From Serratia fonticola (GTDB lineage: Bacteria > Pseudomonadota > Gammaproteobacteria > Enterobacterales > Enterobacteriaceae), in assembly GCF_001006005.1 (NCBI RefSeq), contig NZ_CP011254.1:3286001-3350000 (forward strand): a stretch of 64,000 nt of DNA. The letters are read 5' to 3'. Made by a program: the position numbers and the translations under genes. A model generated the notes under the pieces. It searched no databases. It worked only from the letters and a program-made list of their open reading frames with translations, and was not told the DNA's origin. Shown piece after piece: positions 1-64,000 of the stretch (the first letter of the stretch is position 1; every line of letters begins with the position of its first letter).

Positions 1-68
1 CGCCACGTTTGACCCGTGGGCTGCCGGAGCGGGAAGACAGTTTGGAAGAGTCTTACTGGGAACGGTAA
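1..68 (+). CDS. gsk: Inosine-guanosine kinase, C-terminal end (partial)
   Basis: The third reading frame from the left edge codes for the last 21 residues of a protein ending in PEREDSLEESYWER, then TAA at 66-68. From memory this is the C-terminus of E. coli Gsk, a PfkB-family kinase that phosphorylates inosine and guanosine in purine salvage. The neighbour ybaL, convergent and next in line, is also the E. coli neighbour of gsk. Only the tail is in the window, so no catalytic residue can be checked. Confidence 0.8.
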   Translation, partial: PRLTRGLPEREDSLEESYWER

Positions 69-75
69 CCAACAA

Positions 76-108
76 CCGGTAAGAGCGCTGTTTTAGCGCT
101 CTTACCGG
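76..108. terminator. Bidirectional hairpin between gsk and ybaL
   Basis: A perfect 13-bp stem, CCGGTAAGAGCGC pairing with GCGCTCTTACCGG, closes a 7-base loop between the two convergent genes. There is no long T-run on either side, so it may work as a shared terminator or as a 3' end stabiliser. Confidence 0.75.
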
Positions 109-118
109 CTTAATGGCG

Positions 119-1810
119 TCAGATTGGGCAGGCGGCCAGCTTCTCTTCGTCCGACAGCGAATCCAGCTTGAGGATATTCAACATGCTGTTGGCGATCTCG
201 CGTTCACCCATCACCACCTGATCGGCACCCCGGTCGGAAATATACGAAACCTCGTCGTCGTAATGAGCGCGGGCGATAATCTCCAGAGTAGGGCGCTTGG
301 TGCGGGCCGAGGCCACGATCTCACCGGCTTCATAACCGTTGGGAATGGTCAGCAGCAACCAGCGTGCGCAGTCGAGCCTTGCCAGTTCCATGATCTCCGG
401 ATTTGCCGCGTTGCCTAACACCGCTTTGATCCCTTGAGCACGCAGGGCTTCAACCCGTGGGCGAGAGTTTTCTATCACCACCATCGAGACGCCTTCTTCG
501 GTCAGCTTGGCCCCTAACAGGCTACCAACCCGGCCATAACCCACGACGACGGCATGATTGCAGATATCGACCGGGATCTGCTTCTCTTCCTCCACCGCTT
601 CTTCCAGGATCTGATCCTCGATGGTTTCCGTCTTGGCCAGATAGCGCTCCAGCAAGGTAAACAGCAGCGGGTTGAGCATGATTGACAGGATCGCCCCGGC
701 CAGCACCAGATTACGGCCATGCTGATCCATCATGCCTAGCGTGACCCCCAATCCGGCCAGGATAAAGGCGAACTCACCAATCTGTGCCAGGCTGGCGGAA
801 ATGGTCAGCGCGGTACGCTTGGAGTGACCGAACATTTTGACTAGCGCGAAGGCCGCCACCGATTTACCAAACAGGATAATCGCCAGCGTTGCCAACACCG
901 CCAGCGGTTGGTTGATCAGGATCATCGGATCGAACAGCATACCGACCGAGACAAAGAACAGCACCGCAAAGGCGTCACGCAGCGGCAGCGTATCGTGCGC
1001 TGCGCGGTGGCTCAGTTCCGATTCGTTCAGCACCATACCGGCAAAGAAGGCACCCAGGGCAAATGAGACGTCAAACAGGCCGACAGCGCCGTAGGCAATA
1101 CCCAGCGCCAGTGCCAACACCGCCAGCGTAAACAGCTCGCGCGAGCCGGTACTGGCGGTTTTTGCCAGGATCCAAGGCACCACTCGGCGGCCAACGATAA
1201 TCATCAGCGCGATAAAGGCGATAACCTTGCCAATGGTGATGGCCAACTCGGTGAGCAGCTGTGTGGTGCTGGCGGTATCGCTGTTGAGCATATTGGCAAA
1301 CGCCGGCAGCAGCACCAGGGCCAACACCATGGCCAAATCTTCGACAATAAGCCAGCCGATGGCGATCTGCCCGCGTTGGCTGTCGATCAGTTGCCGTTCT
1401 TCCAGGGCGCGCAGCAGTACCACGGTACTGGCGGTGGACAGACACAGGCCGAACACCAGGCCGGAAACCAAATCCCAGCCCATCAGTTTGGACAACCCCA
1501 TCCCCAACACCGTCGCGACGGCGATTTGGGCAATGGCCCCTGGGATAGCGATATTTTTTACAGCGAGGAGATCTTTAAGCGAGAAATGGAGACCAACACC
1601 GAACATCAGCAGGATCACCCCAATCTCCGCGAGTTCCGGCGCTAACGAGGTATCAGCGACGAAACCGGGGGTAAACGGGCCGGCTAGTACGCCTGCGGCC
1701 AGGTACCCTACCAACGGGGAGATGCGCAGGCGGTTTGCCAGCATTCCGAAGAGGAAGGCGAGTACTAACCCTCCAACAATAGTGGTGATCAAGGGTGTTG
1801 AATTATGCAT
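119..1810 (-). CDS. ybaL: YbaL, monovalent cation:proton antiporter (CPA2) with RCK domain
   Basis: Inner-membrane KefB/KefC-type antiporter expected to exchange K+ or Na+ for H+. About the first 390 residues are a chain of hydrophobic segments typical of the Na+/H+ exchanger domain. A soluble RCK/TrkA-N Rossmann domain follows (VVVGYGRVGSLLGAKL) and would bind a nucleotide to gate transport. The start at 1810 gives MHNSTPLITTIVGG, matches the E. coli start and follows an AGAGGAG ribosome site; a longer frame reaches back to 1855. Length 563 residues, close to the 558 of E. coli YbaL. Transcribed alone, convergent with gsk. Confidence 0.95.
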   Translation of the reverse strand: MHNSTPLITTIVGGLVLAFLFGMLANRLRISPLVGYLAAGVLAGPFTPGFVADTSLAPELAEIGVILLMFGVGLHFSLKDLLAVKNIAIPGAIAQIAVATVLGMGLSKLMGWDLVSGLVFGLCLSTASTVVLLRALEERQLIDSQRGQIAIGWLIVEDLAMVLALVLLPAFANMLNSDTASTTQLLTELAITIGKVIAFIALMIIVGRRVVPWILAKTASTGSRELFTLAVLALALGIAYGAVGLFDVSFALGAFFAGMVLNESELSHRAAHDTLPLRDAFAVLFFVSVGMLFDPMILINQPLAVLATLAIILFGKSVAAFALVKMFGHSKRTALTISASLAQIGEFAFILAGLGVTLGMMDQHGRNLVLAGAILSIMLNPLLFTLLERYLAKTETIEDQILEEAVEEEKQIPVDICNHAVVVGYGRVGSLLGAKLTEEGVSMVVIENSRPRVEALRAQGIKAVLGNAANPEIMELARLDCARWLLLTIPNGYEAGEIVASARTKRPTLEIIARAHYDDEVSYISDRGADQVVMGEREIANSMLNILKLDSLSDEEKLAACPI

Positions 1811-1995
1811 CCATACTCCTCTGGTTGTGCTCACGGATGTTACGAAAGGATACATTTAGTTTATTGCATTTGTGCTTTCATTGCTTAGCTAATTTAGTCT
1901 TTTGTGTAAAAAAGCAGACTATTCGTCTATTTTTCTAGAAGTAAGGGGAATTATGGCGTAATGGACCGGATTAAATGGGGTTTTGGAGTGGATAA

Positions 1996-2023
1996 CCCGG
2001 TTTAACTTCTGCGCTAAACCGGG
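1996..2023 (-). terminator. Hairpin downstream of fsr
   Basis: CCCGGTTTA pairs with TAAACCGGG across a 10-base loop just after the fsr stop. The T-run on the fsr transcript side is poor, so termination efficiency is uncertain. Confidence 0.5.
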
Positions 2024-2035
2024 GTTCTATCAGGG

Positions 2036-3298
2036 TTATTGCTGGTTATGCTCCATATTTGGTAGCAATGCGGTGATAATGCCGATAAGCGGCAGGAATG
2101 CACAGATTTGATAAACCAACTCGATGCTGGTCAAATCGGCGACATAACCAAGAACTGCCGCGCCTAACCCGCCCATACCGAAAGCAAAACCGAAGAATAG
2201 CCCGGAAACCATCCCCACTTTGCCGGGGATCAGCTCTTGCGCATACACCAGAATGGCCGAGAAAGCCGAGGCCAGAATAACCCCAATGATCACCGTCAAA
2301 ATCCCGGTCCAGTAGAGAGAAGCATGGGGTAAAGCCAGGGTAAAGGGGGCAGCACCCAGGATGGAGCCCCAAATGACATATTTACGCCCGAATTTATCAC
2401 CCAAAGGCCCGCCAATGATGGTTCCTGCCGCTACGGCAAACAGGAAGGCAAACAGATGGAATTGGGCATTCTGCACCGAAACGCCAAACTTATGTATGAG
2501 ATAAAAGGTGTAATAGCTGCTAATGCTCGCCAAGTAGAAGTATTTGGAGAATATCAGCACTAGCAGGATGCCTAAGGAGAACACAACGGTACGTTTTGGC
2601 AGCGTTTTGACCAAGGAAGCGGCTTTTGGCTTGCCTTGGGCTGCCCGATGTTGCTGCTGATACCATTTACTGACCTGCAACAAGACCACAATGGCCAGCA
2701 GCGCAGCCAGTGAGAACCAGGCGATATTGCCCTTGCCGTAGGGGGCGATAATCAGCGCGGCCAACAGCGGGCCGAGGGAACTGCCGAAGTTGCCGCCCAC
2801 CTGGAACAGCGACTGGGCCAAACCGTGCCGTCCACCGGATGCCATACGCGCAACGCGGGATGACTCAGGATGGAATACAGAGGAACCGGTGCCCACCAAA
2901 GCGGCCGCCAGCAGCACCAGAGGGAAAGTGTTGGCCACCGAAAGCAGCAGCAATCCCGACAGGGTGAATCCCATGCCGATGGGTAGCGAATAAGGCTGCG
3001 GGTGCTTATCGGTGTAATAACCAATCAGCGGTTGTAGCAGCGATGCGGTGAGCTGATAGGTCAGGGTGATCATCCCGATCTGCACAAAGCTGAGGCTAAA
3101 ATCGGCTTGCAAAATCGGGTAAATCGCCACGATCAGCGATTGCATCATATCGTTGAGCAGGTGAGAAACGCTGATAGCACCGAGAATAGAGAACGCAGTG
3201 CCTTTGGCCGCGCTGCTGGTTACCGGTGGAATGTCCGTTTCACTACGGTCAGTCATATTATTATTAGCCTGGTAAGTGAGAGAGGGAAGAGCCGACAT
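2036..3298 (-). CDS. fsr: Fosmidomycin resistance MFS efflux protein
   Basis: Twelve-helix major facilitator superfamily pump. The long matches to E. coli Fsr are unmistakable (GTGSSVFHPESSRVARMAS, the FSKYFYLASISSYYTFYL region, AFSAILVYAQELIPG). Fsr exports fosmidomycin and related compounds across the inner membrane. Length 420 against 406 in E. coli. The extra residues are at the N-terminus, and a second in-frame ATG at 3256 would give 406 residues exactly; neither start has a strong ribosome site, so the start is unsettled. Divergent from ushA, as in E. coli. Confidence 0.95.
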   Translation of the reverse strand: MSALPSLTYQANNNMTDRSETDIPPVTSSAAKGTAFSILGAISVSHLLNDMMQSLIVAIYPILQADFSLSFVQIGMITLTYQLTASLLQPLIGYYTDKHPQPYSLPIGMGFTLSGLLLLSVANTFPLVLLAAALVGTGSSVFHPESSRVARMASGGRHGLAQSLFQVGGNFGSSLGPLLAALIIAPYGKGNIAWFSLAALLAIVVLLQVSKWYQQQHRAAQGKPKAASLVKTLPKRTVVFSLGILLVLIFSKYFYLASISSYYTFYLIHKFGVSVQNAQFHLFAFLFAVAAGTIIGGPLGDKFGRKYVIWGSILGAAPFTLALPHASLYWTGILTVIIGVILASAFSAILVYAQELIPGKVGMVSGLFFGFAFGMGGLGAAVLGYVADLTSIELVYQICAFLPLIGIITALLPNMEHNQQ

Positions 3299-3508
3299 CT
3301 TATAACGTTCATCTTTCGTCCTACAACGGGGTAGCTGATTCTCTCTCGATCATTATGTGCTATCCAGATCGCCGATAAAATTCTGACCGGCCGTGCCTTT
3401 CTGACATAATTTGACGTATGTCCCAAAAATTTGAAATTTGTTGCAGTCGATTCGCGTTACAATTTCGTCCTCATCAAAAATACCCATTATTAACAATGGA
3501 GATCTGCC

Positions 3509-5161
3509 ATGCGCTTTTCGCTTCACACCACCGCATGTGCGTTGGCTGTTTCCCTGACGTTGTTTTCAGGAACGGTCAGTGCCTGGGAAAAGGACAAAAC
3601 CTACGATATCACCATCCTGCATACCAACGATCACCACGGCCATTTCTGGCAGAACGATCATGGTGAGTACGGCCTGGGGGCACAAAAGACGCTGGTGGAC
3701 AGCATCCGTCAGGAAGTGGCGGCGAAAGGTGGCAGCGTGCTGCTGCTGTCCGGTGGGGACATTAATACCGGCGTACCAGAGTCGGATTTGCAGGATGCAG
3801 AACCCGATTTCCGTGGCATGACGCTGATCGGCTACGACGCGATGGCGATCGGCAACCACGAATTTGACAACCCGCTCAGCGTGTTGCGCCAGCAGGAAAA
3901 GTGGGCTTCTTTCCCGCTACTGTCCGCCAACATTTATCAAAAAAGCACCCAGCAACGCTTGTTCAAGCCTTATGCCCTGTTTGAAAAGCAAGGGGTGAAG
4001 ATTGCGGTGATCGGCCTGACCACCGATGACACTGCAAAAATCGGGAACCCGGAATACTTTACCGATATCGAATTCCGTGTTCCGGCGCAAGAAGCCAAGC
4101 AGGTGGTGGATCAGCTGCGCAAAGATGAAAAGCCGGACGTGATTATCGCTGCCACCCACATGGGGCACTACGACGATGGTAACCATGGCTCCAACGCGCC
4201 GGGGGACGTAGAGATGGCACGTAGCCTGCCTGCGGGCTACCTGGATATGATTGTCGGTGGGCATTCGCAAGATCCGGTCTGTATGGCGAGTGAAAACCAC
4301 AAACAGGTGGATTACATACCGGGCACGCCTTGCGCGCCAGATCGCCAAAACGGTACCTGGATCGTCCAGGCTCATGAATGGGGTAAATACGTCGGTCGTG
4401 CCGACTTCCAGTTCCGCAACGGCGAACTGAAACTGATGCATTACCAACTGATCCCGATCAACCTGAAGAAAAAGGTAGAGAAAGCCGACGGCACCAGCGA
4501 GCGGGTGTATTACACCCAGCAGATCCAGGAAGATCTGTCGATGATGAAGCTGCTGACGCCGTTCCAGGACAAGGGCAAGGCCCAGTTGGAAGTGAAGGTG
4601 GGCAGCGTCAACGGCAAACTGGAAGGGGATCGCAGTAAAGTCCGCTTCGTGCAGACCAACCTTTCGCGCGTGCTGCTAGCCGCGCAGATGGAGCGCGCCA
4701 ACGCAGACTTCGCCGTGATGAGCGGTGGTGGCGTGCGTGACTCGATCGAGGCCGGTGATATCACCTATAAAAACGTGCTCAAGGTGCAGCCGTTTGGCAA
4801 CACGCTGGTGTATGTCGATATGAAAGGCAGCGAGGTTGAGCCGTATCTGGCAGCTGTGGCCAATATGAAGGTGGATTCTGGGGCCTATGCGCAATTCGCC
4901 AACGTCAGCCTGGTGGCAGACGGCAAAGGCGTTAGCGACGTCAAGATCAAGGGCGAACCTTTGCAGGCAGACAAGACCTATCGTATGGCGACGCTGAACT
5001 TCAACGCCTTGGGCGGCGACGGTTATCCGAAGATTGATACCCTGCCAAGCTACGTCAATACCGGCTTTATCGATGCGGAAGTGCTCAAGCAGTATATCGA
5101 AAAGCACTCACCGCTGGATGCTTCGGCGTACGAACCTAAAGGCGAGATCGTTTACAAGTAA
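3509..5161 (+). CDS. ushA: Periplasmic 5'-nucleotidase / UDP-sugar hydrolase
   Basis: UshA hydrolyses extracellular nucleotides and UDP-sugars in the periplasm for nucleoside and phosphate scavenging. Residues 1-25 form a Sec signal peptide ending SGTVSA/W. The metallophosphoesterase domain shows the metal ligands in ILHTNDHHGHFW (D41, H43), SGGDINTG (D84) and GNHEFD (N116, H117). A C-terminal nucleotide-binding domain follows, with SGGGVRDSIEAG and the region around NFNALGGDGYP. Length 550, identical to E. coli. The start is preceded by AATGGAGATCTGCC. Monocistronic, divergent from fsr and convergent with ybaK. Confidence 0.97.
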   Translation: MRFSLHTTACALAVSLTLFSGTVSAWEKDKTYDITILHTNDHHGHFWQNDHGEYGLGAQKTLVDSIRQEVAAKGGSVLLLSGGDINTGVPESDLQDAEPDFRGMTLIGYDAMAIGNHEFDNPLSVLRQQEKWASFPLLSANIYQKSTQQRLFKPYALFEKQGVKIAVIGLTTDDTAKIGNPEYFTDIEFRVPAQEAKQVVDQLRKDEKPDVIIAATHMGHYDDGNHGSNAPGDVEMARSLPAGYLDMIVGGHSQDPVCMASENHKQVDYIPGTPCAPDRQNGTWIVQAHEWGKYVGRADFQFRNGELKLMHYQLIPINLKKKVEKADGTSERVYYTQQIQEDLSMMKLLTPFQDKGKAQLEVKVGSVNGKLEGDRSKVRFVQTNLSRVLLAAQMERANADFAVMSGGGVRDSIEAGDITYKNVLKVQPFGNTLVYVDMKGSEVEPYLAAVANMKVDSGAYAQFANVSLVADGKGVSDVKIKGEPLQADKTYRMATLNFNALGGDGYPKIDTLPSYVNTGFIDAEVLKQYIEKHSPLDASAYEPKGEIVYK

Positions 5162-5168
5162 GGTGACA

Positions 5169-5198
5169 TAGGCCGTTGCTGAGGAAGGTAACGGCCTA
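5169..5198. terminator. Convergent hairpin between ushA and ybaK
   Basis: TAGGCCGTT pairs perfectly with AACGGCCTA over a 12-base loop in the 42-bp gap between the two convergent genes. No long T-run is visible. Confidence 0.65.
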
Positions 5199-5203
5199 CT
5201 GTT

Positions 5204-5683
5204 TCAGTCCCGTTTGGCGATTTCGGCGAAGGTGCCGGACAGCAGACGACAGAGGTCGCTGGCTGCCAATTCAATATCCAACCCGCGTTTGCCGCCGGAA
5301 ACGAAAATGGTGGCAAACTGTTGCGCTGGGCTATCGATCACCGTGGGCAAGCGTTTCTTTTGCCCGAGTGGGCTGATCCCACCAACCAGATAACCCGTCA
5401 CACGTTGAGCGACTGTCGGATCGGCCATTTCGGCTTTCTTGGCCCCTAGCGCTTTCGCCACCTTCTTCAAATCCAACTGGGTCGCGACCGGTGTTACCGC
5501 GACGGCCAGATTCTTTGCATCACCATTGAGGGCCACTAACAGCGTTTTGTAGACCTGTTCGGCGTTCAGCCCCAGCTTTTTTACCACCTCGTCGCCAAAG
5601 TTGGTTTCTTCGCTATCGTGGTGATACGCGTGGAGGGTGAAGGCCACTTTTTGTTTTTCAAGCAGAACCACTGCGGGTGTCAT
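5204..5683 (-). CDS. ybaK: YbaK, Cys-tRNA(Pro) deacylase
   Basis: Trans-editing enzyme of the INS/YbaK superfamily that hydrolyses cysteine mischarged on tRNA(Pro) after release from prolyl-tRNA synthetase. The start at 5683 gives [13 protein letters not shown] and a 159-residue protein, the exact E. coli length; a longer frame to 5767 would add 28 residues unlike the family. Conserved segments include [12 protein letters not shown], the lysine-containing YKTLLV (family catalytic Lys) and the [14 protein letters not shown] loop. Convergent with ushA and in the same direction as ybaP. Confidence 0.93.
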
Positions 5684-5904
5684 AATTTCTTTTCCAAAAC
5701 TGAGGGAAGTTGTCATCGGTGGCAACGAAACGATAAAAATGGAACCGAATGAGCAACCTGTGCCCATGAGGATGAAAGGCAGTTGCCAATAGGTTCGTCA
5801 GGTTGCTACCCTGTCTATTGTAATCGTTAACACGGTTACAATGCGTATAACTAAAATATGAAAAATTCCTCTTTGACTGGCCAATAGCGATATTGGCCAC
5901 TTTT

Positions 5905-6708
5905 TTATCGTGCCTGCAGCATGGCCGGTAAATTGTCTTCGCCATACAGATGCAAAGCACCGACCGCCACCACATAGTTTCCCGGCGGTAACGCTTCCAG
6001 CTTTTGCTGCCAGTGGCGATTGCGGCGGTGCATCAAGACGTCGTACAGCTCGGCACTGAAGGTGGAGGGCAGCGTTTCCAACGTGGTGTTCGGCTTGGCG
6101 TCCAGCCACCAGCTCACCATGGTTTGCAGCAAACGGGCGTTGGTGTGCCAGTGCTCTAACGTATCGTGCAGCAGGGCCATACCGCCTTCTGGCAGTTGTT
6201 CCAGCATGCTCAGCTGTTCCTCGGCCCCTTCCAGTTCGATCACTGGCATCTGCTGTACTTTAGCGGCTTGCAATAGTTGGTAATCAATCCCGTATTCGGC
6301 GCGTAAACCCAGTCGCTGTGCCTGCCGTGCTTGCATCATCAGCGCTACTTGCCAGCCAGGAAGGGCAGAGAAGCTCTCTACATCCGCCCCCAACTCCTGG
6401 CATAGCACCTGCAACCGTTGGAATTCTTCATCGCCAAGACGCTGTTCAAGTTCGAGTTGGGGCTCGGCGTGGCCAAATGGCGAAGAGGAGCCGGTGATAT
6501 CGGCCTCAACGATCAGCGCATCGGCCTGGCGCAGGCGTGCGGCCAACCGGGCAGGCAGGGGCGACATATCGACGGTGCCCATATGAATGCTGCCGACCAA
6601 ATGCAGTTGGCGATTTCCCGTTAGCCTGATGTCCAGGGCCGGGTAGGTGTAGCTCTGCGGGGAAATAATACCGAGAAAGGTAGCAATGCGGCGTAACAGT
6701 TGACCCAT
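5905..6708 (-). CDS. ybaP: YbaP, TraB/PrgY/GumN family protein
   Basis: 267 residues against 264 in E. coli YbaP. The TraB/GumN family (related to Tiki proteases) is recognised by an N-terminal GX2H motif, here GSIHMG at 39-44, and a C-terminal GALHLYG motif about 25 residues before the end. Some eukaryotic relatives are metalloproteases; the bacterial function is not settled. The start follows AGGAG with 8-base spacing. It lies between ybaK and copA, all on the minus strand, with gaps of about 150-220 bases, so these are probably separate units. Confidence 0.9.
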   Translation of the reverse strand: MGQLLRRIATFLGIISPQSYTYPALDIRLTGNRQLHLVGSIHMGTVDMSPLPARLAARLRQADALIVEADITGSSSPFGHAEPQLELEQRLGDEEFQRLQVLCQELGADVESFSALPGWQVALMMQARQAQRLGLRAEYGIDYQLLQAAKVQQMPVIELEGAEEQLSMLEQLPEGGMALLHDTLEHWHTNARLLQTMVSWWLDAKPNTTLETLPSTFSAELYDVLMHRRNRHWQQKLEALPPGNYVVAVGALHLYGEDNLPAMLQAR

Positions 6709-6856
6709 ACAGCTGGCTCCTGATCCTTTCCACCAGCGTGCAGGATGGCCGCTGGTTTTTCCCCATGCTAAACGCTAAGTGGCTGACAATAAAGCCCGAG
6801 GGCAGGGGAATTATCTCAAAAGGCCGGAGCGCGATGGGTTGCGCCCCGGTTGAGGG

Positions 6857-9568
6857 TTACTGCTTGGGTTTAAAACGCAGTAATCGGTTGGCGTTGCTGA
6901 CCACGGTAATGGAGGAGAGAGCCATTGCCGCGCCAGCGACCACTGGGCTGAGCAGGGTGCCCGTCAGCGGGTACAGCACACCGGCGGCAATCGGAATGCC
7001 AAGTGCGTTGTAGATAAATGCCCCGAGCAGGTTCTGCTTCATATTACGCAGCGTCGCCTTCGACAAGGCCAGCGCGTCCGCCACGCCGTTCAGGCTGTGA
7101 CGCATCAGGGTGATCGCCGCAGTTTCGATGGCGATATCACTGCCGCCGCCCATGGCGATCCCGACATCGGCCTGAGCCAGAGCAGGGGCGTCATTGATGC
7201 CGTCACCGACCATCGCTACCCGGTGGCCCTGAGCCTGCAACTGCTTGATCGCTTCGGCCTTACCGTCGGGTAACACGCCAGCAATCACGCGGTCGATACC
7301 GGCCTCTTTGGCAATCGCGTTAGCGGTCACCGGGTTATCGCCCGTTAACATCACCAGTTGATAACCTTGCTGATGCAGGCGCTGTAGTGCGCTCACGCTG
7401 TCACTGCGTAACGGATCGCGGATGGCGATCAGAGCGGCAGGTTTGCCGTTGGCGGCCAACAGTACCGGCGTGATACCGCGTTCAGCCTGTTGCTGTATCT
7501 GATGTGTGAGCTCATCAGTCGCGATCTGATTCTCTTGCAACAGCTTGGCATTACCCAGCAACAGCTGTACGCCCTCGACCTCACCGCTGACTCCTGAGCC
7601 GCGCAACGTCCGGAATTGCTCTACCGTAGGCAGTGTCTGCCCTTTAGCCTGTTCGACGATGGCACGTGCCAGCGGGTGGTTAGCCCCTTGTTCCAGCGCG
7701 GCGGCCCAACGTAAGGCCTGCTGTTCATCCACCTGGTTAAAGGTGATGATTTCCACCACGCGCGGCTGGCCTTCCGTCAGCGTACCAGTTTTATCGAACA
7801 CCAGCGTATCGAGATTGCTGGCCTGCTGCAGAGCATCGGCGTCACGCACCAGCACGCCAAACTCCGCGGCCCGGCCAACGCCAGAGATAATTGACATCGG
7901 CGTGGCCAGCCCCAAAGCGCAAGGGCAGGCGATGATTAGCACCGTGGTGGCGATCACCAGGGTGTAGACCAACTGCGGTTGTGGGCCAAAGAAATACCAG
8001 ATGGCGGCGCTGAACAGGGCGATGGCGACCACGGTGGGCACAAATACCGCCGAGATGCGGTCTGCCAGCTTACCGATTTCCGGTTTGCTGCTTTGCGCCT
8101 GGCGCACCAGCTTGATAATACGTGCCAGCGTGGTTTGGGTGCCAATGGCGGCCGCGCGAAACAGCACGCTGCCGTCGTCTACCACCGTACCGGCATGCAC
8201 CGTATCGCCGACGCCTTTTTGCTGCGGCAACGCTTCGCCGGTCAGCATGGCTTCATCGATCCACACTTCGCCCTGCACGATTTCACCGTCAACCGGGATG
8301 CGATCGCCAGTCGTCAGGCGCAACGTCATGCCCAATTGCACGTCTGCCAGCGGGATACTTTGTTCACCCAGTTCTGTGACTAGCCTGGCGGTTGGCGGAG
8401 TGAGATCCAGTAGCCGTTCCAGCGCCTGGGAAGAACGCTGCCGCGCGCGCTGCTCCATGGCATGACCAAGGTTGATCAGGCCGATGATCATCGCACTGGC
8501 TTCGTAATACAGATGCCGTGCCTCCATCGGGAAGAAGTCTGGCCACAGGTTGACGCTGATGGAGTACAGCCAGGCGGCACCGGTCCCCAAGGCGACCAGC
8601 GTATCCATGGTGGCGCTGCCGTTCATCAACGATCGCCAGGCATTGCGGTAGAAGTGGCCACCGGCAAACACCATTACCGCCAGGGTAATGATGCCAACCA
8701 TCAGCCACGGTCGCTGGGTTTCTGGCGTCAGCGACATACTGCCGCCAAACACGCCCCAGGCCATCAACGGCACGCCCACTGCCAAGCCTAATGCGGCCTG
8801 CCAGCGAAAGCGTTTCATATTAGCCTGTGCGGTTTGCTGTTGGCGTTCACGGCGCTTGGTTTCGTCCTGGATCATCTCGGCGCCATAGCCAGCTTTTTCT
8901 ACCGCAGCGACCAACGCCTGTGGTGTGGCCTTACCGGTGATCAGTGCGCTGCGCTCCGCCAGGTTTACCCGCGCCAACTCAACGCCCGGGACGTTCTGTA
9001 ACGCCGTCTGGACTTTATTGACACAGCTGGCGCAGGTCATGCCGTTGAGCAACAGCTGGACGCTATCGTCAGTCTCGCTTGCCGGAAGTGAAGAGGGGGC
9101 CGCTGCCTGGGGTTCCGGCAAGGTTGGGGCAGATTCAGTCAGCGGCTCAGTTTTTGGGTGGCTATTGGCTCCCGCCTGGTTGGCGTGATAGCCCGCATCT
9201 TCGACCGCAGCAATGAGCTGCTCTGGTGTGGCATCGCCATAGACTTTGGCTCCCTCGAGGGTAACGTCGGCGGCGATCACGCCCGGCACAGCTTCCAGTG
9301 CTTTACGGGTGCTGCCCACGCAATGCATGCAGGAGAGGCCGGAAAGTTGTAACTCGGTGTCTGCCTGATGGGCGATTTCTGCCTGGTAGCCAGCGGCAAC
9401 GACGCTGTCAATCAGCTCGGCAGCCGGGGCTGCACCGGTGATTTTAGCGTAGTGAACGTTGACGTTGGCCTGCTCGACATCTGCGCGACTTTCCAAGGCT
9501 TTTTTCACCTTTTGCGCGCAGTTCATGCAGGAGAGTCCCTGCAACGCCAGCACGGTAGTTTGTGACAT
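6857..9568 (-). CDS. copA: Cu(+)-exporting P1B-type ATPase with three N-terminal metal-binding domains
   Basis: Pumps cytoplasmic Cu(I) to the periplasm. Three heavy-metal-associated domains are visible, with CxxC pairs at C14/C17, C80/C83 and C179/C182; E. coli CopA has two, which explains the length of 903 against 834. Downstream come the transmembrane CPC motif ([11 protein letters not shown]), the phosphorylated Asp in DKTGTLTEG and the hinge [10 protein letters not shown]. The ATG follows GAGGAAAACCATC. A CueR-type promoter lies 60-90 bases upstream. The linker after the second metal domain contains a -1 slippery heptamer followed by a stop in the shifted frame (see separate entry), so a short two-domain chaperone form is also expected. 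Confidence 0.97.
9146..9160 (-). promoter_or_regulatory. Probable -1 ribosomal frameshift site in copA giving a CopA(Z)-like chaperone
   Basis: Reading the copA strand, the codons are CAC CCA AAA ACT GAG. C CCA AAA (9152-9158) fits the X-XXY-YYZ slippery pattern. After a -1 slip the next codons are AAC then TGA, so translation would stop as ...SHPKN at 140 residues, just after the second metal-binding domain. In E. coli the same place (SHPK) carries the established copA frameshift that yields the 70-residue CopA(Z) copper chaperone. Homology of the linker and the immediate stop support conservation. I did not identify a downstream pseudoknot with confidence. Confidence 0.75.
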
Positions 9569-9627
9569 GATGGTTTTCCTCGCAAAATAATGGCGGTTGA
9601 CCGCCTAGGTTCTTTTTATTGAGAATG

Positions 9628-9658
9628 ATCTTAAACCTTCCAGCAAGGGTAAGGTCAA
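9628..9658 (-). promoter_or_regulatory. CueR-dependent copA promoter
   Basis: On the copA strand the -35 TTGACC (9653-9658) and -10 TAAGAT (9628-9633) are separated by 19 bp. This over-long spacer is typical of MerR-family activated promoters. The spacer is filled by the dyad ACCTTACCC...GGAAGGT at 9635-9655, which closely resembles the known E. coli CueR box at copA. Confidence 0.9.
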
Positions 9659-9758
9659 TAGAATATTACATTGATAGAAAAGGATTTTTATTAACGCGGT
9701 CCACAACGCAGCCACGCTTCGACATAAGGCCCGAATTTTGCGGGGTTTTCTTTGGCTA

Positions 9759-9784
9759 TAAAAAAACCAGCCCGAAGGCTGGTT
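9759..9784 (-). terminator. Intrinsic terminator of the yagU-like gene
   Basis: AACCAGCC and GGCTGGTT form a stem with a 4-base loop. On the minus strand the stem is followed by a run of T (TTTTTTAT), 20 bases after the stop of the gene ending at 9804. Confidence 0.85.
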
Positions 9785-9803
9785 TAAGCGTTTTAGACAT
9801 ATT

Positions 9804-10367
9804 TTACTTCATGTTGTCCGCTGACCACATCCCCGTGATTGGTCGGGCAAACAGCGCCAGCACAGCGATAAGGCTCACTTCAATGGAGATTGACCAGCAA
9901 ATGTGACCGATCATTTCACTCCAGAATTCATACCCATTCAGGTTCCAGAGCCAGCCAGTTTCACCTGAGAGATAGGCCGGATGCCTGAATCCTAGCGCCG
10001 GGATAAGGAAACCGTGCATGACCAGCGTGATCACAATACCGTAAGCCGCACCATACCAGAGCCTGATTTTGGGCGTATAAGCCGAAACCAGAACGTAAAG
10101 GCCCGCAAAGATGAAGCTGAACATCCAGTGATAAAGCATCACTGCTCCGGGGATCGTTACGCTCTGATAAACATAATCCATAGAATGGGAGTTAATTCCC
10201 AGCCAGCCAAGCCAGGCATCAATGTTAAGGGCGGGCGGCGATGCCTCACCGACGATGCGCGGCGGCATATTGGCCTCAGAGCCTGACTTTACCAGCGAGC
10301 TGATCGCACCACCGATGAAAGTTGCCCACAAAAAAATACGTAAATTAACTTTACTACAAATGTTCAT
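9804..10367 (-). CDS. YagU-like (DUF1440) inner membrane protein
   Basis: 187 residues, related to E. coli YagU (204 residues), an inner membrane protein linked to acid resistance. Shared features are the MNI start, a first membrane segment near 10-25, PKIRLWYGAAYGIVITLVMHG in the third segment, and the C-terminal SEMIGHICWSISIEV helix. Roughly four membrane helices can be seen. The gene sits between copA and cueR, which are usually divergent neighbours. It is flanked by two copies of the CueR operator and ends in its own terminator, so it looks like an insertion. A GGAG lies very close to the start. A copper role is not supported by the sequence. Confidence 0.8.
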   Translation of the reverse strand: MNICSKVNLRIFLWATFIGGAISSLVKSGSEANMPPRIVGEASPPALNIDAWLGWLGINSHSMDYVYQSVTIPGAVMLYHWMFSFIFAGLYVLVSAYTPKIRLWYGAAYGIVITLVMHGFLIPALGFRHPAYLSGETGWLWNLNGYEFWSEMIGHICWSISIEVSLIAVLALFARPITGMWSADNMK

Positions 10368-10730
10368 AACTCCACGTCCGTGAAAAGGAAAAATGAACCC
10401 TAATTATATGTTACGAGCGTGTTGCTGCGTATTACTGAAAGCATCGAGATATGACAATTTTTCAGGTACAGCCCCGTCAGGCGATATACGGGCTGAATTT
10501 GGTGAGCTGTTGCCCAGTGTCTTCGCCCCTCGTTGCCGCAACCCTATTTCCCAGGAGGTTGACGATATTATCAAAACACGAGGAGCCGGGCGGATGCGGT
10601 AAGTTTAAATCCTCTTACTAGCATGTCCCTATGCGTCCACAGACAGAAGGTCAAAAGGGGGTAATTGGGGAGTAATGAGGTTATAATTTATTGAGTTACT
10701 ACTGTCACTTGGGGGCAGTGGGGTACATGG
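10368..10730. other. Non-coding stretch between the yagU-like gene and cueR
   Basis: No convincing gene. A plus-strand open frame of 69 codons (10393-10602) has an AAGGAAAA ribosome-like site but no recognisable protein family, so it was not called. A TATAAT-like hexamer on the minus strand near 10400 could serve the yagU-like gene. The right end holds the second CueR-type operator described separately. Confidence 0.5.
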
Positions 10731-10754
10731 ACCTTCCAGCAAAGGTAAGGTCAA
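10731..10754. promoter_or_regulatory. Second CueR-type operator, upstream of cueR
   Basis: This 24-bp stretch matches the copA operator at 9635-9658 with one difference (A for G at the 13th position) and has the same orientation. It ends 11 bp before the cueR start codon. Its leftward promoter is weak: 19 bp from TTGACC the -10 position reads CATGTA. It could allow CueR autoregulation or be a duplicated remnant of the original copA-cueR spacer. Confidence 0.75.
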
Positions 10755-10764
10755 GGGGGATAAA

Positions 10765-11166
10765 GTGAATATCAGCGACGTTGCCAAAAAAACCGGTTTG
10801 ACCAGCAAAGCCATCCGTTTTTATGAAGAGAAAGGATTGGTGACCACCCCGATCCGTACGGACAACGGCTACCGCAGCTACAGCGCCAGGCATATTGAAG
10901 AACTGACGTTATTGCGTCAGGCTCGTCAGGTGGGCTTCAATCTTGACGAATGCCGTGAACTGGTCGCGTTGTTCAACGATCCGGCGCGGCACAGTGCCGA
11001 TGTCAAAGCCCGCACGCTGCAGAAAGTTGCCGATATCGAAAAGCACATCAGCGAACTGGGGGAAATGCGCCAACGCCTGCTGGCGCTGGCGGATCAATGC
11101 CCTGGCGATGAAGGAGCAGACTGCCCGATCATTAATAATCTGGCAGGCTGCTGCCACAAAGGCTAG
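10765..11166 (+). CDS. cueR: CueR, Cu(+)-sensing MerR-family activator
   Basis: Activates copA and cueO-type genes by distorting 19-bp-spaced promoters when bound to Cu(I). The N-terminal winged HTH begins [26 protein letters not shown] dimerisation helix follows, and the metal loop has C112 and C120, the same positions as E. coli CueR, plus a CC pair near the end. 133 residues. The start is GTG, preceded by AAGGGGGATAAA. The last four bases overlap the tail of the convergent ybbJ. Confidence 0.97.
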
Positions 11167-11621
11167 CGCGTAATGGCGCGGATCACCAAGGTAGTGCCTT
11201 CGACCGCCACCACTTCAACTTCGGTGCCGATCGGCAGATCCTCGTTGGCTTGCGCGCGCCAACTGCTGTCGGCGATATTGATACGGCCATGGCCGTTATG
11301 CATCGCCTCGGTCAGCGTGGCGCGGGTGCCGATCAGTTGACGGTTACGCTGGTTGAGCACCGGGGAACCGCTGGTTGCCGCTGGCCGCTTGCGCAGCCAG
11401 TACCACCACAGGTAGGCCACGGCAATGGTCATCACGGCAAACAGGGAACCCTGCCACTCCCAACTCAACTCCGGCAGCAGCCAGATAATCACCCCGACAA
11501 TCACCGCAGAAACGCCGCTCCACAGCAGATAGCCGCTGGCACCGAGCATTTCCGCGGCCAACAGCAGCCCGCCTAGCGAGATCCAGAACCATTGTGGGTT
11601 TGCTGCGATCTGTTCCAGCAT
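11163..11621 (-). CDS. ybbJ: YbbJ, NfeD-family membrane protein
   Basis: 152 residues (E. coli 151). Two or three membrane segments lie in the first 80 residues ([20 protein letters not shown]...). A C-terminal OB-fold NfeD domain follows, with [24 protein letters not shown]. NfeD-like proteins pair with SPFH proteins, and this gene starts 2 bases after the qmcA stop, so the two form an operon with coupled translation. Its 3' end overlaps cueR by 4 bases tail-to-tail. The role is probably QmcA-linked membrane microdomain quality control. Confidence 0.93.
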
Positions 11622-11623
11622 AA

Positions 11624-12529
11624 TTACTTACCTTTGCTGTCTTTCAGCAATTCGGTAATACCGCCGATAGAGCCCAGCAGGCTGCTGGCATCCAGTGGCA
11701 TCATGATCACTTTGCTGTTATTGGCCGAGCCAATCTTCTGCAATGCGTCGGTGTATTTCTGGGCTACGAAGTAGTTAATCGCCTGGATATTACCGGTGGC
11801 GATGGCGTCAGATACCAGTTGGGTTGCCCGTGCTTCTGCTTCGGCGGCACGTTCACGCGCTTCTGCCTGCAAGAACGCCGACTGGCGCTCGCCTTCGGCT
11901 TTCAGGATCTGTGATTGCTTATCCCCTTCAGCGCGCAGGATCGCGGCTTGACGCACCCCCTCTGCTTCCAGGATGTCGGCACGTTTGGTTCGTTCGGCCT
12001 TCATCTGGGCGTTCATCGCCACAATCAGTTCGGCTGGTGGACGAACGTCACGGATTTCGATACGGGTAATTTTGACGCCCCAAGGGTTGGTGGCTTCATC
12101 GACGATATGCAGCAGGCGGGTGTTGATGCTATCGCGCTGTGACAGCATTTCGTCGAGCTCCATGGAACCGAGCACGGTACGGAAGTTGGTCATGGTCAGG
12201 TTAACGATCGCCTGCTCGAGGTTACTGACCTCATAGGCGGCGCGAGCCGGATCGACTACCTGGATAAAGCAGACGGCATCGATTGCCACGTTAGCGTTAT
12301 CGCGCGAGATAATCTCCTGAGAAGGGATATCCAGCACCTGTTCCATCATATTGATCTTGCGGCCAATACGATCCATAAAAGGCACTACCAGGTTTAAACC
12401 CGGCATCAGCGTTTTGGTATAACGGCCGAAGCGCTCTACCGTCCATTGGAAGCCCTGCGGGACAATTTTGATGCTCGAGAAGACGATAATCAGCGCGACA
12501 ACGATCACGATCGGAATAATGGTAAACAT
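11624..12529 (-). CDS. qmcA: QmcA, SPFH/stomatin-like membrane protein
   Basis: 301 residues. An N-terminal membrane segment (residues 2-18, [14 protein letters not shown]) is followed by the SPFH/band-7 domain ([24 protein letters not shown]...) and a long charged coiled coil rich in AEG and EAR repeats (about 180-250). E. coli QmcA works with the HtpX/FtsH protease network in membrane protein quality control. First gene of the qmcA-ybbJ unit. An AGGAGG-like site (ACAGGAGGTTGTGCC) precedes the ATG. Confidence 0.95.
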
Positions 12530-12679
12530 GGCACAACCTCCTGTCAGACATATTGCTAGATATTACGCCAGCGACAGGGGGAATGCCTAATACATCACCA
12601 GGATAAGACTACTTTTTGCAGAAAACCTGAGGATCTCACGGCGAATACGCCATTTTTATCAGGTTTATCTGGGGCCGTC

Positions 12680-12895
12680 TTAACGCTGCCATGAAGTGAT
12701 AATGGAGACTTCTTCAGGATCCGCGTCGAATTTGCTCAGCGTCACCGTTTGTCCGTCGGTCAGCAACACGCTGACTGCCATGCCGATCACGCCGGACTGC
12801 AGCGCGGTCTGCTCGATGTGCTGAAGCGCTTTAAGACAAACGAATTGCTGCATCTCGGGCAAATGTTTGAATCTGTCGGTTTGGGATTTTTTCAA
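12680..12895 (-). CDS. Small conserved-looking protein of unknown function
   Basis: 71 residues, starting with TTG (TTG AAA AAA TCC CAA). The AAAGGATAG ribosome site overlaps the stop codon of the upstream lipoprotein gene, so the two are probably translationally coupled. The protein is soluble, with an amphipathic helical middle and a short strand-rich end (VSVLLTDGQTVTLSKFDADPEEVSI). I do not recognise the family. Confidence 0.6.
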   Translation of the reverse strand: MKKSQTDRFKHLPEMQQFVCLKALQHIEQTALQSGVIGMAVSVLLTDGQTVTLSKFDADPEEVSIITSWQR

Positions 12896-12900
12896 GAGGG

Positions 12901-13326
12901 CTATCCTTTGGCGCTGCCGACGATTTGGCCATCACGCAGCAACACAATCTTGTGTTTCTGTCGGTACCAGATGGCGGTGTAAACACCTTTCTGATAAACC
13001 TGCGCATACTGGTTTTCTTCGGTCAACGCGGCTGCCGTTTGCTCAATGTAGCCCTGCTTGATATCTGGCGAGATCTTGATGTCTATCCCGGCAATGCGTG
13101 CCTGCAGTGTCTTGCTCTTTGCCGATTGCGCGTACTGTTTTGCCGCATTTTCCAACGCCTGCTTCTCTGCCGCAGCGTAAATGGCGGTCTGGCGGTTTTG
13201 TTCGGCCAGATAGCAGGTATCTTTGGAAACGCCCTGTGCTTCACATTCAGCCATGCGCGACGCCGTAGAAGTGCAGCCAGCCAGCAAGATGGCAATTACC
13301 ACGGTAGACAGTGTCCTAATCATCAT
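12901..13326 (-). CDS. Predicted outer-membrane or inner-membrane lipoprotein
   Basis: 141 residues with a type II signal peptide and lipobox LLAGC (lipidated Cys at about residue 18). The mature part is a helical region with many Ala, Glu and Gln (RQTAIYAAAEKQALENAAKQYAQSAKS), followed by a strand-rich C-terminus. The second residue is also Met, so the start may be at 13323. It forms a two-gene unit with the 71-residue gene. Family not recognised. The 350-bp region upstream holds paired palindromes (see that entry). Confidence 0.75.
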   Translation of the reverse strand: MMIRTLSTVVIAILLAGCTSTASRMAECEAQGVSKDTCYLAEQNRQTAIYAAAEKQALENAAKQYAQSAKSKTLQARIAGIDIKISPDIKQGYIEQTAAALTEENQYAQVYQKGVYTAIWYRQKHKIVLLRDGQIVGSAKG

Positions 13327-13676
13327 TTTTAGTTCTTCGAGTTAGTCAGGATGGCACCGGAGTGTTCCTGTGTTTATTTATGCGTTTTATTAGAAGCTAT
13401 TAGCTACTAAATAAAGCGATGTTTAGCCTGGTTTGTTGATTTACCGAACTGATGCTACAGAATATTCTTAGACAAGCATCACGTTTTAACCATTCCGTTG
13501 ACTAATGTCAATTTTTGTCAGCTACTGAGAACAGATCTCAAGAAACATTTACATGTAGCTAATAGCTCCTTAATTTGAGTTAAATTAACCTTGTGTCGGA
13601 ATTTGCGTAGCTGTGGGGGACGGAATTAATGTGCTAAACTGCGGCATGTCTGTAGAGAGCAAGAGGAAATCGCAGG
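13327..13676. promoter_or_regulatory. Divergent intergenic region with paired palindromic sites
   Basis: No gene is seen in this AT-rich stretch. Two 13-bp sequences, AGCTATTAGCTAC at 13395-13407 and GTAGCTAATAGCT at 13555-13567, are exact inverted copies of each other. Each contains the odd-centred palindrome AGCTAWTAGCT. They lie between the lipoprotein gene and the divergent HTH gene and look like regulator binding sites. The regulator is unknown; the HTH protein at 13677 is one candidate. Confidence 0.5.
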
Positions 13677-14018
13677 GTGGATAATCAAGCAGAGTTTAAA
13701 AGCTATCTGGAACGATTAGGCATTGAGCAGCCTGCACTGTGCATACTCTTGGGGGTGCAGCGCAGCACCCTGAATAAATGGGTGAATGGCACGGTAACCG
13801 CAATTCCGGCCATCGCCACGACCGCGGTCAAAATGCTGTGGTTTATCAAAGAGTCCAATCCGGAGCTGTTCCAGCGCTGGATGATGATCCAGGACTTTGG
13901 CGTACCGGCAGAGTACGCGACCAATGACAAGGCGTATGAGTTCCTGCACGTGCTGAAGCGGGAACCGTCACCGCCGATTAAGAAACTCCGGGCCCAGGTG
14001 GCGGCCCAGAAGCGATAA
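13677..14018 (+). CDS. Putative helix-turn-helix regulator
   Basis: 113 residues from a GTG start, with AGAGGAAAT about ten bases upstream. Residues 15-45 (LGIEQPALCILLGVQRSTLNKWVNGTV) look like a lambda-repressor-type HTH. The rest is helical with Trp-rich and basic stretches. I do not recognise a named family. It is convergent with allS, whose stop lies 10 bases away, and divergent from the lipoprotein gene across a region carrying paired palindromes. Confidence 0.65.
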   Translation: MDNQAEFKSYLERLGIEQPALCILLGVQRSTLNKWVNGTVTAIPAIATTAVKMLWFIKESNPELFQRWMMIQDFGVPAEYATNDKAYEFLHVLKREPSPPIKKLRAQVAAQKR

Positions 14019-14027
14019 AATCGCGTG

Positions 14028-14951
14028 TTAAACCGGTAAATCAATACTTTGCAGAAAGCCGGCGATGCGTTCATCGCGCCGTTGGAACAGCGTGACAATT
14101 TCTTCCACGGCTTTACCACAGTCGTTACGCCAGGCCAGGGAGAGCGGTGACGGTTGCCGCTGATTGACCACTTCACGGGTGATCAACTGGCCGCTATCCA
14201 GATAGGGCTGGCACAGATTTTTCGGCAAGAACCCTACGCCCAGCCCCTGCAGGTGGCATTCGAGTTTACTGCGCAGGTCTGGCACCTTGATCTCTTTTTG
14301 GCCTGGCAGCAGCCAGGCAACGCGTTTGGTCAGGTTGCGCGAAGTATCTTCCACGTTGATCGCCGGGTAGCTGCGCAGCCGATCTTCATGCAGTGCCGTG
14401 TCCTGGCAGGCCGCGAGCGGATGATCTGGTGTAACCACAAAAGCCCAACTGATCCCCCCTAATTTCAAGACGCTGACGTCATTAGCCAGTGATTCAGAGC
14501 CGGTGGTGCCAATGGCCAGCTGAAAATCCCCGTGCAACAACGAATCCCATACTCCCATATACACCTGACGCGAGATATGAAACTGCGTGAAGGGATAACG
14601 CTGTTGCAGGTAGGCTAACAGCCGGGCGACGCTTAGCGGGTTGTACAGCAGATTGTTGATCACGATATTGACCTGATGCTCCACGCCGTCGTTGATCTGG
14701 CGTAGCTCATCGGGCATGGAGTCGAGCCAGTTGTGCCATTGGCGGCAACGTTCCAGCAGGTATTCACCAGCGGGGGTCAGGTTTACGCTGCGGGTGGTGC
14801 GGATAAACAGCTGGGTGCCGATGCTTTCTTCCAACGTTTTGATGCGGTAACTGATGGTGGCAGTGGTCTTGTGCAGTAATTCGGCGGCGCGGGAAAAGCT
14901 CTGGCATTCCGCGACTTTGATAAACGATCGAATTGTTTCGTGATCCAGCAT
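14028..14951 (-). CDS. allS: AllS, LysR-family activator of the allD operon
   Basis: 307 residues (E. coli 308). The N-terminal winged HTH ([31 protein letters not shown]) is followed by a substrate-binding domain closely matching E. coli AllS ([52 protein letters not shown]). In E. coli AllS activates the allantoin-degradation operon allDCE under anaerobic conditions. Divergent from allA. The intergenic space holds an AllR operator, so allS is likely AllR-repressed. Confidence 0.95.
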
Positions 14952-15303
14952 AGCGCTTCCTTAACCGGTGCGGCCATCGTGTTCCTAGTGTTGCAAAAGA
15001 ATTTACTTACCTTAGTTGCCTTGGGTTAGTCATAAAGCCGCTTCCCGTGATCTCGCTCACGCTTTATTGCCCTTCCTCTACTGCACACCGCTGAAAGTGA
15101 CAACTCTGTTAACGAACTGTATCGCGGTGGTGTGTTTTTTAATGCCTTGATTATTAATTAAATATTTTCAGCTCGGCACAAAAAATGTGCAGTGGATCTT
15201 GTTGTGGAAAATTTTTCCAATATTAACTTTTAAATTTCAGGCGACCTGTCTAGAGTGAACCCATTCGGTAATGTTCCTTTTTGAAACGATCCTGGAGAAA
15301 CTG
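14952..15303. promoter_or_regulatory. allS-allA intergenic regulatory region
   Basis: 352 bp without a gene. It is rich in A/T toward allA and contains an AllR-type operator at 15205-15219. The divergent allS and allA promoters must lie here, but I cannot assign -35 and -10 boxes with confidence. Confidence 0.7.
15205..15219. promoter_or_regulatory. AllR operator upstream of allA
   Basis: TGGAAAATTTTTCCA is a near-perfect palindrome and matches the core of the second site before gcl and the known AllR recognition sequence of enterobacteria. It lies 85 bp before the allA start. AllR would repress here until glyoxylate or allantoin breakdown products accumulate. Confidence 0.85.
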
Positions 15304-15795
15304 ATGGACCTGATTGCCGTTGAGTTAACGCCTGAAGCCTTTGCACCCTATGGGAATGTATTGCAGATCGAGGGGGCGCCCTTTTTCCATATTAATGGTG
15401 GTAAAACAGAACGATATCATGACCTTGCCAATGTAGAAGTGGCTGATGATCATCGGGTGCTGGTCAGCATCAACCGATCTGAGCCTTGCGATCTGCCGTT
15501 GGAGTTCTCCGTGTTGGAGAAACATCCGTTGTCCTCGCAGGCTTTTATGCCGATGAAGGGGGAACGCTTCGTGGTGATTGTTGCTGAACCCGGGGAAGGG
15601 GACGAAATTCCGTTACATACTTTGCGCGCCTTTATCACCAACGGTAAGCAAGGGGTGAACTACCACCGCAATGTTTGGCACCACCCCTTGTTTGCTTATG
15701 GCGCGATCACCGACTTTTTCACGGTCGATCGTGGCGGTGCCGACAACTGTATCGTCAAAACATTGCCGGAGACTTACCGGGTTGTGCTTGGATAG
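15304..15795 (+). CDS. allA: Ureidoglycolate lyase
   Basis: Splits (S)-ureidoglycolate to glyoxylate and urea. 163 residues from the ATG at 15304 ([18 protein letters not shown]), which follows GGAGAAACTG; an ATG at 15271 in the same frame would add 11 residues unlike the E. coli protein (160). Family signatures are [34 protein letters not shown] and the cupin-like [13 protein letters not shown] with the active-site region, then DRGGADNC. First plus-strand gene of the locus, followed 69 bases later by allR. Confidence 0.95.
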
Positions 15796-15864
15796 CGCTG
15801 TCCCCAAGCGCATAGGCTGTTTATGATAGCGGGGAAACCTTGAGCTAAATAAAGGAAAGCCTGA

Positions 15865-16680
15865 ATGAACGAAGTACGCAGAAAGGGAAGACCAACGACA
15901 GAAGCAGGGGCGACGAAAGGCGCGCAGGCGTTGGATCGTGGGTTGGAGATCCTGCAGTTTCTGGCCAATGCCGGAGGAAGCTCGTCCGTTTCCGTGCTAT
16001 CCGAGAAGTTGGAGTTACCGCTATCAACGACTTTCAGGTTATTGAAAGTATTAGAAAAATCGGAATTCGTTTTTCAGGATCCGCAGCTTGGCTGGTGGCA
16101 TATCGGCATCCAGTCGTTTACCGTCGGTGCGGCCTATATGAATGACAGGGACGTAGTCTCGGTGGCGGGCCCTTATATGCGGCGGCTGATGTTGCTATCA
16201 GGCGAAACCGCCAATCTGGCCATCAGGAATAACTTTGACGCCGTGCTGATCCGTCAATGTGAGTGCCAGGCCATGGTGCGGATGTGCGCGCCACTTGGCA
16301 GCCGCTTACCGCTGCACGCCTCCGGGGCTGGGAAAGCGCTGCTGTATCCGCTGGCGGAAGAGGAGATGCTGGATTTGTTCGTACGTTCGGGGCTGCACTC
16401 GTTTACCCCGAAAACCCTGACCAGCGTAAATTTATTACGTAAGGATTTAGCGCAATCGCAGACGCAGGGCTATACCGTTGATGCTGAGGAGCACGCTCTT
16501 GGCCTGAATTGCCTGGCTTCGGCGATTTTTGACCGTAGCAACAACGTCATTGCGGCCATCTCTATTTCAGGGCCTAGTTCGCGCGTTAGCAGCGATCGTT
16601 TCAAGGAACTGGGGGAGTTGGTGCGTGACGTCGCCAACGACATCAGTACCGCGCTAGGTGAGTCGCGCAGCAAGAAATAG
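15865..16680 (+). CDS. allR: AllR, IclR-family repressor of the allantoin/glyoxylate regulon
   Basis: 271 residues, the E. coli length. The N-terminal winged HTH ([26 protein letters not shown]) and IclR effector domain ([28 protein letters not shown]) match E. coli AllR nearly word for word. AllR binds glyoxylate and allantoin as opposing effectors. Two matching operators, before allA and gcl, lie within 1.6 kb. The start follows AAAGGAAA. A strong terminator closes the gene. Confidence 0.97.
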
Positions 16681-16735
16681 TACGTTTAAAGTAAAGCCTG
16701 TGGTTGCGATCGTGGCTGCAGGATGAGGTTACCTC

Positions 16736-16763
16736 CCCGTTTATCACCTAAACGGGTTTTTTT
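16736..16763 (+). terminator. Intrinsic terminator after allR
   Basis: CCCGTTTA and TAAACGGG form an 8-bp stem with a 5-base loop followed by seven T. It separates allR from the gcl promoter. Confidence 0.92.
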
Positions 16764-16778
16764 GAACTCATTTTAAGT

Positions 16779-16795
16779 TTGGAAAATTTTTCCAA
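16779..16795. promoter_or_regulatory. AllR operator at the gcl promoter
   Basis: TTGGAAAATTTTTCCAA, a 17-bp palindrome, ends 19 bases before the gcl start codon. It shares its core with the site before allA, so a bound AllR would block transcription of gcl-hyi-glxR. Confidence 0.9.
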
Positions 16796-16814
16796 AATTT
16801 AGGAGAACGTTTAG

Positions 16815-18596
16815 ATGGCTATTATGCGAGCAGTAGATGCGGCAATGTACGTGTTGGCAAAGGAAGGCGTGAATACCGCATTCGGCGTGCCTGGCGCGGC
16901 GATCAACCCTTTCTATAACGCGATGCGTCAACACGGCGGCATCAAACACTATCTGGCGCGTCATGTTGAAGGCGCTTCCCACATGGCGGAAGGTTACACC
17001 AGGGCCAAACCCGGCAATATCGGGGTGTGCCTCGGGACTTCGGGGCCTGCGGGAACGGACATGATCACCGCGCTTTACTCCGCCTCTGCCGATTCCATTC
17101 CCATTTTGTGCATCACCGGCCAGGCTCCTCGGGCGCGTTTGCATAAGGAAGATTTTCAGGCGGTAGATATTGAATCGATCGCCAAGCCGGTCACCAAAAT
17201 GGCGGTGACGGTCATGGAACCGGCGCTGGTGCCCCGCGTGTTGCAGCAGGCATTCCACTTGATGCGCTCTGGCCGCCCTGGCCCGGTGCTGATCGATTTG
17301 CCTTATGACGTGCAGATGGCCGAGATTGAGTTTGATCCGGACACCTATTCCTCGCTGGGGGCTTACAAACCGGCGGCCACTGAAGCGCAGATCGACAAAG
17401 CCCTGGACATGCTGTGTGCCGCAAGCAAACCGTTGTTCATCGCCGGTGGCGGGATCTTCAACGCGGACGCGGCCGACCTGCTGCAAGAGCTGGCAGAGAC
17501 TTGCAACGTACCGGTGATCCCAACGCTGATGGGCTGGGGCTGTATCCCGGACGATCACCCGTTGATGGCAGGGATGGCGGGGTTACAAACCTCACACCGT
17601 TACGGTAACGCCAACCTGCTGGATTCGGATCTGGTGTTTGGCATCGGTAACCGTTGGGCTAACCGCCATACCGGTTCGGTAGATAAATACACCGCCGGGC
17701 GTAAGGTGATCCACATCGATATCGAACCAACCCAGCTTGGCCGCGTGATCTGCCCGGATCTGGGCATTGTTTCCGATGCCAAAATCGCCCTGCAAATGTT
17801 AGTGGCAAGAGCTCGTGAACGTGCGGATCAAGGGACGCTGCCAGATCGCTCACAGTGGGTGGAAACCTGCCTCCAGCGCAAACAAACTCTGCTGCGTAAA
17901 ACGCATTTCGATAACGTGCCAATCAAACCTCAGCGCGTTTACGAAGAGATGAACCGAGCGTTCGGGCGTGATGCCTGCTACGTCACCACCATCGGGCTTT
18001 CGCAGATTGCAGCGGCACAGATGCTGCACGTGTTCAAACCACGCCATTGGATTAATGCCGGGCAGGCGGGCCCATTAGGTTGGACTCTTCCTTCTGCTTT
18101 GGGTGTGTGTGCCGCCGATCCGCAGCGCAAAGTGATCGCGCTGTCGGGTGACTACGACTTCCAGTTCATGATCGAAGAGTTGGCCGTTGGCGCGCAGTTC
18201 AAGCTGCCGTATATCCACGTGGTGGTCAACAACGCCTACCTGGGGCTGATCCGCCAGTCGCAGCGCGGTTTCGATATGGATTACTGCGTCCAACTGTCCT
18301 ATGAAAACATCAACAACCCGGAAGGGGGCGAATACGGTGTCGATCACGTCAAGGTGGTCGAAGGGCTGGGATGTAAAGCGATCCGTGTAGTCAAGCCTGA
18401 GGATATCGCTCCGGCCTTCCAACAGGCGCAAGAGTTGATGCGTCTGCATCAGGTTCCGGTGGTGGTGGAGATTATCCTCGAGCGGGTCACCAATATCTCG
18501 ATGGGGACTGAGCTGGATAACGTCACTGAATTCGAACCCGTTGCCGAGTCGCCAGAAGATGCGCCGACCTCGGTCAGCTACTTCAACTATCAGTAA
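16815..18596 (+). CDS. gcl: Glyoxylate carboligase
   Basis: Thiamine-diphosphate and FAD enzyme that joins two glyoxylates to tartronate semialdehyde plus CO2. 593 residues, identical in length to E. coli Gcl. V51 (ARHVEGASH) replaces the catalytic Glu of most ThDP enzymes, a known hallmark of Gcl. The ThDP motif [17 protein letters not shown]...VVNNAYLG is intact. The ATG follows TTTAGGAGAACGTTTAG. First gene of gcl-hyi-glxR, directly under an AllR operator, with hyi 11 bases downstream. Confidence 0.98.
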
Positions 18597-18607
18597 GGAG
18601 CAGGCTC

Positions 18608-19387
18608 ATGCCGAAGTTTTCAGCCAACTTATCGATGTTGTTTAATGAAGTCGATTTTATGCAGCGGTTTCGCTGTGCCAAAGAGCAGGGATTCACCGCG
18701 ATTGAATATATGTTTCCCTACGATTATTCCGTGCAGGCCTTGAGGGGCGCTCTGGAAGAGAATCAACTCACGCAGGTATTACAAAACCTGCCTGCCGGGG
18801 ATTGGGCCGCGGGTGAGCGTGGCATCGCTTGCTTGCCTGGGCGCGAGTCTGAGTTTCGTGATGGCGTAGGTCTGGCGGTGGAATATGCCCGTGCGCTGGG
18901 CTGTGCGCAGATCAACTGCCTGATCGGTAACCCGGATAAATCCGTCGCACAGCATAAGACCGATGAGATCGTGGTCGCTAACCTGAGCTATGCAGCAAGG
19001 GAGTTGGCCAAGGCCAATATCCGTCTGTTGGTTGAACCGATCAATAAATACGATATGCCCGCCTTCTATCTGCAAACCACTCGTCAGGCGTTGGAGCTGA
19101 TGGATTGGGTCGCGAGCCCTAACCTGTTTATTCAATACGATATCTATCACATGCAGCGCATGGAGGGCGAACTGGCCCAAACCATGGAAACGCTGTTGCA
19201 GAAAATCGCGCATATCCAGGTTGCCGATAATCCGGGGCGCCATGAACCAGGCACCGGGGAAATCAATTACGACTATCTGTTCCGCGCGCTGGACAAGATG
19301 GGCTATCGCGGTTGGATCGGCTGTGAATACAAACCTGCGACAACGACGGCTGCCGGCCTGTCATGGATTAAGCAATATCAACATTGA
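18608..19387 (+). CDS. hyi: Hydroxypyruvate isomerase
   Basis: TIM-barrel enzyme of the xylose-isomerase-like superfamily that interconverts hydroxypyruvate and tartronate semialdehyde. 259 residues (E. coli 258). Conserved parts are the N-terminal FSANLSMLFNEVDFMQRF, LLVEPINKYDMPAFYLQ with the metal-binding Glu, QYDIYHMQRMEGEL, and ADNPGRHEPGTGEINY near the end. The ATG follows AAGGAGCAGGCTC. Middle gene of the glyoxylate operon, 10 bases before glxR. Confidence 0.96.
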   Translation: MPKFSANLSMLFNEVDFMQRFRCAKEQGFTAIEYMFPYDYSVQALRGALEENQLTQVLQNLPAGDWAAGERGIACLPGRESEFRDGVGLAVEYARALGCAQINCLIGNPDKSVAQHKTDEIVVANLSYAARELAKANIRLLVEPINKYDMPAFYLQTTRQALELMDWVASPNLFIQYDIYHMQRMEGELAQTMETLLQKIAHIQVADNPGRHEPGTGEINYDYLFRALDKMGYRGWIGCEYKPATTTAAGLSWIKQYQH

Positions 19388-19397
19388 GGGACATATC

Positions 19398-20279
19398 ATG
19401 AAAGTAGGCTTTATTGGTTTAGGGATCATGGGCACGCCAATGGCTGAAAAGCTGATCGCAGGCGGCTATCAGTTGTATGCCAACACCTTGAATAAGGTTC
19501 CGCCGGAGCTGGTGGAAAAAGGGGCCATCGCCTGTGCTACTCCCAAGCAGGTGGCCGAGCAGGCTGACGTTATTTTTATCATGGTGCCTGATACGCCTCA
19601 GGTGGAAGAGGTGCTGTTTGCCGCCAATGGCTGTGCCGAAGCACCGCTCAAAAACAAGATCCTGGTGGATATGAGTTCTATCTCGCCTCTGGAGACCAAG
19701 GAGTTTGCCAAGCGCATCAACCAACTGGGTGCCGATTATCTGGATGCGCCGGTATCTGGTGGTGAAGTGGGGGCCAAGCAGGGCAGCTTGACCATTATGG
19801 TCGGCGGTGACGAAGGCGTCTTTGGGCGGGTAAAACCGTTGCTGGCCCTGATGGGGAAAAACATTACGCTGGTCGGCGGCAATGGCGACGGTCAGACCTG
19901 CAAGGTTGCCAACCAGATTATTGTGGCCCTGACGATTGAAGCGGTTTCCGAAGCGCTGATATTTGCTTCCAAAGCGGGGGCCGATCCGGCACGGGTCCGT
20001 GAAGCGCTGATGGGTGGTTTTGCCTCATCGCGCATTCTGGAAGTGCACGGCGAGCGGATGATCAAACGGACGTTTGAGCCGGGCTTCCGTATCTCCCTGC
20101 ATCAAAAGGATCTTAATCTGGCGCTGCAGGGGGCGAAGTCGTTGGCGCTCAGTTTACCTAATACCGCCACTTGCCAAGAGCTGTTCAACCTCTGTGCCGC
20201 CAATGGGGCCAAAGATCTCGACCATTCCGCGTTGGTACAGGCGTTGGAAATTATGGCTAACCATAAAGTGGCTGGCTAA
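19398..20279 (+). CDS. glxR: Tartronate semialdehyde reductase
   Basis: NAD(P)H-dependent 3-hydroxyisobutyrate-dehydrogenase-family enzyme making D-glycerate from tartronate semialdehyde. 293 residues from the ATG at 19398 (MKVGFIGLGIMGTPMAEKL), which follows GAGGGACATATC; upstream codons in the same frame overlap hyi and are not part of the family. The Rossmann GLGIMG motif, substrate loop DAPVSGGEVGAKQGSLTIMVGG and catalytic Lys in CKVANQIIVAL are present. The kinase normally encoded nearby in E. coli (glxK) is not found in this locus. Confidence 0.96.
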   Translation: MKVGFIGLGIMGTPMAEKLIAGGYQLYANTLNKVPPELVEKGAIACATPKQVAEQADVIFIMVPDTPQVEEVLFAANGCAEAPLKNKILVDMSSISPLETKEFAKRINQLGADYLDAPVSGGEVGAKQGSLTIMVGGDEGVFGRVKPLLALMGKNITLVGGNGDGQTCKVANQIIVALTIEAVSEALIFASKAGADPARVREALMGGFASSRILEVHGERMIKRTFEPGFRISLHQKDLNLALQGAKSLALSLPNTATCQELFNLCAANGAKDLDHSALVQALEIMANHKVAG

Positions 20280-20293
20280 AGAGTAAGGCTTAA

Positions 20294-20324
20294 CAAGTTG
20301 CAGGTGCTTTCTGCCTGCAACTTG
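20294..20324 (+). terminator. Hairpin after glxR
   Basis: An 11-bp stem, CAAGTTGCAGG with CCTGCAACTTG, and a 9-base loop. It has no T-run, so it may attenuate or protect the 3' end rather than terminate fully before ybbW. Confidence 0.6.
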
Positions 20325-20455
20325 AATTCTGGTTATCGTATAGTTGTTTAATGGTTATATTCCTGTCTATCTTGGCCGTATTGGTATTTGACTAATAGAA
20401 AGATTAGCACATCAGTTTGTTGTAATGATAATAAGCAAAAACACTCTACGCTATT

Positions 20456-20474
20456 TTCTTATATAATATAAGAA
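20456..20474 (+). promoter_or_regulatory. Dyad overlapping the ybbW ribosome site
   Basis: TTCTTATA and TATAAGAA flank TAA, forming an 8-bp palindrome whose right arm overlaps the AAGAAGGA ribosome site of ybbW. It could be an operator or an RNA hairpin limiting translation; no direct proof. Confidence 0.4.
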
Positions 20475-20483
20475 GGACCTGTC

Positions 20484-21938
20484 ATGGAATCTATTAGCAA
20501 TAAACAGAGAGAGATTTACCAACGGCGCGGCTATCATGAGGATCTATTACCCAAAGAAGCAGATAAGAAAACCTGGAAGGGAATTAACTATTTTACCTTG
20601 TGGATGGGATCGGTACATAACGTTCCCAACTATGTCGCCGTCGGGGGCTTCTTTATTCTGGGGCTTTCCACCTTAAGCATTATGGCCGCCATTATCCTCA
20701 GCGCCTTTATTATTGCCTTTGTGATGGTGATGAACGGCGCTGCCGGTTCGAAATACGGTATTCCTTTTGCCATGATCTTACGTGCCTCCTATGGCGTGCG
20801 CGGCGCGTTGTTTCCAGGGATCCTTAGAGGCTGCGTGGCCGCCATCATGTGGTTTGGCTTGCAGTGTTACGCAGGCTCGCTGGCCTTCCTGATCCTGATT
20901 GGCAAACTGTGGCCACAGTTTCTGACCTTGGGCGGGGATTTCAACCTGTTGGGGATCGGCCTGCCTGGGCTGATTGCCTTTCTGATCTTCTGGGCGGTGA
21001 ACGTGGCCATCGGCCTGGGAGGCGGCAGCATCCTCAACAAGTTTACTGCGATCCTCAACCCTTGCATCTACGTGGTGTTTGGCGGCATGGCCATTTGGGC
21101 TATCTCTATCGCGGGCCTGGACAACATCATTGCCTATGTACCCGCCAATGCTATAACGACTAACAATGGCGGCTTTATGTTCCTGGTGGTGATCAATGCG
21201 GTGGTGGCGGTATGGGCCGCTCCGGCGGTCAGCGCCTCGGACTTTACCCAGAATGCCAGCAGCTTCCGCCAGCAGGCCTGGGGGCAAACGCTGGGATTGG
21301 TGGTTGGCTATCTGCTGTTTGCCGTTGCCAGCGTCTGTATCCTGGCCGGGGCCAGTATTCATTACGGGGTTGATACCTGGAACGTGCTGGATATCGTGCA
21401 GAAATGGGACAGTATTTTCGCCTCGGTGTTTGCGGTGCTGGTGATCCTGATGACTACCATCTCCACCAATGCGACCGGTAACATCATCCCTGCGGGCTAC
21501 CAGATTGCTGCCATAGCACCGAAAAAACTCACCTATAAAAATGGCGTAGTGATTGCCAGCATCATCAGCCTGATTATCTGCCCGTGGAAACTGATGGAAA
21601 ATCAGGAAAGCATCTACCTGTTCCTGGATGTGATCGGAGGAATTTTAGGGCCGGTGATTGGCGTGATGATGGCGCATTATTTCATAGTGATGCGCAGTGA
21701 TATCGACCTTGATACTTTATATATCGAACCCGGTAATTATAAATACTACGATAACGGCTTTAACAGCGTAGCATTTGTTGTAACGCTGTTTGCCGTGTTG
21801 CTGTCGTTGGGCGGTAAGTTCATTGAGATACTCGAACCGTTATCGCGGGTTTCCTGGTTTGTTGGCGTTATCAGCGCATTCTGTTTATATGCGCTAATCA
21901 AAAGTAGAACAGTAGTTAATCGGCAAGAATATACCTGA
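20484..21938 (+). CDS. ybbW: Allantoin permease, NCS1 family
   Basis: 484 residues, same length as E. coli YbbW (AllP), a cation symporter with about 12 membrane helices that imports allantoin. Diagnostic stretches are YFTLWMGSVHNVPNYVAVGGFF, SYGVRGALFPGILRG, WAAPAVSASDFTQNASSFRQQ and TTISTNATGNIIPAGYQIAA. AAGAAGGACCTGTC precedes the ATG. Followed 74 bases later by allB, consistent with uptake and first hydrolysis being co-expressed. Confidence 0.96.
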   Translation: MESISNKQREIYQRRGYHEDLLPKEADKKTWKGINYFTLWMGSVHNVPNYVAVGGFFILGLSTLSIMAAIILSAFIIAFVMVMNGAAGSKYGIPFAMILRASYGVRGALFPGILRGCVAAIMWFGLQCYAGSLAFLILIGKLWPQFLTLGGDFNLLGIGLPGLIAFLIFWAVNVAIGLGGGSILNKFTAILNPCIYVVFGGMAIWAISIAGLDNIIAYVPANAITTNNGGFMFLVVINAVVAVWAAPAVSASDFTQNASSFRQQAWGQTLGLVVGYLLFAVASVCILAGASIHYGVDTWNVLDIVQKWDSIFASVFAVLVILMTTISTNATGNIIPAGYQIAAIAPKKLTYKNGVVIASIISLIICPWKLMENQESIYLFLDVIGGILGPVIGVMMAHYFIVMRSDIDLDTLYIEPGNYKYYDNGFNSVAFVVTLFAVLLSLGGKFIEILEPLSRVSWFVGVISAFCLYALIKSRTVVNRQEYT

Positions 21939-22012
21939 AGTGAATATGATAAAGAAGTAAATAACCCTAAGCGTAATAATATGATACTTTAATTTCACGA
22001 AGGAGCATGACC

Positions 22013-23374
22013 ATGTCATACGATTTAATTATCAAGAACGGTAAGGTTGTTTTAGAACATGATGCCATCATTACCGATATTGCGGTTAAAGAGGGCAAGA
22101 TTGCCGCCATCGGCAATGGTCTTACCGGCGCTAAAACGGAGATTGATGCCAGCGGAATGGTGGTGGCACCGGGCATGATCGATGCCCATGCGCATATGTC
22201 AGAACCGGGCCGTACCCATTGGGAAGGGTATGAAACCGGTACGCGTGCTGCGGCCAAGGGCGGTATCACCACCATGGTCGAAATGCCGCTGAACCAGCTG
22301 CCAGCCACGGTGGACAGAGCCTCGATAGAAATGAAGTTCTCAGCGGCAGAAGGCAAGCTCACCATCGATGCGGCCCAGTTTGGTGGCCTGGTTTCCTACA
22401 ACCTGGATCGGCTGCATGAGCTCGATGAGATTGGCGTGGTGGCCTATAAATGCTTCGTCGCGACCTGTGGCGATCGCAGCGTCAGCAATGACTTCCGCGA
22501 CGTGAACGACTTCGAATACTTCAAAGGCTTGCAGACCTTGGCCAAGCTGGATCAGTTGGTGGCGGTACATGCGGAAAACGCCCTGATTTGCGATGCGTTA
22601 GGGGAGGAGGCCAAGGCGGAAGGGCGCGTAACGGCGCACGATTATGTCGCCTCTCGCCCGGTATTTACCGAGGTTGAAGCGATCCGCCGGGTGCTGTATC
22701 TGGCCAAGGTCGCGGGTTGCCGCTTGCACATATGCCACGTCAGTAGCCCGGAAGGGGTGGCGGAAGTGACTCGCGCTCGTCTGGAAGGGCAACAGGTCAC
22801 CTGTGAGTCCTGTCCGCACTACTTCGTGCTGGATACCGACCAGTTTGAGGAAATTGGCACCCTGGCCAAGTGTTCACCGCCGATCCGCGATGCGCAAAAC
22901 CAAAAAGGGCTGTGGGATAAGCTGTTTAACGGTGAGATCGACTGCCTGGTGTCCGACCACTCGCCATGTCCACCGGATATGAAAGCGGGCAATATCATGC
23001 AGGCTTGGGGCGGGATCGCTGGGATACAAAACTGCGTCGATATCATGTTCGATGAAGCGGTGCAGAAAAGGGGCATGTCACTGCCGGTGTTTGCCAAATT
23101 GATGGCGACCAACGCCGCCGATATTTTTGGTTTGAAGCACAAGGGGCGCATTGCTGTGGGGAAAGATGCCGACCTGGTGTTCATTCAGCCCAACAGCAGC
23201 TACGTACTGGCAACCGGCGATCTCGAGTATCGCCATAAGGTCAGCCCTTATGTGGGGCGGAAAATCAACGCACGGGTGGCCAAAACCATCCTGCGTGGCG
23301 AAGTGATTTACGATCTCAAGGCGGGTTTTGGCGTTCGTCCGATAGGTAAGTTTGTGCTTAAACATCAGCAATAA
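22013..23374 (+). CDS. allB: Allantoinase
   Basis: Dihydroorotase-type amidohydrolase opening the allantoin ring to allantoate. The ATG at 22013 gives [10 protein letters not shown] and 453 residues, the E. coli length, with GGAG placed seven bases upstream; the ATG at 22007 is too close to that site. Metal ligands are visible as H59 and H61 in [10 protein letters not shown], the carboxylated Lys in [12 protein letters not shown], His in [10 protein letters not shown] and Asp in [10 protein letters not shown]. Between the permeases ybbW and ybbY. Confidence 0.97.
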
Positions 23375-23445
23375 CGTAAGTTAATCAGCGCCCGCCACCG
23401 TGCGGGCGCATGGATGATGAGATATTGGATATGAAGGAAGCACCC

Positions 23446-24753
23446 ATGAACGGGTTAAGTGCCAGTCGTAGCAGTTGGTTATCGGGTTTGCAGTGGTTCT
23501 TTTTCATTTTCTGCAATACGGTGGTGATCCCGCCGACCCTGCAATCGGCATTTAACCTCTCCCCTGGTGTGACCTTTTGTATTACCCAATATACCTTTAT
23601 CTCCACGGCGCTGGCCTGCCTGGCGCAGGTGTTTTTGGGCCATCGGCGAGCCATTATGGAAGGGCCAACGGGCCTGTGGTGGGTGACCATCTTAACCCTG
23701 ACCCTGGCGGAAGCAGCCAACGGCACGCCGCTGCCAGAAATTGGTGGCAGCCTTGCGGTGGGGATCCTGATCTCTGGCATTTTGACCATCCTGATTGGGG
23801 TTAGCGGGTTGGGGTTTCACCTGGCGCGCCTGTTCCGTCCTGCGGTGATGGCCACGTTTATGTTTTTGCTGGGGGCGCAGTTAATCACCATCTTTATGAA
23901 AGGGATGCTGGGGTTACCTTTTGGCGTTTATACCGGCGTCGTGACCATTAACTACCCGGCCTTTTACTGGGCATTGACGGTGTTGCTGCTGATTATCGCC
24001 ATTATTGCCTTTTTACCGCGGGCGTTCGGCAAATATGCGCTGTTAATCGGCACCTTGGTTGGCTGGGGCGTTTACAGCTGGTGGTTTGCACCCTCTGGTG
24101 CGCCGATCACGGGCAGCGATTGGGTGCTGTTCCCACTCGGGTGGCCGCAGGAATTACATGGGGGGATTGTGATCAGCGCCGTCCTGACCGGTTTGGTCAA
24201 CGTGTCGAATAACTTTGCTGCCATCCGCGGCACCGATATTTTTTATGCTGACGGCCCGGCGGGCAGAAGCCTGTTCCGGCGTAGCTTTATGGTTTCAGGC
24301 GGGCTGACTTGCCTGGCTGCTCCGCTGGGCGTGGTGCCTTTCTCGCCTTTTGTCTCTTCCATTGGCCTGCTGACCCAGACGCAAGACAGCAGTCAGCGCT
24401 CGTTTATTATTGGCAGCGTGGTCTTCCTGCTGGTGGGGATGTTGACGCCGCTAGCGCAATTTTTCTGCAGTATTCCGCTCACGGTCAGCAGTGCCGTTAT
24501 GCTGGCCTCTTATCTGCCTCTGCTGTTCTCCTCGGTGCTGTTTATCAACAAGATCGAACTGAATAGCCGCAACATTTATCGGCTGGCGCTACCGCTGTTT
24601 TTGGGCGTATTCCTGATGAGTATGCCTTCCTCCTTCTGGCAGGGGGTACCGATCACTATCAGGCCGCTATTCAGCAATGGTCTGTTGATTGGCGTGCTGC
24701 TGGCGGTGTTGGTTGAGAATAGTATTCCGTGGGATAAGGTGAAACCACGCTAG
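23446..24753 (+). CDS. ybbY: YbbY, NCS2-family purine/xanthine-type permease
   Basis: 435 residues from the ATG at 23446 (MNGLSASRSSWLSGLQWFFFIFCN), which follows AAGGAAG; E. coli YbbY has 433. About 12-14 membrane segments. Close matches to YbbY include GHRRAIMEGPTGLWWVTILTLTL, GLVNVSNNFAAIRGTD, the FSPFVSSIGLLTQT loop and SAVMLASYLPLLFS. The substrate is unproven; the family moves xanthine, uric acid or uracil, so a purine breakdown product is likely. Last shared gene before the E. coli order breaks (no glxK follows). Confidence 0.92.
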   Translation: MNGLSASRSSWLSGLQWFFFIFCNTVVIPPTLQSAFNLSPGVTFCITQYTFISTALACLAQVFLGHRRAIMEGPTGLWWVTILTLTLAEAANGTPLPEIGGSLAVGILISGILTILIGVSGLGFHLARLFRPAVMATFMFLLGAQLITIFMKGMLGLPFGVYTGVVTINYPAFYWALTVLLLIIAIIAFLPRAFGKYALLIGTLVGWGVYSWWFAPSGAPITGSDWVLFPLGWPQELHGGIVISAVLTGLVNVSNNFAAIRGTDIFYADGPAGRSLFRRSFMVSGGLTCLAAPLGVVPFSPFVSSIGLLTQTQDSSQRSFIIGSVVFLLVGMLTPLAQFFCSIPLTVSSAVMLASYLPLLFSSVLFINKIELNSRNIYRLALPLFLGVFLMSMPSSFWQGVPITIRPLFSNGLLIGVLLAVLVENSIPWDKVKPR

Positions 24754-24884
24754 CCTTTATAATACAGCAATTAATCAATATTGTTTAAATTCCCACCGCT
24801 CTGACTTTGATAATCAGGGCGAGTCAATCCAATTACACTGAAATAAAATCTGAAATAGCAGGATGCCAACCAAGGAGATCCGAT

Positions 24885-26231
24885 ATGGCGACCAATAATG
24901 CTGAGATTGATCAAGCTATTCTGGCCAGTCCCGACAAGGCTAAACTCTACCGTAAAATAGCCTGGCGAATTATGCCGATATTACTGATGAGCTATATCGT
25001 CGGTTATCTTGACCGCGTAGGGATATCATTTTCAAAGTTCCAAATGATGCCGGATATTCTGCAAGGTAATGTGTCGATGGCGGAGGCGGTGTATGGCCTT
25101 GGTGCCGGCGTATTTTTTATTGGTTATATTATCGCCGGTGTGCCAAGTAATATCTTACTGAGTAAGTATGGTGCGCGGAAGGTCATTGCCCTGTTGATGT
25201 TGGTATGGGGCACGATTTCAATGCTGAGTATTTTCATTACCAATCCCACGCAGTTTTATCTGGCACGATTCCTGCTGGGGTTAGCCGAAGCCGGCTTTTA
25301 TCCGGGGGTGATCCTCTATCTGACACTGTGGTTCCCTTCAAGCCAGCGGGCAAAGATGACGGCGTTGTTTGTTTGCGGGATACCGGTAAGTAACATCATT
25401 GGTGGGCCACTTTGCGGTTGGATTATTGAAAACATGAATGGCATGTTTGAGCTGTCCGGCTGGCAATGGTTATTCTTTATCAGTGGCCCGCGTGCATTAC
25501 TGATTGCGGTCGTCATTTTCTTCTTCCTGGATAATACCTATCAGAGTGCTAAATGGCTCAGTCCACAAGAAAAAGAGATGATCACCCAAGATATGGCGCA
25601 GGGAACATCGAAAAAAGTGGGTGCTGATGGTACTGCGCAGGAGTGGACAATGAAGACCATGCTGAAGTCTTCTGCTTTCACTAAAATGTGGTTGATCTGT
25701 TTCTGCACGGTGATGGGGCAAGGGGGATTGGCCTTCTGGGTGCCGACCATGATCCGCGATACGGGGGTAAGCTCGGTGTTGGATATTGGTTTGCTGACCA
25801 TGCTGCCGTATATGCTGGCCGTTGTCGCTATGCTAATGGCTGCACGCAGCTCTGACAAACATCGAGAAAGGCGTTGGCATATTATTGTTCCTTTCTGTAT
25901 TGCTGCGGTTTCGCTGATCTTTATCGGCCTGTTCCCAGACAATAAAGTCATCGTGATGGTGGCATTATGTATTGCCGTCGCCTCCAGCCTGGTCCCTTCG
26001 CCCCTGTTCTGGAGTTTACCAAATGCTATCTTTACCGGTACCTGCGCTGCCGCTGGGATAGCGCTAATTAACTCGATTGCCAATATAGGTGGCTTTATCT
26101 CCCCCTATATTATTGGTTACTTTAAAAATACCACAGAGAGTAATCTGGTCGCGATGTGTGTGCTATCCAGCATGATGATACTGGGGGCTATTCTGACCTA
26201 TAGCGTTCCGGCGAAATTGGTTAATAAATAA
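24885..26231 (+). CDS. MFS transporter, anion:cation symporter type
   Basis: 448 residues from the ATG at 24885, preceded by CCAAGGAGATCCGAT; the frame also opens at 24807 but without a ribosome site. Twelve membrane segments, with YIVGYLDRVGISFSKFQM in helix 1 and RFLLGLAEAGFYPGVILYLTLWFP in helix 4. These are typical of the ACS family (transporters of tartrate, hydroxyphenylacetate, phthalate and similar organic anions). It occupies the place of glxK in E. coli and probably moves an allantoin-pathway acid such as allantoate, ureidoglycolate or glycerate; this is inference. Confidence 0.85.
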   Translation: MATNNAEIDQAILASPDKAKLYRKIAWRIMPILLMSYIVGYLDRVGISFSKFQMMPDILQGNVSMAEAVYGLGAGVFFIGYIIAGVPSNILLSKYGARKVIALLMLVWGTISMLSIFITNPTQFYLARFLLGLAEAGFYPGVILYLTLWFPSSQRAKMTALFVCGIPVSNIIGGPLCGWIIENMNGMFELSGWQWLFFISGPRALLIAVVIFFFLDNTYQSAKWLSPQEKEMITQDMAQGTSKKVGADGTAQEWTMKTMLKSSAFTKMWLICFCTVMGQGGLAFWVPTMIRDTGVSSVLDIGLLTMLPYMLAVVAMLMAARSSDKHRERRWHIIVPFCIAAVSLIFIGLFPDNKVIVMVALCIAVASSLVPSPLFWSLPNAIFTGTCAAAGIALINSIANIGGFISPYIIGYFKNTTESNLVAMCVLSSMMILGAILTYSVPAKLVNK

Positions 26232-26273
26232 CATCCAATAGAATATCGGTTACTGACAGTAACTCCGATTGAT

Positions 26274-26338
26274 AAAAAACCATGCTCTCTCTGCCTATGT
26301 AGTGATCTATTTCATTGGCAGATGGGTATGGTTTTTTT
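26274..26338 (+). terminator. Probable terminator after the MFS gene
   Basis: AAAAAACCAT pairs with ATGGTTTTTT at the base of a long hairpin with an inner CTGCC/GGCAG stem. The right arm itself provides the T-run. Confidence 0.55.
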
Positions 26339-26435
26339 ATTGTCTAATGGTGAAGAGGGTAATGTTTATGGTGGCGATATTAATAGTGGGATGAGTAACA
26401 GGTGATCCGGTATTGACCCCTCACCCTAACCCTCT

Positions 26436-26623
26436 CCCACAGGGAGAGGGGACCGATCGAGTATGTATGAAGTTGTAGTAATTCACTTCGAATGAGGAGG
26501 CGGTCGAATTTGCTGAGATGAATTATTTACCCACAGGGAGAGGGGACCGATCGAGTATGTATGAAGTTGTAGTAATTCACTTCGAATGAGGAGGCGGTCG
26601 AATTTGCTAAGATGAATTATTTA
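26436..26623. repeat. Tandem duplication of a 94-bp unit
   Basis: Two head-to-tail copies of 94 bp with a single mismatch (GCTGAG against GCTAAG near the end of the unit). Near-identity indicates a recent duplication inside the MITE-like repeat. Confidence 0.9.
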
Positions 26624-26815
26624 CCCACAAAAGAGCGAGGGCTAATAGCTCCCTCTCCCACAGGAAGAGGGGACCGATAGAGTTGGGCTGAAAGTATCGT
26701 GATTCTTCATGAGCACCGGCATATTCAGCTTGATTGAAGGGGCGATCGAGTTTGCTAAGATGAATTATTTACCCACAAAAGAGTGAGGGCTAATAGCTCC
26801 CTCTCCCTGTGGGAG

Positions 26816-28100
26816 TGTACAGACCGGGGACATCATGAACACTTGTTCGGGGACATGGTAGACACTTACAACATAGGTATGAGTACTTCTGAGTGGAGCT
26901 GCTTATGCCGTGGAATGAGAGATCTGCCATGTCATTACGTACCGAGTTTGTGCTTTTCGCCTCGCAAGAAGGCGCTAATATCCGTGCGCTATGCCGTCAG
27001 TTCGGCATAGCGCCTGCTACCGCATACAAGTGGTTACATCGCTGGCAGTCTGATGGGCGGGCCGGTCTGAACGAACGTTCTCGAGTGCCACACCATTCCC
27101 CTTCCAGAACACCCGATATCGTTGTCCAACACCTCCGCGCTGCGCATCTGGCCCATCCGATGTGGGGGGCGCGCAAGCTCAAGCGGTGGCTTGAGATGCA
27201 GGGGCATACGTTACCTGCCGCCAGCACCGTGCATAACCTGATGCGCCGCCATGACCTGCTACCGGGTGGCCCATCACCAGCGCCCACTGTTGGACGCTTT
27301 GAACATGATGCACCGAACCAGCTCTGGCAGATGGACTTTAAAGGCCACTTCCCCTTCGCCGAAGGGCGTTGCCATCCGCTGACCCTGCTGGATGACCATT
27401 CACGCTTCTCGCTCTGTCTGGCGCACTGCCCAGACGAACGACGCGTCACCGTGCAGTCTCAGTTGGTAGCGGTGTTCGAACGTTATGGCTTGCCGGAGAG
27501 AATGACCATGGATAACGGTGCGCCCTGGGGCGACACGACGGGCAGTTGGACCGCACTGGAACTGTGGCTGATGCGTCAGGGTATCCGGGTGGGTCACTCG
27601 CGGCCTTATCATCCTCAGACTCAGGGTAAGCTGGAGCGCTTCCACCGCAGCCTGAAGGCAGAGCTCCTGCAGGGGCGGTGGTTTACCCATGCCGCGCAGT
27701 TGCAGGAGGTGTTCGACGCCTGGCTAGAAACCTACAACCTGGAACGCCCACATGAAGCCCTGTCAATGGCGGTACCGGCGTCCCGTTATCAGCCTTCATC
27801 GCGACAGTACAATGGTAATCCAGCGGCAGCCGAGTATGACGAGGGGGTCCTGGTCAGGAAAGTGGATGTCAGTGGAAAACTGAGTCTGAAAGGGATGGGC
27901 CTGAAAGTGGGCAAGGCCTTTATCGGTGAATATGTCGGACTGAAGGAAAGTGAGAGAGAGGGCTACTACGAGGTATGGTGGTACAGCACGAAAGTGGGGA
28001 CGATCGACCTGAGAAATAGGTCGATCATCATGGGTAAAGGATGTTAAAAAGTGTTCACCATGTCCTTGAACACCTGTCTACCATGTCCCCGGTCTGTACA
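26816..28100 (+). mobile_element. IS481-family insertion sequence, complete, 1285 bp
   Basis: Both ends carry the inverted repeat TGTACAGACCGGGGACAT (18 bp perfect, then imperfect). The flanks are direct repeats GGGAG (26811-26815 and 28101-28105), a 5-bp target duplication. One intact transposase gene lies inside. The target is the right terminal inverted repeat of the MITE-like repeat, which would otherwise read CCCTGTGGGAGAGGGTT without interruption. The element appears intact and recently inserted. Confidence 0.93.
26905..28047 (+). CDS. IS481-family transposase
   Basis: 380 residues from the ATG at 26905 (MPWNERSAMSLRTEFVLFA), with GGAG six bases upstream; a start 4 codons earlier is less likely. 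An N-terminal HTH (LCRQFGIAPATAYKWLHRW) and a helix-turn-helix-like region to about 100 are followed by the rve integrase core. The DDE residues are in QMDFKGHF, TMDNGAPWG and QGKLERFHR. Full length, without frameshift or internal stop. Confidence 0.93.
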   Translation: MPWNERSAMSLRTEFVLFASQEGANIRALCRQFGIAPATAYKWLHRWQSDGRAGLNERSRVPHHSPSRTPDIVVQHLRAAHLAHPMWGARKLKRWLEMQGHTLPAASTVHNLMRRHDLLPGGPSPAPTVGRFEHDAPNQLWQMDFKGHFPFAEGRCHPLTLLDDHSRFSLCLAHCPDERRVTVQSQLVAVFERYGLPERMTMDNGAPWGDTTGSWTALELWLMRQGIRVGHSRPYHPQTQGKLERFHRSLKAELLQGRWFTHAAQLQEVFDAWLETYNLERPHEALSMAVPASRYQPSSRQYNGNPAAAEYDEGVLVRKVDVSGKLSLKGMGLKVGKAFIGEYVGLKESEREGYYEVWWYSTKVGTIDLRNRSIIMGKGC

Positions 28101-28167
28101 GGGAGAGGGTTGGGGTGAGGGGAAGATTGATTACTGAATGAACAATAAGACTCTGCTTCAATCAAAT

Positions 28168-28193
28168 AGGCCACACTACATGGAGCGTGGCCT
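28168..28193 (-). terminator. Hairpin downstream of allE
   Basis: AGGCCAC and GTGGCCT make a 7-bp stem with a 12-base loop eleven bases after the allE stop. It is followed on the minus strand by ATTTGATT, a weak T-run. Probable end of the allD-allC-MFS-allE unit. Confidence 0.55.
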
Positions 28194-28203
28194 TGAAGCG
28201 GGT

Positions 28204-28989
28204 TTAGAAGTCGACGTCGCGGTTGCAGTCTTTCGAGTAGATATAGCTGAACTCTTCCTGGCCCACCGCATAACCGGCTTGTGGAACGTAGGCGGCCATA
28301 AAGATGTAATCCCCTTTCTTGACCGGGATCCACTCGTTATCCAGGTTATATACCCCAGCACCGCTGAGAATATACGCCCCATGTTCCTGCACGTGGGTTT
28401 CGATATAGCCATGGCTGGCACCTGGCTTGAAGGAGAGGATATGAATGTTCATATCGAACCCTAGATCCTTCGGTAGCAGATCTTGCAGGATCACATCGCT
28501 CATGCCTTCATAGTGAATTCTTTCCAGCTTGTTGACGTTGTTGCTCACCACGTGGGCTTCATAGCCCTTGATGCGGTTGTAGACACGCTTGTAGAGGAAC
28601 AGCTGGCTTGGCTTGCCGCCGTTGGTGTTCTCCAGGCGCAGCATCACGCCGGCAGGGCAATACAGATAGCCACCAGTGGTGAGTGGATAATCGGTGCTGT
28701 CGGCTGACGCGGTGATGTTACCTTCGATAACGTAGACCAAGGTTTCTATATTTTCACCGCCAAAGCCTTGCTGGTTACGGCCGCCATCATGCAGCGTCAC
28801 CAGATAATCGACAAAAGTGGCGCCCAGTTTCGGGGTGGCAAGAATGGTGACGTCGCAATTCTCAAAGCCAGGAATGATGTTACGCACCAGGCCATCCGGT
28901 GGGATCACGGCATAGTTGTCGCGTTTGATAATGGAGCGCGAAGCCAAGATATCTTTTGGATAGCCAATCTGATTATTGATATAACCCAC
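28204..28989 (-). CDS. allE: (S)-Ureidoglycine aminohydrolase
   Basis: Bicupin Mn-dependent enzyme converting (S)-ureidoglycine to (S)-ureidoglycolate with loss of ammonia. 261 residues, the length of E. coli AllE (YlbA). Characteristic parts are DGLVRNIIPGFENCDVTILATPKLGA, the GGENIETLVYVIEGNI cupin strand and the metal-binding C-terminal cupin SFKPGASHGYIETHVQEHGAYILSG. AGGAGAATTACC precedes the ATG. Last gene of the minus-strand unit, 44 bases after the MFS gene. Confidence 0.96.
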   Translation of the reverse strand: MGYINNQIGYPKDILASRSIIKRDNYAVIPPDGLVRNIIPGFENCDVTILATPKLGATFVDYLVTLHDGGRNQQGFGGENIETLVYVIEGNITASADSTDYPLTTGGYLYCPAGVMLRLENTNGGKPSQLFLYKRVYNRIKGYEAHVVSNNVNKLERIHYEGMSDVILQDLLPKDLGFDMNIHILSFKPGASHGYIETHVQEHGAYILSGAGVYNLDNEWIPVKKGDYIFMAAYVPQAGYAVGQEEFSYIYSKDCNRDVDF

Positions 28990-29033
28990 GGTAATTCTCC
29001 TGATTAGTCAGGGCCGTAGCCCTACAACAAAAA

Positions 29034-30311
29034 TTATGCCTGTGCCGCCGTTTGGCGATTGTTTTTCTGCTTCATCAATACGTTGACGGTAAAGAAGATC
29101 ACGGTGCCGATCAGCAGGATGGCGGCGGAGATATAGAACCCCATCACCTTGGAGCCGGTGCTGTCGGAGATCACCCCGGTGAGGAAGGGAGCAATCACTG
29201 AAGAGGACATGCCGAAAAAGTTAAACACGCCAAAGCTGGTGCCGTAGCCTTTCTTCGGAGCGTTATCTGCCACGAAGGAGATCATGATCGGATCCACCGC
29301 CAGCTTACCGAGCAGGCCGTAAAGGATCAGGCTGACCAGCAGGGTGGTGGAGTCCGGTGAGATCACGGTGCAGACCAGCGTCACGGCGGCACAGATTTGC
29401 AAGAAGATGATCAACTGCACTTTCTTGGCGCGGAAACGGTCAGACATGCGGCTGAAGAACAGCGCCCCTGGCACGGAGGCAAAGGCCACCAGCGCGGCAG
29501 AGAAGCCGATGGCCACTCCTTCGAACCCACGTTCCTGTTGCAGGAAGGAAGGCAGCCAGGTCACGATCATGTAGTAGCCATAGCAGGTGGCGAAATACAT
29601 CACGTAGGCGGAAATCATCCGCAGGCTGAACAACCCACTGGCTTCCTCGGTCTCTTCCACTGGCGTGGCCGCAGAGGCTGCCGGGCTGGCGGCCAGAGAG
29701 GCGGTGTAGGAGCCCCCCTTGATCACCAGGAAGAACACCACCGTCATTACCACCAGCAGGCCGGTGATGATAAACAGCATGATTTGCCAGTCCATCCCCA
29801 TGCTTTTCACCAGCAGGCTGGAGGCGATCAGGCCAATGGCCATCCCCAGTGCGGAGCCGCTGTTGATAATGGCGGTGGCCAAACCACGGCGTTCCAGCGG
29901 AATGTTTTCTGATGACAGCGAGTATGCCGAGCCGTAGTAAGAGCCACAGCCCATCCCGGCCAGCAGGCTACCGGCGTAGATCATGGTCAGGCTGGTGGCG
30001 TTACCGATCAGCAAGGTGGCGATGATAAACAGGCAAAAGCCTGGGATCAGCACCACCTTCTTGCCGAACTTATCCACCAGGATCCCGGCGGGGATTTGCA
30101 TCCCGGTATAGGCAAAGAAGTAGAAGCTGGCGATCAGGCCCATCTCGGCGTTGGAATGCGAGCCGATGGTTGCCTGGATCTCAGGGAAGATCGGTGTCAG
30201 CACCGTGCGGTAAATCCAGATCACCGCCCAGCCCAGACACAGGACCACCACGATTTTTTTCCAGTACAGCGGGTCAAACCCGGTGTTGGAAGAGGCTTTG
30301 CTGTTGCTCAT
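29034..30311 (-). CDS. MFS transporter embedded between allC and allE
   Basis: 425 residues with 12 membrane segments. It starts with FDPLYWKKIVVVLCLGWAVIWIYRTVLTPIFPEIQ and has the loop motif GILVDKFGKKVVLIPG. Its start codon overlaps the allC stop as ATGA (30308-30311), so it is translationally coupled to allC and clearly part of the degradative operon. E. coli has no transporter here. The best guess is uptake or release of allantoate, ureidoglycine or ureidoglycolate. It resembles the MFS gene at 37904 in layout (GWxxIxxxRxVLxPIxPxIQ), suggesting paralogy. Confidence 0.88.
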   Translation of the reverse strand: MSNSKASSNTGFDPLYWKKIVVVLCLGWAVIWIYRTVLTPIFPEIQATIGSHSNAEMGLIASFYFFAYTGMQIPAGILVDKFGKKVVLIPGFCLFIIATLLIGNATSLTMIYAGSLLAGMGCGSYYGSAYSLSSENIPLERRGLATAIINSGSALGMAIGLIASSLLVKSMGMDWQIMLFIITGLLVVMTVVFFLVIKGGSYTASLAASPAASAATPVEETEEASGLFSLRMISAYVMYFATCYGYYMIVTWLPSFLQQERGFEGVAIGFSAALVAFASVPGALFFSRMSDRFRAKKVQLIIFLQICAAVTLVCTVISPDSTTLLVSLILYGLLGKLAVDPIMISFVADNAPKKGYGTSFGVFNFFGMSSSVIAPFLTGVISDSTGSKVMGFYISAAILLIGTVIFFTVNVLMKQKNNRQTAAQA

Positions 30312-31555
30312 AGGCGGGCTCCCTGCTCGGTATAGGCCAGTTGGTATAAGGTATGCGCCAGAATTTTCACCCCTTCGGCCAGGTCGGACAGTTCGGTTTT
30401 CTCCGCCGGGTTATGGCTGATACCGGCAATGCTTGGCACAAACATCATCACCGTCGGCACGTGCGGGGCAAAAATCTGTGAGTCATGGCCAGCACCGCTG
30501 TGGATCATGCGGTAGTTCATCTTATGGCTTTCACACAGGTGGCTGACGCAGGCCAGCAGCTGTTTGTCCATTGGGATCGGCGTTTCATCCATCCACAGGT
30601 CGATCTCGACCTCAATGCTCATTTCGGCACAGATACGCTGAATATCGGCTTCGATCTCTTGGGTAAAACGCAGCAGCGTTGCTTTGTCGGTGTGGCGGCA
30701 ATCCAGGGTGAAATGAGTGAAACCAGGCACGACGTTGACGGTGTTAGGCTTGGGCTCGACCTTGCCAAAGGTCAGCACCAGCGGGTCGCCTTCCGCTTTG
30801 GCCTTGGCGATGGATTCGCAGCAGATCCGGCTGAAGGCATAAACGGTATCTTTGCGGTAACCCATTGGCGTGGTGCCCGCGTGGTTGGCCTCGCCCTTGA
30901 GTTTGATATCGTAGCGGCGCTGGCCGACGATGCTGGTGACTATGCCAATGGTTTTTCCTTCGGTCTCCAACACTTTGCCCTGCTCGATATGCAGTTCAAC
31001 GAAGGCGGCGATATCTTTGCGCAGCGGTTGGTCTTGCGGGCGGAAGTCAAAGCCTGCGCTATGCATGGCGTCAACGAAATTCACGCCTTTGGCATCACAG
31101 ATGCTTTTGACTTCTTCCGGGCGAGCGGAGCCGATAATGTTTTTACTGCCCCAGAAAACGTAAGGGAAACGGCTGCCTTCCTCCTCGGCCAGAGAGATGA
31201 CTTCCAGCGTGCGCAATGGCGCGCCGTAGGTCTCTTTGAGATGTTTGATCGCCAGATAGGCGGCTTCGATGCCAAATTGACCATCAAGGTTGCCGCCGTT
31301 GACGACCGTATCGATGTGCGAGCCAGAAAGGATCACATGATCGGGATATTTGCTGCCCTGCAGGCGGCCGGATAAATTGCCGACGGCATCAAAAGAGGTC
31401 GCCAGACCGGCGGTTTCAAAAGCCTGCTTCAGCGCCTGTTGGGCTTCCACCCACTCAGAGGTATACAGCAAACGCGTCATGCCGCCGCTGGGAGCTGCCC
31501 CGATCTTGGATAACCAGCCAGAAGTTTCACTAATTTCTTGTTGGAAATTCTTCAT
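30308..31555 (-). CDS. allC: Allantoate amidohydrolase
   Basis: M20-family metalloenzyme hydrolysing allantoate to (S)-ureidoglycine, CO2 and NH3. 415 residues (E. coli 411). Metal ligands are visible in SGSHIDTVVNGG (His), NLDGQFG (Asp), LAEEEGSRF (Glu pair) and FVELHIEQG (His), with the C-terminal His in SGAGHDSQIFAP. Overlaps the downstream MFS gene by 4 bases. Lies 120 bases after allD in the same direction. Confidence 0.97.
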   Translation of the reverse strand: MKNFQQEISETSGWLSKIGAAPSGGMTRLLYTSEWVEAQQALKQAFETAGLATSFDAVGNLSGRLQGSKYPDHVILSGSHIDTVVNGGNLDGQFGIEAAYLAIKHLKETYGAPLRTLEVISLAEEEGSRFPYVFWGSKNIIGSARPEEVKSICDAKGVNFVDAMHSAGFDFRPQDQPLRKDIAAFVELHIEQGKVLETEGKTIGIVTSIVGQRRYDIKLKGEANHAGTTPMGYRKDTVYAFSRICCESIAKAKAEGDPLVLTFGKVEPKPNTVNVVPGFTHFTLDCRHTDKATLLRFTQEIEADIQRICAEMSIEVEIDLWMDETPIPMDKQLLACVSHLCESHKMNYRMIHSGAGHDSQIFAPHVPTVMMFVPSIAGISHNPAEKTELSDLAEGVKILAHTLYQLAYTEQGARL

Positions 31556-31629
31556 ATTTATCTGCCTGTTTGTAACGTCCCTGAGACATGCGCCAACTCA
31601 GCTTTGTCGGGAGGGTTGATAAGGGAAAT

Positions 31630-31655
31630 GGCGGTGAAAATAGCTTTTCTCCGCC
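31630..31655. other. Intercistronic hairpin between allD and allC
   Basis: GGCGGTGAAAA and TTTTCTCCGCC form an 11-position stem with one mismatch and a TAGC loop. It may tune message stability or partial termination between the two genes. Confidence 0.5.
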
Positions 31656-31675
31656 TGATTTAATTGATCTGACGA

Positions 31676-32725
31676 TTAACTGGCGAACGGATCTTTATGG
31701 TCGTAGGAACGTTGGTAAATATCATCAGAAATCAGGTATTGATAAATGTCGTCAACAATATCGATGCCATTCTTTTCATTTTCTATTTCACGCATATGGC
31801 TACCCTGGCCAGGGTAGAGCACTTGTTTCACGCCAGGCGCCGGTTTGATTTCGTTCAGTTCTCTCATTACCTGGCTGATATGTTTGCGGAAGGTCACTTC
31901 GTTGGTGAAATAGCTTGGGTTGAGCACGATATGCAGTTGGCCCAATTCCCGGCCTGCGCTTAAATCGTGATACATCGAGCTGACGTGTTTGCCGAACGGC
32001 AGGCCAAGCAACACGCCGGATAGAATATCGACCATCATCATCAGGCCGTAACCTTTTGGCCCGGCGATAGGCAACAGACCGCTGACGGCGAAAGGATCGG
32101 TGGTGTTATTGCCTTCGCTGTCTACCGCCCAGGTATCCGGGATTGGCACGTTGCGTGAGCGAGCATCCAGCACCTTGCCCCAGGCTTGAACCGTAGTGGC
32201 CATATCGAAGGTCATGATGTCGTCGCCTTCGGCCGGTGCCGAGAAAGCGATAGGGTTGGTGCCGTAATAGACCTCTGCACCGCCATATGGGACGACCATC
32301 GGATCCGACTGACACACTGATATGCCAATCATGCCCGCATGGGCGGCCTGTTGCACAAAGTAAGACAGCGCGCCACTGTGGCCGATGCGGCGAACGCCTA
32401 CCACCGCTACGCCGTTCTCTTTCGCCATTTCGATGGCGTGGTCCATACCCAGCTTGGCTGCGACGTGCCCGGCACCGTTGTCGCCATCAAAAACTGCGCT
32501 GCAAGGGCCGGTTTTTTCAAAGGTGAAATGCGGGTCGTTATTGGTGCCGCCTTTGCTGATGCGTTCAGAATAATATTCCACCCTCACCGCGCCGTGGGAA
32601 TGGATCCCGCGCGCATCCGCATGGACCAAAACGTCCGCGACAATCCCGGCGTGTTCCTGGCTTAGGCCTGCAGAATGAATTTTATTTTGAATCAGTTGGT
32701 GCAGTTGCTGCTTAGAGACTTTCAT
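31676..32725 (-). CDS. allD: Ureidoglycolate dehydrogenase
   Basis: NAD-dependent LDH2/malate-type oxidoreductase that oxidises (S)-ureidoglycolate to oxalurate. 349 residues, as in E. coli. Features include DARGIHSHGAVRVEYYSERI near the N-terminus with the catalytic His, GVRRIGHSGALSYFVQQAA, DMATTVQAWGKV and LPIAGPKGYGLMMMVDILSG. First gene of the minus-strand unit. Divergent from fdrA, whose products act on its oxalurate product. The intergenic region holds a 10-bp inverted repeat that may bind AllS. Confidence 0.96.
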   Translation of the reverse strand: MKVSKQQLHQLIQNKIHSAGLSQEHAGIVADVLVHADARGIHSHGAVRVEYYSERISKGGTNNDPHFTFEKTGPCSAVFDGDNGAGHVAAKLGMDHAIEMAKENGVAVVGVRRIGHSGALSYFVQQAAHAGMIGISVCQSDPMVVPYGGAEVYYGTNPIAFSAPAEGDDIMTFDMATTVQAWGKVLDARSRNVPIPDTWAVDSEGNNTTDPFAVSGLLPIAGPKGYGLMMMVDILSGVLLGLPFGKHVSSMYHDLSAGRELGQLHIVLNPSYFTNEVTFRKHISQVMRELNEIKPAPGVKQVLYPGQGSHMREIENEKNGIDIVDDIYQYLISDDIYQRSYDHKDPFAS

Positions 32726-33089
32726 AGACAGTCCTTTCGTTACTACGGTTTATTTAAACTATCTCTGTCTCCTACTGTATAAACATAGCAAGGGAATAAT
32801 GTGATCCAGACGGCTATTGTTTTATTGGCTTAAATTTTCATTGAATGGCATTACCATTGTTAGATTATTTTTAACAAAGCGCCGTGTTTCTGATGATTGA
32901 ATTTAATTAATTCCCACCGGACTTGATGATTTTTTCTAACAATGGGCAAAGTGTGATGAGACTCACCTTCGTCAACGGGTTTTATTTGTAGCTTGGCCAA
33001 TAAGAATATGGGGTCTGAAATAAATAGGTTGCTAAAAATATCTGAGAACGCCCATTGCGAAGTTCACATGCTGTTTTAAGGATATCACT
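32726..33089. promoter_or_regulatory. allD-fdrA divergent control region
   Basis: 364 bp, AT-rich, no gene. CCATTGTTAG (32854-32863) and its exact inverse CTAACAATGG (32936-32945) are spaced by 72 bp. The first also forms TTGTTA-N9-TAACAA (32857-32877), a dyad of the T-rich/A-rich type used by LysR regulators. In E. coli this promoter pair is AllS-dependent. Assignment to AllS is inference. Confidence 0.55.
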
Positions 33090-34757
33090 ATGATCCATGC
33101 TTTTATAAAAAAAGGGAGCTTTCAGGATTCCGTCAGCCTGATGCTAATTTCCCGCAAGCTTAGCGAATCACCCAACGTCGAAGAAATATCGGTCATGATG
33201 GGGACACCGGCCAATAAATCCTTACTTGAAGCGACCGGTTTCTGGCATCCGCAATTCAGTGAAGCGACCCCCAATGATATTTGCGTGGCCATCAAGGCGG
33301 AGTCTGCCGATGACAGCATCACTGCACAGATCGGTGAAGCGTTAGACCTGGCGTTGAAAGCCATTGCTCAGGGGCAGCAGGGCGGAAAACGCCTGCTCAA
33401 GGCACGCAGTTGGCGCATGGCGCGACAGAAGCTGCCGGATGCCAATATGGTGCTGATTTCCATTGCAGGGGAATATGCCGCGCAACTGGCCGATCAGGCG
33501 CTGGACGATGGCTGCAACGTGATGATGTTTTCCGACAACGTCAGCGTTGAGCAGGAAGTGGCGCTAAAAACCAAGGCGCGCGACAAGGGCCTGATTGTGA
33601 TGGGGCCAGACTGCGGCACGGCCAATATTGCCGGGGCACCGCTGGCCTTTGCCAACGTCGCCCCCAAAGGCATGATCGGCATCATTGGCGCCTCGGGAAC
33701 GGGTATCCAGGAGCTGACCTCACAAATTACCCTGGCCGGGCAGGGTGTCTCTCATGCCATTGGCTTGGGCGGGCGTGATTTAACCGCCGAAATCGGTGGT
33801 ATCAGCGCTATCACCGCACTGCGTATGTTGGCGGCCGATCCGCAAAGCCAGGTGTTGGCGTTTGTCTCCAAGCCTCCGGCCGAAGCGGTACGTCAACGGG
33901 TTATCGATGAGATGAAGACCCTTGGCAAACCGGTTGTCGCGTTGTTCCTTGGCGCCAGGAACGCACTGAAGCAGGAAGATAACATCACCTTCGCCACTAC
34001 ATTGGATGAGGCTGCACGCCTGGCAGCGATGTTGGCAAACGTGCAGCAAATGGCCGCACAGCAACCTGCGGTATGCGGTGGCAAAATCTCCGGTCTGTAC
34101 GCCGGTGGCACGCTGGCAGCGGAATGCGCCATGTTGCTGGCCGATCGGCTGGGCGTGGAGGCCGACAGCAAGCATCAGCATGGCTCAATGCTCAATGCCG
34201 ACGGGCACCGCATTATTGATATGGGGGACGATTTCTACACCCAGGGTAAACCGCACCCAATGATCGACCCGTCTACCCGTAATCAGGAAATCGCTCGCCT
34301 TGCTCAGCAGCCGCAGATTGGCGTGTTGCTGCTGGATGTGGTGATTGGCTATGGCGCCCAGGAAGATCCCGCAGATTCCTTGGCTACCGAAGTCAAACGC
34401 GTACGCGAAAAGCGTGGTGCGGCACATCCGCTGGCAGTTATCGCCACGGTGACAGGCACCGAACAAGATCCCCAGCAGCGTTCGAAACAGATTGCCACGC
34501 TCAACGAGGCGGGCATTGCCGTGATGAATTCGCTGCCTGAAGCGGTAGCGCTGGCCTGCCAGTTAATCGCCCCTCCTGCGCTGGGTACTAACGAACCCGC
34601 ACCCGCCATGCTGGCCGGTGTTTCCGTGATCAATGCAGGCTTGCGTAGCTTTGCCGACGATCTGCAAACCAACGAAATTTCAGTGGTGCATTACCAATGG
34701 GCCCCGGTGGCCGGTGGTAATCAACGATTGGCTAACATACTGAAAAATTTAAAGTAA
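33090..34757 (+). CDS. fdrA: FdrA, oxamate carbamoyltransferase subunit (AllF)
   Basis: 555 residues, identical in length to E. coli FdrA. The fold is that of the succinyl-CoA synthetase alpha/acyl-CoA synthetase family. An N-terminal CoA-binding-like domain (ANMVLISIAGEYAAQLADQALDDG) is followed by GPDCGTANIAGAPLAFANV, GIIGASGTGIQELTSQ and GGTLAAECAMLLAD. In recent E. coli work, as I recall, FdrA, YlbE and YlbF together (AllFGH) form oxamate transcarbamylase, splitting oxalurate to oxamate plus carbamoyl phosphate. AAGGA precedes the ATG. ylbE starts 9 bases later. Confidence 0.93.
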   Translation: MIHAFIKKGSFQDSVSLMLISRKLSESPNVEEISVMMGTPANKSLLEATGFWHPQFSEATPNDICVAIKAESADDSITAQIGEALDLALKAIAQGQQGGKRLLKARSWRMARQKLPDANMVLISIAGEYAAQLADQALDDGCNVMMFSDNVSVEQEVALKTKARDKGLIVMGPDCGTANIAGAPLAFANVAPKGMIGIIGASGTGIQELTSQITLAGQGVSHAIGLGGRDLTAEIGGISAITALRMLAADPQSQVLAFVSKPPAEAVRQRVIDEMKTLGKPVVALFLGARNALKQEDNITFATTLDEAARLAAMLANVQQMAAQQPAVCGGKISGLYAGGTLAAECAMLLADRLGVEADSKHQHGSMLNADGHRIIDMGDDFYTQGKPHPMIDPSTRNQEIARLAQQPQIGVLLLDVVIGYGAQEDPADSLATEVKRVREKRGAAHPLAVIATVTGTEQDPQQRSKQIATLNEAGIAVMNSLPEAVALACQLIAPPALGTNEPAPAMLAGVSVINAGLRSFADDLQTNEISVVHYQWAPVAGGNQRLANILKNLK

Positions 34758-34766
34758 GGGATTGAT

Positions 34767-36032
34767 ATGTACGCAACTATTGAACAAGCAAACGCTGCCG
34801 TTATCGCCAGGATCCGTGAAGCCCGCCCACATTGGCAGGATGTTGATTTAGCTAAAAACCTGATCCCGCAGTTGGCACAGGGGAGAAAATTGCTGCATGC
34901 CGGCCCGCCGGTCACCTGGGCGGAAATGAGTGGCCCGGTTCGCGGTGCCTGCATTGGGGCCTGCCTGTTTGAGCAGTGGGCCGAAAGCGAGCAGCAGGCG
35001 TTGGCGCTGCTGGAAAAGGGTGAGATTGAATTCATCCCTTGCCATAACGTCAGTGCCGTTGGCCCGATGGGGGGCATCACCTCGGCCCATATGCCGCTGG
35101 TGGTGGTGAAAAACACCGTTCATGGCAACCATGCCTACTGCAACCTGAACGAAGGGATCGGTAAGGTGATGCGCTTTGGTGCCTATGGGCCAGACGTGCA
35201 GGCTCGCCTGTGCTGGATGCGTGACTCATTGGCACCGGTACTGAAAGAGGTACTGGCCACCTTTGATGAAGGGATCGATCTTACCGCCGTCATGGCTCAG
35301 GCCATCACCATGGGGGACGAGTTCCACCAGCGTAATATCGCGGCGTCGGCGCTGCTGATGCGTCTGTTAGCCCCGAAAATCAGCCTGCTTGAGCGGGACA
35401 ACGTTGAGCTGGCCAAGGTCATGCAATTCCTCAGCATCACCGATCAGTTCTTCCTCAACCTGGCGATGGCCTATTGCAAGGCGGCCATGGATGCCGGGGC
35501 CGAGATTAAACAAGGCACCATCGTGACGGTGATGACCCGTAACGGCAAAAACTTTGGCATCAAGATCAGCGGCATGGGCGACCAATGGTTTACCGCGCCG
35601 GTCAATACGCCGGAAGGCCTGTTCTTCTCCGGCTATAGCCAGGCCGACGCCAACCCGGATATTGGCGATAGCGCCATTACCGAGACCTTCGGCATTGGCG
35701 GCGCGGCCATGGTCGCTGCACCAGGCGTGACCCGCTTTGTCGGTGCTGCCGGTGGCATGAGTGCCGCGACCGATATCTCCGAAGAGATGGCCGAGATTTA
35801 CCTGGAACGCAACATGATGCTGCAAATCCCAACCTGGGACTTCCAAGGCGCCTGCTTGGGGCTGGATGCCCGTCGGGTGGTGGAAACCGGTATTACGCCG
35901 TTGATCAACACCGGGATTGCCCACCGTGAAGCCGGGGTTGGGCAGATTGGTGCCGGTACCGTGCGTGCTCCATTAGGCTGCTTTGAAAAAGCCATCGAAG
36001 CGCTGGCAGAAAAGCTGGGCATCAGCGCGTAA
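34767..36032 (+). CDS. ylbE: YlbE, oxamate carbamoyltransferase subunit (AllG)
   Basis: 421 residues (E. coli 419), DUF1116 family. Typical pieces are LHAGPPVTWAEMSGPVRGACIGACLFEQWA, NVSAVGPMGGITSAHMPL, NEGIGKVMRFGAYGPDV and ITPLINTGIAHREAGVGQIGAG. Soluble, no membrane segments. Between fdrA and ylbF with small gaps (9 and 43 bases), indicating one operon. The catalytic residues of this family are not known to me. Confidence 0.93.
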   Translation: MYATIEQANAAVIARIREARPHWQDVDLAKNLIPQLAQGRKLLHAGPPVTWAEMSGPVRGACIGACLFEQWAESEQQALALLEKGEIEFIPCHNVSAVGPMGGITSAHMPLVVVKNTVHGNHAYCNLNEGIGKVMRFGAYGPDVQARLCWMRDSLAPVLKEVLATFDEGIDLTAVMAQAITMGDEFHQRNIAASALLMRLLAPKISLLERDNVELAKVMQFLSITDQFFLNLAMAYCKAAMDAGAEIKQGTIVTVMTRNGKNFGIKISGMGDQWFTAPVNTPEGLFFSGYSQADANPDIGDSAITETFGIGGAAMVAAPGVTRFVGAAGGMSAATDISEEMAEIYLERNMMLQIPTWDFQGACLGLDARRVVETGITPLINTGIAHREAGVGQIGAGTVRAPLGCFEKAIEALAEKLGISA

Positions 36033-36075
36033 CAACCGGTTCGCCCGGAGGTAACTCCGGGCTAGGGAGCAAGTT

Positions 36076-36894
36076 ATGGACATCACCGCGTTAGCCATCA
36101 GCCGCTATGCCACGCAAGATTACGGTCCGTTACGCTGTGTGGGGCGTTTCAACAATGCCATCAACTTTCTCTCGCCCAACGATCGGTTACTGACGCTGCA
36201 CCGTGAAGGACGTGGGCTTAGCCCGATGGGCTGGGAAATTGGCGACGACGACTTCGATGAAATCTTTGACAGCCTGCCTGCGGCCCAGCATTGCCAGCTT
36301 TCACCGGCGGGGATTGAGCTCGAGGACATTGCCATCTACCGCCAGGGGAGGTGTTTGGATCTCTGCCTGAAGGTGAGTGGAGAAATTGCGTTGCCGCCAT
36401 TGGCTGCCGCGCTGGCCGATGTTGACGCCCAGACCGGCCTGTTTGGCCGCCTGGATAGCCTGGTTGACCAGCCGCATTGCCTGGAAATTCGCGAGCTACA
36501 GCAGCACTTTACCGCCTGGTTGTTGGGGCAGAAAGTAGACTGGAGCGCCGTGCTTGGCAAAGGCCCTGGCTTGACGCCAAGCAATGATGACACGGTGCTG
36601 GGCATGTTGTTGGCGGCTCATCTTGATAGCCGCGTGGATGTCGTAAGGTTGCCGTCCTTTTTTGCCGCCAGCCAACCTTTAAACCAGTTGACCACCTTGG
36701 TCAGCGTCCACTATTTGCAGTTTGCCGAGCAGGGGATCTTCTCCACCCCGGTACAACTTCTGGCACGCGCCTTACTCAGGCCTCAAGAATTACCCGCGGC
36801 CATCAACGACATGTTGGCAACTGGCCATTTTTCCGGTGCGGACACGCTATTGGGCGTCTGGTTGGGCGCGATGGCAATCAATCGTCTTTATTAA
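36076..36894 (+). CDS. ylbF: YlbF, oxamate carbamoyltransferase subunit (AllH)
   Basis: 272 residues (E. coli 271), DUF2877 family. Recognised by VGRFNNAINFLSPNDRLLTLHREGRGLSPMGWE-type sequence near the N-terminus and the conserved LGKGPGLTPSNDDTVLGMLLA loop. Preceded by CTAGGGAGCAAGTT. Third member of the oxalurate-splitting set. The order fdrA-ylbE-ylbF-carbamate kinase is as in E. coli. Confidence 0.92.
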   Translation: MDITALAISRYATQDYGPLRCVGRFNNAINFLSPNDRLLTLHREGRGLSPMGWEIGDDDFDEIFDSLPAAQHCQLSPAGIELEDIAIYRQGRCLDLCLKVSGEIALPPLAAALADVDAQTGLFGRLDSLVDQPHCLEIRELQQHFTAWLLGQKVDWSAVLGKGPGLTPSNDDTVLGMLLAAHLDSRVDVVRLPSFFAASQPLNQLTTLVSVHYLQFAEQGIFSTPVQLLARALLRPQELPAAINDMLATGHFSGADTLLGVWLGAMAINRLY

Positions 36895-36963
36895 TTTATC
36901 AGCGGAAAACCATGCCGAATGCCGTTCGGTATGGGCTGCTATTACTTGAAAATGGGTATCTGA

Positions 36964-37866
36964 ATGGAAACTTTAGTAATTGCCTTGGGGGGCAACGCCC
37001 TGTTAAAGCGTGGCGCGGTGTTATCTGCAGAGAATCAGTACCAGAGCATTGCGTTAATTGCCGATGCCATTGGCAAGCTGGCCAAGAAATACCGCATCGC
37101 CATCGTGCACGGTAACGGCCCACAGGTGGGGCTGTTGGCGTTACAAAACCTGTCCTATCGCGATGTTCCCCCTTATCCGCTCGACATTCTGGTGGCAGAA
37201 AGCCAGGGCATGATCGGCTATATGCTGGCGCAGCAGCTAGGGGCGTTCCATCCGGCTCAGCCGGTGTCCACATTGCTGACTCGCGTCTTGGTGGACAGCG
37301 AAGATCCGGCGTATCGGGAACCCAGTAAATTTATCGGGCCGGTTTATGAGCCACAGCAGCAAGCCGAGCTGGAAAATAAGTATGGCTGGAGCATGAAGCT
37401 GGATGGGAAATACCTGCGCCGGGTGGTGCCTTCCCCTGAACCGAAAAAGATTATCGATATTGAAGCGATCAATCTGCTGCTGGCGAAAAACCACATCGTG
37501 ATTTGCAACGGCGGTGGCGGCGTTCCGATGGTGGCCAGCGCACAGGGGATGGTCGGCAGCGAAGCGGTGATCGACAAGGATCTGGCCTCTGCGTTACTGG
37601 CCGAAGCCCTGGATGCCGATCACCTGGTGATCCTTACCGATGCGGATGCGGTGTATCAGCACTGGGGCACCCCGCAGCAAAAAGCCATTCGTTCGGCCAC
37701 CACCCAAGAGCTGGCCCCGATGGCGGTAGCCGATGGCTCGATGGGGCCAAAAATCATGGCGGTCAGCCGCTTTGTGCAGCGTAGCGGCAAGGTGGCACAT
37801 ATCGGTGCCTTGCAGGATATCGAGTCGGTACTGGCAGGCACTGCGGGGACATTAATTACGCCGTAA
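36964..37866 (+). CDS. ybcF: Catabolic carbamate kinase (AllK/YbcF type)
   Basis: Amino-acid-kinase-fold enzyme that transfers the phosphate of carbamoyl phosphate to ADP, the energy-yielding last step of anaerobic allantoin use. 300 residues. Motifs are ALGGNALLKRG, IVHGNGPQVGLLALQ, ICNGGGGVPMV, VIDKDLASALLAEALDADHLVILTDADAVY and GSMGPKIMAVSRFV. The ribosome site is weak (GGGTATCTGA). A small CATGCCGAA/TTCGGTATG hairpin lies at 36910-36932 in the gap after ylbF. Confidence 0.95.
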   Translation: METLVIALGGNALLKRGAVLSAENQYQSIALIADAIGKLAKKYRIAIVHGNGPQVGLLALQNLSYRDVPPYPLDILVAESQGMIGYMLAQQLGAFHPAQPVSTLLTRVLVDSEDPAYREPSKFIGPVYEPQQQAELENKYGWSMKLDGKYLRRVVPSPEPKKIIDIEAINLLLAKNHIVICNGGGGVPMVASAQGMVGSEAVIDKDLASALLAEALDADHLVILTDADAVYQHWGTPQQKAIRSATTQELAPMAVADGSMGPKIMAVSRFVQRSGKVAHIGALQDIESVLAGTAGTLITP

Positions 37867-37903
37867 TACTGGATGGGCCGAGCGGCCCATTAACCAAGGG
37901 AAA

Positions 37904-39136
37904 ATGAATATGCAAACTATAAAAACAGAGCGAATGCCCTATTGGATTAAAACCGTCGTGATTTTCTTTCTCGGCTGGGTCGTTATCTATGCCGGGCGTT
38001 CGGTACTTAGCCCCATCATGCCGCAGATCCAAACCGAGTTCGGGCTGTCAAAAAGCCATCTGGGCTTAATCAGCAGCCTGTTCTTTCTGACCTACACCAT
38101 TTTACAGGTGCCTGCCGGACTATTGGGCGACCGTCTGGGCAGAAAACGCATTCTGGTTAGCGGCTTTATGCTGTTTGCGCTGTTTATCGCTGCCGTCAGC
38201 ATCTCATCCAACTTTCTGATTTTCATCGTACTGTGGATGCTGACCGGAGCTTCGCAAGGCGTCTATTATGGCCCGCAGTATGCGCTTTCTTCCGAGGCCA
38301 TCCCCAAGAAATGGATCACCTTGGGCAGTGCGGTGATCGGTAGTGGGATGTCGTTCGGTATCGCGCTGGGGTATTACCTTTCCAGCTTTATGATCGAACA
38401 CTTTCATACTTCGTGGAAGATGCCGTTCCTGGCGATGGCGGTTCCGGTGTTTATTGTGGCGCTGCTGATGCTGTTTTTCATTCGGGAAAAAGCGCCGCAA
38501 AGTGCCAGCGACACTCCAGTAACGGCGGCAGCAAAGAGCGAATTCAGTTTCCTGGATCTGTTTAAAAACCGTAACCTGCTGATGGCCTACATCACCATCT
38601 TTTGCTCGATCTACGGCTTCTTCGTGATCATTACCTGGCTGCCGTATTACCTGCAAAAAGAACGCGGTATGGATATTGTGCACGCTGCTAGCATCGCCTC
38701 CATCGTACCGTGGATCTCGGTGCTCGGGACGCTGATTTGCAGCTATATCTCCGACAAGCTGGGCCGTAGAAAACCGGTGGTGCTGTTTATGCTGCCTTTC
38801 TCACTGCTGGCGATCTTCGGCATCGTCTATTCCACCAGCGAAGCGGCGTTGATTGGCGTATTGGTGCTGTATGGGTTTATCGGCAAAATCAGCCTCAACC
38901 CGGTACTGATCGCACTGGTGGCAGACAACGCACCGCGAGCCGCGCTCAGTACCGCTTTCGGGCTGTATAACTTCTTTGGTATGGCGGCGTCGATCTTTGC
39001 GCCTTACGTGACCGGCTTTATTGCCGACAGCACGGGGACGCTGAATGCGGGCTTCTATTTTGCCGCGATGATCACGGTGGTGGGCTTTATCGCTATGTTG
39101 TTCGTCAAAGAGGGGAAACCGGCGCAGGAGGCTTGA
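37904..39136 (+). CDS. MFS transporter at the end of the oxamate operon
   Basis: 410 residues with 12 membrane segments. It starts MNMQTIKTERMPYWIKTVVIFFLGWVVIYAGRSV and has the cytoplasmic loop GLLGDRLGRKRILVSG. It follows carbamate kinase by 37 bases in the same direction. A second ATG at 37910 has a better distance from AAGGG. It is absent from the E. coli operon. Since E. coli excretes oxamate during anaerobic allantoin use, an oxamate exporter or oxalurate importer is a reasonable guess. It shares its N-terminal layout with the MFS at 29034. Confidence 0.87.
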   Translation: MNMQTIKTERMPYWIKTVVIFFLGWVVIYAGRSVLSPIMPQIQTEFGLSKSHLGLISSLFFLTYTILQVPAGLLGDRLGRKRILVSGFMLFALFIAAVSISSNFLIFIVLWMLTGASQGVYYGPQYALSSEAIPKKWITLGSAVIGSGMSFGIALGYYLSSFMIEHFHTSWKMPFLAMAVPVFIVALLMLFFIREKAPQSASDTPVTAAAKSEFSFLDLFKNRNLLMAYITIFCSIYGFFVIITWLPYYLQKERGMDIVHAASIASIVPWISVLGTLICSYISDKLGRRKPVVLFMLPFSLLAIFGIVYSTSEAALIGVLVLYGFIGKISLNPVLIALVADNAPRAALSTAFGLYNFFGMAASIFAPYVTGFIADSTGTLNAGFYFAAMITVVGFIAMLFVKEGKPAQEA

Positions 39137-39147
39137 TGTTGGATGCA

Positions 39148-39171
39148 GGGCGCAACCGTGCGGCTGCGCCC
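39148..39171. terminator. Convergent hairpin before cnoX
   Basis: GGGCGCA and TGCGCCC make a 7-bp stem with a 10-base loop in the 43-bp gap between the MFS gene and the convergent cnoX. No T-run. Confidence 0.5.
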
Positions 39172-39179
39172 ACGTTCGA

Positions 39180-40034
39180 TTAATACAGCAGTGAATACAG
39201 CTGGCGGCGATATTTGGCGGCCAGCGCATCGCCAGTCCCCAGTGCGGCCAGGATATCCATCAAGGTCTTGCGGGCGCTACCGTTAGCCGCCGCCAAATCC
39301 TTTTTCAGATGACCCATCAGCAATTCCAGCGCCTCTTCGTTACGGCCAACCTGATGCAGTTGCAAGGCTAACTGCACGGCAAGTTCGACGTTTTCCGGCT
39401 GTTGCTGAACCTGCTGCTGCAACTGCTGAATTTCCGGCGTATCGGCGGCCTGCTTCATCAGCTCAATCTGCGCGACAAGGCCGAGGTAACGGGTATCGCG
39501 ATCCTGCAATGGGATGGTCGCCAGCACCGCTTCGGCATCATCCGTCTTGTTCAGGGCGATCTGGGTTTCCGCCAACGTCAGGCCGATATCGCTGCGCTGA
39601 TTGCTGAGACTCCAGGCGTCTTTCAACAAAGGCAGAGCTTCTGCAGCACGGTCTTCCTGTAACAGTTCGGTGGCTTCTGCCAGCTTGAGGTCTTCGGCTT
39701 TTGGCAGGAAACGCTGCAGGAATTCGCGGATCATCTCTTCCGGCTGCGGCCCTTGGAAACCATCAACCGGTTGACCATCCTTGAACAGATAGACGGTTGG
39801 CAGGGAACGCAGGCCAAACTGGGCGGCGATCGCCTGCTCGGCATCGCAATCCACCTTCGCCAGAACGAACTGACCCGCGTATTCCGCCGCCAGTTTATCC
39901 AGTATCGGGGTGAGCTGCAGACAGTGCTGGCTGCGATCTGACCAGAAGTAGAACAGCACCGGCTGGGACATGGACTGTTCCAGCGTTTGGTGCAGGTTAG
40001 TTTCGTTAATATCAACAACGGCTTGAGCTAGCAT
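39180..40034 (-). CDS. cnoX: CnoX (YbbN), chaperone-redoxin
   Basis: 284 residues, as in E. coli. The thioredoxin-like domain (1-110) has SQHC (35-38) in place of CGPC, the known trait of CnoX, so it lacks disulfide reductase activity and instead forms mixed disulfides with clients under hypochlorite stress. A TPR-rich C-terminus (about 120-284) follows, with [19 protein letters not shown] and [20 protein letters not shown]. It hands substrates to GroEL/ES. Next to ybbO, as in E. coli. Confidence 0.95.
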
Positions 40035-40119
40035 GGTTTCTCTCTAATCTGATCTTGCGGAGCCAATCTATTCTAAATGGGGGCAAAGCGGCGAGCTTCA
40101 ACCCTTAACCCCCGTTTGC

Positions 40120-40896
40120 TTAACCATTACTGCGCAATAGCCAGTCCAGCGCACGGCCCGGCAGCAGGCGGCGCAGGATGCTCATGGTATGCGCCAGCAG
40201 GGTGACCGGATAGCGCAGCTTGGCTTTGGGGCTTTCCAGCGCATGGCGTAGCTTCGGTAACACCGCTTCGGCAGGCAGCGTCAACCGCTTGGCGATGCTC
40301 GGGTTGTGCACCGGTTTATCGCTTTGCGCCTGATTGACGTTCTGGGTGAAATGGGTCGTCAGCGGGCCTGGCTCGATCAGGCTGACCTGAATGCCGCTGC
40401 CGTGCAACTCCATGCGCAACGCGTCCGACCAGGCTTCCAGCGCAAATTTGCTGGCGGCATAGGCCCCACGCCCGGCGCTGGAGATTAACCCCATCACCGA
40501 ACTGGTCTGAATAATGCGCCCTTCACCGTGCGGCAGCATGGCTGGCAGCAGCAACTGGGTGAGCTGGTGGGTGCCAAACAGGTTGGCGGAGAATTGCCGT
40601 TCCAGCTGTTGGCGTGAAATCGAGCTGAGCGGGCCGTAAACGCCGAAACCGGCATTGTTGAACAGACCGTACAGCCGCCCGTTGGTCAGCTCGATCACCT
40701 GTGCGGCGGCGCGTTCTACGCTGGCGCTATCGTCCAGATCCAGTTCGATGCCTTCCAGCCCGAGCTGGCGCATATTTTCCACGTCTTCCGGCTTACGGCA
40801 GGCGGCCAGCACGCGATAGCCACGGTTACGCAGATCTTGCGCTGCAATCAATCCTATCCCGCTGGAACAGCCGGTTATCAATACCGCTTTTTGCAT
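40120..40896 (-). CDS. ybbO: YbbO, short-chain NADP-dependent aldehyde reductase
   Basis: 258 residues (E. coli 269). SDR signatures are the cofactor loop TGCSSGIG (8-15), NNAGFG and the catalytic YAASKFALEAWSDAL, with a Ser about 13 residues before the Tyr (TSSVMGLIS). E. coli YbbO reduces medium- and long-chain aldehydes. Gap of 85 bases to cnoX and 25 bases from tesA. The order tesA-ybbO-cnoX is conserved. Confidence 0.94.
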   Translation of the reverse strand: MQKAVLITGCSSGIGLIAAQDLRNRGYRVLAACRKPEDVENMRQLGLEGIELDLDDSASVERAAAQVIELTNGRLYGLFNNAGFGVYGPLSSISRQQLERQFSANLFGTHQLTQLLLPAMLPHGEGRIIQTSSVMGLISSAGRGAYAASKFALEAWSDALRMELHGSGIQVSLIEPGPLTTHFTQNVNQAQSDKPVHNPSIAKRLTLPAEAVLPKLRHALESPKAKLRYPVTLLAHTMSILRRLLPGRALDWLLRSNG

Positions 40897-40921
40897 AACT
40901 TTACCTAGTAGCTAACCCTAT

Positions 40922-41563
40922 TCAGTTAGACTCATGTTTAACTAGTGGTTCCAACTGTTGCGCCATCCAGGTGGCGATAAACGGCTGGGCATCCTGATTG
41001 GGGTGCAAACCGTCATCCTGCATCCATTCCGGTTTGATCACCACCTGTTCCATATAAAACGGCAGCAGCGGAATGTCGAACTGCTTGGCCAACGCAGGAT
41101 ACAGCGCACCGAAAGCCTCGGTGTAGCGGCGGCCATAGTTTGGCGGAATATGAATTTGCATCAGCAGCGGTTTGGCCCCCGCCTGCAAAACCAGCGTGAT
41201 AATCTGGTTGAGATCGCGCTCGATATCCGCAGCCGGGAAGCCGCGCAGACCATCGTTGGCACCCAGCTCGATCAGCACCCAGCGGGGTTGATGTTGTTTC
41301 AACAGCTCGGGCAAGCGTGCCAGCCCCTGAGCGGCGGTGTCACCGCTGATACTGGCATTGACCACGGTCGGGTGGCCAGGTTGTTTCTGCCACTCATCGG
41401 CCAGGCGAGTTGCCCAGGCCTGCGCTACCGGCAACCGATAGCCAGCACTTAAACTGTCGCCCAAAATCAATAAGGTATCGGCAGCGACAGCACGTAAACT
41501 GAATAATCCCAACAGCAAAAGGAAGGGAAGATGCCAGCGGAAAACGTTCTTGAAGTTCATCAT
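40922..41563 (-). CDS. tesA: Thioesterase I / lysophospholipase L1, periplasmic
   Basis: SGNH hydrolase (acyl-CoA thioesterase, protease I, arylesterase). The start at 41563 (MMNFKNVFRWHLPFLLLLG) is the E. coli start; a frame reaching 41593 would extend over the ybbA coding region. The signal peptide ends AVAA/DTLLILGDSLSAGY, placing the catalytic Ser in GDSLS. GANDGL supplies Asn, and DGLHPN holds the Asp-His pair. 213 residues (E. coli 208). Divergent from ybbA with overlapping 5' ends. Confidence 0.95.
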   Translation of the reverse strand: MMNFKNVFRWHLPFLLLLGLFSLRAVAADTLLILGDSLSAGYRLPVAQAWATRLADEWQKQPGHPTVVNASISGDTAAQGLARLPELLKQHQPRWVLIELGANDGLRGFPAADIERDLNQIITLVLQAGAKPLLMQIHIPPNYGRRYTEAFGALYPALAKQFDIPLLPFYMEQVVIKPEWMQDDGLHPNQDAQPFIATWMAQQLEPLVKHESN

Positions 41564-42217
41564 CTTAGTAAACACGTTGGTCAGGGTGAGCATCAGCTTA
41601 CCATCCTTACCGGAGTCGAGCTGGTTGTCAAACCCGCACAGACAATTGCGCTGATCGGCGAGTCCGGTTCAGGCAAATCGACCTTGTTGGGCATCCTTGC
41701 CGGGCTGGACGACGGCAGCGAAGGAGAAGTTAGCCTGCTGGGGGAATCGCTGACGGCGCTGGATGAAGAAGGGCGCGCTGCGCTGCGGGCTAAAAACGTC
41801 GGCTTTGTATTCCAGTCTTTCATGCTGGTCCCCACCTTGAACGCGTTGGAAAACGTACAACTCCCCGCGCTGCTGCGTGGTGAAAGCGATCGTCAAAGCC
41901 GGGACCAAGCGGTGCAACTGCTGGAACAGTTGGGGTTAGGCAAGCGTCTTAGCCACCTGCCAGCGCAACTTTCCGGTGGGGAGCAACAGCGTGTGGCGCT
42001 GGCACGGGCGTTCAGTGGCCGCCCACGGGTGCTGTTCGCCGATGAACCCACCGGCAACCTGGATCGCCAGACCGGTGAGCGCATAGCCGATCTGCTGTTC
42101 TCCCTCAACCGCGATTTCGCCACCACACTGATACTGGTCACCCATGACGAGACCCTGGCGGCTCGCTGTCAGCGGCGGCTGCGCTTGCGTGAAGGCAAGC
42201 TGTGGGAGGAAGCATGA
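41531..42217 (+). CDS. ybbA: YbbA, ABC transporter ATP-binding protein
   Basis: 228 residues, the E. coli length. Walker A GESGSGKST, signature LSGGEQQRVALARA, Walker B VLFADEPTGNLD and the H-loop VTHD are all present. It belongs to the LolD/MacB-type group and pairs with the permease YbbP, whose start overlaps its stop (ATGA, 42214-42217). The first 33 bases overlap the divergent tesA coding sequence. GGAAGGGAAG precedes the ATG. The exported substrate is unknown; release of a lipid or TesA-linked product has been suggested. Confidence 0.96.
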   Translation: MPAENVLEVHHLSKHVGQGEHQLTILTGVELVVKPAQTIALIGESGSGKSTLLGILAGLDDGSEGEVSLLGESLTALDEEGRAALRAKNVGFVFQSFMLVPTLNALENVQLPALLRGESDRQSRDQAVQLLEQLGLGKRLSHLPAQLSGGEQQRVALARAFSGRPRVLFADEPTGNLDRQTGERIADLLFSLNRDFATTLILVTHDETLAARCQRRLRLREGKLWEEA

Positions 42218-44646
42218 TTTGGCGTTGGTTCTGGCGTGAATGGCGTTCGCCTTCGCTGCTGATCGTCTGGCTGGCGCTGACGTTATCGGTCGCCTGCGTG
42301 TTGGCACTGGGCAGCATCAGCGATCGCATGGACAAAGGCTTGAGCCAGCAAAGCCGCGACTTTATCGCCGGGGATCGGGTATTGCGTACCGCGCGCCCGG
42401 TGCCGGAAGGCTGGCTGCTAGATGCCCAGCAACAGGGGCTGAAAGTCAGCCGCCAGCTCTCTTTTACCACCATGACCTACGCGGGGGATCGTCCGCTACT
42501 GGCCAACGTCAAGGCTACCGATGCGGCCTATCCGCTGTATGGGCAGTTGGAAACCCTGCCAGCCAATCTCAAACCTGTGCCGGGCAGCGTGTTGGTGGCT
42601 CCGCGCCTGTTGGCATTATTGGATATCAAGGTCGGCGACAATCTGGAGGTGGGGGATACCACGTTACGCATCGCCGGTGAAATCGTGCAGGAGCCGGATT
42701 CTGGCTTCAATCCGTTCCAGACTGCGCCTGGCATTATCATCAACCTGGCGGATGTGGGTAAAACCGGAGCGGTACAGCCGGGCAGCCGCCTGACCTACCG
42801 TTATATGTTTGCCGGTGCGCCAACCGATATTCAACGCTATGAAGAACGCCTCAAACCGCAGCTCAAACCCGATCAGCGCTGGTATGGGTTGGAGGAGTCC
42901 GGCAGCGCGCTAGGCAAATCGCTACAGCGTTCCCAACAGTTCCTGCTGCTTTCGGCGCTGCTTACCTTGCTGCTGTCGATCGCCGCTGTGGCGGTGGCGA
43001 TGAGCCACTATTGCCGCAGCCGCTATGACCTGATTGCGGTGCTGAAAACCCTGGGCGCTGGCAGAAAGGCCCTCAGCAAGCTGATTATTGGCCAGTGGCT
43101 GGCGGTGTTACTGCTGGCGGGAACCTGCGGCAGCGTGATTGGTCTTGGGTTTGAAGCGGTGCTGATCCGCTTGCTGGCACCAGTGTTGCCGGGGGAACTC
43201 CCCGCAGCTGGGGGCTGGCCGTGGCTCTGGGCGATGGGGGCTCTGGTCATGATTTCGCTGCTGGTCGGGCTGCGTCCGTATCGGCAATTGCTGGCGACTC
43301 AGCCGCTGCGCGTACTGCGCCGGGATGTGGTAGCCAACGTCTGGCCGCTGCGTTACTTCCTGCCAGCCACTGCGGTGATTGTGGTCGGGCTGCTGACGGT
43401 ATTAATGGGGGCAAGTACGCTACTGTGGGCCATTCTGGCCGGTATGGTGGTGCTGGCCTTGCTGCTGGGGGGAATAGGCTGGGGCAGCCTGTTACTGCTG
43501 CGGCGCATCACGCTGAAAAATCTGGCGCTGCGGTTGGCGGTGAATCGCCTGTTGCATCAGCCTTGGGTGACGATCAGCCAGTTAGCCGCGTTCTCACTGT
43601 CGTTTATGTTGCTGGCTCTGCTGCTGGTATTGCGTGGCGATCTGCTCGATCGTTGGCAACAGCAGTTACCGCCGGACAGCCCGAACTATTTCCTGCTGAA
43701 TATGACCACGGCACAGGTTCCCCAGGTGAAAGCCTTCTTGCAACAGCATCAACTGCATGAGGAAACCTTCTATCCCATCGTACGTGTGCGCCTGTCTGAA
43801 ATTAACCAGCAGGTGGCAACGGAGCGGGTGCATGAAGACGATCCCGGTGGCGAGGCGGTGAACCGTGAACTGAATCTGACCTGGCAAAGCGATCTGCCGG
43901 ATCATAACCCACTGACGGCAGGCACCTGGCCACCGAAAACCGGCGAGGTCTCGATGGATGAAGGGATCGCCGGCAGGCTCAAGATCCAACTGGGCGATAC
44001 TTTGACGTTCAGCGGCGATACTCAATCGTTTAGCGCCAAAGTTACCAGCCTGCGGCAGGTAGATTGGGAAAGCCTCAAGCCGAACTTCTACTTTATCTTC
44101 CCGCCGGGAGCATTGGACGGCCAGCCACAAACCTGGCTGACCAGCTTCCGCTATGACGGCGACGGCAAGGTGCTGACGCAGCTCAACCGCCAGTTCCCAA
44201 CCCTGAGCCTGCTGGATATCGGTTCGATCCTCAAGCAGGTCGGCGGCGTGTTGCAGCAGGTGAGCAGGGCGCTGGAGGTGATGGTGGTGCTGGTGGTGAT
44301 CTGCGGCGGTCTGCTGTTGTTGGCACAGGTACAGGTAGGGATGCGGCAGCGTAGGCAGGAACTGGTGGTCTACCGCACGCTAGGCGCTGGCAAACGCCTG
44401 CTGCGCGGTACGCTGTGGTGCGAGTTTGCGTTGCTTGGGCTGGTGGCCGGGATCGCGGCGGCGGTGGGGGCGGAAGCGGCGCTGTGGCTGTTGCAAACCA
44501 AGGTGTTCGACTTCCCGTGGGCACCTACGCCAGTGCTGTGGTGGGCGTTACCGCTGCTGAGTGCCTTGCTGCTCTCGCTGTGTGGCGGCTGGCTTGGTGT
44601 ACGCCTGCTGCGCGGCCGGGCGTTGTTCCGCAGCTACGAAGGTTGA
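42214..44646 (+). CDS. ybbP: YbbP, FtsX-like ABC permease
   Basis: 810 residues from the ATG overlapping the ybbA stop (MIWRWFWREWRSPSLLIVW); E. coli has 804. Membrane helix at 10-30, then a periplasmic domain to about 240. Two FtsX-type four-helix blocks follow (FLLLSALLTLLLSIAAVAVAMSHYCRSRYDLIAVLKTLGAG and its C-terminal twin RALEVMVVLVVICGGLLLLAQVQVGMRQRRQELVVYRTLGAG). Coupled to ybbA. A MITE-like repeat starts right at its stop codon. Confidence 0.95.
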   Translation: MIWRWFWREWRSPSLLIVWLALTLSVACVLALGSISDRMDKGLSQQSRDFIAGDRVLRTARPVPEGWLLDAQQQGLKVSRQLSFTTMTYAGDRPLLANVKATDAAYPLYGQLETLPANLKPVPGSVLVAPRLLALLDIKVGDNLEVGDTTLRIAGEIVQEPDSGFNPFQTAPGIIINLADVGKTGAVQPGSRLTYRYMFAGAPTDIQRYEERLKPQLKPDQRWYGLEESGSALGKSLQRSQQFLLLSALLTLLLSIAAVAVAMSHYCRSRYDLIAVLKTLGAGRKALSKLIIGQWLAVLLLAGTCGSVIGLGFEAVLIRLLAPVLPGELPAAGGWPWLWAMGALVMISLLVGLRPYRQLLATQPLRVLRRDVVANVWPLRYFLPATAVIVVGLLTVLMGASTLLWAILAGMVVLALLLGGIGWGSLLLLRRITLKNLALRLAVNRLLHQPWVTISQLAAFSLSFMLLALLLVLRGDLLDRWQQQLPPDSPNYFLLNMTTAQVPQVKAFLQQHQLHEETFYPIVRVRLSEINQQVATERVHEDDPGGEAVNRELNLTWQSDLPDHNPLTAGTWPPKTGEVSMDEGIAGRLKIQLGDTLTFSGDTQSFSAKVTSLRQVDWESLKPNFYFIFPPGALDGQPQTWLTSFRYDGDGKVLTQLNRQFPTLSLLDIGSILKQVGGVLQQVSRALEVMVVLVVICGGLLLLAQVQVGMRQRRQELVVYRTLGAGKRLLRGTLWCEFALLGLVAGIAAAVGAEAALWLLQTKVFDFPWAPTPVLWWALPLLSALLLSLCGGWLGVRLLRGRALFRSYEG

Positions 44647-44848
44647 CCCCTCACCCCAACCCTCTCCCACAGGGAGAGGGAGCTGATAGCCCCTGCACTT
44701 TTGGAAGTAAAGAGCTGATCAAGCAACTCGATCGTCACTTTAACCAGGATGAGCAGGGTCAATCAGCCAGTGCTGATGAAGAATAACTATCCTTTCGGCC
44801 TAACTCGATCGGTCCCCTCTCCCTGTGGGAGAGGGTTAGGGTGAGGGG
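44647..44848. repeat. MITE-like repeat between ybbP and purK
   Basis: A 202-bp segment bounded by inverted repeats CCCCTCACCCCAACCCTCTC and GAGAGGGTTAGGGTGAGGGG. Next to the right end it carries AACTCGATCGGTCCCCTC, the inverse of the GAGGGGACCGATCGAGT module of the element at 26417. It starts at the base after the ybbP stop codon. No gene inside; the long inverted ends could act as a terminator for the convergent ybbP and purK. Confidence 0.8.
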
Positions 44849-44871
44849 TATACTCCGAGATTAAAGGCCTA

Positions 44872-45951
44872 TCACCCTACAAGATCACCCAGCTTTTGCT
44901 GAGCCCAGGCCAAACCACTTTGGTACTCGGCAGGTAGCAGCGGCGCTAACGCCTGCAACGCCTGTTGCAAAGAGGCTGCATCAGGATCGTTGAGATTCAG
45001 GTGACCCACCTTACGTCCCTCACGCACCTCTTTCTCATACCAGTGCAAATGCACCAGCGGCAGGGCCAGCCATTGCTGATTAACTGCCGTGCCAATCAGG
45101 TTGACCATCACCGAAGGCGTATTCACCACCGGCTTAGGCAACGGCAGCCCCAGGATAGCCCGCAAATGCAGCTCAAACTGGCTGATGGAAGCGCCGTTCT
45201 GCGTCCAGTGGCCACTGTTGTGGACACGCGGAGCCAGCTCGTTGATCAATAGGCTGTCGCCGACGATAAAGCACTCCATCGCCATCACGCCCACGTAGTT
45301 CAACTCATCGAGGATCGCAGCCAACATCTGCTCGGCCTGCTGTTGCAACGCCGGGTTGGGCTGTGGCAGGGCCACGCTGGTACGCAGAATGCCTTCTTCG
45401 TGCAGGTTGTGGGTCAACGGATAGAATACCGACTGGCCATCGTGACCACGGGCACCCACCAACGACACTTCGCCAGAGAAATTAATCCCCTGCTCGACGA
45501 TACATTCGCCATAGTTATCCGCCGGTAACTCCGCTTCTTGACCAGGGCGCAAACGCCACTGCCCACGGCCGTCATAACCACCCACGCGGCGTTTAACGAT
45601 TGCCAACTCACCCAAGGTGGCAAACACCTGCGGCCATTCGCTAGCGTTTGCCAGCAATTGCCAAGGGGCGGTAGCAAGATGAAGCTGATCGAGCAGTTGT
45701 TTCTGTGTCAGGCGATCGGCCAAACGCGGGAAGATATCGCGGTTGACGAAGTTATTGTGAGTTGCCAACTCACGGGTCAGGGCAGTTTCTGGCCAGCGTT
45801 CGATCTCTGCGGTGATCACCGCATTTTGATAGGGAACCGCTTCCGGCTCGGCATCCAGACCGACAGGATAAACCGCAATCCCCAACGGCTCACCGGCCTG
45901 ACGCAGCATACGTCCTAACTGGCCGTTACCCAGTACGCAAACTGGCTTCAT
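44872..45951 (-). CDS. purK: N5-carboxyaminoimidazole ribonucleotide synthase
   Basis: ATP-grasp enzyme that carboxylates AIR with bicarbonate at the expense of ATP in de novo purine synthesis. 359 residues (E. coli 355). Signatures are [13 protein letters not shown] at the N-terminus, [14 protein letters not shown] (ATP loop), [15 protein letters not shown], and [14 protein letters not shown] with metal-binding residues. Its start overlaps the purE stop as ATGA, so the two are coupled. Confidence 0.97.
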
Positions 45952-46472
45952 GCGTCCTCCCGTGGGTCCGGGTGGTTAAGCACCTCGTCGGTCTGGGCCT
46001 GACGCCATTGCGCCAATCGCTGTGCCAGCCCGGCATCGTGCAACGCCAGAATTTGTGCTGCCAGCAACCCGGCGTTGGCCGCCCCGGCTTTACCGATGGC
46101 GAGAGTACCAACTGGAATGCCGCGTGGCATCTGCACGATGGAATACAGACTATCGACACCGCTCAATGCAGCGCTTTGTACCGGCACACCCAGCACCGGA
46201 ACCAGCGTTTTAGCCGCCAACATGCCTGGCAGATGCGCAGCACCCCCGGCACCGGCGATGATCACGTCAAAACCCATGGCCTTGGCATGTTCGGCAAAGC
46301 TGAACAGTTTATCCGGCGTACGGTGGGCGGAGACAACTTCGACATGGAACGGGACATCCAGCGTGGTCAGAACTTCGGCCGCGGACTGCATAGTGGCCCA
46401 GTCACTTTTTGAACCCATTACGATTGCGATTTTAACCCCAGCGTTGGCGGCTGAAGTAGCGGTGGCTCCCAT
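45948..46472 (-). CDS. purE: N5-CAIR mutase
   Basis: Moves the carboxylate of N5-CAIR to C4. 174 residues from the ATG at 46472 ([25 protein letters not shown]); the frame continues upstream to 46541 but those residues do not belong to the family (E. coli 169). Key parts are [19 protein letters not shown] with the catalytic His, [12 protein letters not shown] and [15 protein letters not shown] lies 11 bases before the start. A PurR box lies upstream. Confidence 0.96.
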
Positions 46473-46553
46473 GAGTGCATGGCTCCTGTGATGTGGACAA
46501 ACGTCGGCTGGCAGGCCGTATGAGGGCGTAGAGCATATCATGGGTACAGGGCG

Positions 46554-46569
46554 AGGAAAACGGTTGCGT
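46554..46569. promoter_or_regulatory. PurR operator of purEK
   Basis: On the purE strand the 16 bases read ACGCAACCGTTTTCCT, which matches the PurR consensus ACGCAAACGTTTNCGT well and the E. coli purE operator nearly base for base. It lies 82 bases before the purE start. Confidence 0.88.
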
Positions 46570-46603
46570 CGACGGTTTTTGCCATCAAAAGCAGGAAAAC
46601 GAC

Positions 46604-47326
46604 CTAGAAGGGGAACTCGATCAGTTCGACGGCATCTGCCGTGACTTTAATCATTGAGCCTTGTGTATGCCAGGCTCCTAACACCGCGCGATGGGCTTCA
46701 CCGTTTGGTAATGCCAGCGGATGGATTGCCGGGCGATGGGTGTGGCCGTGGATCATCCAGTGGACGTTGTGACGCAACATGGCCTGCTCAACGGCCTGCG
46801 GGTTGACGTCCATAATCGCGGTGGATTTGTATTGGTTGCTTTGTTGGCTGCGCGCACGCATTTTAGCGGCGATCTTCAACCGCCAGCGCAGGGGGAGCGC
46901 CAGAAAAGCACGTTGGATCCAGGTGTTATGAACTTTCTTGCGGAATTCCTGATAGGCCTGATCGTCGGTACACAGGGTATCACCGTGCAGGATCAGGATC
47001 TTACGGCCATACAGCTCGACGACCTGCTCTTCAGGTAGCAGGATCATACCGCTCTGCTTGGCAAAGCGCTTACCCAACAGGAAATCGCGGTTGCCGTGGA
47101 TGAAGTAGCAGGGCACTCCGGCCTGGTGCAACGCCTTTAATGCGGCGGCAATTTCGTGATGCAACGGCTCGGGGTCGTCATCACCAATCCAGGCTTCAAA
47201 CAGATCGCCCAGGATATATAACGCATCGGCGTGAACGGCTTCACGCTGCAAAAAACGCAGAAAACCGGCAGTAATTGCCGGTTCCTGTGCGCATAGATGC
47301 AGGTCTGCGATGAACAGCGTGCTCAT
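46604..47326 (-). CDS. lpxH: UDP-2,3-diacylglucosamine hydrolase
   Basis: Mn-dependent metallophosphoesterase of lipid A synthesis, making lipid X and UMP at the inner membrane face. 240 residues, the E. coli length. Metal-binding motifs are FIADLHL (Asp, His), LGDLFEAW (Asp), HGNRDFL (Asn, Asp), LHGDTLC and [10 protein letters not shown] (His pair). Located 10 bases after ppiB in the same direction, so probably co-transcribed. Confidence 0.97.
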
Positions 47327-47336
47327 GCAGCCGCGA

Positions 47337-47831
47337 TTACTCGCTGACGGTAACGCTGGTGATCACTACATCTTCAACCGGTACATCCTGGTGCATGCCG
47401 CTGCGGCCAGTTTTTACCGCTTTGATCTTCTCGACCACGTCCATGCCTTCTGCTACTTCGGCAAATACGCAGTAACCCCAACCCTGGGAGTTTTCAGCGC
47501 GGAAGTTCAGGAAGTCGTTATCAACCACGTTGATGAAGAACTGGGCGGTGGCAGAGTGTGGATCGTTGGTACGAGCCATTGCCAGGGTGCCACGGGTGTT
47601 TTTCAGGCCGTTGTTAGCTTCGTTCTTGATGGTTGCTTTGGTGTCTTTCTGATGCATACCAGGTTCAAAACCACCGCCCTGAACCATAAAGCCGTTGATA
47701 ACACGGTGGAAGATGGTGTTGTTGTAGAAGCCTTCACGGCAGTAGTTCAGGAAGTTTTCAACGGTAACCGGTGCCTTGTCAGCAAAGGTCTTGATAACGA
47801 TATCGCCGTGATTGGTGTGGAAAGTAACCAT
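47337..47831 (-). CDS. ppiB: Peptidyl-prolyl cis-trans isomerase B (cyclophilin)
   Basis: Cytoplasmic cyclophilin that speeds proline isomerisation during folding. 164 residues, as in E. coli, without a signal peptide. Active-site residues are in [13 protein letters not shown] (Arg, Phe, Met, Gln), [20 protein letters not shown], and the [14 protein letters not shown] end. Divergent from cysS across 286 bp. Confidence 0.97.
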
Positions 47832-48117
47832 AGTTTTAGTCCTAGCAAGATGAAATGAGCTGTCACATAGGAAGGCGTGTGAGCAATCAGACCGACTTTA
47901 TAACATATCTCAATTAATCAGTCAGCAGTGGCTAGGGTGGCAGTTCCGCGGCAGAAATACACGTGTTGTAATCTTAGTCTGGATCAGGTTAATTCCGATC
48001 TCACGCAATTTTCTGCCGATCAATTCAGCAATCCTTGGGCTTGACCTTGCAATAGAGCAGCCTTCGGGTTTCAATATGCGGATATGTTTGTTATCACGCA
48101 CACCACGGACAGCCCTG

Positions 48118-49503
48118 ATGCTAAAGATATTTAATACCCTGAGTCGTCAAAAAGAGGAATTTAAGCCCATTCATGCCGGTAAAGTCGGTATGTACGTGTG
48201 CGGGGTAACCATTTATGACCTGTGTCATATCGGCCACGGGCGTACCTTTGTTGCTTTCGACGTGGTAGCGCGCTACCTGCGTTACCTCGGTTATTCGCTG
48301 AACTACGTGCGTAACGTGACCGACGTGGACGATAAAATCATCCGCCGCGCGGCAGAAAACGGCGAAACCTGCGATCAACTGACCACGCGTATGCTGGCAG
48401 AGATGCACGCCGATTTTGATTCGCTGCTGATCGAACGCCCGGATCAGGAGCCGCGAGCTACCCACCATATCGAAGAAATCATCGAGATCACCCAACGCCT
48501 GTTGGCGCGTGATCATGCCTATGTGGCCAGCAACGGTGACGTGATGTTCTCCATCGATAGCGATCCGCAATACGGCCTGCTGTCACGCCAGGATCTGGAA
48601 CAACTGCAAGCCGGTGCGCGCGTAGAAATCGACGACGTGAAACGCAACCCGATGGACTTCGTGCTGTGGAAGATGTCCAAGCCGGGCGAACCAAGCTGGG
48701 AATCGCCTTGGGGCCCAGGCCGTCCAGGCTGGCATATCGAATGCTCGGCCATGAACTGCAAACAGCTTGGCGCCCATTTTGACATTCACGGCGGTGGCTC
48801 CGATCTGATGTTCCCGCACCACGAGAACGAGATTGCCCAATCCAGCTGCGCGCATGATGGCCCGTACGTCAATTACTGGATGCACTCCGGGATGGTGATG
48901 ATCGACAGAGAGAAGATGTCCAAGTCATTGAACAACTTCTTTACTATCCGCGACGTGCTGGGCTACTACGACGCCGAAACCGTGCGTTACTTCCTGATGT
49001 CTGGCCACTACCGCAGCCAACTGAACTACAGCGAAGACAACCTCAAGCAGGCGCGTGCCTCGCTGGAACGTTTGTACACTGCGCTGCGTGGCACCGATGC
49101 CAATGCTCAACCCGCTGGTGGTGAAGTGTTTGAAGCTCGCTTCCGTGAAGCCATGGACGACGACTTTAACACCCCAGAAGCCTATTCCGCGTTGTTCGAC
49201 TTGGCGCGTGAAGTCAATCGTCTGAAGAGCGAAGACATGGCGGCGGCGAATGGGTTGGCGGCAGAGCTGCGTAAACTGGCCAAGGTACTGGGCCTGCTGC
49301 AACAGGAGCCAGAACAGTTCCTGCAAGGTGGTGCGCAAGCGGACGACTCGGAAGTGGCAGAGATTGAAGCGTTGATCAAACAACGTAACGACGCACGTGC
49401 CGCCAAAGATTGGGCGCTGGCAGATGCCGCTCGCGATCGGTTGAACGAGATGAATATCGTGCTGGAAGATGGCCCGCAGGGGACTAGCTGGCGCCGTAAG
49501 TAA
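48118..49503 (+). CDS. cysS: Cysteinyl-tRNA synthetase
   Basis: Class I aminoacyl-tRNA synthetase, essential. 461 residues from the ATG at 48118 ([17 protein letters not shown]), the exact E. coli length; an upstream extension to 48076 is open but unlike the family, and the ribosome site at the chosen start is poor. HIGH motif CHIGHGRTF, Zn ligands including the CGV near residue 28 and HIECSAMNC, and the KMSKS loop ([10 protein letters not shown]) are visible. A strong terminator follows. Confidence 0.97.
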
Positions 49504-49530
49504 GCTAGGCTCTTGATGAGCATGAGTAGA

Positions 49531-49560
49531 GCTGGGCCGCTTGAGCGGCCCGGCTTTTTT
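49531..49560 (+). terminator. Intrinsic terminator of cysS
   Basis: GCTGGGCCGCT and AGCGGCCCGGC form an 11-position stem (one G-T pair) with a two-base central gap, followed by six T. It marks the left edge of the AT-rich insert. Confidence 0.93.
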
Positions 49561-49590
49561 AGCTTTAAAGCATAATAATTAAGATGACAT

Positions 49591-50280
49591 TCACCACAGT
49601 TTATTAAAATGAGTTGTTAAAGGAGTTTCATGCTTAGTTGCTAATGAGTCATTGCAGACAACGAATTTTGGTTTTGAAACCAGTAGTTCCGGAAGATCTA
49701 ATTGCCCATTCATCAATAAGTAATCATATAAGTCAAGCATATTATCATTAGTAGTATCAACAAGTAATCGGCCTAATGTGATATGTATAATATTTTTATG
49801 CAGTTCTTGTGGGATAGCGATGGTATCGTATACCTCCTTTCTAAAAGTCATTAGTGTTGATGATTCTCCAATTAATATCAACGTACCGTTAGAGGTTAGC
49901 AACACATCTTTAAACTTAATCTTTAGTGCTCCTATCTTATTGTAAATATTTACTATTTTTCGACAAAATAAAACCAACTCACTTTTCTTGCTGTCAAATA
50001 TTGGCCTCGTATCGTTAAAAATAGTGAGAAGAGTAGAGTGCAACCTTTCTTGTGGTTCAATAGATATGAACGGAAATAGCGCAGCCAAAGCATGACAGTA
50101 ATCATCAATGCTGTTGATGAAATCAAAGAATTCCTTGTCGGCATCTTTATAAAAAGGAATGCCAAGTTGACCAACATTTAAACTAATATCAATGATGTTA
50201 TCATCATTTATTTGCTTAAGCCATATAGAACCTTTTTCAAGTTTTTTAAATGTGGCATTTTTAATAAAAGCATACCTCAT
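49591..50280 (-). CDS. 2H phosphoesterase-like protein of unknown role
   Basis: 229 residues, AT-rich. Two H-x-T motifs are visible, H81-S-T83 (RLHSTLLTIFND) and H166-I-T168 (NIIHITLGRLL), 85 residues apart. This is the defining pattern of the 2H superfamily (LigT/2'-5' RNA ligase, cyclic phosphodiesterases). Overall similarity is too low to name a subfamily. The start overlaps the aminotransferase stop by one base (TAATG), so it is coupled to that gene. Third gene of the dehydrogenase-aminotransferase-2H unit. Substrate unknown; a cyclic phosphate or a nucleotide-like intermediate is possible. Confidence 0.65.
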   Translation of the reverse strand: MRYAFIKNATFKKLEKGSIWLKQINDDNIIDISLNVGQLGIPFYKDADKEFFDFINSIDDYCHALAALFPFISIEPQERLHSTLLTIFNDTRPIFDSKKSELVLFCRKIVNIYNKIGALKIKFKDVLLTSNGTLILIGESSTLMTFRKEVYDTIAIPQELHKNIIHITLGRLLVDTTNDNMLDLYDYLLMNGQLDLPELLVSKPKFVVCNDSLATKHETPLTTHFNKLW

Positions 50281-51389
50281 TATCGATCCTCCTCAAAAAA
50301 TTTTTGAATGACTTGGCAAGTATAAAGAATGCTTTCATTTGATAATTCGGGGTATATTGGTAATGAAAGTAGCTGCTCAGCAGCGATCTCGGATATTTTC
50401 AAACAATTACTTTTTTTACATATTAATTCGAAGGCTGGTTGATTGTGTACAGGGATAGGATAATGGATTCCAGTTTCTATTCCGTTTAGGGTTAAAAACT
50501 CTTTTAATGCATTTCTTTTTTCTGTTCTAATTGCAAAGACATGGTAGACATGCTTTGCCTCAGGTAACACGGTGCTAGTGATTACAGGGAGTCTAGATAA
50601 GTATTTTTTATATAGATTTGCTTTGTTTATTCTAGCGCTAGTCCATAATGGTAAGTGTTTTAATTTTATATCGAGGATGGCACCTTGTATTGCATCCATT
50701 CTATAGTTATAACCTTCAATGTTATGTTCGTATTTTCGAGTGCTTCCCCAGTCACGGATTAGTTTAAGTTTTTCTGCATACACTTCATTGTTTGTAACTA
50801 CAGCTCCCGCCTCTCCGTAGGCACCTAAGTTTTTCCCAGGGTAAAAGCTAAAGCATGCCATGTCTCCTATAGATCCTATCCTATGCCCTTTATATTCGCT
50901 ATCATGTGCTTGAGCAGCATCCTCGATAAGAACTAGTCCATGTTTACGGCTTATATTTCTGATTTTATCTATTTCACATGGGTTACCGTGTAGATGAACA
51001 ACGATAATGGCTTTCGTTTTATCGGTGATCAGGCATTCTATTTTTTCATAATCTATATTCAACGTTTTATCAGAAATATCAACCAATACAGGCACTGCCC
51101 TTGATAACCTGATTGCTGCTACGGTGGCAACAAATGTGGCAGCTGTAGTGATCACTTCATCTCCTTCTTGGATACCAGCTGCGAGAAGAGCCATATGTAA
51201 CGCGCTTGTTCCAGAATTACAGGCTACGGCATAGGATACATTACAAAAATTGGCAAAATTCCTCTCAAATTGAAAAACCTGTTCACCAAGACAATAATGA
51301 CCACTTTTAACTACATTCAATATGGCAGTGTTAATCTCTGTTTCTATAGAGTTATATTGAGAAACCAGATCTAAATATTTAACCTTCAT
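50280..51389 (-). CDS. DegT/DnrJ/EryC1-type PLP-dependent sugar aminotransferase
   Basis: 369 residues of the type that aminates keto-sugars (as nucleotides or free). The PLP-binding Lys is K186 in FSFYPGKNLGAYGEAG. EDAAQAHDSEYKG (D157) and CNSGTSALHMALLAAG contact the cofactor, and GIHYPIPVHNQPAF is the typical C-terminal loop. ATG follows directly after the TAG of the dehydrogenase gene, with no gap. The partner dehydrogenase resembles those that oxidise a sugar hydroxyl before amination, as in the WlbA-WlbC pair; the exact sugar cannot be told. Confidence 0.88.
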   Translation of the reverse strand: MKVKYLDLVSQYNSIETEINTAILNVVKSGHYCLGEQVFQFERNFANFCNVSYAVACNSGTSALHMALLAAGIQEGDEVITTAATFVATVAAIRLSRAVPVLVDISDKTLNIDYEKIECLITDKTKAIIVVHLHGNPCEIDKIRNISRKHGLVLIEDAAQAHDSEYKGHRIGSIGDMACFSFYPGKNLGAYGEAGAVVTNNEVYAEKLKLIRDWGSTRKYEHNIEGYNYRMDAIQGAILDIKLKHLPLWTSARINKANLYKKYLSRLPVITSTVLPEAKHVYHVFAIRTEKRNALKEFLTLNGIETGIHYPIPVHNQPAFELICKKSNCLKISEIAAEQLLSLPIYPELSNESILYTCQVIQKFFEEDR

Positions 51390-52397
51390 CTATAATACCT
51401 CCACTGTACTGACAGGAACAAAATCACCATTATTTTCTATAGACCGATCAATGCTTTCTAATAGAATTAAGATGTCCAGTGCGAACATTGCGTTATCATT
51501 TTTACAATCTCTTTTCTTTATTAGTTTCATAAAGCTATTTATTTGATTCTGTATGGCTTCTGTTTTTTTTAGATAAATCTTTTCTTTTAATAAAGGTCTG
51601 TTGTAATCAATGGTTTCTAACTTTTCTGGTATTTCATTTTTATAAATGGTGATTTTGTTTTCGGATAGGCAGTCGTCATAGAATAATGAGCCTTTAGAAC
51701 CGATAATCACTGTATCCCTAAATTTACAGGGGCTTAACCAGTTAACAACAATAGATGCATTGAATCCCTCCTCATACCGTATCAATATTTGGCAAAAGGT
51801 TTCATTATAACCTGAATGACTTTTAACGCCTGAGGCCGAAACAGATAACGGACGCTTTCCAAATAAAGACTTGATAATATAAAGATCATGTATGGCCAAG
51901 TCCCAATGAACATTTACATCCTTTCTAAATCTACCAAAGTTTGAACGGTTTGATTGATATAAAATCGGATTGCCTAGATTAACTTCATCCTTAATCGCTT
52001 TACGCAGGGCTTTAACTTCGGGTGTATGTAGATATGTATGGCTTGAAAAAATTATCTTCCTATTTTTATTTGCTAAATCTATTAATTCCTTCAGTTCTTC
52101 AGAATTTGGAGTGATAGGTTTTTCAACGAAAATATGCTTATTGTTTTCTAAAGCCAACTTAGCAAGTCGGTAGTGGGTATGTGCTGGGGTGATGATGAAT
52201 ACAGAATCAATAGATTGATCACGAAGGATGGTTTCATAGCAATCAACTGAAATTATTTTGTCACTAATATTTTCATAAGGTGACGAAATTTTTATATTTA
52301 CGTCATGAATGAATATTTTACTAATATCATTATTATTAATAGCATTGCGAATGATGTTCCGTCCCCAATACCCAGCGCCAATGATTCCTATATTCAT
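51390..52397 (-). CDS. Gfo/Idh/MocA-family sugar dehydrogenase
   Basis: 335 residues from the ATG at 52397, which follows GGAGGTGTT; the longer frame to 52424 lacks a site. N-terminal Rossmann motif IGIIGAGYWGRN (7-12), then the family EKP motif (VEKPITPN, 92-94) and WDLAIHDL (164-170) holding the catalytic Asp-His pair. It probably oxidises a sugar hydroxyl to a ketone with NAD(P) for the adjoining aminotransferase. First gene of a three-gene unit with zero or one-base junctions. AT-rich codon use unlike the flanking core genes. Confidence 0.87.
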   Translation of the reverse strand: MNIGIIGAGYWGRNIIRNAINNNDISKIFIHDVNIKISSPYENISDKIISVDCYETILRDQSIDSVFIITPAHTHYRLAKLALENNKHIFVEKPITPNSEELKELIDLANKNRKIIFSSHTYLHTPEVKALRKAIKDEVNLGNPILYQSNRSNFGRFRKDVNVHWDLAIHDLYIIKSLFGKRPLSVSASGVKSHSGYNETFCQILIRYEEGFNASIVVNWLSPCKFRDTVIIGSKGSLFYDDCLSENKITIYKNEIPEKLETIDYNRPLLKEKIYLKKTEAIQNQINSFMKLIKKRDCKNDNAMFALDILILLESIDRSIENNGDFVPVSTVEVL

Positions 52398-52469
52398 AAC
52401 ACCTCCATTGTCATCAAAGTTCAATAATGCTAATGTGGTGGTTACAATGATGTTAACAAGATCACAAAA

Positions 52470-53660
52470 ATGAAATACAACATTGGCAATATTACGCTGC
52501 TATCATCCATGACATTCTTTCAATTTTTTACCCAGGGAACATGGAGCATGACCCTTGGGCTGGTATTAGAAAATAATCACATGGCAAGCAATATTAAAAC
52601 AGCTTTCTTTTTACTAGGAGTTGCAACTATAGTATCCCCTTTGGCTGTCGGCTATATCTCAGACAAGATCACATCGCCGAAAGTCATATTAGCAGTTCTG
52701 TACTTATTGAATGGGCTAAATTTTATATTATTATATATTTCATTTAATTATGGCAATATTAATATTGTTATGGGGATTGTTTTTCTTACAGGAATATTAT
52801 TCTATCCTACGATATCTTTGGTTAACTCAATAACATTTCAAAATATAAGTAATGAAAAACTGTTTCCTATTATAAGATCATTTGGAACCCTAGGATTCAT
52901 CTTCTCTGGATTTGTCATCGGATATTATGAAATTGAAGATAACCATATTCTGTATTTGGTTGCATCTTTTTTATCAGTATTAATGGCACTCATGTCTATA
53001 AGTGGTAATCTAAAATTAAATGTGAGAAGAAAAAATGTCAAGGAGGGATTTATTTTAGGTTTAAGCAGCGTATGGTACTCGATTAAAAAAGGAAACTCGG
53101 TCGTGATAATAATATGTGCCTTGTTGCTTATGATTTCACAGGTCTCCTATAGTGCATATATACCTATTTATCTTAGACATCTAGGCTTTAAAAGTCCAAC
53201 AAGCATAATGCAATTGGCTGTAATTTCGGAACTTTTTTTAATTATTTCCTTGTCGTTATTTCTTGATAAATTTAAATTAAAAAATATTATAATTTTTGGT
53301 GCCATTGCCTACTTCATGAGGAATATATTAATTGTTAGTGCTGAGGTTTATGATTTTACTGTGTTGATAGTTGTTGCTCTTATCATTCAGGGTTTTTCTT
53401 GGGTGTTCTTTTTTATAGCACTTGATATATTGTTGAAAAATATCTCATCTGATAAAAATAATCATCAAATGCAAGGTTTTAAGATTTTTTTTATTAATGG
53501 CATTGGTTACTCATTCGCTTCCTTAGTTTGTGGTATGGCATATAATAATTGGGTGGGAGTTGATGTGACTGAAGGTTGGGTTTATTTTTGGAGCATTCCC
53601 ATGGTTACGTCAATTTTTGCACTTGGTATATTAATATTTACCGTAAAACATAAAGGTTAG
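52470..53660 (+). CDS. MFS transporter of the nucleoside:H+ symporter type
   Basis: 396 residues, about 12 membrane helices, very AT-rich. It aligns by eye with NupG/XapB: helix 1 FFQFFTQGTWSMTLG, the PIIRSFGTLGFIFSGFVIG region (NupG PPIRIWGTIGF), and ISELFLIISLSLFLDKFKLKNIIIFGAIAYFMR (NupG ISETLFILTIPFFLSRYGIKNVMMISIVAWILR). It therefore likely moves a nucleoside or sugar-like compound. Divergent from the dehydrogenase gene across 72 bp. Import of a substrate or export of the product of the neighbouring operon are both possible. Confidence 0.8.
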   Translation: MKYNIGNITLLSSMTFFQFFTQGTWSMTLGLVLENNHMASNIKTAFFLLGVATIVSPLAVGYISDKITSPKVILAVLYLLNGLNFILLYISFNYGNINIVMGIVFLTGILFYPTISLVNSITFQNISNEKLFPIIRSFGTLGFIFSGFVIGYYEIEDNHILYLVASFLSVLMALMSISGNLKLNVRRKNVKEGFILGLSSVWYSIKKGNSVVIIICALLLMISQVSYSAYIPIYLRHLGFKSPTSIMQLAVISELFLIISLSLFLDKFKLKNIIIFGAIAYFMRNILIVSAEVYDFTVLIVVALIIQGFSWVFFFIALDILLKNISSDKNNHQMQGFKIFFINGIGYSFASLVCGMAYNNWVGVDVTEGWVYFWSIPMVTSIFALGILIFTVKHKG

Positions 53661-53701
53661 TTTACTATTAAGCGATTTTCTTGATGGCCCAACTTAATTA
53701 G

Positions 53702-53860
53702 CAGAGAAACCTGATTGATGCGATGACCATACGTGACGTCAAAAAACACAAGATTGAAGTTAACTTTAAGCTAACGGTAAGGAAAAGGACGACCCTGGAC
53801 GAACTGTATGGCTCGTTGCGTGCTATGCAACACGTGTGCTTCGTCGCATTGGAGCATTAG
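53702..53860 (+). pseudogene. C-terminal remnant of an unidentified gene
   Basis: An open stretch reads QRNLIDAMTIRDVKK then ends in LYGSLRAMQHVCFVALEH before TAG. It may be read as 45 codons from the ATG at 53723. There is no ribosome site and no upstream coding sequence. It sits between the AT-rich insert and the ybcJ terminator and uses GC-richer codons than the insert. I read it as the tail of a core gene cut away when the insert arrived; the family is not recognised. Confidence 0.4.
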
Positions 53861-53880
53861 CGGGTTTGAGCGGATCAAAA

Positions 53881-53914
53881 ATGCCGGGTAGCTTAGCCGA
53901 CCCGGCATTTTTTT
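53881..53914. terminator. Bidirectional terminator between the insert and ybcJ
   Basis: ATGCCGGGT and ACCCGGCAT form a 9-bp stem with a 10-base loop followed by seven T on the plus strand and preceded by AAAA, so it can serve ybcJ on the minus strand as well. Confidence 0.9.
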
Positions 53915-53930
53915 CCTGGCGGTTGAACAA

Positions 53931-54143
53931 TCAGGCTTTAACCGTGACGCTCATGCCTTTGTAGCTGACCTTCTGGCCATCAACGATCTTGCAGCGCTTA
54001 CGCGTTTCGACCTGACCGTTTACTTTGACCTGCCCTTCGGCGATCACTTCTTTCGCGGCACCGCCGCTGTCACACCAGCCCTGGAACTTCAGCAGATCGC
54101 ACAGTTCGACATGAGGGTGACCTTCCAGATTGAAAATTTCCAT
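53931..54143 (-). CDS. ybcJ: YbcJ, S4-type RNA-binding protein
   Basis: 70 residues, the E. coli length. The S4 domain core is KFQGWCDSGGAAKEVIAEGQVKVNGQVETRKRCKIVDGQKVSY. A small cytoplasmic RNA-binding protein, probably ribosome-associated; its exact target is unknown. Starts 11 bases after the folD stop, so it is the second gene of a folD-ybcJ unit. Confidence 0.94.
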   Translation of the reverse strand: MEIFNLEGHPHVELCDLLKFQGWCDSGGAAKEVIAEGQVKVNGQVETRKRCKIVDGQKVSYKGMSVTVKA

Positions 54144-54154
54144 ACTGCCTTAAC

Positions 54155-55021
54155 TTAGTTAGGTTGAACGTCGTGAAATTCCTCGCAGGCTTGCAAGGTA
54201 TTTTGGATCAGTGTAGCAACGGTCATGGGGCCGACGCCACCTGGAACCGGAGTAATGAAGGCCGCACGTTCGCTTGCGGCTTCGAAGTCTACGTCGCCGA
54301 CTACTTTACCACTTTCCAAGCGGTTGATGCCGACATCGATCACGATCGCACCCGGTTTGATCCAATCTCCTGGGATAAACCCAGGTTTGCCCACGGCAAC
54401 GATCAGCAGATCGGCATTCTCGACGTGGTGGCGCAGGTTTTTGGTAAAGCGGTGCGTGACGGTGGTGGTACAGCCAGCCAGCAGCAGCTCCATACTCATC
54501 GGGCGGCCAACGATGTTGGAGGCACCCACCACCACGGCGTTCAGGCCATAGGTATCAATGTTGTAGCGTTCCAGCAGGGTGACAATGCCGCGTGGGGTAC
54601 AAGGGCGCAGTTTAGGCGCGCGCTGGCACAGGCGGCCGACGTTGTAAGGATGGAAACCGTCCACGTCTTTATCCGGGCTGATGCGCTCCAGCACCTTCAC
54701 GTTATCAATGCCTGCAGGCAAAGGGAGCTGTACCAGAATGCCGTCAATTTCTTTATCGGCGTTTAATTTGTCGATCAGCGCCAGCAGTTCAGGCTCGGTG
54801 GTAGAGGCTGGCAGATCGTAAGAGCGGGAGATAAAGCCCACTTCCTCACAGGCCTTGCGCTTGCTGGCGACATAAATCTGCGAAGCCGGATTCTCACCAA
54901 CCAGTACCACCGCCAGGCCCGGCGCACGCTTGCCGGCCGCCAGACGTTGTTTCACTTGCTCAGCTACTTCGTTTCTAACCTGCTGCGCAATCGTTTTGCC
55001 ATCAATAATCTTTGCTGCCAT
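54155..55021 (-). CDS. folD: Methylenetetrahydrofolate dehydrogenase/cyclohydrolase
   Basis: Bifunctional one-carbon enzyme that interconverts 5,10-methylene- and 10-formyl-THF with NADP. 288 residues, the E. coli length. Characteristic segments are [23 protein letters not shown] with the catalytic Lys, [45 protein letters not shown] (Rossmann) and [23 protein letters not shown] at 55021; TTCCTCACTG upstream on the coding strand gives a weak AGTGAGGA ribosome site. Next to argU, as in E. coli. Confidence 0.97.
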
Positions 55022-55249
55022 CAGTGAGGAAATCCATCATTTAAGAAAAGCGGGGGATGGCGCTATTTTGGCAGAAGAGAGGCGCGCTGTCAGGCTTTCG
55101 ATCGGGTTAATGCAGAGAATAAGCACACGATTGCGTAGCGGTTTATACATTTTTTACACCAACGGAATGATCCTCTACGCTTTTTTTACCTCCAGTCTTT
55201 TAGGCTTAACCCATCGCCCCTGGCGTTTGGGGCCTATGGAGGCAGGATC

Positions 55250-55462
55250 ATGAAGACGATTACTCGGCTCTATCCATTGCATCAACCTGGTGGAAATCCA
55301 GCAGATGAGCAGCGGCATATTGGTGAAACGGTGTTTGATTCTTCCCTACATCCGGCGCAGGTGGCGTTGTTGCAGGCGTTACATCGGCTTTGTAAGCCGA
55401 AGGAGGGCCGTCCTTCCTGGAGCCAACGTATGGCGCAGTGGTACAAAAGGGGCCGTCAATGA
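55250..55462 (+). CDS. Small hypothetical protein
   Basis: 70 residues, GGAGGCAGGATC directly before the ATG. Soluble, basic C-terminus (SWSQRMAQWYKRGRQ). No family recognised. Its stop overlaps the start of the next gene (ATGA), so the two are expressed together. The pair lies between folD and argU. Confidence 0.6.
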   Translation: MKTITRLYPLHQPGGNPADEQRHIGETVFDSSLHPAQVALLQALHRLCKPKEGRPSWSQRMAQWYKRGRQ

Positions 55463-55764
55463 TGCGTTGTGTTCCTTTAGTGCTGGTATTGCTGCTTGCT
55501 ACGCCGCTTTGTCAGGCATCGATGAATACCTTGGTAGCCAGTGAGTTGCCTAGGGCAATGCTGGCGCAGACCTGTAATGTGCTGAACGTTCCGCAGGCCG
55601 ATTGGGGGGATATCAACGCCGTGGTGCGATCGGCTCGTGCCTGTATGTCGCAAAAAGCAGGGCAAAGGCCAAACCCACGCCCATTGGCACCAGCGGCTGA
55701 ACCACAAGGGGGTGATGAGGCGGTATTATGGCAGGGGATTAGCGTAGCCAGATCATCGCGTTAG
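55459..55764 (+). CDS. Small secreted hypothetical protein
   Basis: 101 residues from the ATG at 55459, which overlaps the stop of the upstream gene by 4 bases; the frame reaches 55438 but that start lies inside the other gene. A Sec signal peptide (MMRCVPLVLVLLLATPLCQA) is clear. The mature part has two Cys (LAQTCNVLNVPQ and VRSARACMSQ) that may pair, then a Pro-rich tail. Family not recognised; periplasmic. Confidence 0.6.
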   Translation: MMRCVPLVLVLLLATPLCQASMNTLVASELPRAMLAQTCNVLNVPQADWGDINAVVRSARACMSQKAGQRPNPRPLAPAAEPQGGDEAVLWQGISVARSSR

Positions 55765-55839
55765 GGTGACTTACCATAGCTTTTGTGTGCGAAAAATCGC
55801 CATAAAACACCGCTGCCGCCGTCACATCGTCAAAAGGCA

Positions 55840-55867
55840 TTGACTCGATAACCTCTGACCGTATAAT
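55840..55867 (+). promoter_or_regulatory. sigma70 promoter of argU
   Basis: TTGACT (55840-55845) and TATAAT (55862-55867) with a 16-bp spacer, followed by a pyrimidine- and GC-rich segment before the tRNA. Strong consensus, as expected for a tRNA gene. Confidence 0.85.
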
Positions 55868-55906
55868 CCAACTCCGCAACCTCGGTTGCCGCATCCGTAT
55901 TTCAAT

Positions 55907-55983
55907 GCGCCCTTAGCTCAGTTGGATAGAGCAACGGCCTTCTAAGCCGTAGGTCACAGGTTCGAGCCCTGTAGGGCGTACCA
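55907..55983 (+). tRNA. argU: tRNA-Arg, anticodon TCT
   Basis: 77-nt cloverleaf with CCA encoded. The acceptor stem pairs GCGCCCT with AGGGCGT. The D arm is TAGCTCAGTTGGATAGAGCA. The anticodon stem ACGGC/GCCGT encloses CTTCTAA, with anticodon TCT at 55941-55943. The T arm has GTTCGAGCC. It reads the rare codon AGA. Downstream of folD as in E. coli, where the same tRNA hosts the DLP12 prophage. Confidence 0.97.
55960..55983. other. Probable attachment site (left end of the island) in the argU 3' end
   Basis: The 3' half of the tRNA (T arm to CCA) is the usual core for P4-type integrases, and such an integrase starts 196 bases downstream. No second copy of this segment is present in the window, so the right attachment site must lie beyond position 64000; the exact core cannot be fixed. 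Confidence 0.5.
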
Positions 55984-55996
55984 TTTCGAAGTAAAT

Positions 55997-56020
55997 AGAC
56001 GTCAACCGACGTCTTTTTTT
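55997..56020 (+). terminator. Terminator of argU
   Basis: AGACGT and ACGTCT enclose a 6-base loop and are followed by seven T. Confidence 0.85.
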
Positions 56021-56178
56021 ATTCCTAAAATTCAGTGATTTGGCTGATTTTAGCGCGTCGAAACTCTCTCAGAGTCTATCTACACCCACCAGCATCAAGT
56101 AGTATCTGTTGGTATATGTGATGGTACAACCCCGTTCAATGAAATCCTGTACCAACAGCCAGCAACGGAGGGCCTCAA

Positions 56179-57387
56179 ATGGCGTTAACCGATGTAAAGG
56201 TAAGAAGTGCAAAGCCCACAGATAAGCCTTACAAGCTTACCGATGGCGAAGGAATGCATTTAATGGTTCATCCCAATGGATCTAAATACTGGCGCTTGCA
56301 GTACCGCTTCGACGGTAAACAAAAGATGCTGGCGTTGGGTATCTATCCTGAGATTTCGTTATCTGAAGCCAGGCAGCGGAGAGATGAAGCTAAGCGGCAA
56401 GTCGCTAACGCTATCGACCCCAGTGAACAGAAAAAGGTTGAGAAACAAGCTCGTAAAGCGACAGTGGAAAATACCTTCAAAGCGATCGCTCTGGAATGGC
56501 ATGAGTACAAACGTCCAAACTGGTCGAAGGGTTACGCTGAAGACATTATGGAAGCGTTTGAAAACGATATCTTCCCTGATATAGGTAAGCGCCCAGTTGC
56601 AGAGATCAAGCCTCTGGAGATCCTCAGTTCACTTCGTAAACTCGAAAAACGTGGTGTCCTCGATAAGCTTCGCAAAATCCGCCAAGCCTGTAACCAAGTC
56701 TTTCGCTATGCAATTGTCACCGGTCGGGCTGAAACTAACCCTGCCTCAGAGCTGGCAAGTGCGTTAACCCCGCCAAAATCTGTGCACTACCCTCATCTGT
56801 TAGCGGATGAACTTCCTGCCTTCTTAGAGGCTCTCGCCGCTTATTCGGGTAGCCCAATAACTCGGCTAGCAACAAAAATTCTGATGTTAACGGGAGTTCG
56901 TACTATTGAACTTCGCATGGCTGAATGGAAAGAGTTTGATTTCGACAAGCGAGTTTGGGAAGTACCGGTTGAAAGGATGAAGATGCGCCGTCCTCACCTT
57001 GTACCACTATCTGATCAAGTTGTGGCAGCACTGCGAGAGATCCAGGCAGTGACGGGCCGTTATAACCTTGTATTTCCTGGGCGTAACGACATCACCAAGC
57101 CAATGAGCGAAGCGAGTATCAATCAGGTACTAAAAAGGATTGGGTATCACGGGAAGGCGACAGGTCATGGCTTCAGGCACACGATGAGTACTATCTTGCA
57201 TGAACAAGGCTATAACACGGCGTGGATTGAGTTACAGCTGGCTCATGTGGATAAGAATACCATTCGTGGCACATACAACCATGCGCAGTACTTGGAGCAG
57301 CGTAGGGAGATGTTGCAGTGGTATGGGGAATATGTGGATGGGTTGGCGGCTAGGGGAATCGCAGTAAATATTCGTAAAAAGGCATAA
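56179..57387 (+). CDS. P4-type tyrosine integrase
   Basis: 402 residues. The N-terminal arm-binding DUF4102-like domain (VRSAKPTDKPYKLTDGEGMHLMVHPNGSKYWRLQYR) is followed by a core-binding domain (95-195) and the catalytic domain with R241 (LTGVRTIEL), H330-x-x-R333 (HGFRHT), H356 (LAHVDKN) and the probable nucleophile Y366 (RGTYNHAQY). Intact, with GGAGGGCCTCAA before the ATG. Placed just downstream of argU, so it most likely mediates integration at that tRNA. Confidence 0.95.
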   Translation: MALTDVKVRSAKPTDKPYKLTDGEGMHLMVHPNGSKYWRLQYRFDGKQKMLALGIYPEISLSEARQRRDEAKRQVANAIDPSEQKKVEKQARKATVENTFKAIALEWHEYKRPNWSKGYAEDIMEAFENDIFPDIGKRPVAEIKPLEILSSLRKLEKRGVLDKLRKIRQACNQVFRYAIVTGRAETNPASELASALTPPKSVHYPHLLADELPAFLEALAAYSGSPITRLATKILMLTGVRTIELRMAEWKEFDFDKRVWEVPVERMKMRRPHLVPLSDQVVAALREIQAVTGRYNLVFPGRNDITKPMSEASINQVLKRIGYHGKATGHGFRHTMSTILHEQGYNTAWIELQLAHVDKNTIRGTYNHAQYLEQRREMLQWYGEYVDGLAARGIAVNIRKKA

Positions 57388-57447
57388 ATTTTCTGCAGCT
57401 GCAGGATGAGCATCTATCGCTATAAGCAATGCTGTAGCTCGACGTAA

Positions 57448-57618
57448 ATTGGGTCACAGCTTGCACATGTGGATTAAAACGCGGTTCGTGGGGCTTACAA
57501 CCATGCACAGTATCTGGAAGGGAGGCGAGAAATGATGCAGTGGTATAGTGATTACATAGCTAGCTTGTCTGAACATAGCACACTACTGGTGTTTTATTCA
57601 AAAAAACAGTATGAATAA
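57448..57618 (+). pseudogene. C-terminal fragment of a second P4-type integrase
   Basis: The frame reads IGSQLAHVD, TAA, then NAVRGAYNHAQYLEGRREMM and QWYSDYIASL to a TAA at 57616. It matches the intact integrase end (QLAHVDKNTIRGTYNHAQYLEQRREMLQW) but is not identical, and a Lys codon has become TAA. No upstream part exists. It looks like the relic of an earlier island that used the same attachment site. Confidence 0.85.
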
Positions 57619-57676
57619 TAATTCCAGTGAATAAACACAAGGTTTTGATGTCGGTGACAAATGGAGCATAACAATC

Positions 57677-60600
57677 ATGAAAGTACAGGAAGCCAAATTT
57701 TCATCTAAAGAATTTCTAAAGCGTCGTCGCCCTGAAAAATTTTCTGATTCAACGATTCGAGAGACAGGGTCTTTAGATAGAGTTGTACTTGAGCATTTTC
57801 TTTCTACTCTAAATACAAGAAATCAAGAATTACAATTCGAAGATTTTGCTAAAAGAATATGTGAGAAAATAATTTGCCCTAATCTCCTTGAACAGACAGG
57901 TCCTGTAGCTGGGGGGGATGGTAAAACTGACACACAAACATTCCCTGTTTCGGAACAAAATAAGCTTCTTTGGTTAGAAGGTGTTAATGAAACATCAAAT
58001 AAAGAACGCTGGGCCTTTGCGGTAAGTACACGCAAAGACTGGAAGAAAAAATGTCATGAAGATGTGCTTAAAATAAAAGAAACAGCTCGTGGTTATAAAA
58101 AAATATTTTGCGTAACAAATCAATCGGCTAAGTCAAATATTCGTTCAGAGGTTGAAGATACCTTAAAAGCACAAACAGGAATAGATGTCCGTATATTAGA
58201 TATTAATTGGATACTAGATCAAATCTACAAAAATCATTTCGAGCAATTGGTCATTGATACATTATCGGTTCCAACACAATATAATAGAGAGGTTATTTTT
58301 GGAGAAAATGATTATAAGAAGCAAAAAAAATATGAAGAACTAACCGAGTATATTAGAGGGAAAATAAACCCTGCTGGAATTTCATATGAGCAAGTGGACT
58401 TTTTCTTAGAAGTTGCAGAGTTAAGCGCTGAGCTTGAAAAAGCGATAATTGAAACACAAGGTCTATTTGAAAGAGCTATAAAAATCTCAAAAAAATTTGG
58501 TACAAACCAACAATTGCTGGATGCGTATTATCAATACGCTTGGAAGGCCCATTTTTGGATGGAAGATTTTAACCTTTTCGAAGAAAATCTTCAATTAGCG
58601 TATGAATGTATAGCATCATCAACTAACTCCTCAAAATGGGAGAAAGTTTTAAACTTAGTAACAGTCCATAAAAGTTATATTAGACTTAACAACGCAACAT
58701 CTACAATCGACATTGAGAATATCGAACGTAATATGCTCGCTAAACTAGATGAGATAGCTGACGATGAATCTCGTCCCAGTAATGCACTTACAGCGAGAAC
58801 TCACAAAGCCATTTATAAAATGACAACGTTTTCAGATGTAGAAGATGCTTCGGTTGTATTTGAAGAGTTACATGAAATTTTTAAAAGTAGTGGAAATTTA
58901 ATAGGCTATCCTTTTGAGAAAAACTTCCAACTTTTGAACGAACTAGATGACATTTTTTTCGAGGTTGATGCATATGAGAATTTATTAGACTATATGACTG
59001 AGCAATCCACTCTTAGAGGCGGTGAAGTTAAAGGGGCATTATTAAATCTACGAAGAGGCATAAAGAGAATTCAAAATGGTCACCCTTATCAGGCAATCAA
59101 GTATTTAGGAAAAACTTTTATTCCACTCTATAAAGAGGAATCACGAGATAAATTTATATTAGCATTAAAAGCAATAGCTTATGCTTACGAATCCATTGGG
59201 TTGCTATGGAGTTCACGTTCATGCTTGCTTCTATCCGCTTCTTTGATTACAGATAACTACTGGAAGTATGATGAGATATCATTAAAGCAGGTTGAGATTT
59301 ATTATAGTTTATGCCTAACGGAAATAAAAATAGGAAAATTAGCACATGCCATTTTATGGTATGAATTGTTTTTAATAATTAACCAGAATATCAGTGATAG
59401 CTCGTTCGGTGATAAAGAAAATCAGCAAATTGATTTTTACATAAGCCAACTTATTTTGAACACTGATCTAAAGGAAATAAATCTACAGAGTAATATTCCT
59501 GATGAACTGGATAGATTAGGACTTTTCGTATCATCGGGATGTCTTAAATATGCTTTAGGTTATATTGAAGATTTTGAGCGTGAGTACGATGTTATTGCAG
59601 ATTATGATAATAATGATTTTTTGCAAAAAATACGTGACTTTGATGCAGGATTTAATAGTCAAGGCATAAAAGATAACCATGGCAAACGAGGAGTATATAC
59701 ATCTTTTATTTTTGGATGCACCATAGAAATCAACTTTCCGAATCGGTCACCATTTATAGAGTTTTCAACTAATGTCTTATCACTTTTAGAGAGTGCTTTT
59801 GCAACTTGTGCGATTGATAACATCCATCTAAAAGAAGCATTTTTAATTATTGAAGTAATAGCAGATGACGAAGATGACTTATCCTTATCACATGAAATAA
59901 ATAGCAATAGTGGAAAACTAAATCTTACAATAAATTGTTCTGGTTTTGATGCAAGTGATTTTATAATTGATGCTCAACGAAAAATCACCAATGAATTCAA
60001 GAAAATAGTATTTGATCTTGTCCCTGAATTATTTTTTATAAAAAATACAGAATACATTGAAAAAATGATATTCGAAGATGCTGCATTCGACAGAGCAATT
60101 AGTTTCGGTGCCTGTATCAAAGCTATTGAAAATGTTCTTGGAAATGATATTGATCAACAAATTAAGAAAATTCATTCCACAAGTGCTGAAAAGAAAACTT
60201 ACCCTCTTCTAAGAGATAAATCCTGGGATAGTGAATTTCCGAAAGTGTTGGAGATCGAGGATATAAATGATCCAACATTTGGAAAAGGAAGAATGCCTGA
60301 AGAGGAACTTAATTCCGAAAATATAACACATAAAGATTATTCCATACAAAGTCTAATCAAACCTCGTCTGTGGGATAGGACACGCTGGAAAGGGGTGGGC
60401 TTCGTTCAATTCAAAGCATGTCACCCAGGATTATATCTATTATTTAAAGACTCCGGTGTGGGTGAAGATATTTTTAAAGATCTTATATCATCTGTAGGCT
60501 TATCAGATAATAAATCCAGATTACGTGTTTGTATCGTCAAAGGTATCTCAGTTAAAAAACCAGCTCATTATAGAGTACTGATATCTGAGAATATGAAGAA

Positions 60601-60928
60601 TGCTCCAATGACTAAAAGAATGACGATGATCAGCCGAATTAACACGATGACTCCCGATAACAATGTCAACCTTGATAGATTCCTTGCTGCTTATCATTCC
60701 TGCGGAAAATTTTATCTCGGATGTGATGCAATGTTAAAGAATATTACTACTGATTCTCCACGAAAAGACAGTCTAGGAATAGAAATGAGTACGTTAGATG
60801 TTAGGTGGGCATGGGAAATCGGCTTGAATGATGTTGATTGTATTGGTATCAATTTAGATGACGATGATCCATATATTCCAGATGATGTGGCTGATGCTCC
60901 ATTATTAGAGTTGATAAATGCCAAATAG
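57677..60928 (+). CDS. Large nuclease-like protein with helical repeats, candidate defence protein
   Basis: 1083 residues, strongly AT-rich. Residues 50-200 resemble a restriction-endonuclease-like N-terminal domain common in large defence-island proteins: FEDFAKRICEKI (54-65), TGPVAGGDGKTDTQT (74-88, D81 and D85), then WAFAVSTRKDWKKK in place of the usual (E/D)xK strand, and a final VRILDINWILDQI. Residues about 230-620 are helical and TPR-like. The C-terminal 450 residues match no family I know. No Walker motif is visible, so it may act alone or sense through the repeats. ATGGAGCATAACAATC precedes the ATG. Intact, probably single-gene transcription unit. Confidence 0.6.
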   Translation: MKVQEAKFSSKEFLKRRRPEKFSDSTIRETGSLDRVVLEHFLSTLNTRNQELQFEDFAKRICEKIICPNLLEQTGPVAGGDGKTDTQTFPVSEQNKLLWLEGVNETSNKERWAFAVSTRKDWKKKCHEDVLKIKETARGYKKIFCVTNQSAKSNIRSEVEDTLKAQTGIDVRILDINWILDQIYKNHFEQLVIDTLSVPTQYNREVIFGENDYKKQKKYEELTEYIRGKINPAGISYEQVDFFLEVAELSAELEKAIIETQGLFERAIKISKKFGTNQQLLDAYYQYAWKAHFWMEDFNLFEENLQLAYECIASSTNSSKWEKVLNLVTVHKSYIRLNNATSTIDIENIERNMLAKLDEIADDESRPSNALTARTHKAIYKMTTFSDVEDASVVFEELHEIFKSSGNLIGYPFEKNFQLLNELDDIFFEVDAYENLLDYMTEQSTLRGGEVKGALLNLRRGIKRIQNGHPYQAIKYLGKTFIPLYKEESRDKFILALKAIAYAYESIGLLWSSRSCLLLSASLITDNYWKYDEISLKQVEIYYSLCLTEIKIGKLAHAILWYELFLIINQNISDSSFGDKENQQIDFYISQLILNTDLKEINLQSNIPDELDRLGLFVSSGCLKYALGYIEDFEREYDVIADYDNNDFLQKIRDFDAGFNSQGIKDNHGKRGVYTSFIFGCTIEINFPNRSPFIEFSTNVLSLLESAFATCAIDNIHLKEAFLIIEVIADDEDDLSLSHEINSNSGKLNLTINCSGFDASDFIIDAQRKITNEFKKIVFDLVPELFFIKNTEYIEKMIFEDAAFDRAISFGACIKAIENVLGNDIDQQIKKIHSTSAEKKTYPLLRDKSWDSEFPKVLEIEDINDPTFGKGRMPEEELNSENITHKDYSIQSLIKPRLWDRTRWKGVGFVQFKACHPGLYLLFKDSGVGEDIFKDLISSVGLSDNKSRLRVCIVKGISVKKPAHYRVLISENMKNAPMTKRMTMISRINTMTPDNNVNLDRFLAAYHSCGKFYLGCDAMLKNITTDSPRKDSLGIEMSTLDVRWAWEIGLNDVDCIGINLDDDDPYIPDDVADAPLLELINAK

Positions 60929-61488
60929 TATTATGCTATGAGGAACACCGCCTCTTTAATGGGGCGGGTTCAAAACAGTTCTTTGAAAATCACTTAGAAA
61001 ACATGTATTAACTTAGAGCTGATCTGACAGTTTTCGGTTGGTTATGACAATATCTTTCAAATTCCATCTGGCTTAAATGCTTCTCAGTTCAGAAGCATTT
61101 TAATAATGACAATAATTAATCTTAATTGTTGTATATAACACAGCAATCTCTGACGGGTTATTTCCTTACTCAACAATACATTCAAGTCCGTGATGTGATC
61201 GAGAAGACCAGCTCCGAAGGAAATCTTTGGATAACAACATCGTCCTTGGTCGACCGGAATACTACCTTGTCGCGGCTCTAACCTTCTGAATGTCTAGATA
61301 TTAATCGAATGTATTACAAGGGTTCTGTGAACCACTGCTTTGCTTTATTGGGATAATACAAGGTGCTATTTGTAATGCCCGTGTATGGCCCTACGCTGCC
61401 AGCATTCGTGTACAAAACGGTCGCTGCGAGTAAGAAGCGGGCATTTCTTAATCAAGAGAATTGATGCATCATGCTGGCATGTACTTTT
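60929..61488. other. Non-coding mosaic region
   Basis: 560 bp without a convincing gene. Composition shifts from AT-rich to mixed near 61150. A 29-codon open frame (61375-61464, MPVYGPTLPAFVYKTVAASK...) reads like coding sequence and may be a remnant, but has no ribosome site. Both flanking genes end here, so transcription converges; I found no clear terminator. Confidence 0.4.
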
Positions 61489-63411
61489 TCAAGTCACATA
61501 TTCTATATGCCATCCTTTAAGTACCAGCGCATCACGCAAAGTCTGCGAAACTCGGCTTTCGTTCGCTGCAAGACATAACAATTTCGCTGGTCGAGACATT
61601 GCTACGTAAAGGTTGCGCATTTGCGCCTGTTGAGTTTTAGGAAGCTTTGAAATTTTTTTTGCCGCTGTTCCTGCAATATACTCTAGCCCCAGTGCAACAT
61701 CGAACTTACGACTGAACCCACCGTAGGATTCAAGGATTAAAGATGCGGCGTGAGTTTCGCCTTTCATCCCTGCAACCGTACCGAGTCCAATGTCGAGGCT
61801 TCTCCCCTGAAAACTAATTTCACATCTCGCCGAGGCAGAAGTGTTTAGTCTCCCCCTCTCGCCTGCGTCTTCGAAAGTGCTCAGTCCCTTAAATATTTCA
61901 AGGCTTATCTCTTCGGGAAGGTATGGCTTAAGTTGCGTGTAGAGCAGTTCTGTCAGTGCATCTCGCTGACCATCTGTACAAAGTTCCTCTCCGTACAATG
62001 CAAGCTGCCGTGTTAACTTATCAATTGTTCCAGTGGGTGTAACAGCCTTCGCAGCTCGTGAAAGCGCTCGTGCATCACGAATGTCTTGCGCCCACGATGC
62101 CCCAGATGCACGCAGAATAATCAATAACGCTCTGCGAACGTCTGAAACTCTTGAACTCAAAGATGTTTCTTTCAAAGCCCCTTTACTGTCACCGATGAGA
62201 CTCCAGAAACTTTCTGAGCGTATTCCTGCACTAAGCTTGTCTCCGCCATAGGTTGGACAGTAATCAAGGAGATGACGACCTGCGTCAACGTTGCTCTCAC
62301 CGGTTTTGCGAGCGCTCATCGCCTTAACTTCGCGCAAACCGATGTTGTCCTCACTCAGTCTGTCGATAACAATTCGACCAAAGTGTTCGACCACTTTGAT
62401 AGCACTCTCCGTTTTGTACAGTAATAGAACTGGGGCATTAGAATTTTCGCCCTCACCAACAACAGCCTCGCCACTGACACGGACACACCCTACAGCATCG
62501 GAAATTGATTTACCGAACCGTTTGCTGGTGCTTATACATCCATACCCAGCCCGTGGGAATGTGAGTAATTCAGCTTGTTCTTCATCAGAGAGAATCTTCT
62601 GATCGATATCCCCAAAACGCTGCATCACTGACCGGCCATCGAAAATACGATTTAACAAGGACTCTTGCTCCCAGGAGGTATCCTGCATTTCGTCGATGAA
62701 CACCATCGGGAAGCGACGATGGACAACATCAAGAAGCCTCGGGCAGGTCTGAAGCGCAAGGTCAGCAAATGCAAACATGTCACGATGCCGAAAAACACCT
62801 TGACACGCCAGCATGTTTTTTAGTTCTATCAATGAATTGTATGATTTGGTGTGCGATGCGGGTAGGCTGCCGCTTTCAACATGCACTCCAAGCTCTGCCG
62901 TGCGATAGAAGAGCGTAGTAGCAATACCTTCACCATTCATCTGTTTCTCCAGATAAAAGCGAAGGCTTGAAAATTTCCTCGTCAGAAGTAGGGAGCGAGC
63001 TTTGTCCGCGAACACCTGATCATCAATGACATCAATCTTCATTCCTAGGCTACGTAGTAAGGGCATTGCAAAGAAATGATTGACGAAGCTATGGATAGTA
63101 CCAATGAAATGGGGGTAGCTCAGAAGCTGGGTTCCTTCAACTGTTCCCGCCAGGCGATGTGCAATCTCATCGCGAGCAACGTTAGTGTGACTTAGAACAC
63201 ATATGCCTCGGCGTGCATGAGGCCATTTCCTAGCCAGCAACAAAAGTTTTGCTGCAAGCAGCGATGTCTTCCCACTTCCGGGTACTGCATTAAAATCACG
63301 CGATCCGTTTTCAAGTAGGGCAGAACGACGTTCAGCATCGTCAAAGTTCAGGTCTCTGGCTAGCGTCGTCAGTTCGACTAAGTCGTCTGGAGAGAGATGG
63401 ACAGCACTCAT
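61489..63411 (-). CDS. UvrD/Rep-like superfamily 1 helicase, GajB-like
   Basis: 640 residues. Motif I AVPGSGKTS (42-50), Ia LSHTNVARDEI (73-83), II VFIDEMQDT (237-245), III FGDIDQ (267-271), a TVAGMKGETH motif V and LYVAMSRPAKLL motif VI are all present, so the ATPase is intact. It follows the OLD-family gene by 10 bases. An OLD nuclease plus UvrD-like helicase is the Gabija layout (GajA-GajB); length and sequence are at the edge of that family as I know it. Composition is close to the chromosome average, unlike the preceding large gene. Confidence 0.8.
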   Translation of the reverse strand: MSAVHLSPDDLVELTTLARDLNFDDAERRSALLENGSRDFNAVPGSGKTSLLAAKLLLLARKWPHARRGICVLSHTNVARDEIAHRLAGTVEGTQLLSYPHFIGTIHSFVNHFFAMPLLRSLGMKIDVIDDQVFADKARSLLLTRKFSSLRFYLEKQMNGEGIATTLFYRTAELGVHVESGSLPASHTKSYNSLIELKNMLACQGVFRHRDMFAFADLALQTCPRLLDVVHRRFPMVFIDEMQDTSWEQESLLNRIFDGRSVMQRFGDIDQKILSDEEQAELLTFPRAGYGCISTSKRFGKSISDAVGCVRVSGEAVVGEGENSNAPVLLLYKTESAIKVVEHFGRIVIDRLSEDNIGLREVKAMSARKTGESNVDAGRHLLDYCPTYGGDKLSAGIRSESFWSLIGDSKGALKETSLSSRVSDVRRALLIILRASGASWAQDIRDARALSRAAKAVTPTGTIDKLTRQLALYGEELCTDGQRDALTELLYTQLKPYLPEEISLEIFKGLSTFEDAGERGRLNTSASARCEISFQGRSLDIGLGTVAGMKGETHAASLILESYGGFSRKFDVALGLEYIAGTAAKKISKLPKTQQAQMRNLYVAMSRPAKLLCLAANESRVSQTLRDALVLKGWHIEYVT

Positions 63412-63421
63412 TTATGATCTC

Positions 63422-64000
63422 CTAGATACCGTTTGTTGCCGCGTTAGCCGGAACGGTAGAGCTTGCCGACATGGCTGTTGTTACTGCCGCCGTAGTTGCA
63501 CCAGTCGATATGGCAGCTCCGGTAACAGCCCCCGTCAGCGCAGAGGATTTGGATTTTAGCTCTATCGTCAGGTGTGATAGTGCAGTTTGCACGTATGGAG
63601 GTAGTTTATTGAACAGTTCGTCATTCGTGCCATACGCGCCTGTAGAAACCAGCTCAGCTGCATACTGAGCAGCTATGGCTTTCGAAGCTTTTTTCTCTTG
63701 AAGAGGCTGATAAATAATTGCAGCGAGAGCTTCATCGGAGTGACCCGCAGCCTCCAGCGCTAACCAGTTCGTTTCTTCCGCTGCAAGTGTCTCAACTTCG
63801 TCGCTTTCTTCTAACCTTTCATCACGTGACTTAGCCTTTACGGCAAGAGAAATGGCGAGATACATCAGCTTAGCGCAACCGTAGTGGGCAAGATCATATT
63901 CGAGTGTCCACCTATCAGATACGCAGACGATCGTGTTACCGCCTTCCGCACGGTCCTTTTTGCTTTGCACTACTTGCTTCATTTCATCAGCGTCATAATC
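63422..64000 (-). CDS. OLD-family (TOPRIM) ATP-dependent nuclease, C-terminal part, truncated by the window edge
   Basis: The frame stays open to the window end, so the Met at 63982 is internal. The C-terminal signature VCVSDRWTLEYDLAHYGCAKLMY is that of OLD/GajA-type nucleases, where a WTLEY block ends the TOPRIM region. A helical stretch follows. The last 45 residues are an unusual Ala/Thr/Ser/Gly-rich tail (SALTGAVTGAAISTGATTAA...) of low complexity. Walker and TOPRIM metal residues lie outside the window. First gene of the pair with the helicase downstream. Confidence 0.72.
   Translation of the reverse strand, partial: DYDADEMKQVVQSKKDRAEGGNTIVCVSDRWTLEYDLAHYGCAKLMYLAISLAVKAKSRDERLEESDEVETLAAEETNWLALEAAGHSDEALAAIIYQPLQEKKASKAIAAQYAAELVSTGAYGTNDELFNKLPPYVQTALSHLTIELKSKSSALTGAVTGAAISTGATTAAVTTAMSASSTVPANAATNGI

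Follow-up and report, generated by a model that had tools for sequence, protein, structure and literature searches.

A conserved -1 frameshift site in copA of Serratia fonticola predicted to give a two-domain copper chaperone beside the Cu(I) pump

A programmed -1 frameshift in Escherichia coli copA, giving the protein CopA(Z), was reportedly described in 2017 by Meydan and by Drees. Published work reports a 70-aa product made via efficient -1 frameshifting (PMC5009743), names the slip sequence, a pseudoknot and the nascent chain as stimulators (PMC7558416), and treats the frameshift to a 70-aa chaperone as established (PMC9548414, PMC12589874); PMC9548414 also explains how dual reporters built as fusions can be misleading. 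Haemophilus influenzae carries tandem repeated copZ genes (PMC10187127).

Here we analysed a window, the whole stretch of 64,000 nt of Serratia fonticola DNA (NZ_CP011254.1, positions 3,286,001 to 3,350,000), and in particular its copA gene. The 903-aa protein scores 1676.9 bits against the NCBIfam equivalog NF007952 CopA (cut-off 1316), and Pfam finds in it three HMA domains, E1-E2_ATPase and Hydrolase. It is linked to cueR, whose product scores 248.4 bits against PRK10227 (cut-off 244). A sequence-only reading of the window had claimed that C CCA AAA stands in frame and is followed, after a -1 slip, by AAC TGA, and that CopA has three domains with the site after the second, so that a 140-residue tandem product was predicted. 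Direct reading of the minus strand bears this out: the linker codons are AGC CAC CCA AAA ACT GAG CCG CTG in the zero frame, with CCCAAAA in frame at 9158-9152 and CCC AAA AAC TGA in the -1 reading (stop at 9149-9147). Counted from the ATG at 9568-9566, the slipped product would have 140 residues, and Pfam places two HMA matches within zero-frame residues 1-140 and three in the whole protein. The features of the locus are as follows.

6857..9568, minus strand: copA, encoding a 903-aa P1B-type copper-exporting ATPase whose N-terminal part holds three HMA metal-binding domains (ORF; Pfam)
9147..9568, minus strand: predicted 140-aa frameshift product with two HMA domains, -1 stop counted in (coordinates; Pfam)
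9371..9562, minus strand: metal-binding domain 1 (CMNC), approximate limits (CxxC positions; Pfam)
9176..9361, minus strand: metal-binding domain 2 (CMHC), directly 5' of the slip site, approximate limits (CxxC positions; Pfam; best HMA stretch, residues 73-128 of the 140-aa product)
8873..9061, minus strand: metal-binding domain 3 (CASC), in the full-length pump only, approximate limits (best HMA stretch, residues 174-228)
9152..9158, minus strand: slippery heptamer C CCA AAA (sequence read; conservation in the family)
9147..9149, minus strand: -1 frame stop TGA, one codon past the heptamer (sequence read)
9140..9146, minus strand: predicted pseudoknot stem 1, 5' arm GCCGCUG, 5 nt past the heptamer (stem prediction; covariation)
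9113..9122, minus strand: predicted pseudoknot stem 2, 5' arm CUUGCCGGAA (stem prediction; covariation)
9099..9105, minus strand: predicted pseudoknot stem 1, 3' arm CAGCGGC (stem prediction)
9078..9087, minus strand: predicted pseudoknot stem 2, 3' arm UUCCGGCAAG (stem prediction)
9635..9658, no strand assigned: copA-side copy of a 24-nt repeat (repeat comparison)
10765..11166, plus strand: cueR, copper-responsive MerR-type regulator, divergent from copA (NCBIfam PRK10227 and TIGR02044, above cut-off)

The 24-nt repeat, which we take to resemble a CueR operator, occurs at 9635-9658 and 10731-10754 in copies that are 96% identical and that flank a block between copA and cueR with a DUF1440 ORF (9804-10367, minus strand). 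Among the loci compared, the whole repeat and DUF1440 block was found only in the window genome's own loci. Outside the window, at G000:C1:4745481-4749094, lies a second Cu-type ATPase, an 874-aa open frame with two HMA domains, adjoined by a 74-aa HMA ORF. Because G000 has this additional small ORF, the 140-aa form need not be the sole CopZ there.

We propose that ribosomes are programmed to slip by -1 at C CCA AAA, aided by an H-type pseudoknot further downstream, and that copA would in this way give two products. Zero-frame reading would yield the full 903-aa Cu(I) pump, and a slip followed by termination one codon later would yield a 140-aa soluble protein with two tandem HMA domains, most likely a two-site copper chaperone or buffer and the counterpart of the one-domain CopA(Z) of E. 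coli. Window copA combines CCCAAAR before the last HMA domain, a -1 stop directly after it and a predicted pseudoknot. Judged from sequence comparison, the slip site is almost certainly genuine, and it is very probable that programmed -1 frameshifting makes both the pump and a two-domain chaperone from this gene. We infer that slippage and chaperone function would occur in the Serratia fonticola organism of the window.

By itself the window pattern is uncommon, yet not extraordinary. Across the 18319 codons of the 50 kept window ORFs, CCCAAAR occurs in frame only once, at the copA site; an early -1 stop is present at 5 of the 37 in-frame X XXY YYZ sites (Y = A/T), copA counted, so that the window pattern alone is weak evidence, and it is conservation that raises it above chance. 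Elsewhere in the window, an in-frame A AAA AAA closely followed by a -1 stop lies in a 1083-aa ORF (57677-60928) that matched neither Pfam nor NCBIfam at E 0.001.

To follow the site across the family we examined 149 fused orthologues of copA drawn from 81 genus codes, each from a different genome, plus eight further genes. The loci were chosen by hand, about one to three per genus code; matches were present in 252 of the 392 family genomes. Outside the 157 stand L268-L269, the G373 paralogue (L267) and paralogues below 45% identity, along with the chaperone-only loci and the four inverted genes. In the 149-gene set, sites were sought up to 90 codons before the last CxxC. The heptamer CCCAAA[AG] with a -1 stop after one codon was found in 145 of 149 and in 7 of the 8 added genes, i.e., in 152 of 157 fused genes. 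The sequence-only reading had named loss of the heptamer or stop in close relatives as evidence against itself; within the window genus, all six genomes with a fused copA (L001-L006) keep both, and a seventh, G003, has a free-standing chaperone only. Among the exceptions in the 149, G032 (a decaying gene) and G133 (four domains, site lost) lack the site, G153 has AAAAAAA with the stop kept, and G138 keeps the heptamer with the early -1 stop absent; one added gene, that of G332, is without the site. The G153 gene (L195) is a three-domain copA in which AAAAAAA replaces CCCAAAA and which keeps a strong pseudoknot candidate together with its -1 stop.

Codon choice at the linker is nearly invariant. 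The PK..PL peptide, sought without a codon criterion, occurs in 142 of the 149 genes, and all 142 have C as the base preceding Pro and CCA for Pro itself, against a background of 14% CCA in these genes; on this codon test a chance heptamer was rejected. The next codon past Lys has T as its third base in 141 of 142, compared with 8-13% for corresponding codons elsewhere; it is this T-ending codon that creates the TGA or TAA of the -1 frame. Fifteen loci were read outside the family: CCCAAAG plus stop was present in two of f9 (L159, L160) and AAAAAAG in one of f11 (L161). The linker site was absent from all 12 three-domain genes read in genus code g174 (f21; L162-L173), and a three-domain architecture was accordingly dismissed as the cause of the site.

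The sequence-only reading had also suggested a search for a downstream pseudoknot. An H-type pseudoknot is predicted 5 nt past the window heptamer, with stems of 7 and 10 bp that are homologous to the E. coli stems (L259). Our finder is a home-made stem-stacking score that nearly always yields some candidate (in f21 genes it gives -21 to -31 with other stems, best of many positions), so we relied on fixed register and covariation rather than on z-scores. Two fixed pairing registers cover 88 and 31 sequences (119 of 154), and the best stem 1 starts 3-6 nt past the heptamer in 153 of 154. Covariation was scored in sets drawn from these two main registers only (77 and 29 sequences after duplicate removal; 27 of the 29 were used, the omitted pair being E. 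coli-type rows that carry a 3-nt insertion), and since the sets were chosen by structure they lean towards it. Standard pairs fill 86.1% of cells in the ungapped alignment of 77 distinct sequences and 86.6% in that of 27, and pairing falls to 17-54% when the partner is slid by 1-3 columns. Two-sided changes occur at eight pairs in each alignment, a number reached by 0/500 and 1/500 shuffles; the double-changed cells number 35 and 21, and neither these counts nor the covariation score was reached by any of 500 shuffles in either alignment. Further pair types were no more numerous than in shuffles, 395/500 and 242/500 of which reach the count.

In the window, the pseudoknot score was matched at 0 of 771 other codon positions and by 0 of 200 synonymous recodings. 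The score is unexceptional in some species, being equalled at 83/764 positions in L031, 37/699 in L047 and 36/852 in L105, and by 19/200 and 12/200 synonymous recodings in L105 and L040, respectively. With dinucleotide shuffles, z was -2 or lower in 56 of 154 sequences, and none of 60 shuffles was as good in 101 of 154. A plain minimum-energy fold of the window stretch under a pseudoknot-free model is of ordinary stability (z -0.62), and an Rfam scan of window 8900-9700 gave one sub-threshold match only. In L110, where the heptamer is lost, the homologous stems were not found and the best linker candidate is a different one (-26.9).

Domain number varies widely around this site. Two domains were scored in 89 of the 149 genes, three in 49, four in 9 and one in two, the last being the decayed gene of G032 and that of G284, which has a frame break separating domain 1 from domain 2 (L097, 1640-2500: a three-domain copA broken away from the slip site, with a one-domain ORF left upstream). 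In 144 of 145 genes the heptamer follows the motif of the penultimate domain at a distance of 57-62 codons, the odd one being the frame-broken G284. Since the site follows the penultimate domain, products of one, two or three domains are predicted, and their lengths of 70-75, 134-145 (median 140) and 205-211 aa track the domain number; slipping is expected to leave two domains in window copA and in 47 of the 49 genes that have three. On an ATPase-body tree (91 rows, quick method) domain number changed at least 13 times. The heptamer-stop-pseudoknot cassette would thus stay fixed while upstream domains come and go, serving as the end-point for one- to three-domain chaperones. The earlier claim of a domain gained at the N-terminus is broadly right; the placing of that domain is less certain. 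In a domain tree made from short sequences, with untested branches, E. coli-type genes have a single domain that sits closer to the first domain of three-domain genes, which weakly suggests that the extra domain is the second one, adjoining the slip site, and not one added at the extreme N-terminus. Some later two-domain genes retain a domain-2-like domain in the same tree.

At nine loci the ATPase is absent and a free-standing one-domain gene is kept (G003, of the window genus, and G022, G167, G175, G030, G174, G258, G324 and G380). These genes encode 65-71 aa, with traB as a neighbour in 9/9 and cueR alongside in 8 of the 9 stretches read (not seen in that of G167). The G324 protein is identical to P0037, named [Hafnia psychrotolerans]. 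Their dN/dS is 0.04-0.12 in seven pairs, all within g17 and g25; it was computed for 7 of 36 free-standing pairs, two of them with dS near or above 2, and G003 and G175 are without a congener copy. As the congeners of G003 and G175 retain the full gene, the pump was lost at least twice, barring gene transfer. A second Cu ATPase, 69-91% identical to that of G000, is present in eight of the nine chaperone-only genomes, the exception being G380 (a 3.6 Mb assembly); among four g26 genomes with a whole copA, it was found in G381 only. G000 and G004 have both pumps, so a second pump does not force loss of copA. From their synteny and sequence the free-standing genes look like copA remnants and not imported copZ, and we infer that the short product may be worth retaining without a linked pump.

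A further departure was observed in two Sodalis genomes and in the lineage of 'Serratia sp. M24T3', where the frames are inverted. In G010, G112, G120 and G624 the zero frame stops three codons past the heptamer (PKPRR, PKLRR, PKLSR and PKLSR, respectively), and the ATPase body is open in the -1 frame only, for 779-795 codons from the slip itself. The heptamer is in phase at these loci, and pseudoknot scores are -38.1 to -39.9, with z of -1.2 in G010 and -2.2 to -3.1 in G112, G120 and G624. We take G010 to be S. praecaptivus and G032 to be S. pierantonius. A pattern scan of genome contigs for inverted junctions returned 17 stretches, two of which were verified as copA: NZ_FRDB01000015.1 'Candidatus Sodalis sp. 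SoCistrobi' (L251) and NZ_AJHJ01000032.1 'Serratia sp. M24T3' (L258). The L258 junction is the same as that of G624, and the two may be one genome. The other 15 stretches carry other organism titles, and the scan missed S. praecaptivus though G010 carries the pattern. The two inverted pairs sit in two places on the tree (SH-aLRT 100 and 97), and the genus code of G120 (g115) also contains genomes with a normal gene, namely G224, G295, G354 and G625. In the ATPase part, dN/dS is 0.147 for G010/G112, 0.072 for G120/G624 and 0.05-0.07 for G120 versus three normal congeners. No Shine-Dalgarno-like motif precedes the -1-frame starts in the first 170 nt of G010, G112 and G120. Protein clusters P0022-P0024 and P0026 (Sodalis-like) and P0029-P0033 (G120-like), seen as proteins only, suggest more inverted genes; P0031-P0033 end directly at PK. 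These data make it probable that in Sodalis and in the 'Serratia sp. M24T3' lineage the chaperone is the default product and the pump is reached only via a -1 slip, the polarity having flipped at least twice. Since slippage in E. coli copA is reported to be efficient, a frame swap could be nearly neutral, leaving polarity able to flip, and by analogy it might alter the product ratio little. Two-domain proteins of 140 and 176 aa are also predicted in P0002, P0005 (named Yersinia kristensenii) and P0010; P0002 ends in PKLSR and P0010 in PKPSR, resembling inverted three-domain genes, and P0002 may be a homopolymer read error.

Several other explanations for these patterns were weighed. The linker might be conserved for protein reasons with the heptamer incidental, and the PK..PL peptide is itself conserved (142 of 149 genes); we regard this as highly improbable, given that synonymous positions are fixed (CCA 142/142 over the 14% background, third base of NCT 141/142), that the RNA stems covary and that 12 of 12 three-domain g174 (f21) genes have no such linker site. 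Even less credible is a short form arising from transcriptional slippage on the A-run, for although the window has AAAAA after CCC, 72 of 145 intact sites are CCCAAAG with three A's only, and on these forms we rejected it; the narrow spacing of stem 1 behind the heptamer suits ribosomal slippage. Somewhat more weight, though still little, is due to the suggestion that frameshifting serves to throttle pump synthesis, the short protein being a side product with no role itself. Any early -1 stop would reduce full-length output, yet the stop lands just past a complete domain in every site-bearing gene (57-62 codons, 144/145), nine ATPase-less loci retain the chaperone in the same synteny under low dN/dS (0.04-0.12 in the seven g17 and g25 pairs), and the chaperone is the default product at the inverted loci. 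Programmed frameshifting that supplies both a pump and a chaperone is the reading we favour, and the comparison thus supports the interpretation given in the sequence-only reading.

The inverted loci call for a separate judgement, as they could be pseudogenes or assembly errors. Sodalis genomes are often decaying, and the copA of G032, taken as another Sodalis, has decayed; sequencing reads commonly miscount A-runs by one base, of which P0002 (140 aa, ending in PKLSR) could be an instance, and the pseudoknot z of G010 is only -1.2. Against this, the inverted junction was seen in all four of G010, G112, G120 and G624, their ATPase bodies are open over 779-795 codons with dN/dS of 0.05-0.147, heptamer and pseudoknot are kept, further clusters (P0022-P0024, P0026, P0029-P0033) point the same way, and the starts read in the -1 frame have no Shine-Dalgarno-like motif within the 170 nt given above. 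We therefore think decay or misassembly rather unlikely, and functional inversion the better reading.

None of the titles and abstract openings surveyed announced multi-domain products, remnants that keep the chaperone alone or a copA frameshift of inverted polarity, though such cases may have been reported elsewhere. A literature search that included Sodalis found no paper. The observations would extend the one well-studied example, E. coli CopA(Z), to a comparative system in which one cassette is predicted to end one-, two- and three-domain chaperones, persists through at least 13 changes in domain number and through frame inversion in two tree places, and leaves a free chaperone gene where the pump is gone. 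Questions that become testable are how many copper sites a chaperone needs, whether the short product is under selection for a function of its own, and by what route the polarity of a frameshift changes in evolution. Inverted loci could be annotated as broken genes by gene callers. If the inverted reading is true, copA offers a natural series of a frameshift gene that has been lengthened, inverted and split.

In comparison with known systems, the window gene appears from its sequence to share every feature of the E. coli mechanism that was tested, namely a CCCAAAR heptamer in the corresponding linker of the same gene, a -1 stop one codon on and homologous pseudoknot stems (L259), and to differ in its two-domain product. 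E. coli copA has two domains and a 70-aa one-domain product, whereas the window gene has three and a predicted product of 140 aa; some relatives, again unlike E. coli, have four domains and a predicted product of about 206 aa. Because the window product would span two HMA domains, it is not CopA(Z) itself. The H. influenzae arrangement is similar in having more than one chaperone domain per pump, but there the copZ genes are separate, whereas in the window the domains would be in tandem on one polypeptide made by predicted frameshifting. The free-standing genes resemble stand-alone CopZ (e.g., NCBIfam NF047957) in being single HMA-domain genes of 65-71 aa, and differ from it in that the free CopZ of G003 scores 74 against a cut-off of 85. 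Insertion-sequence transposases use -1 frameshifting to make their long product, and the inverted loci are like them in needing a slip for the long enzyme; unlike those transposases, the same copA cassette is found in both polarities among relatives, even within g115.
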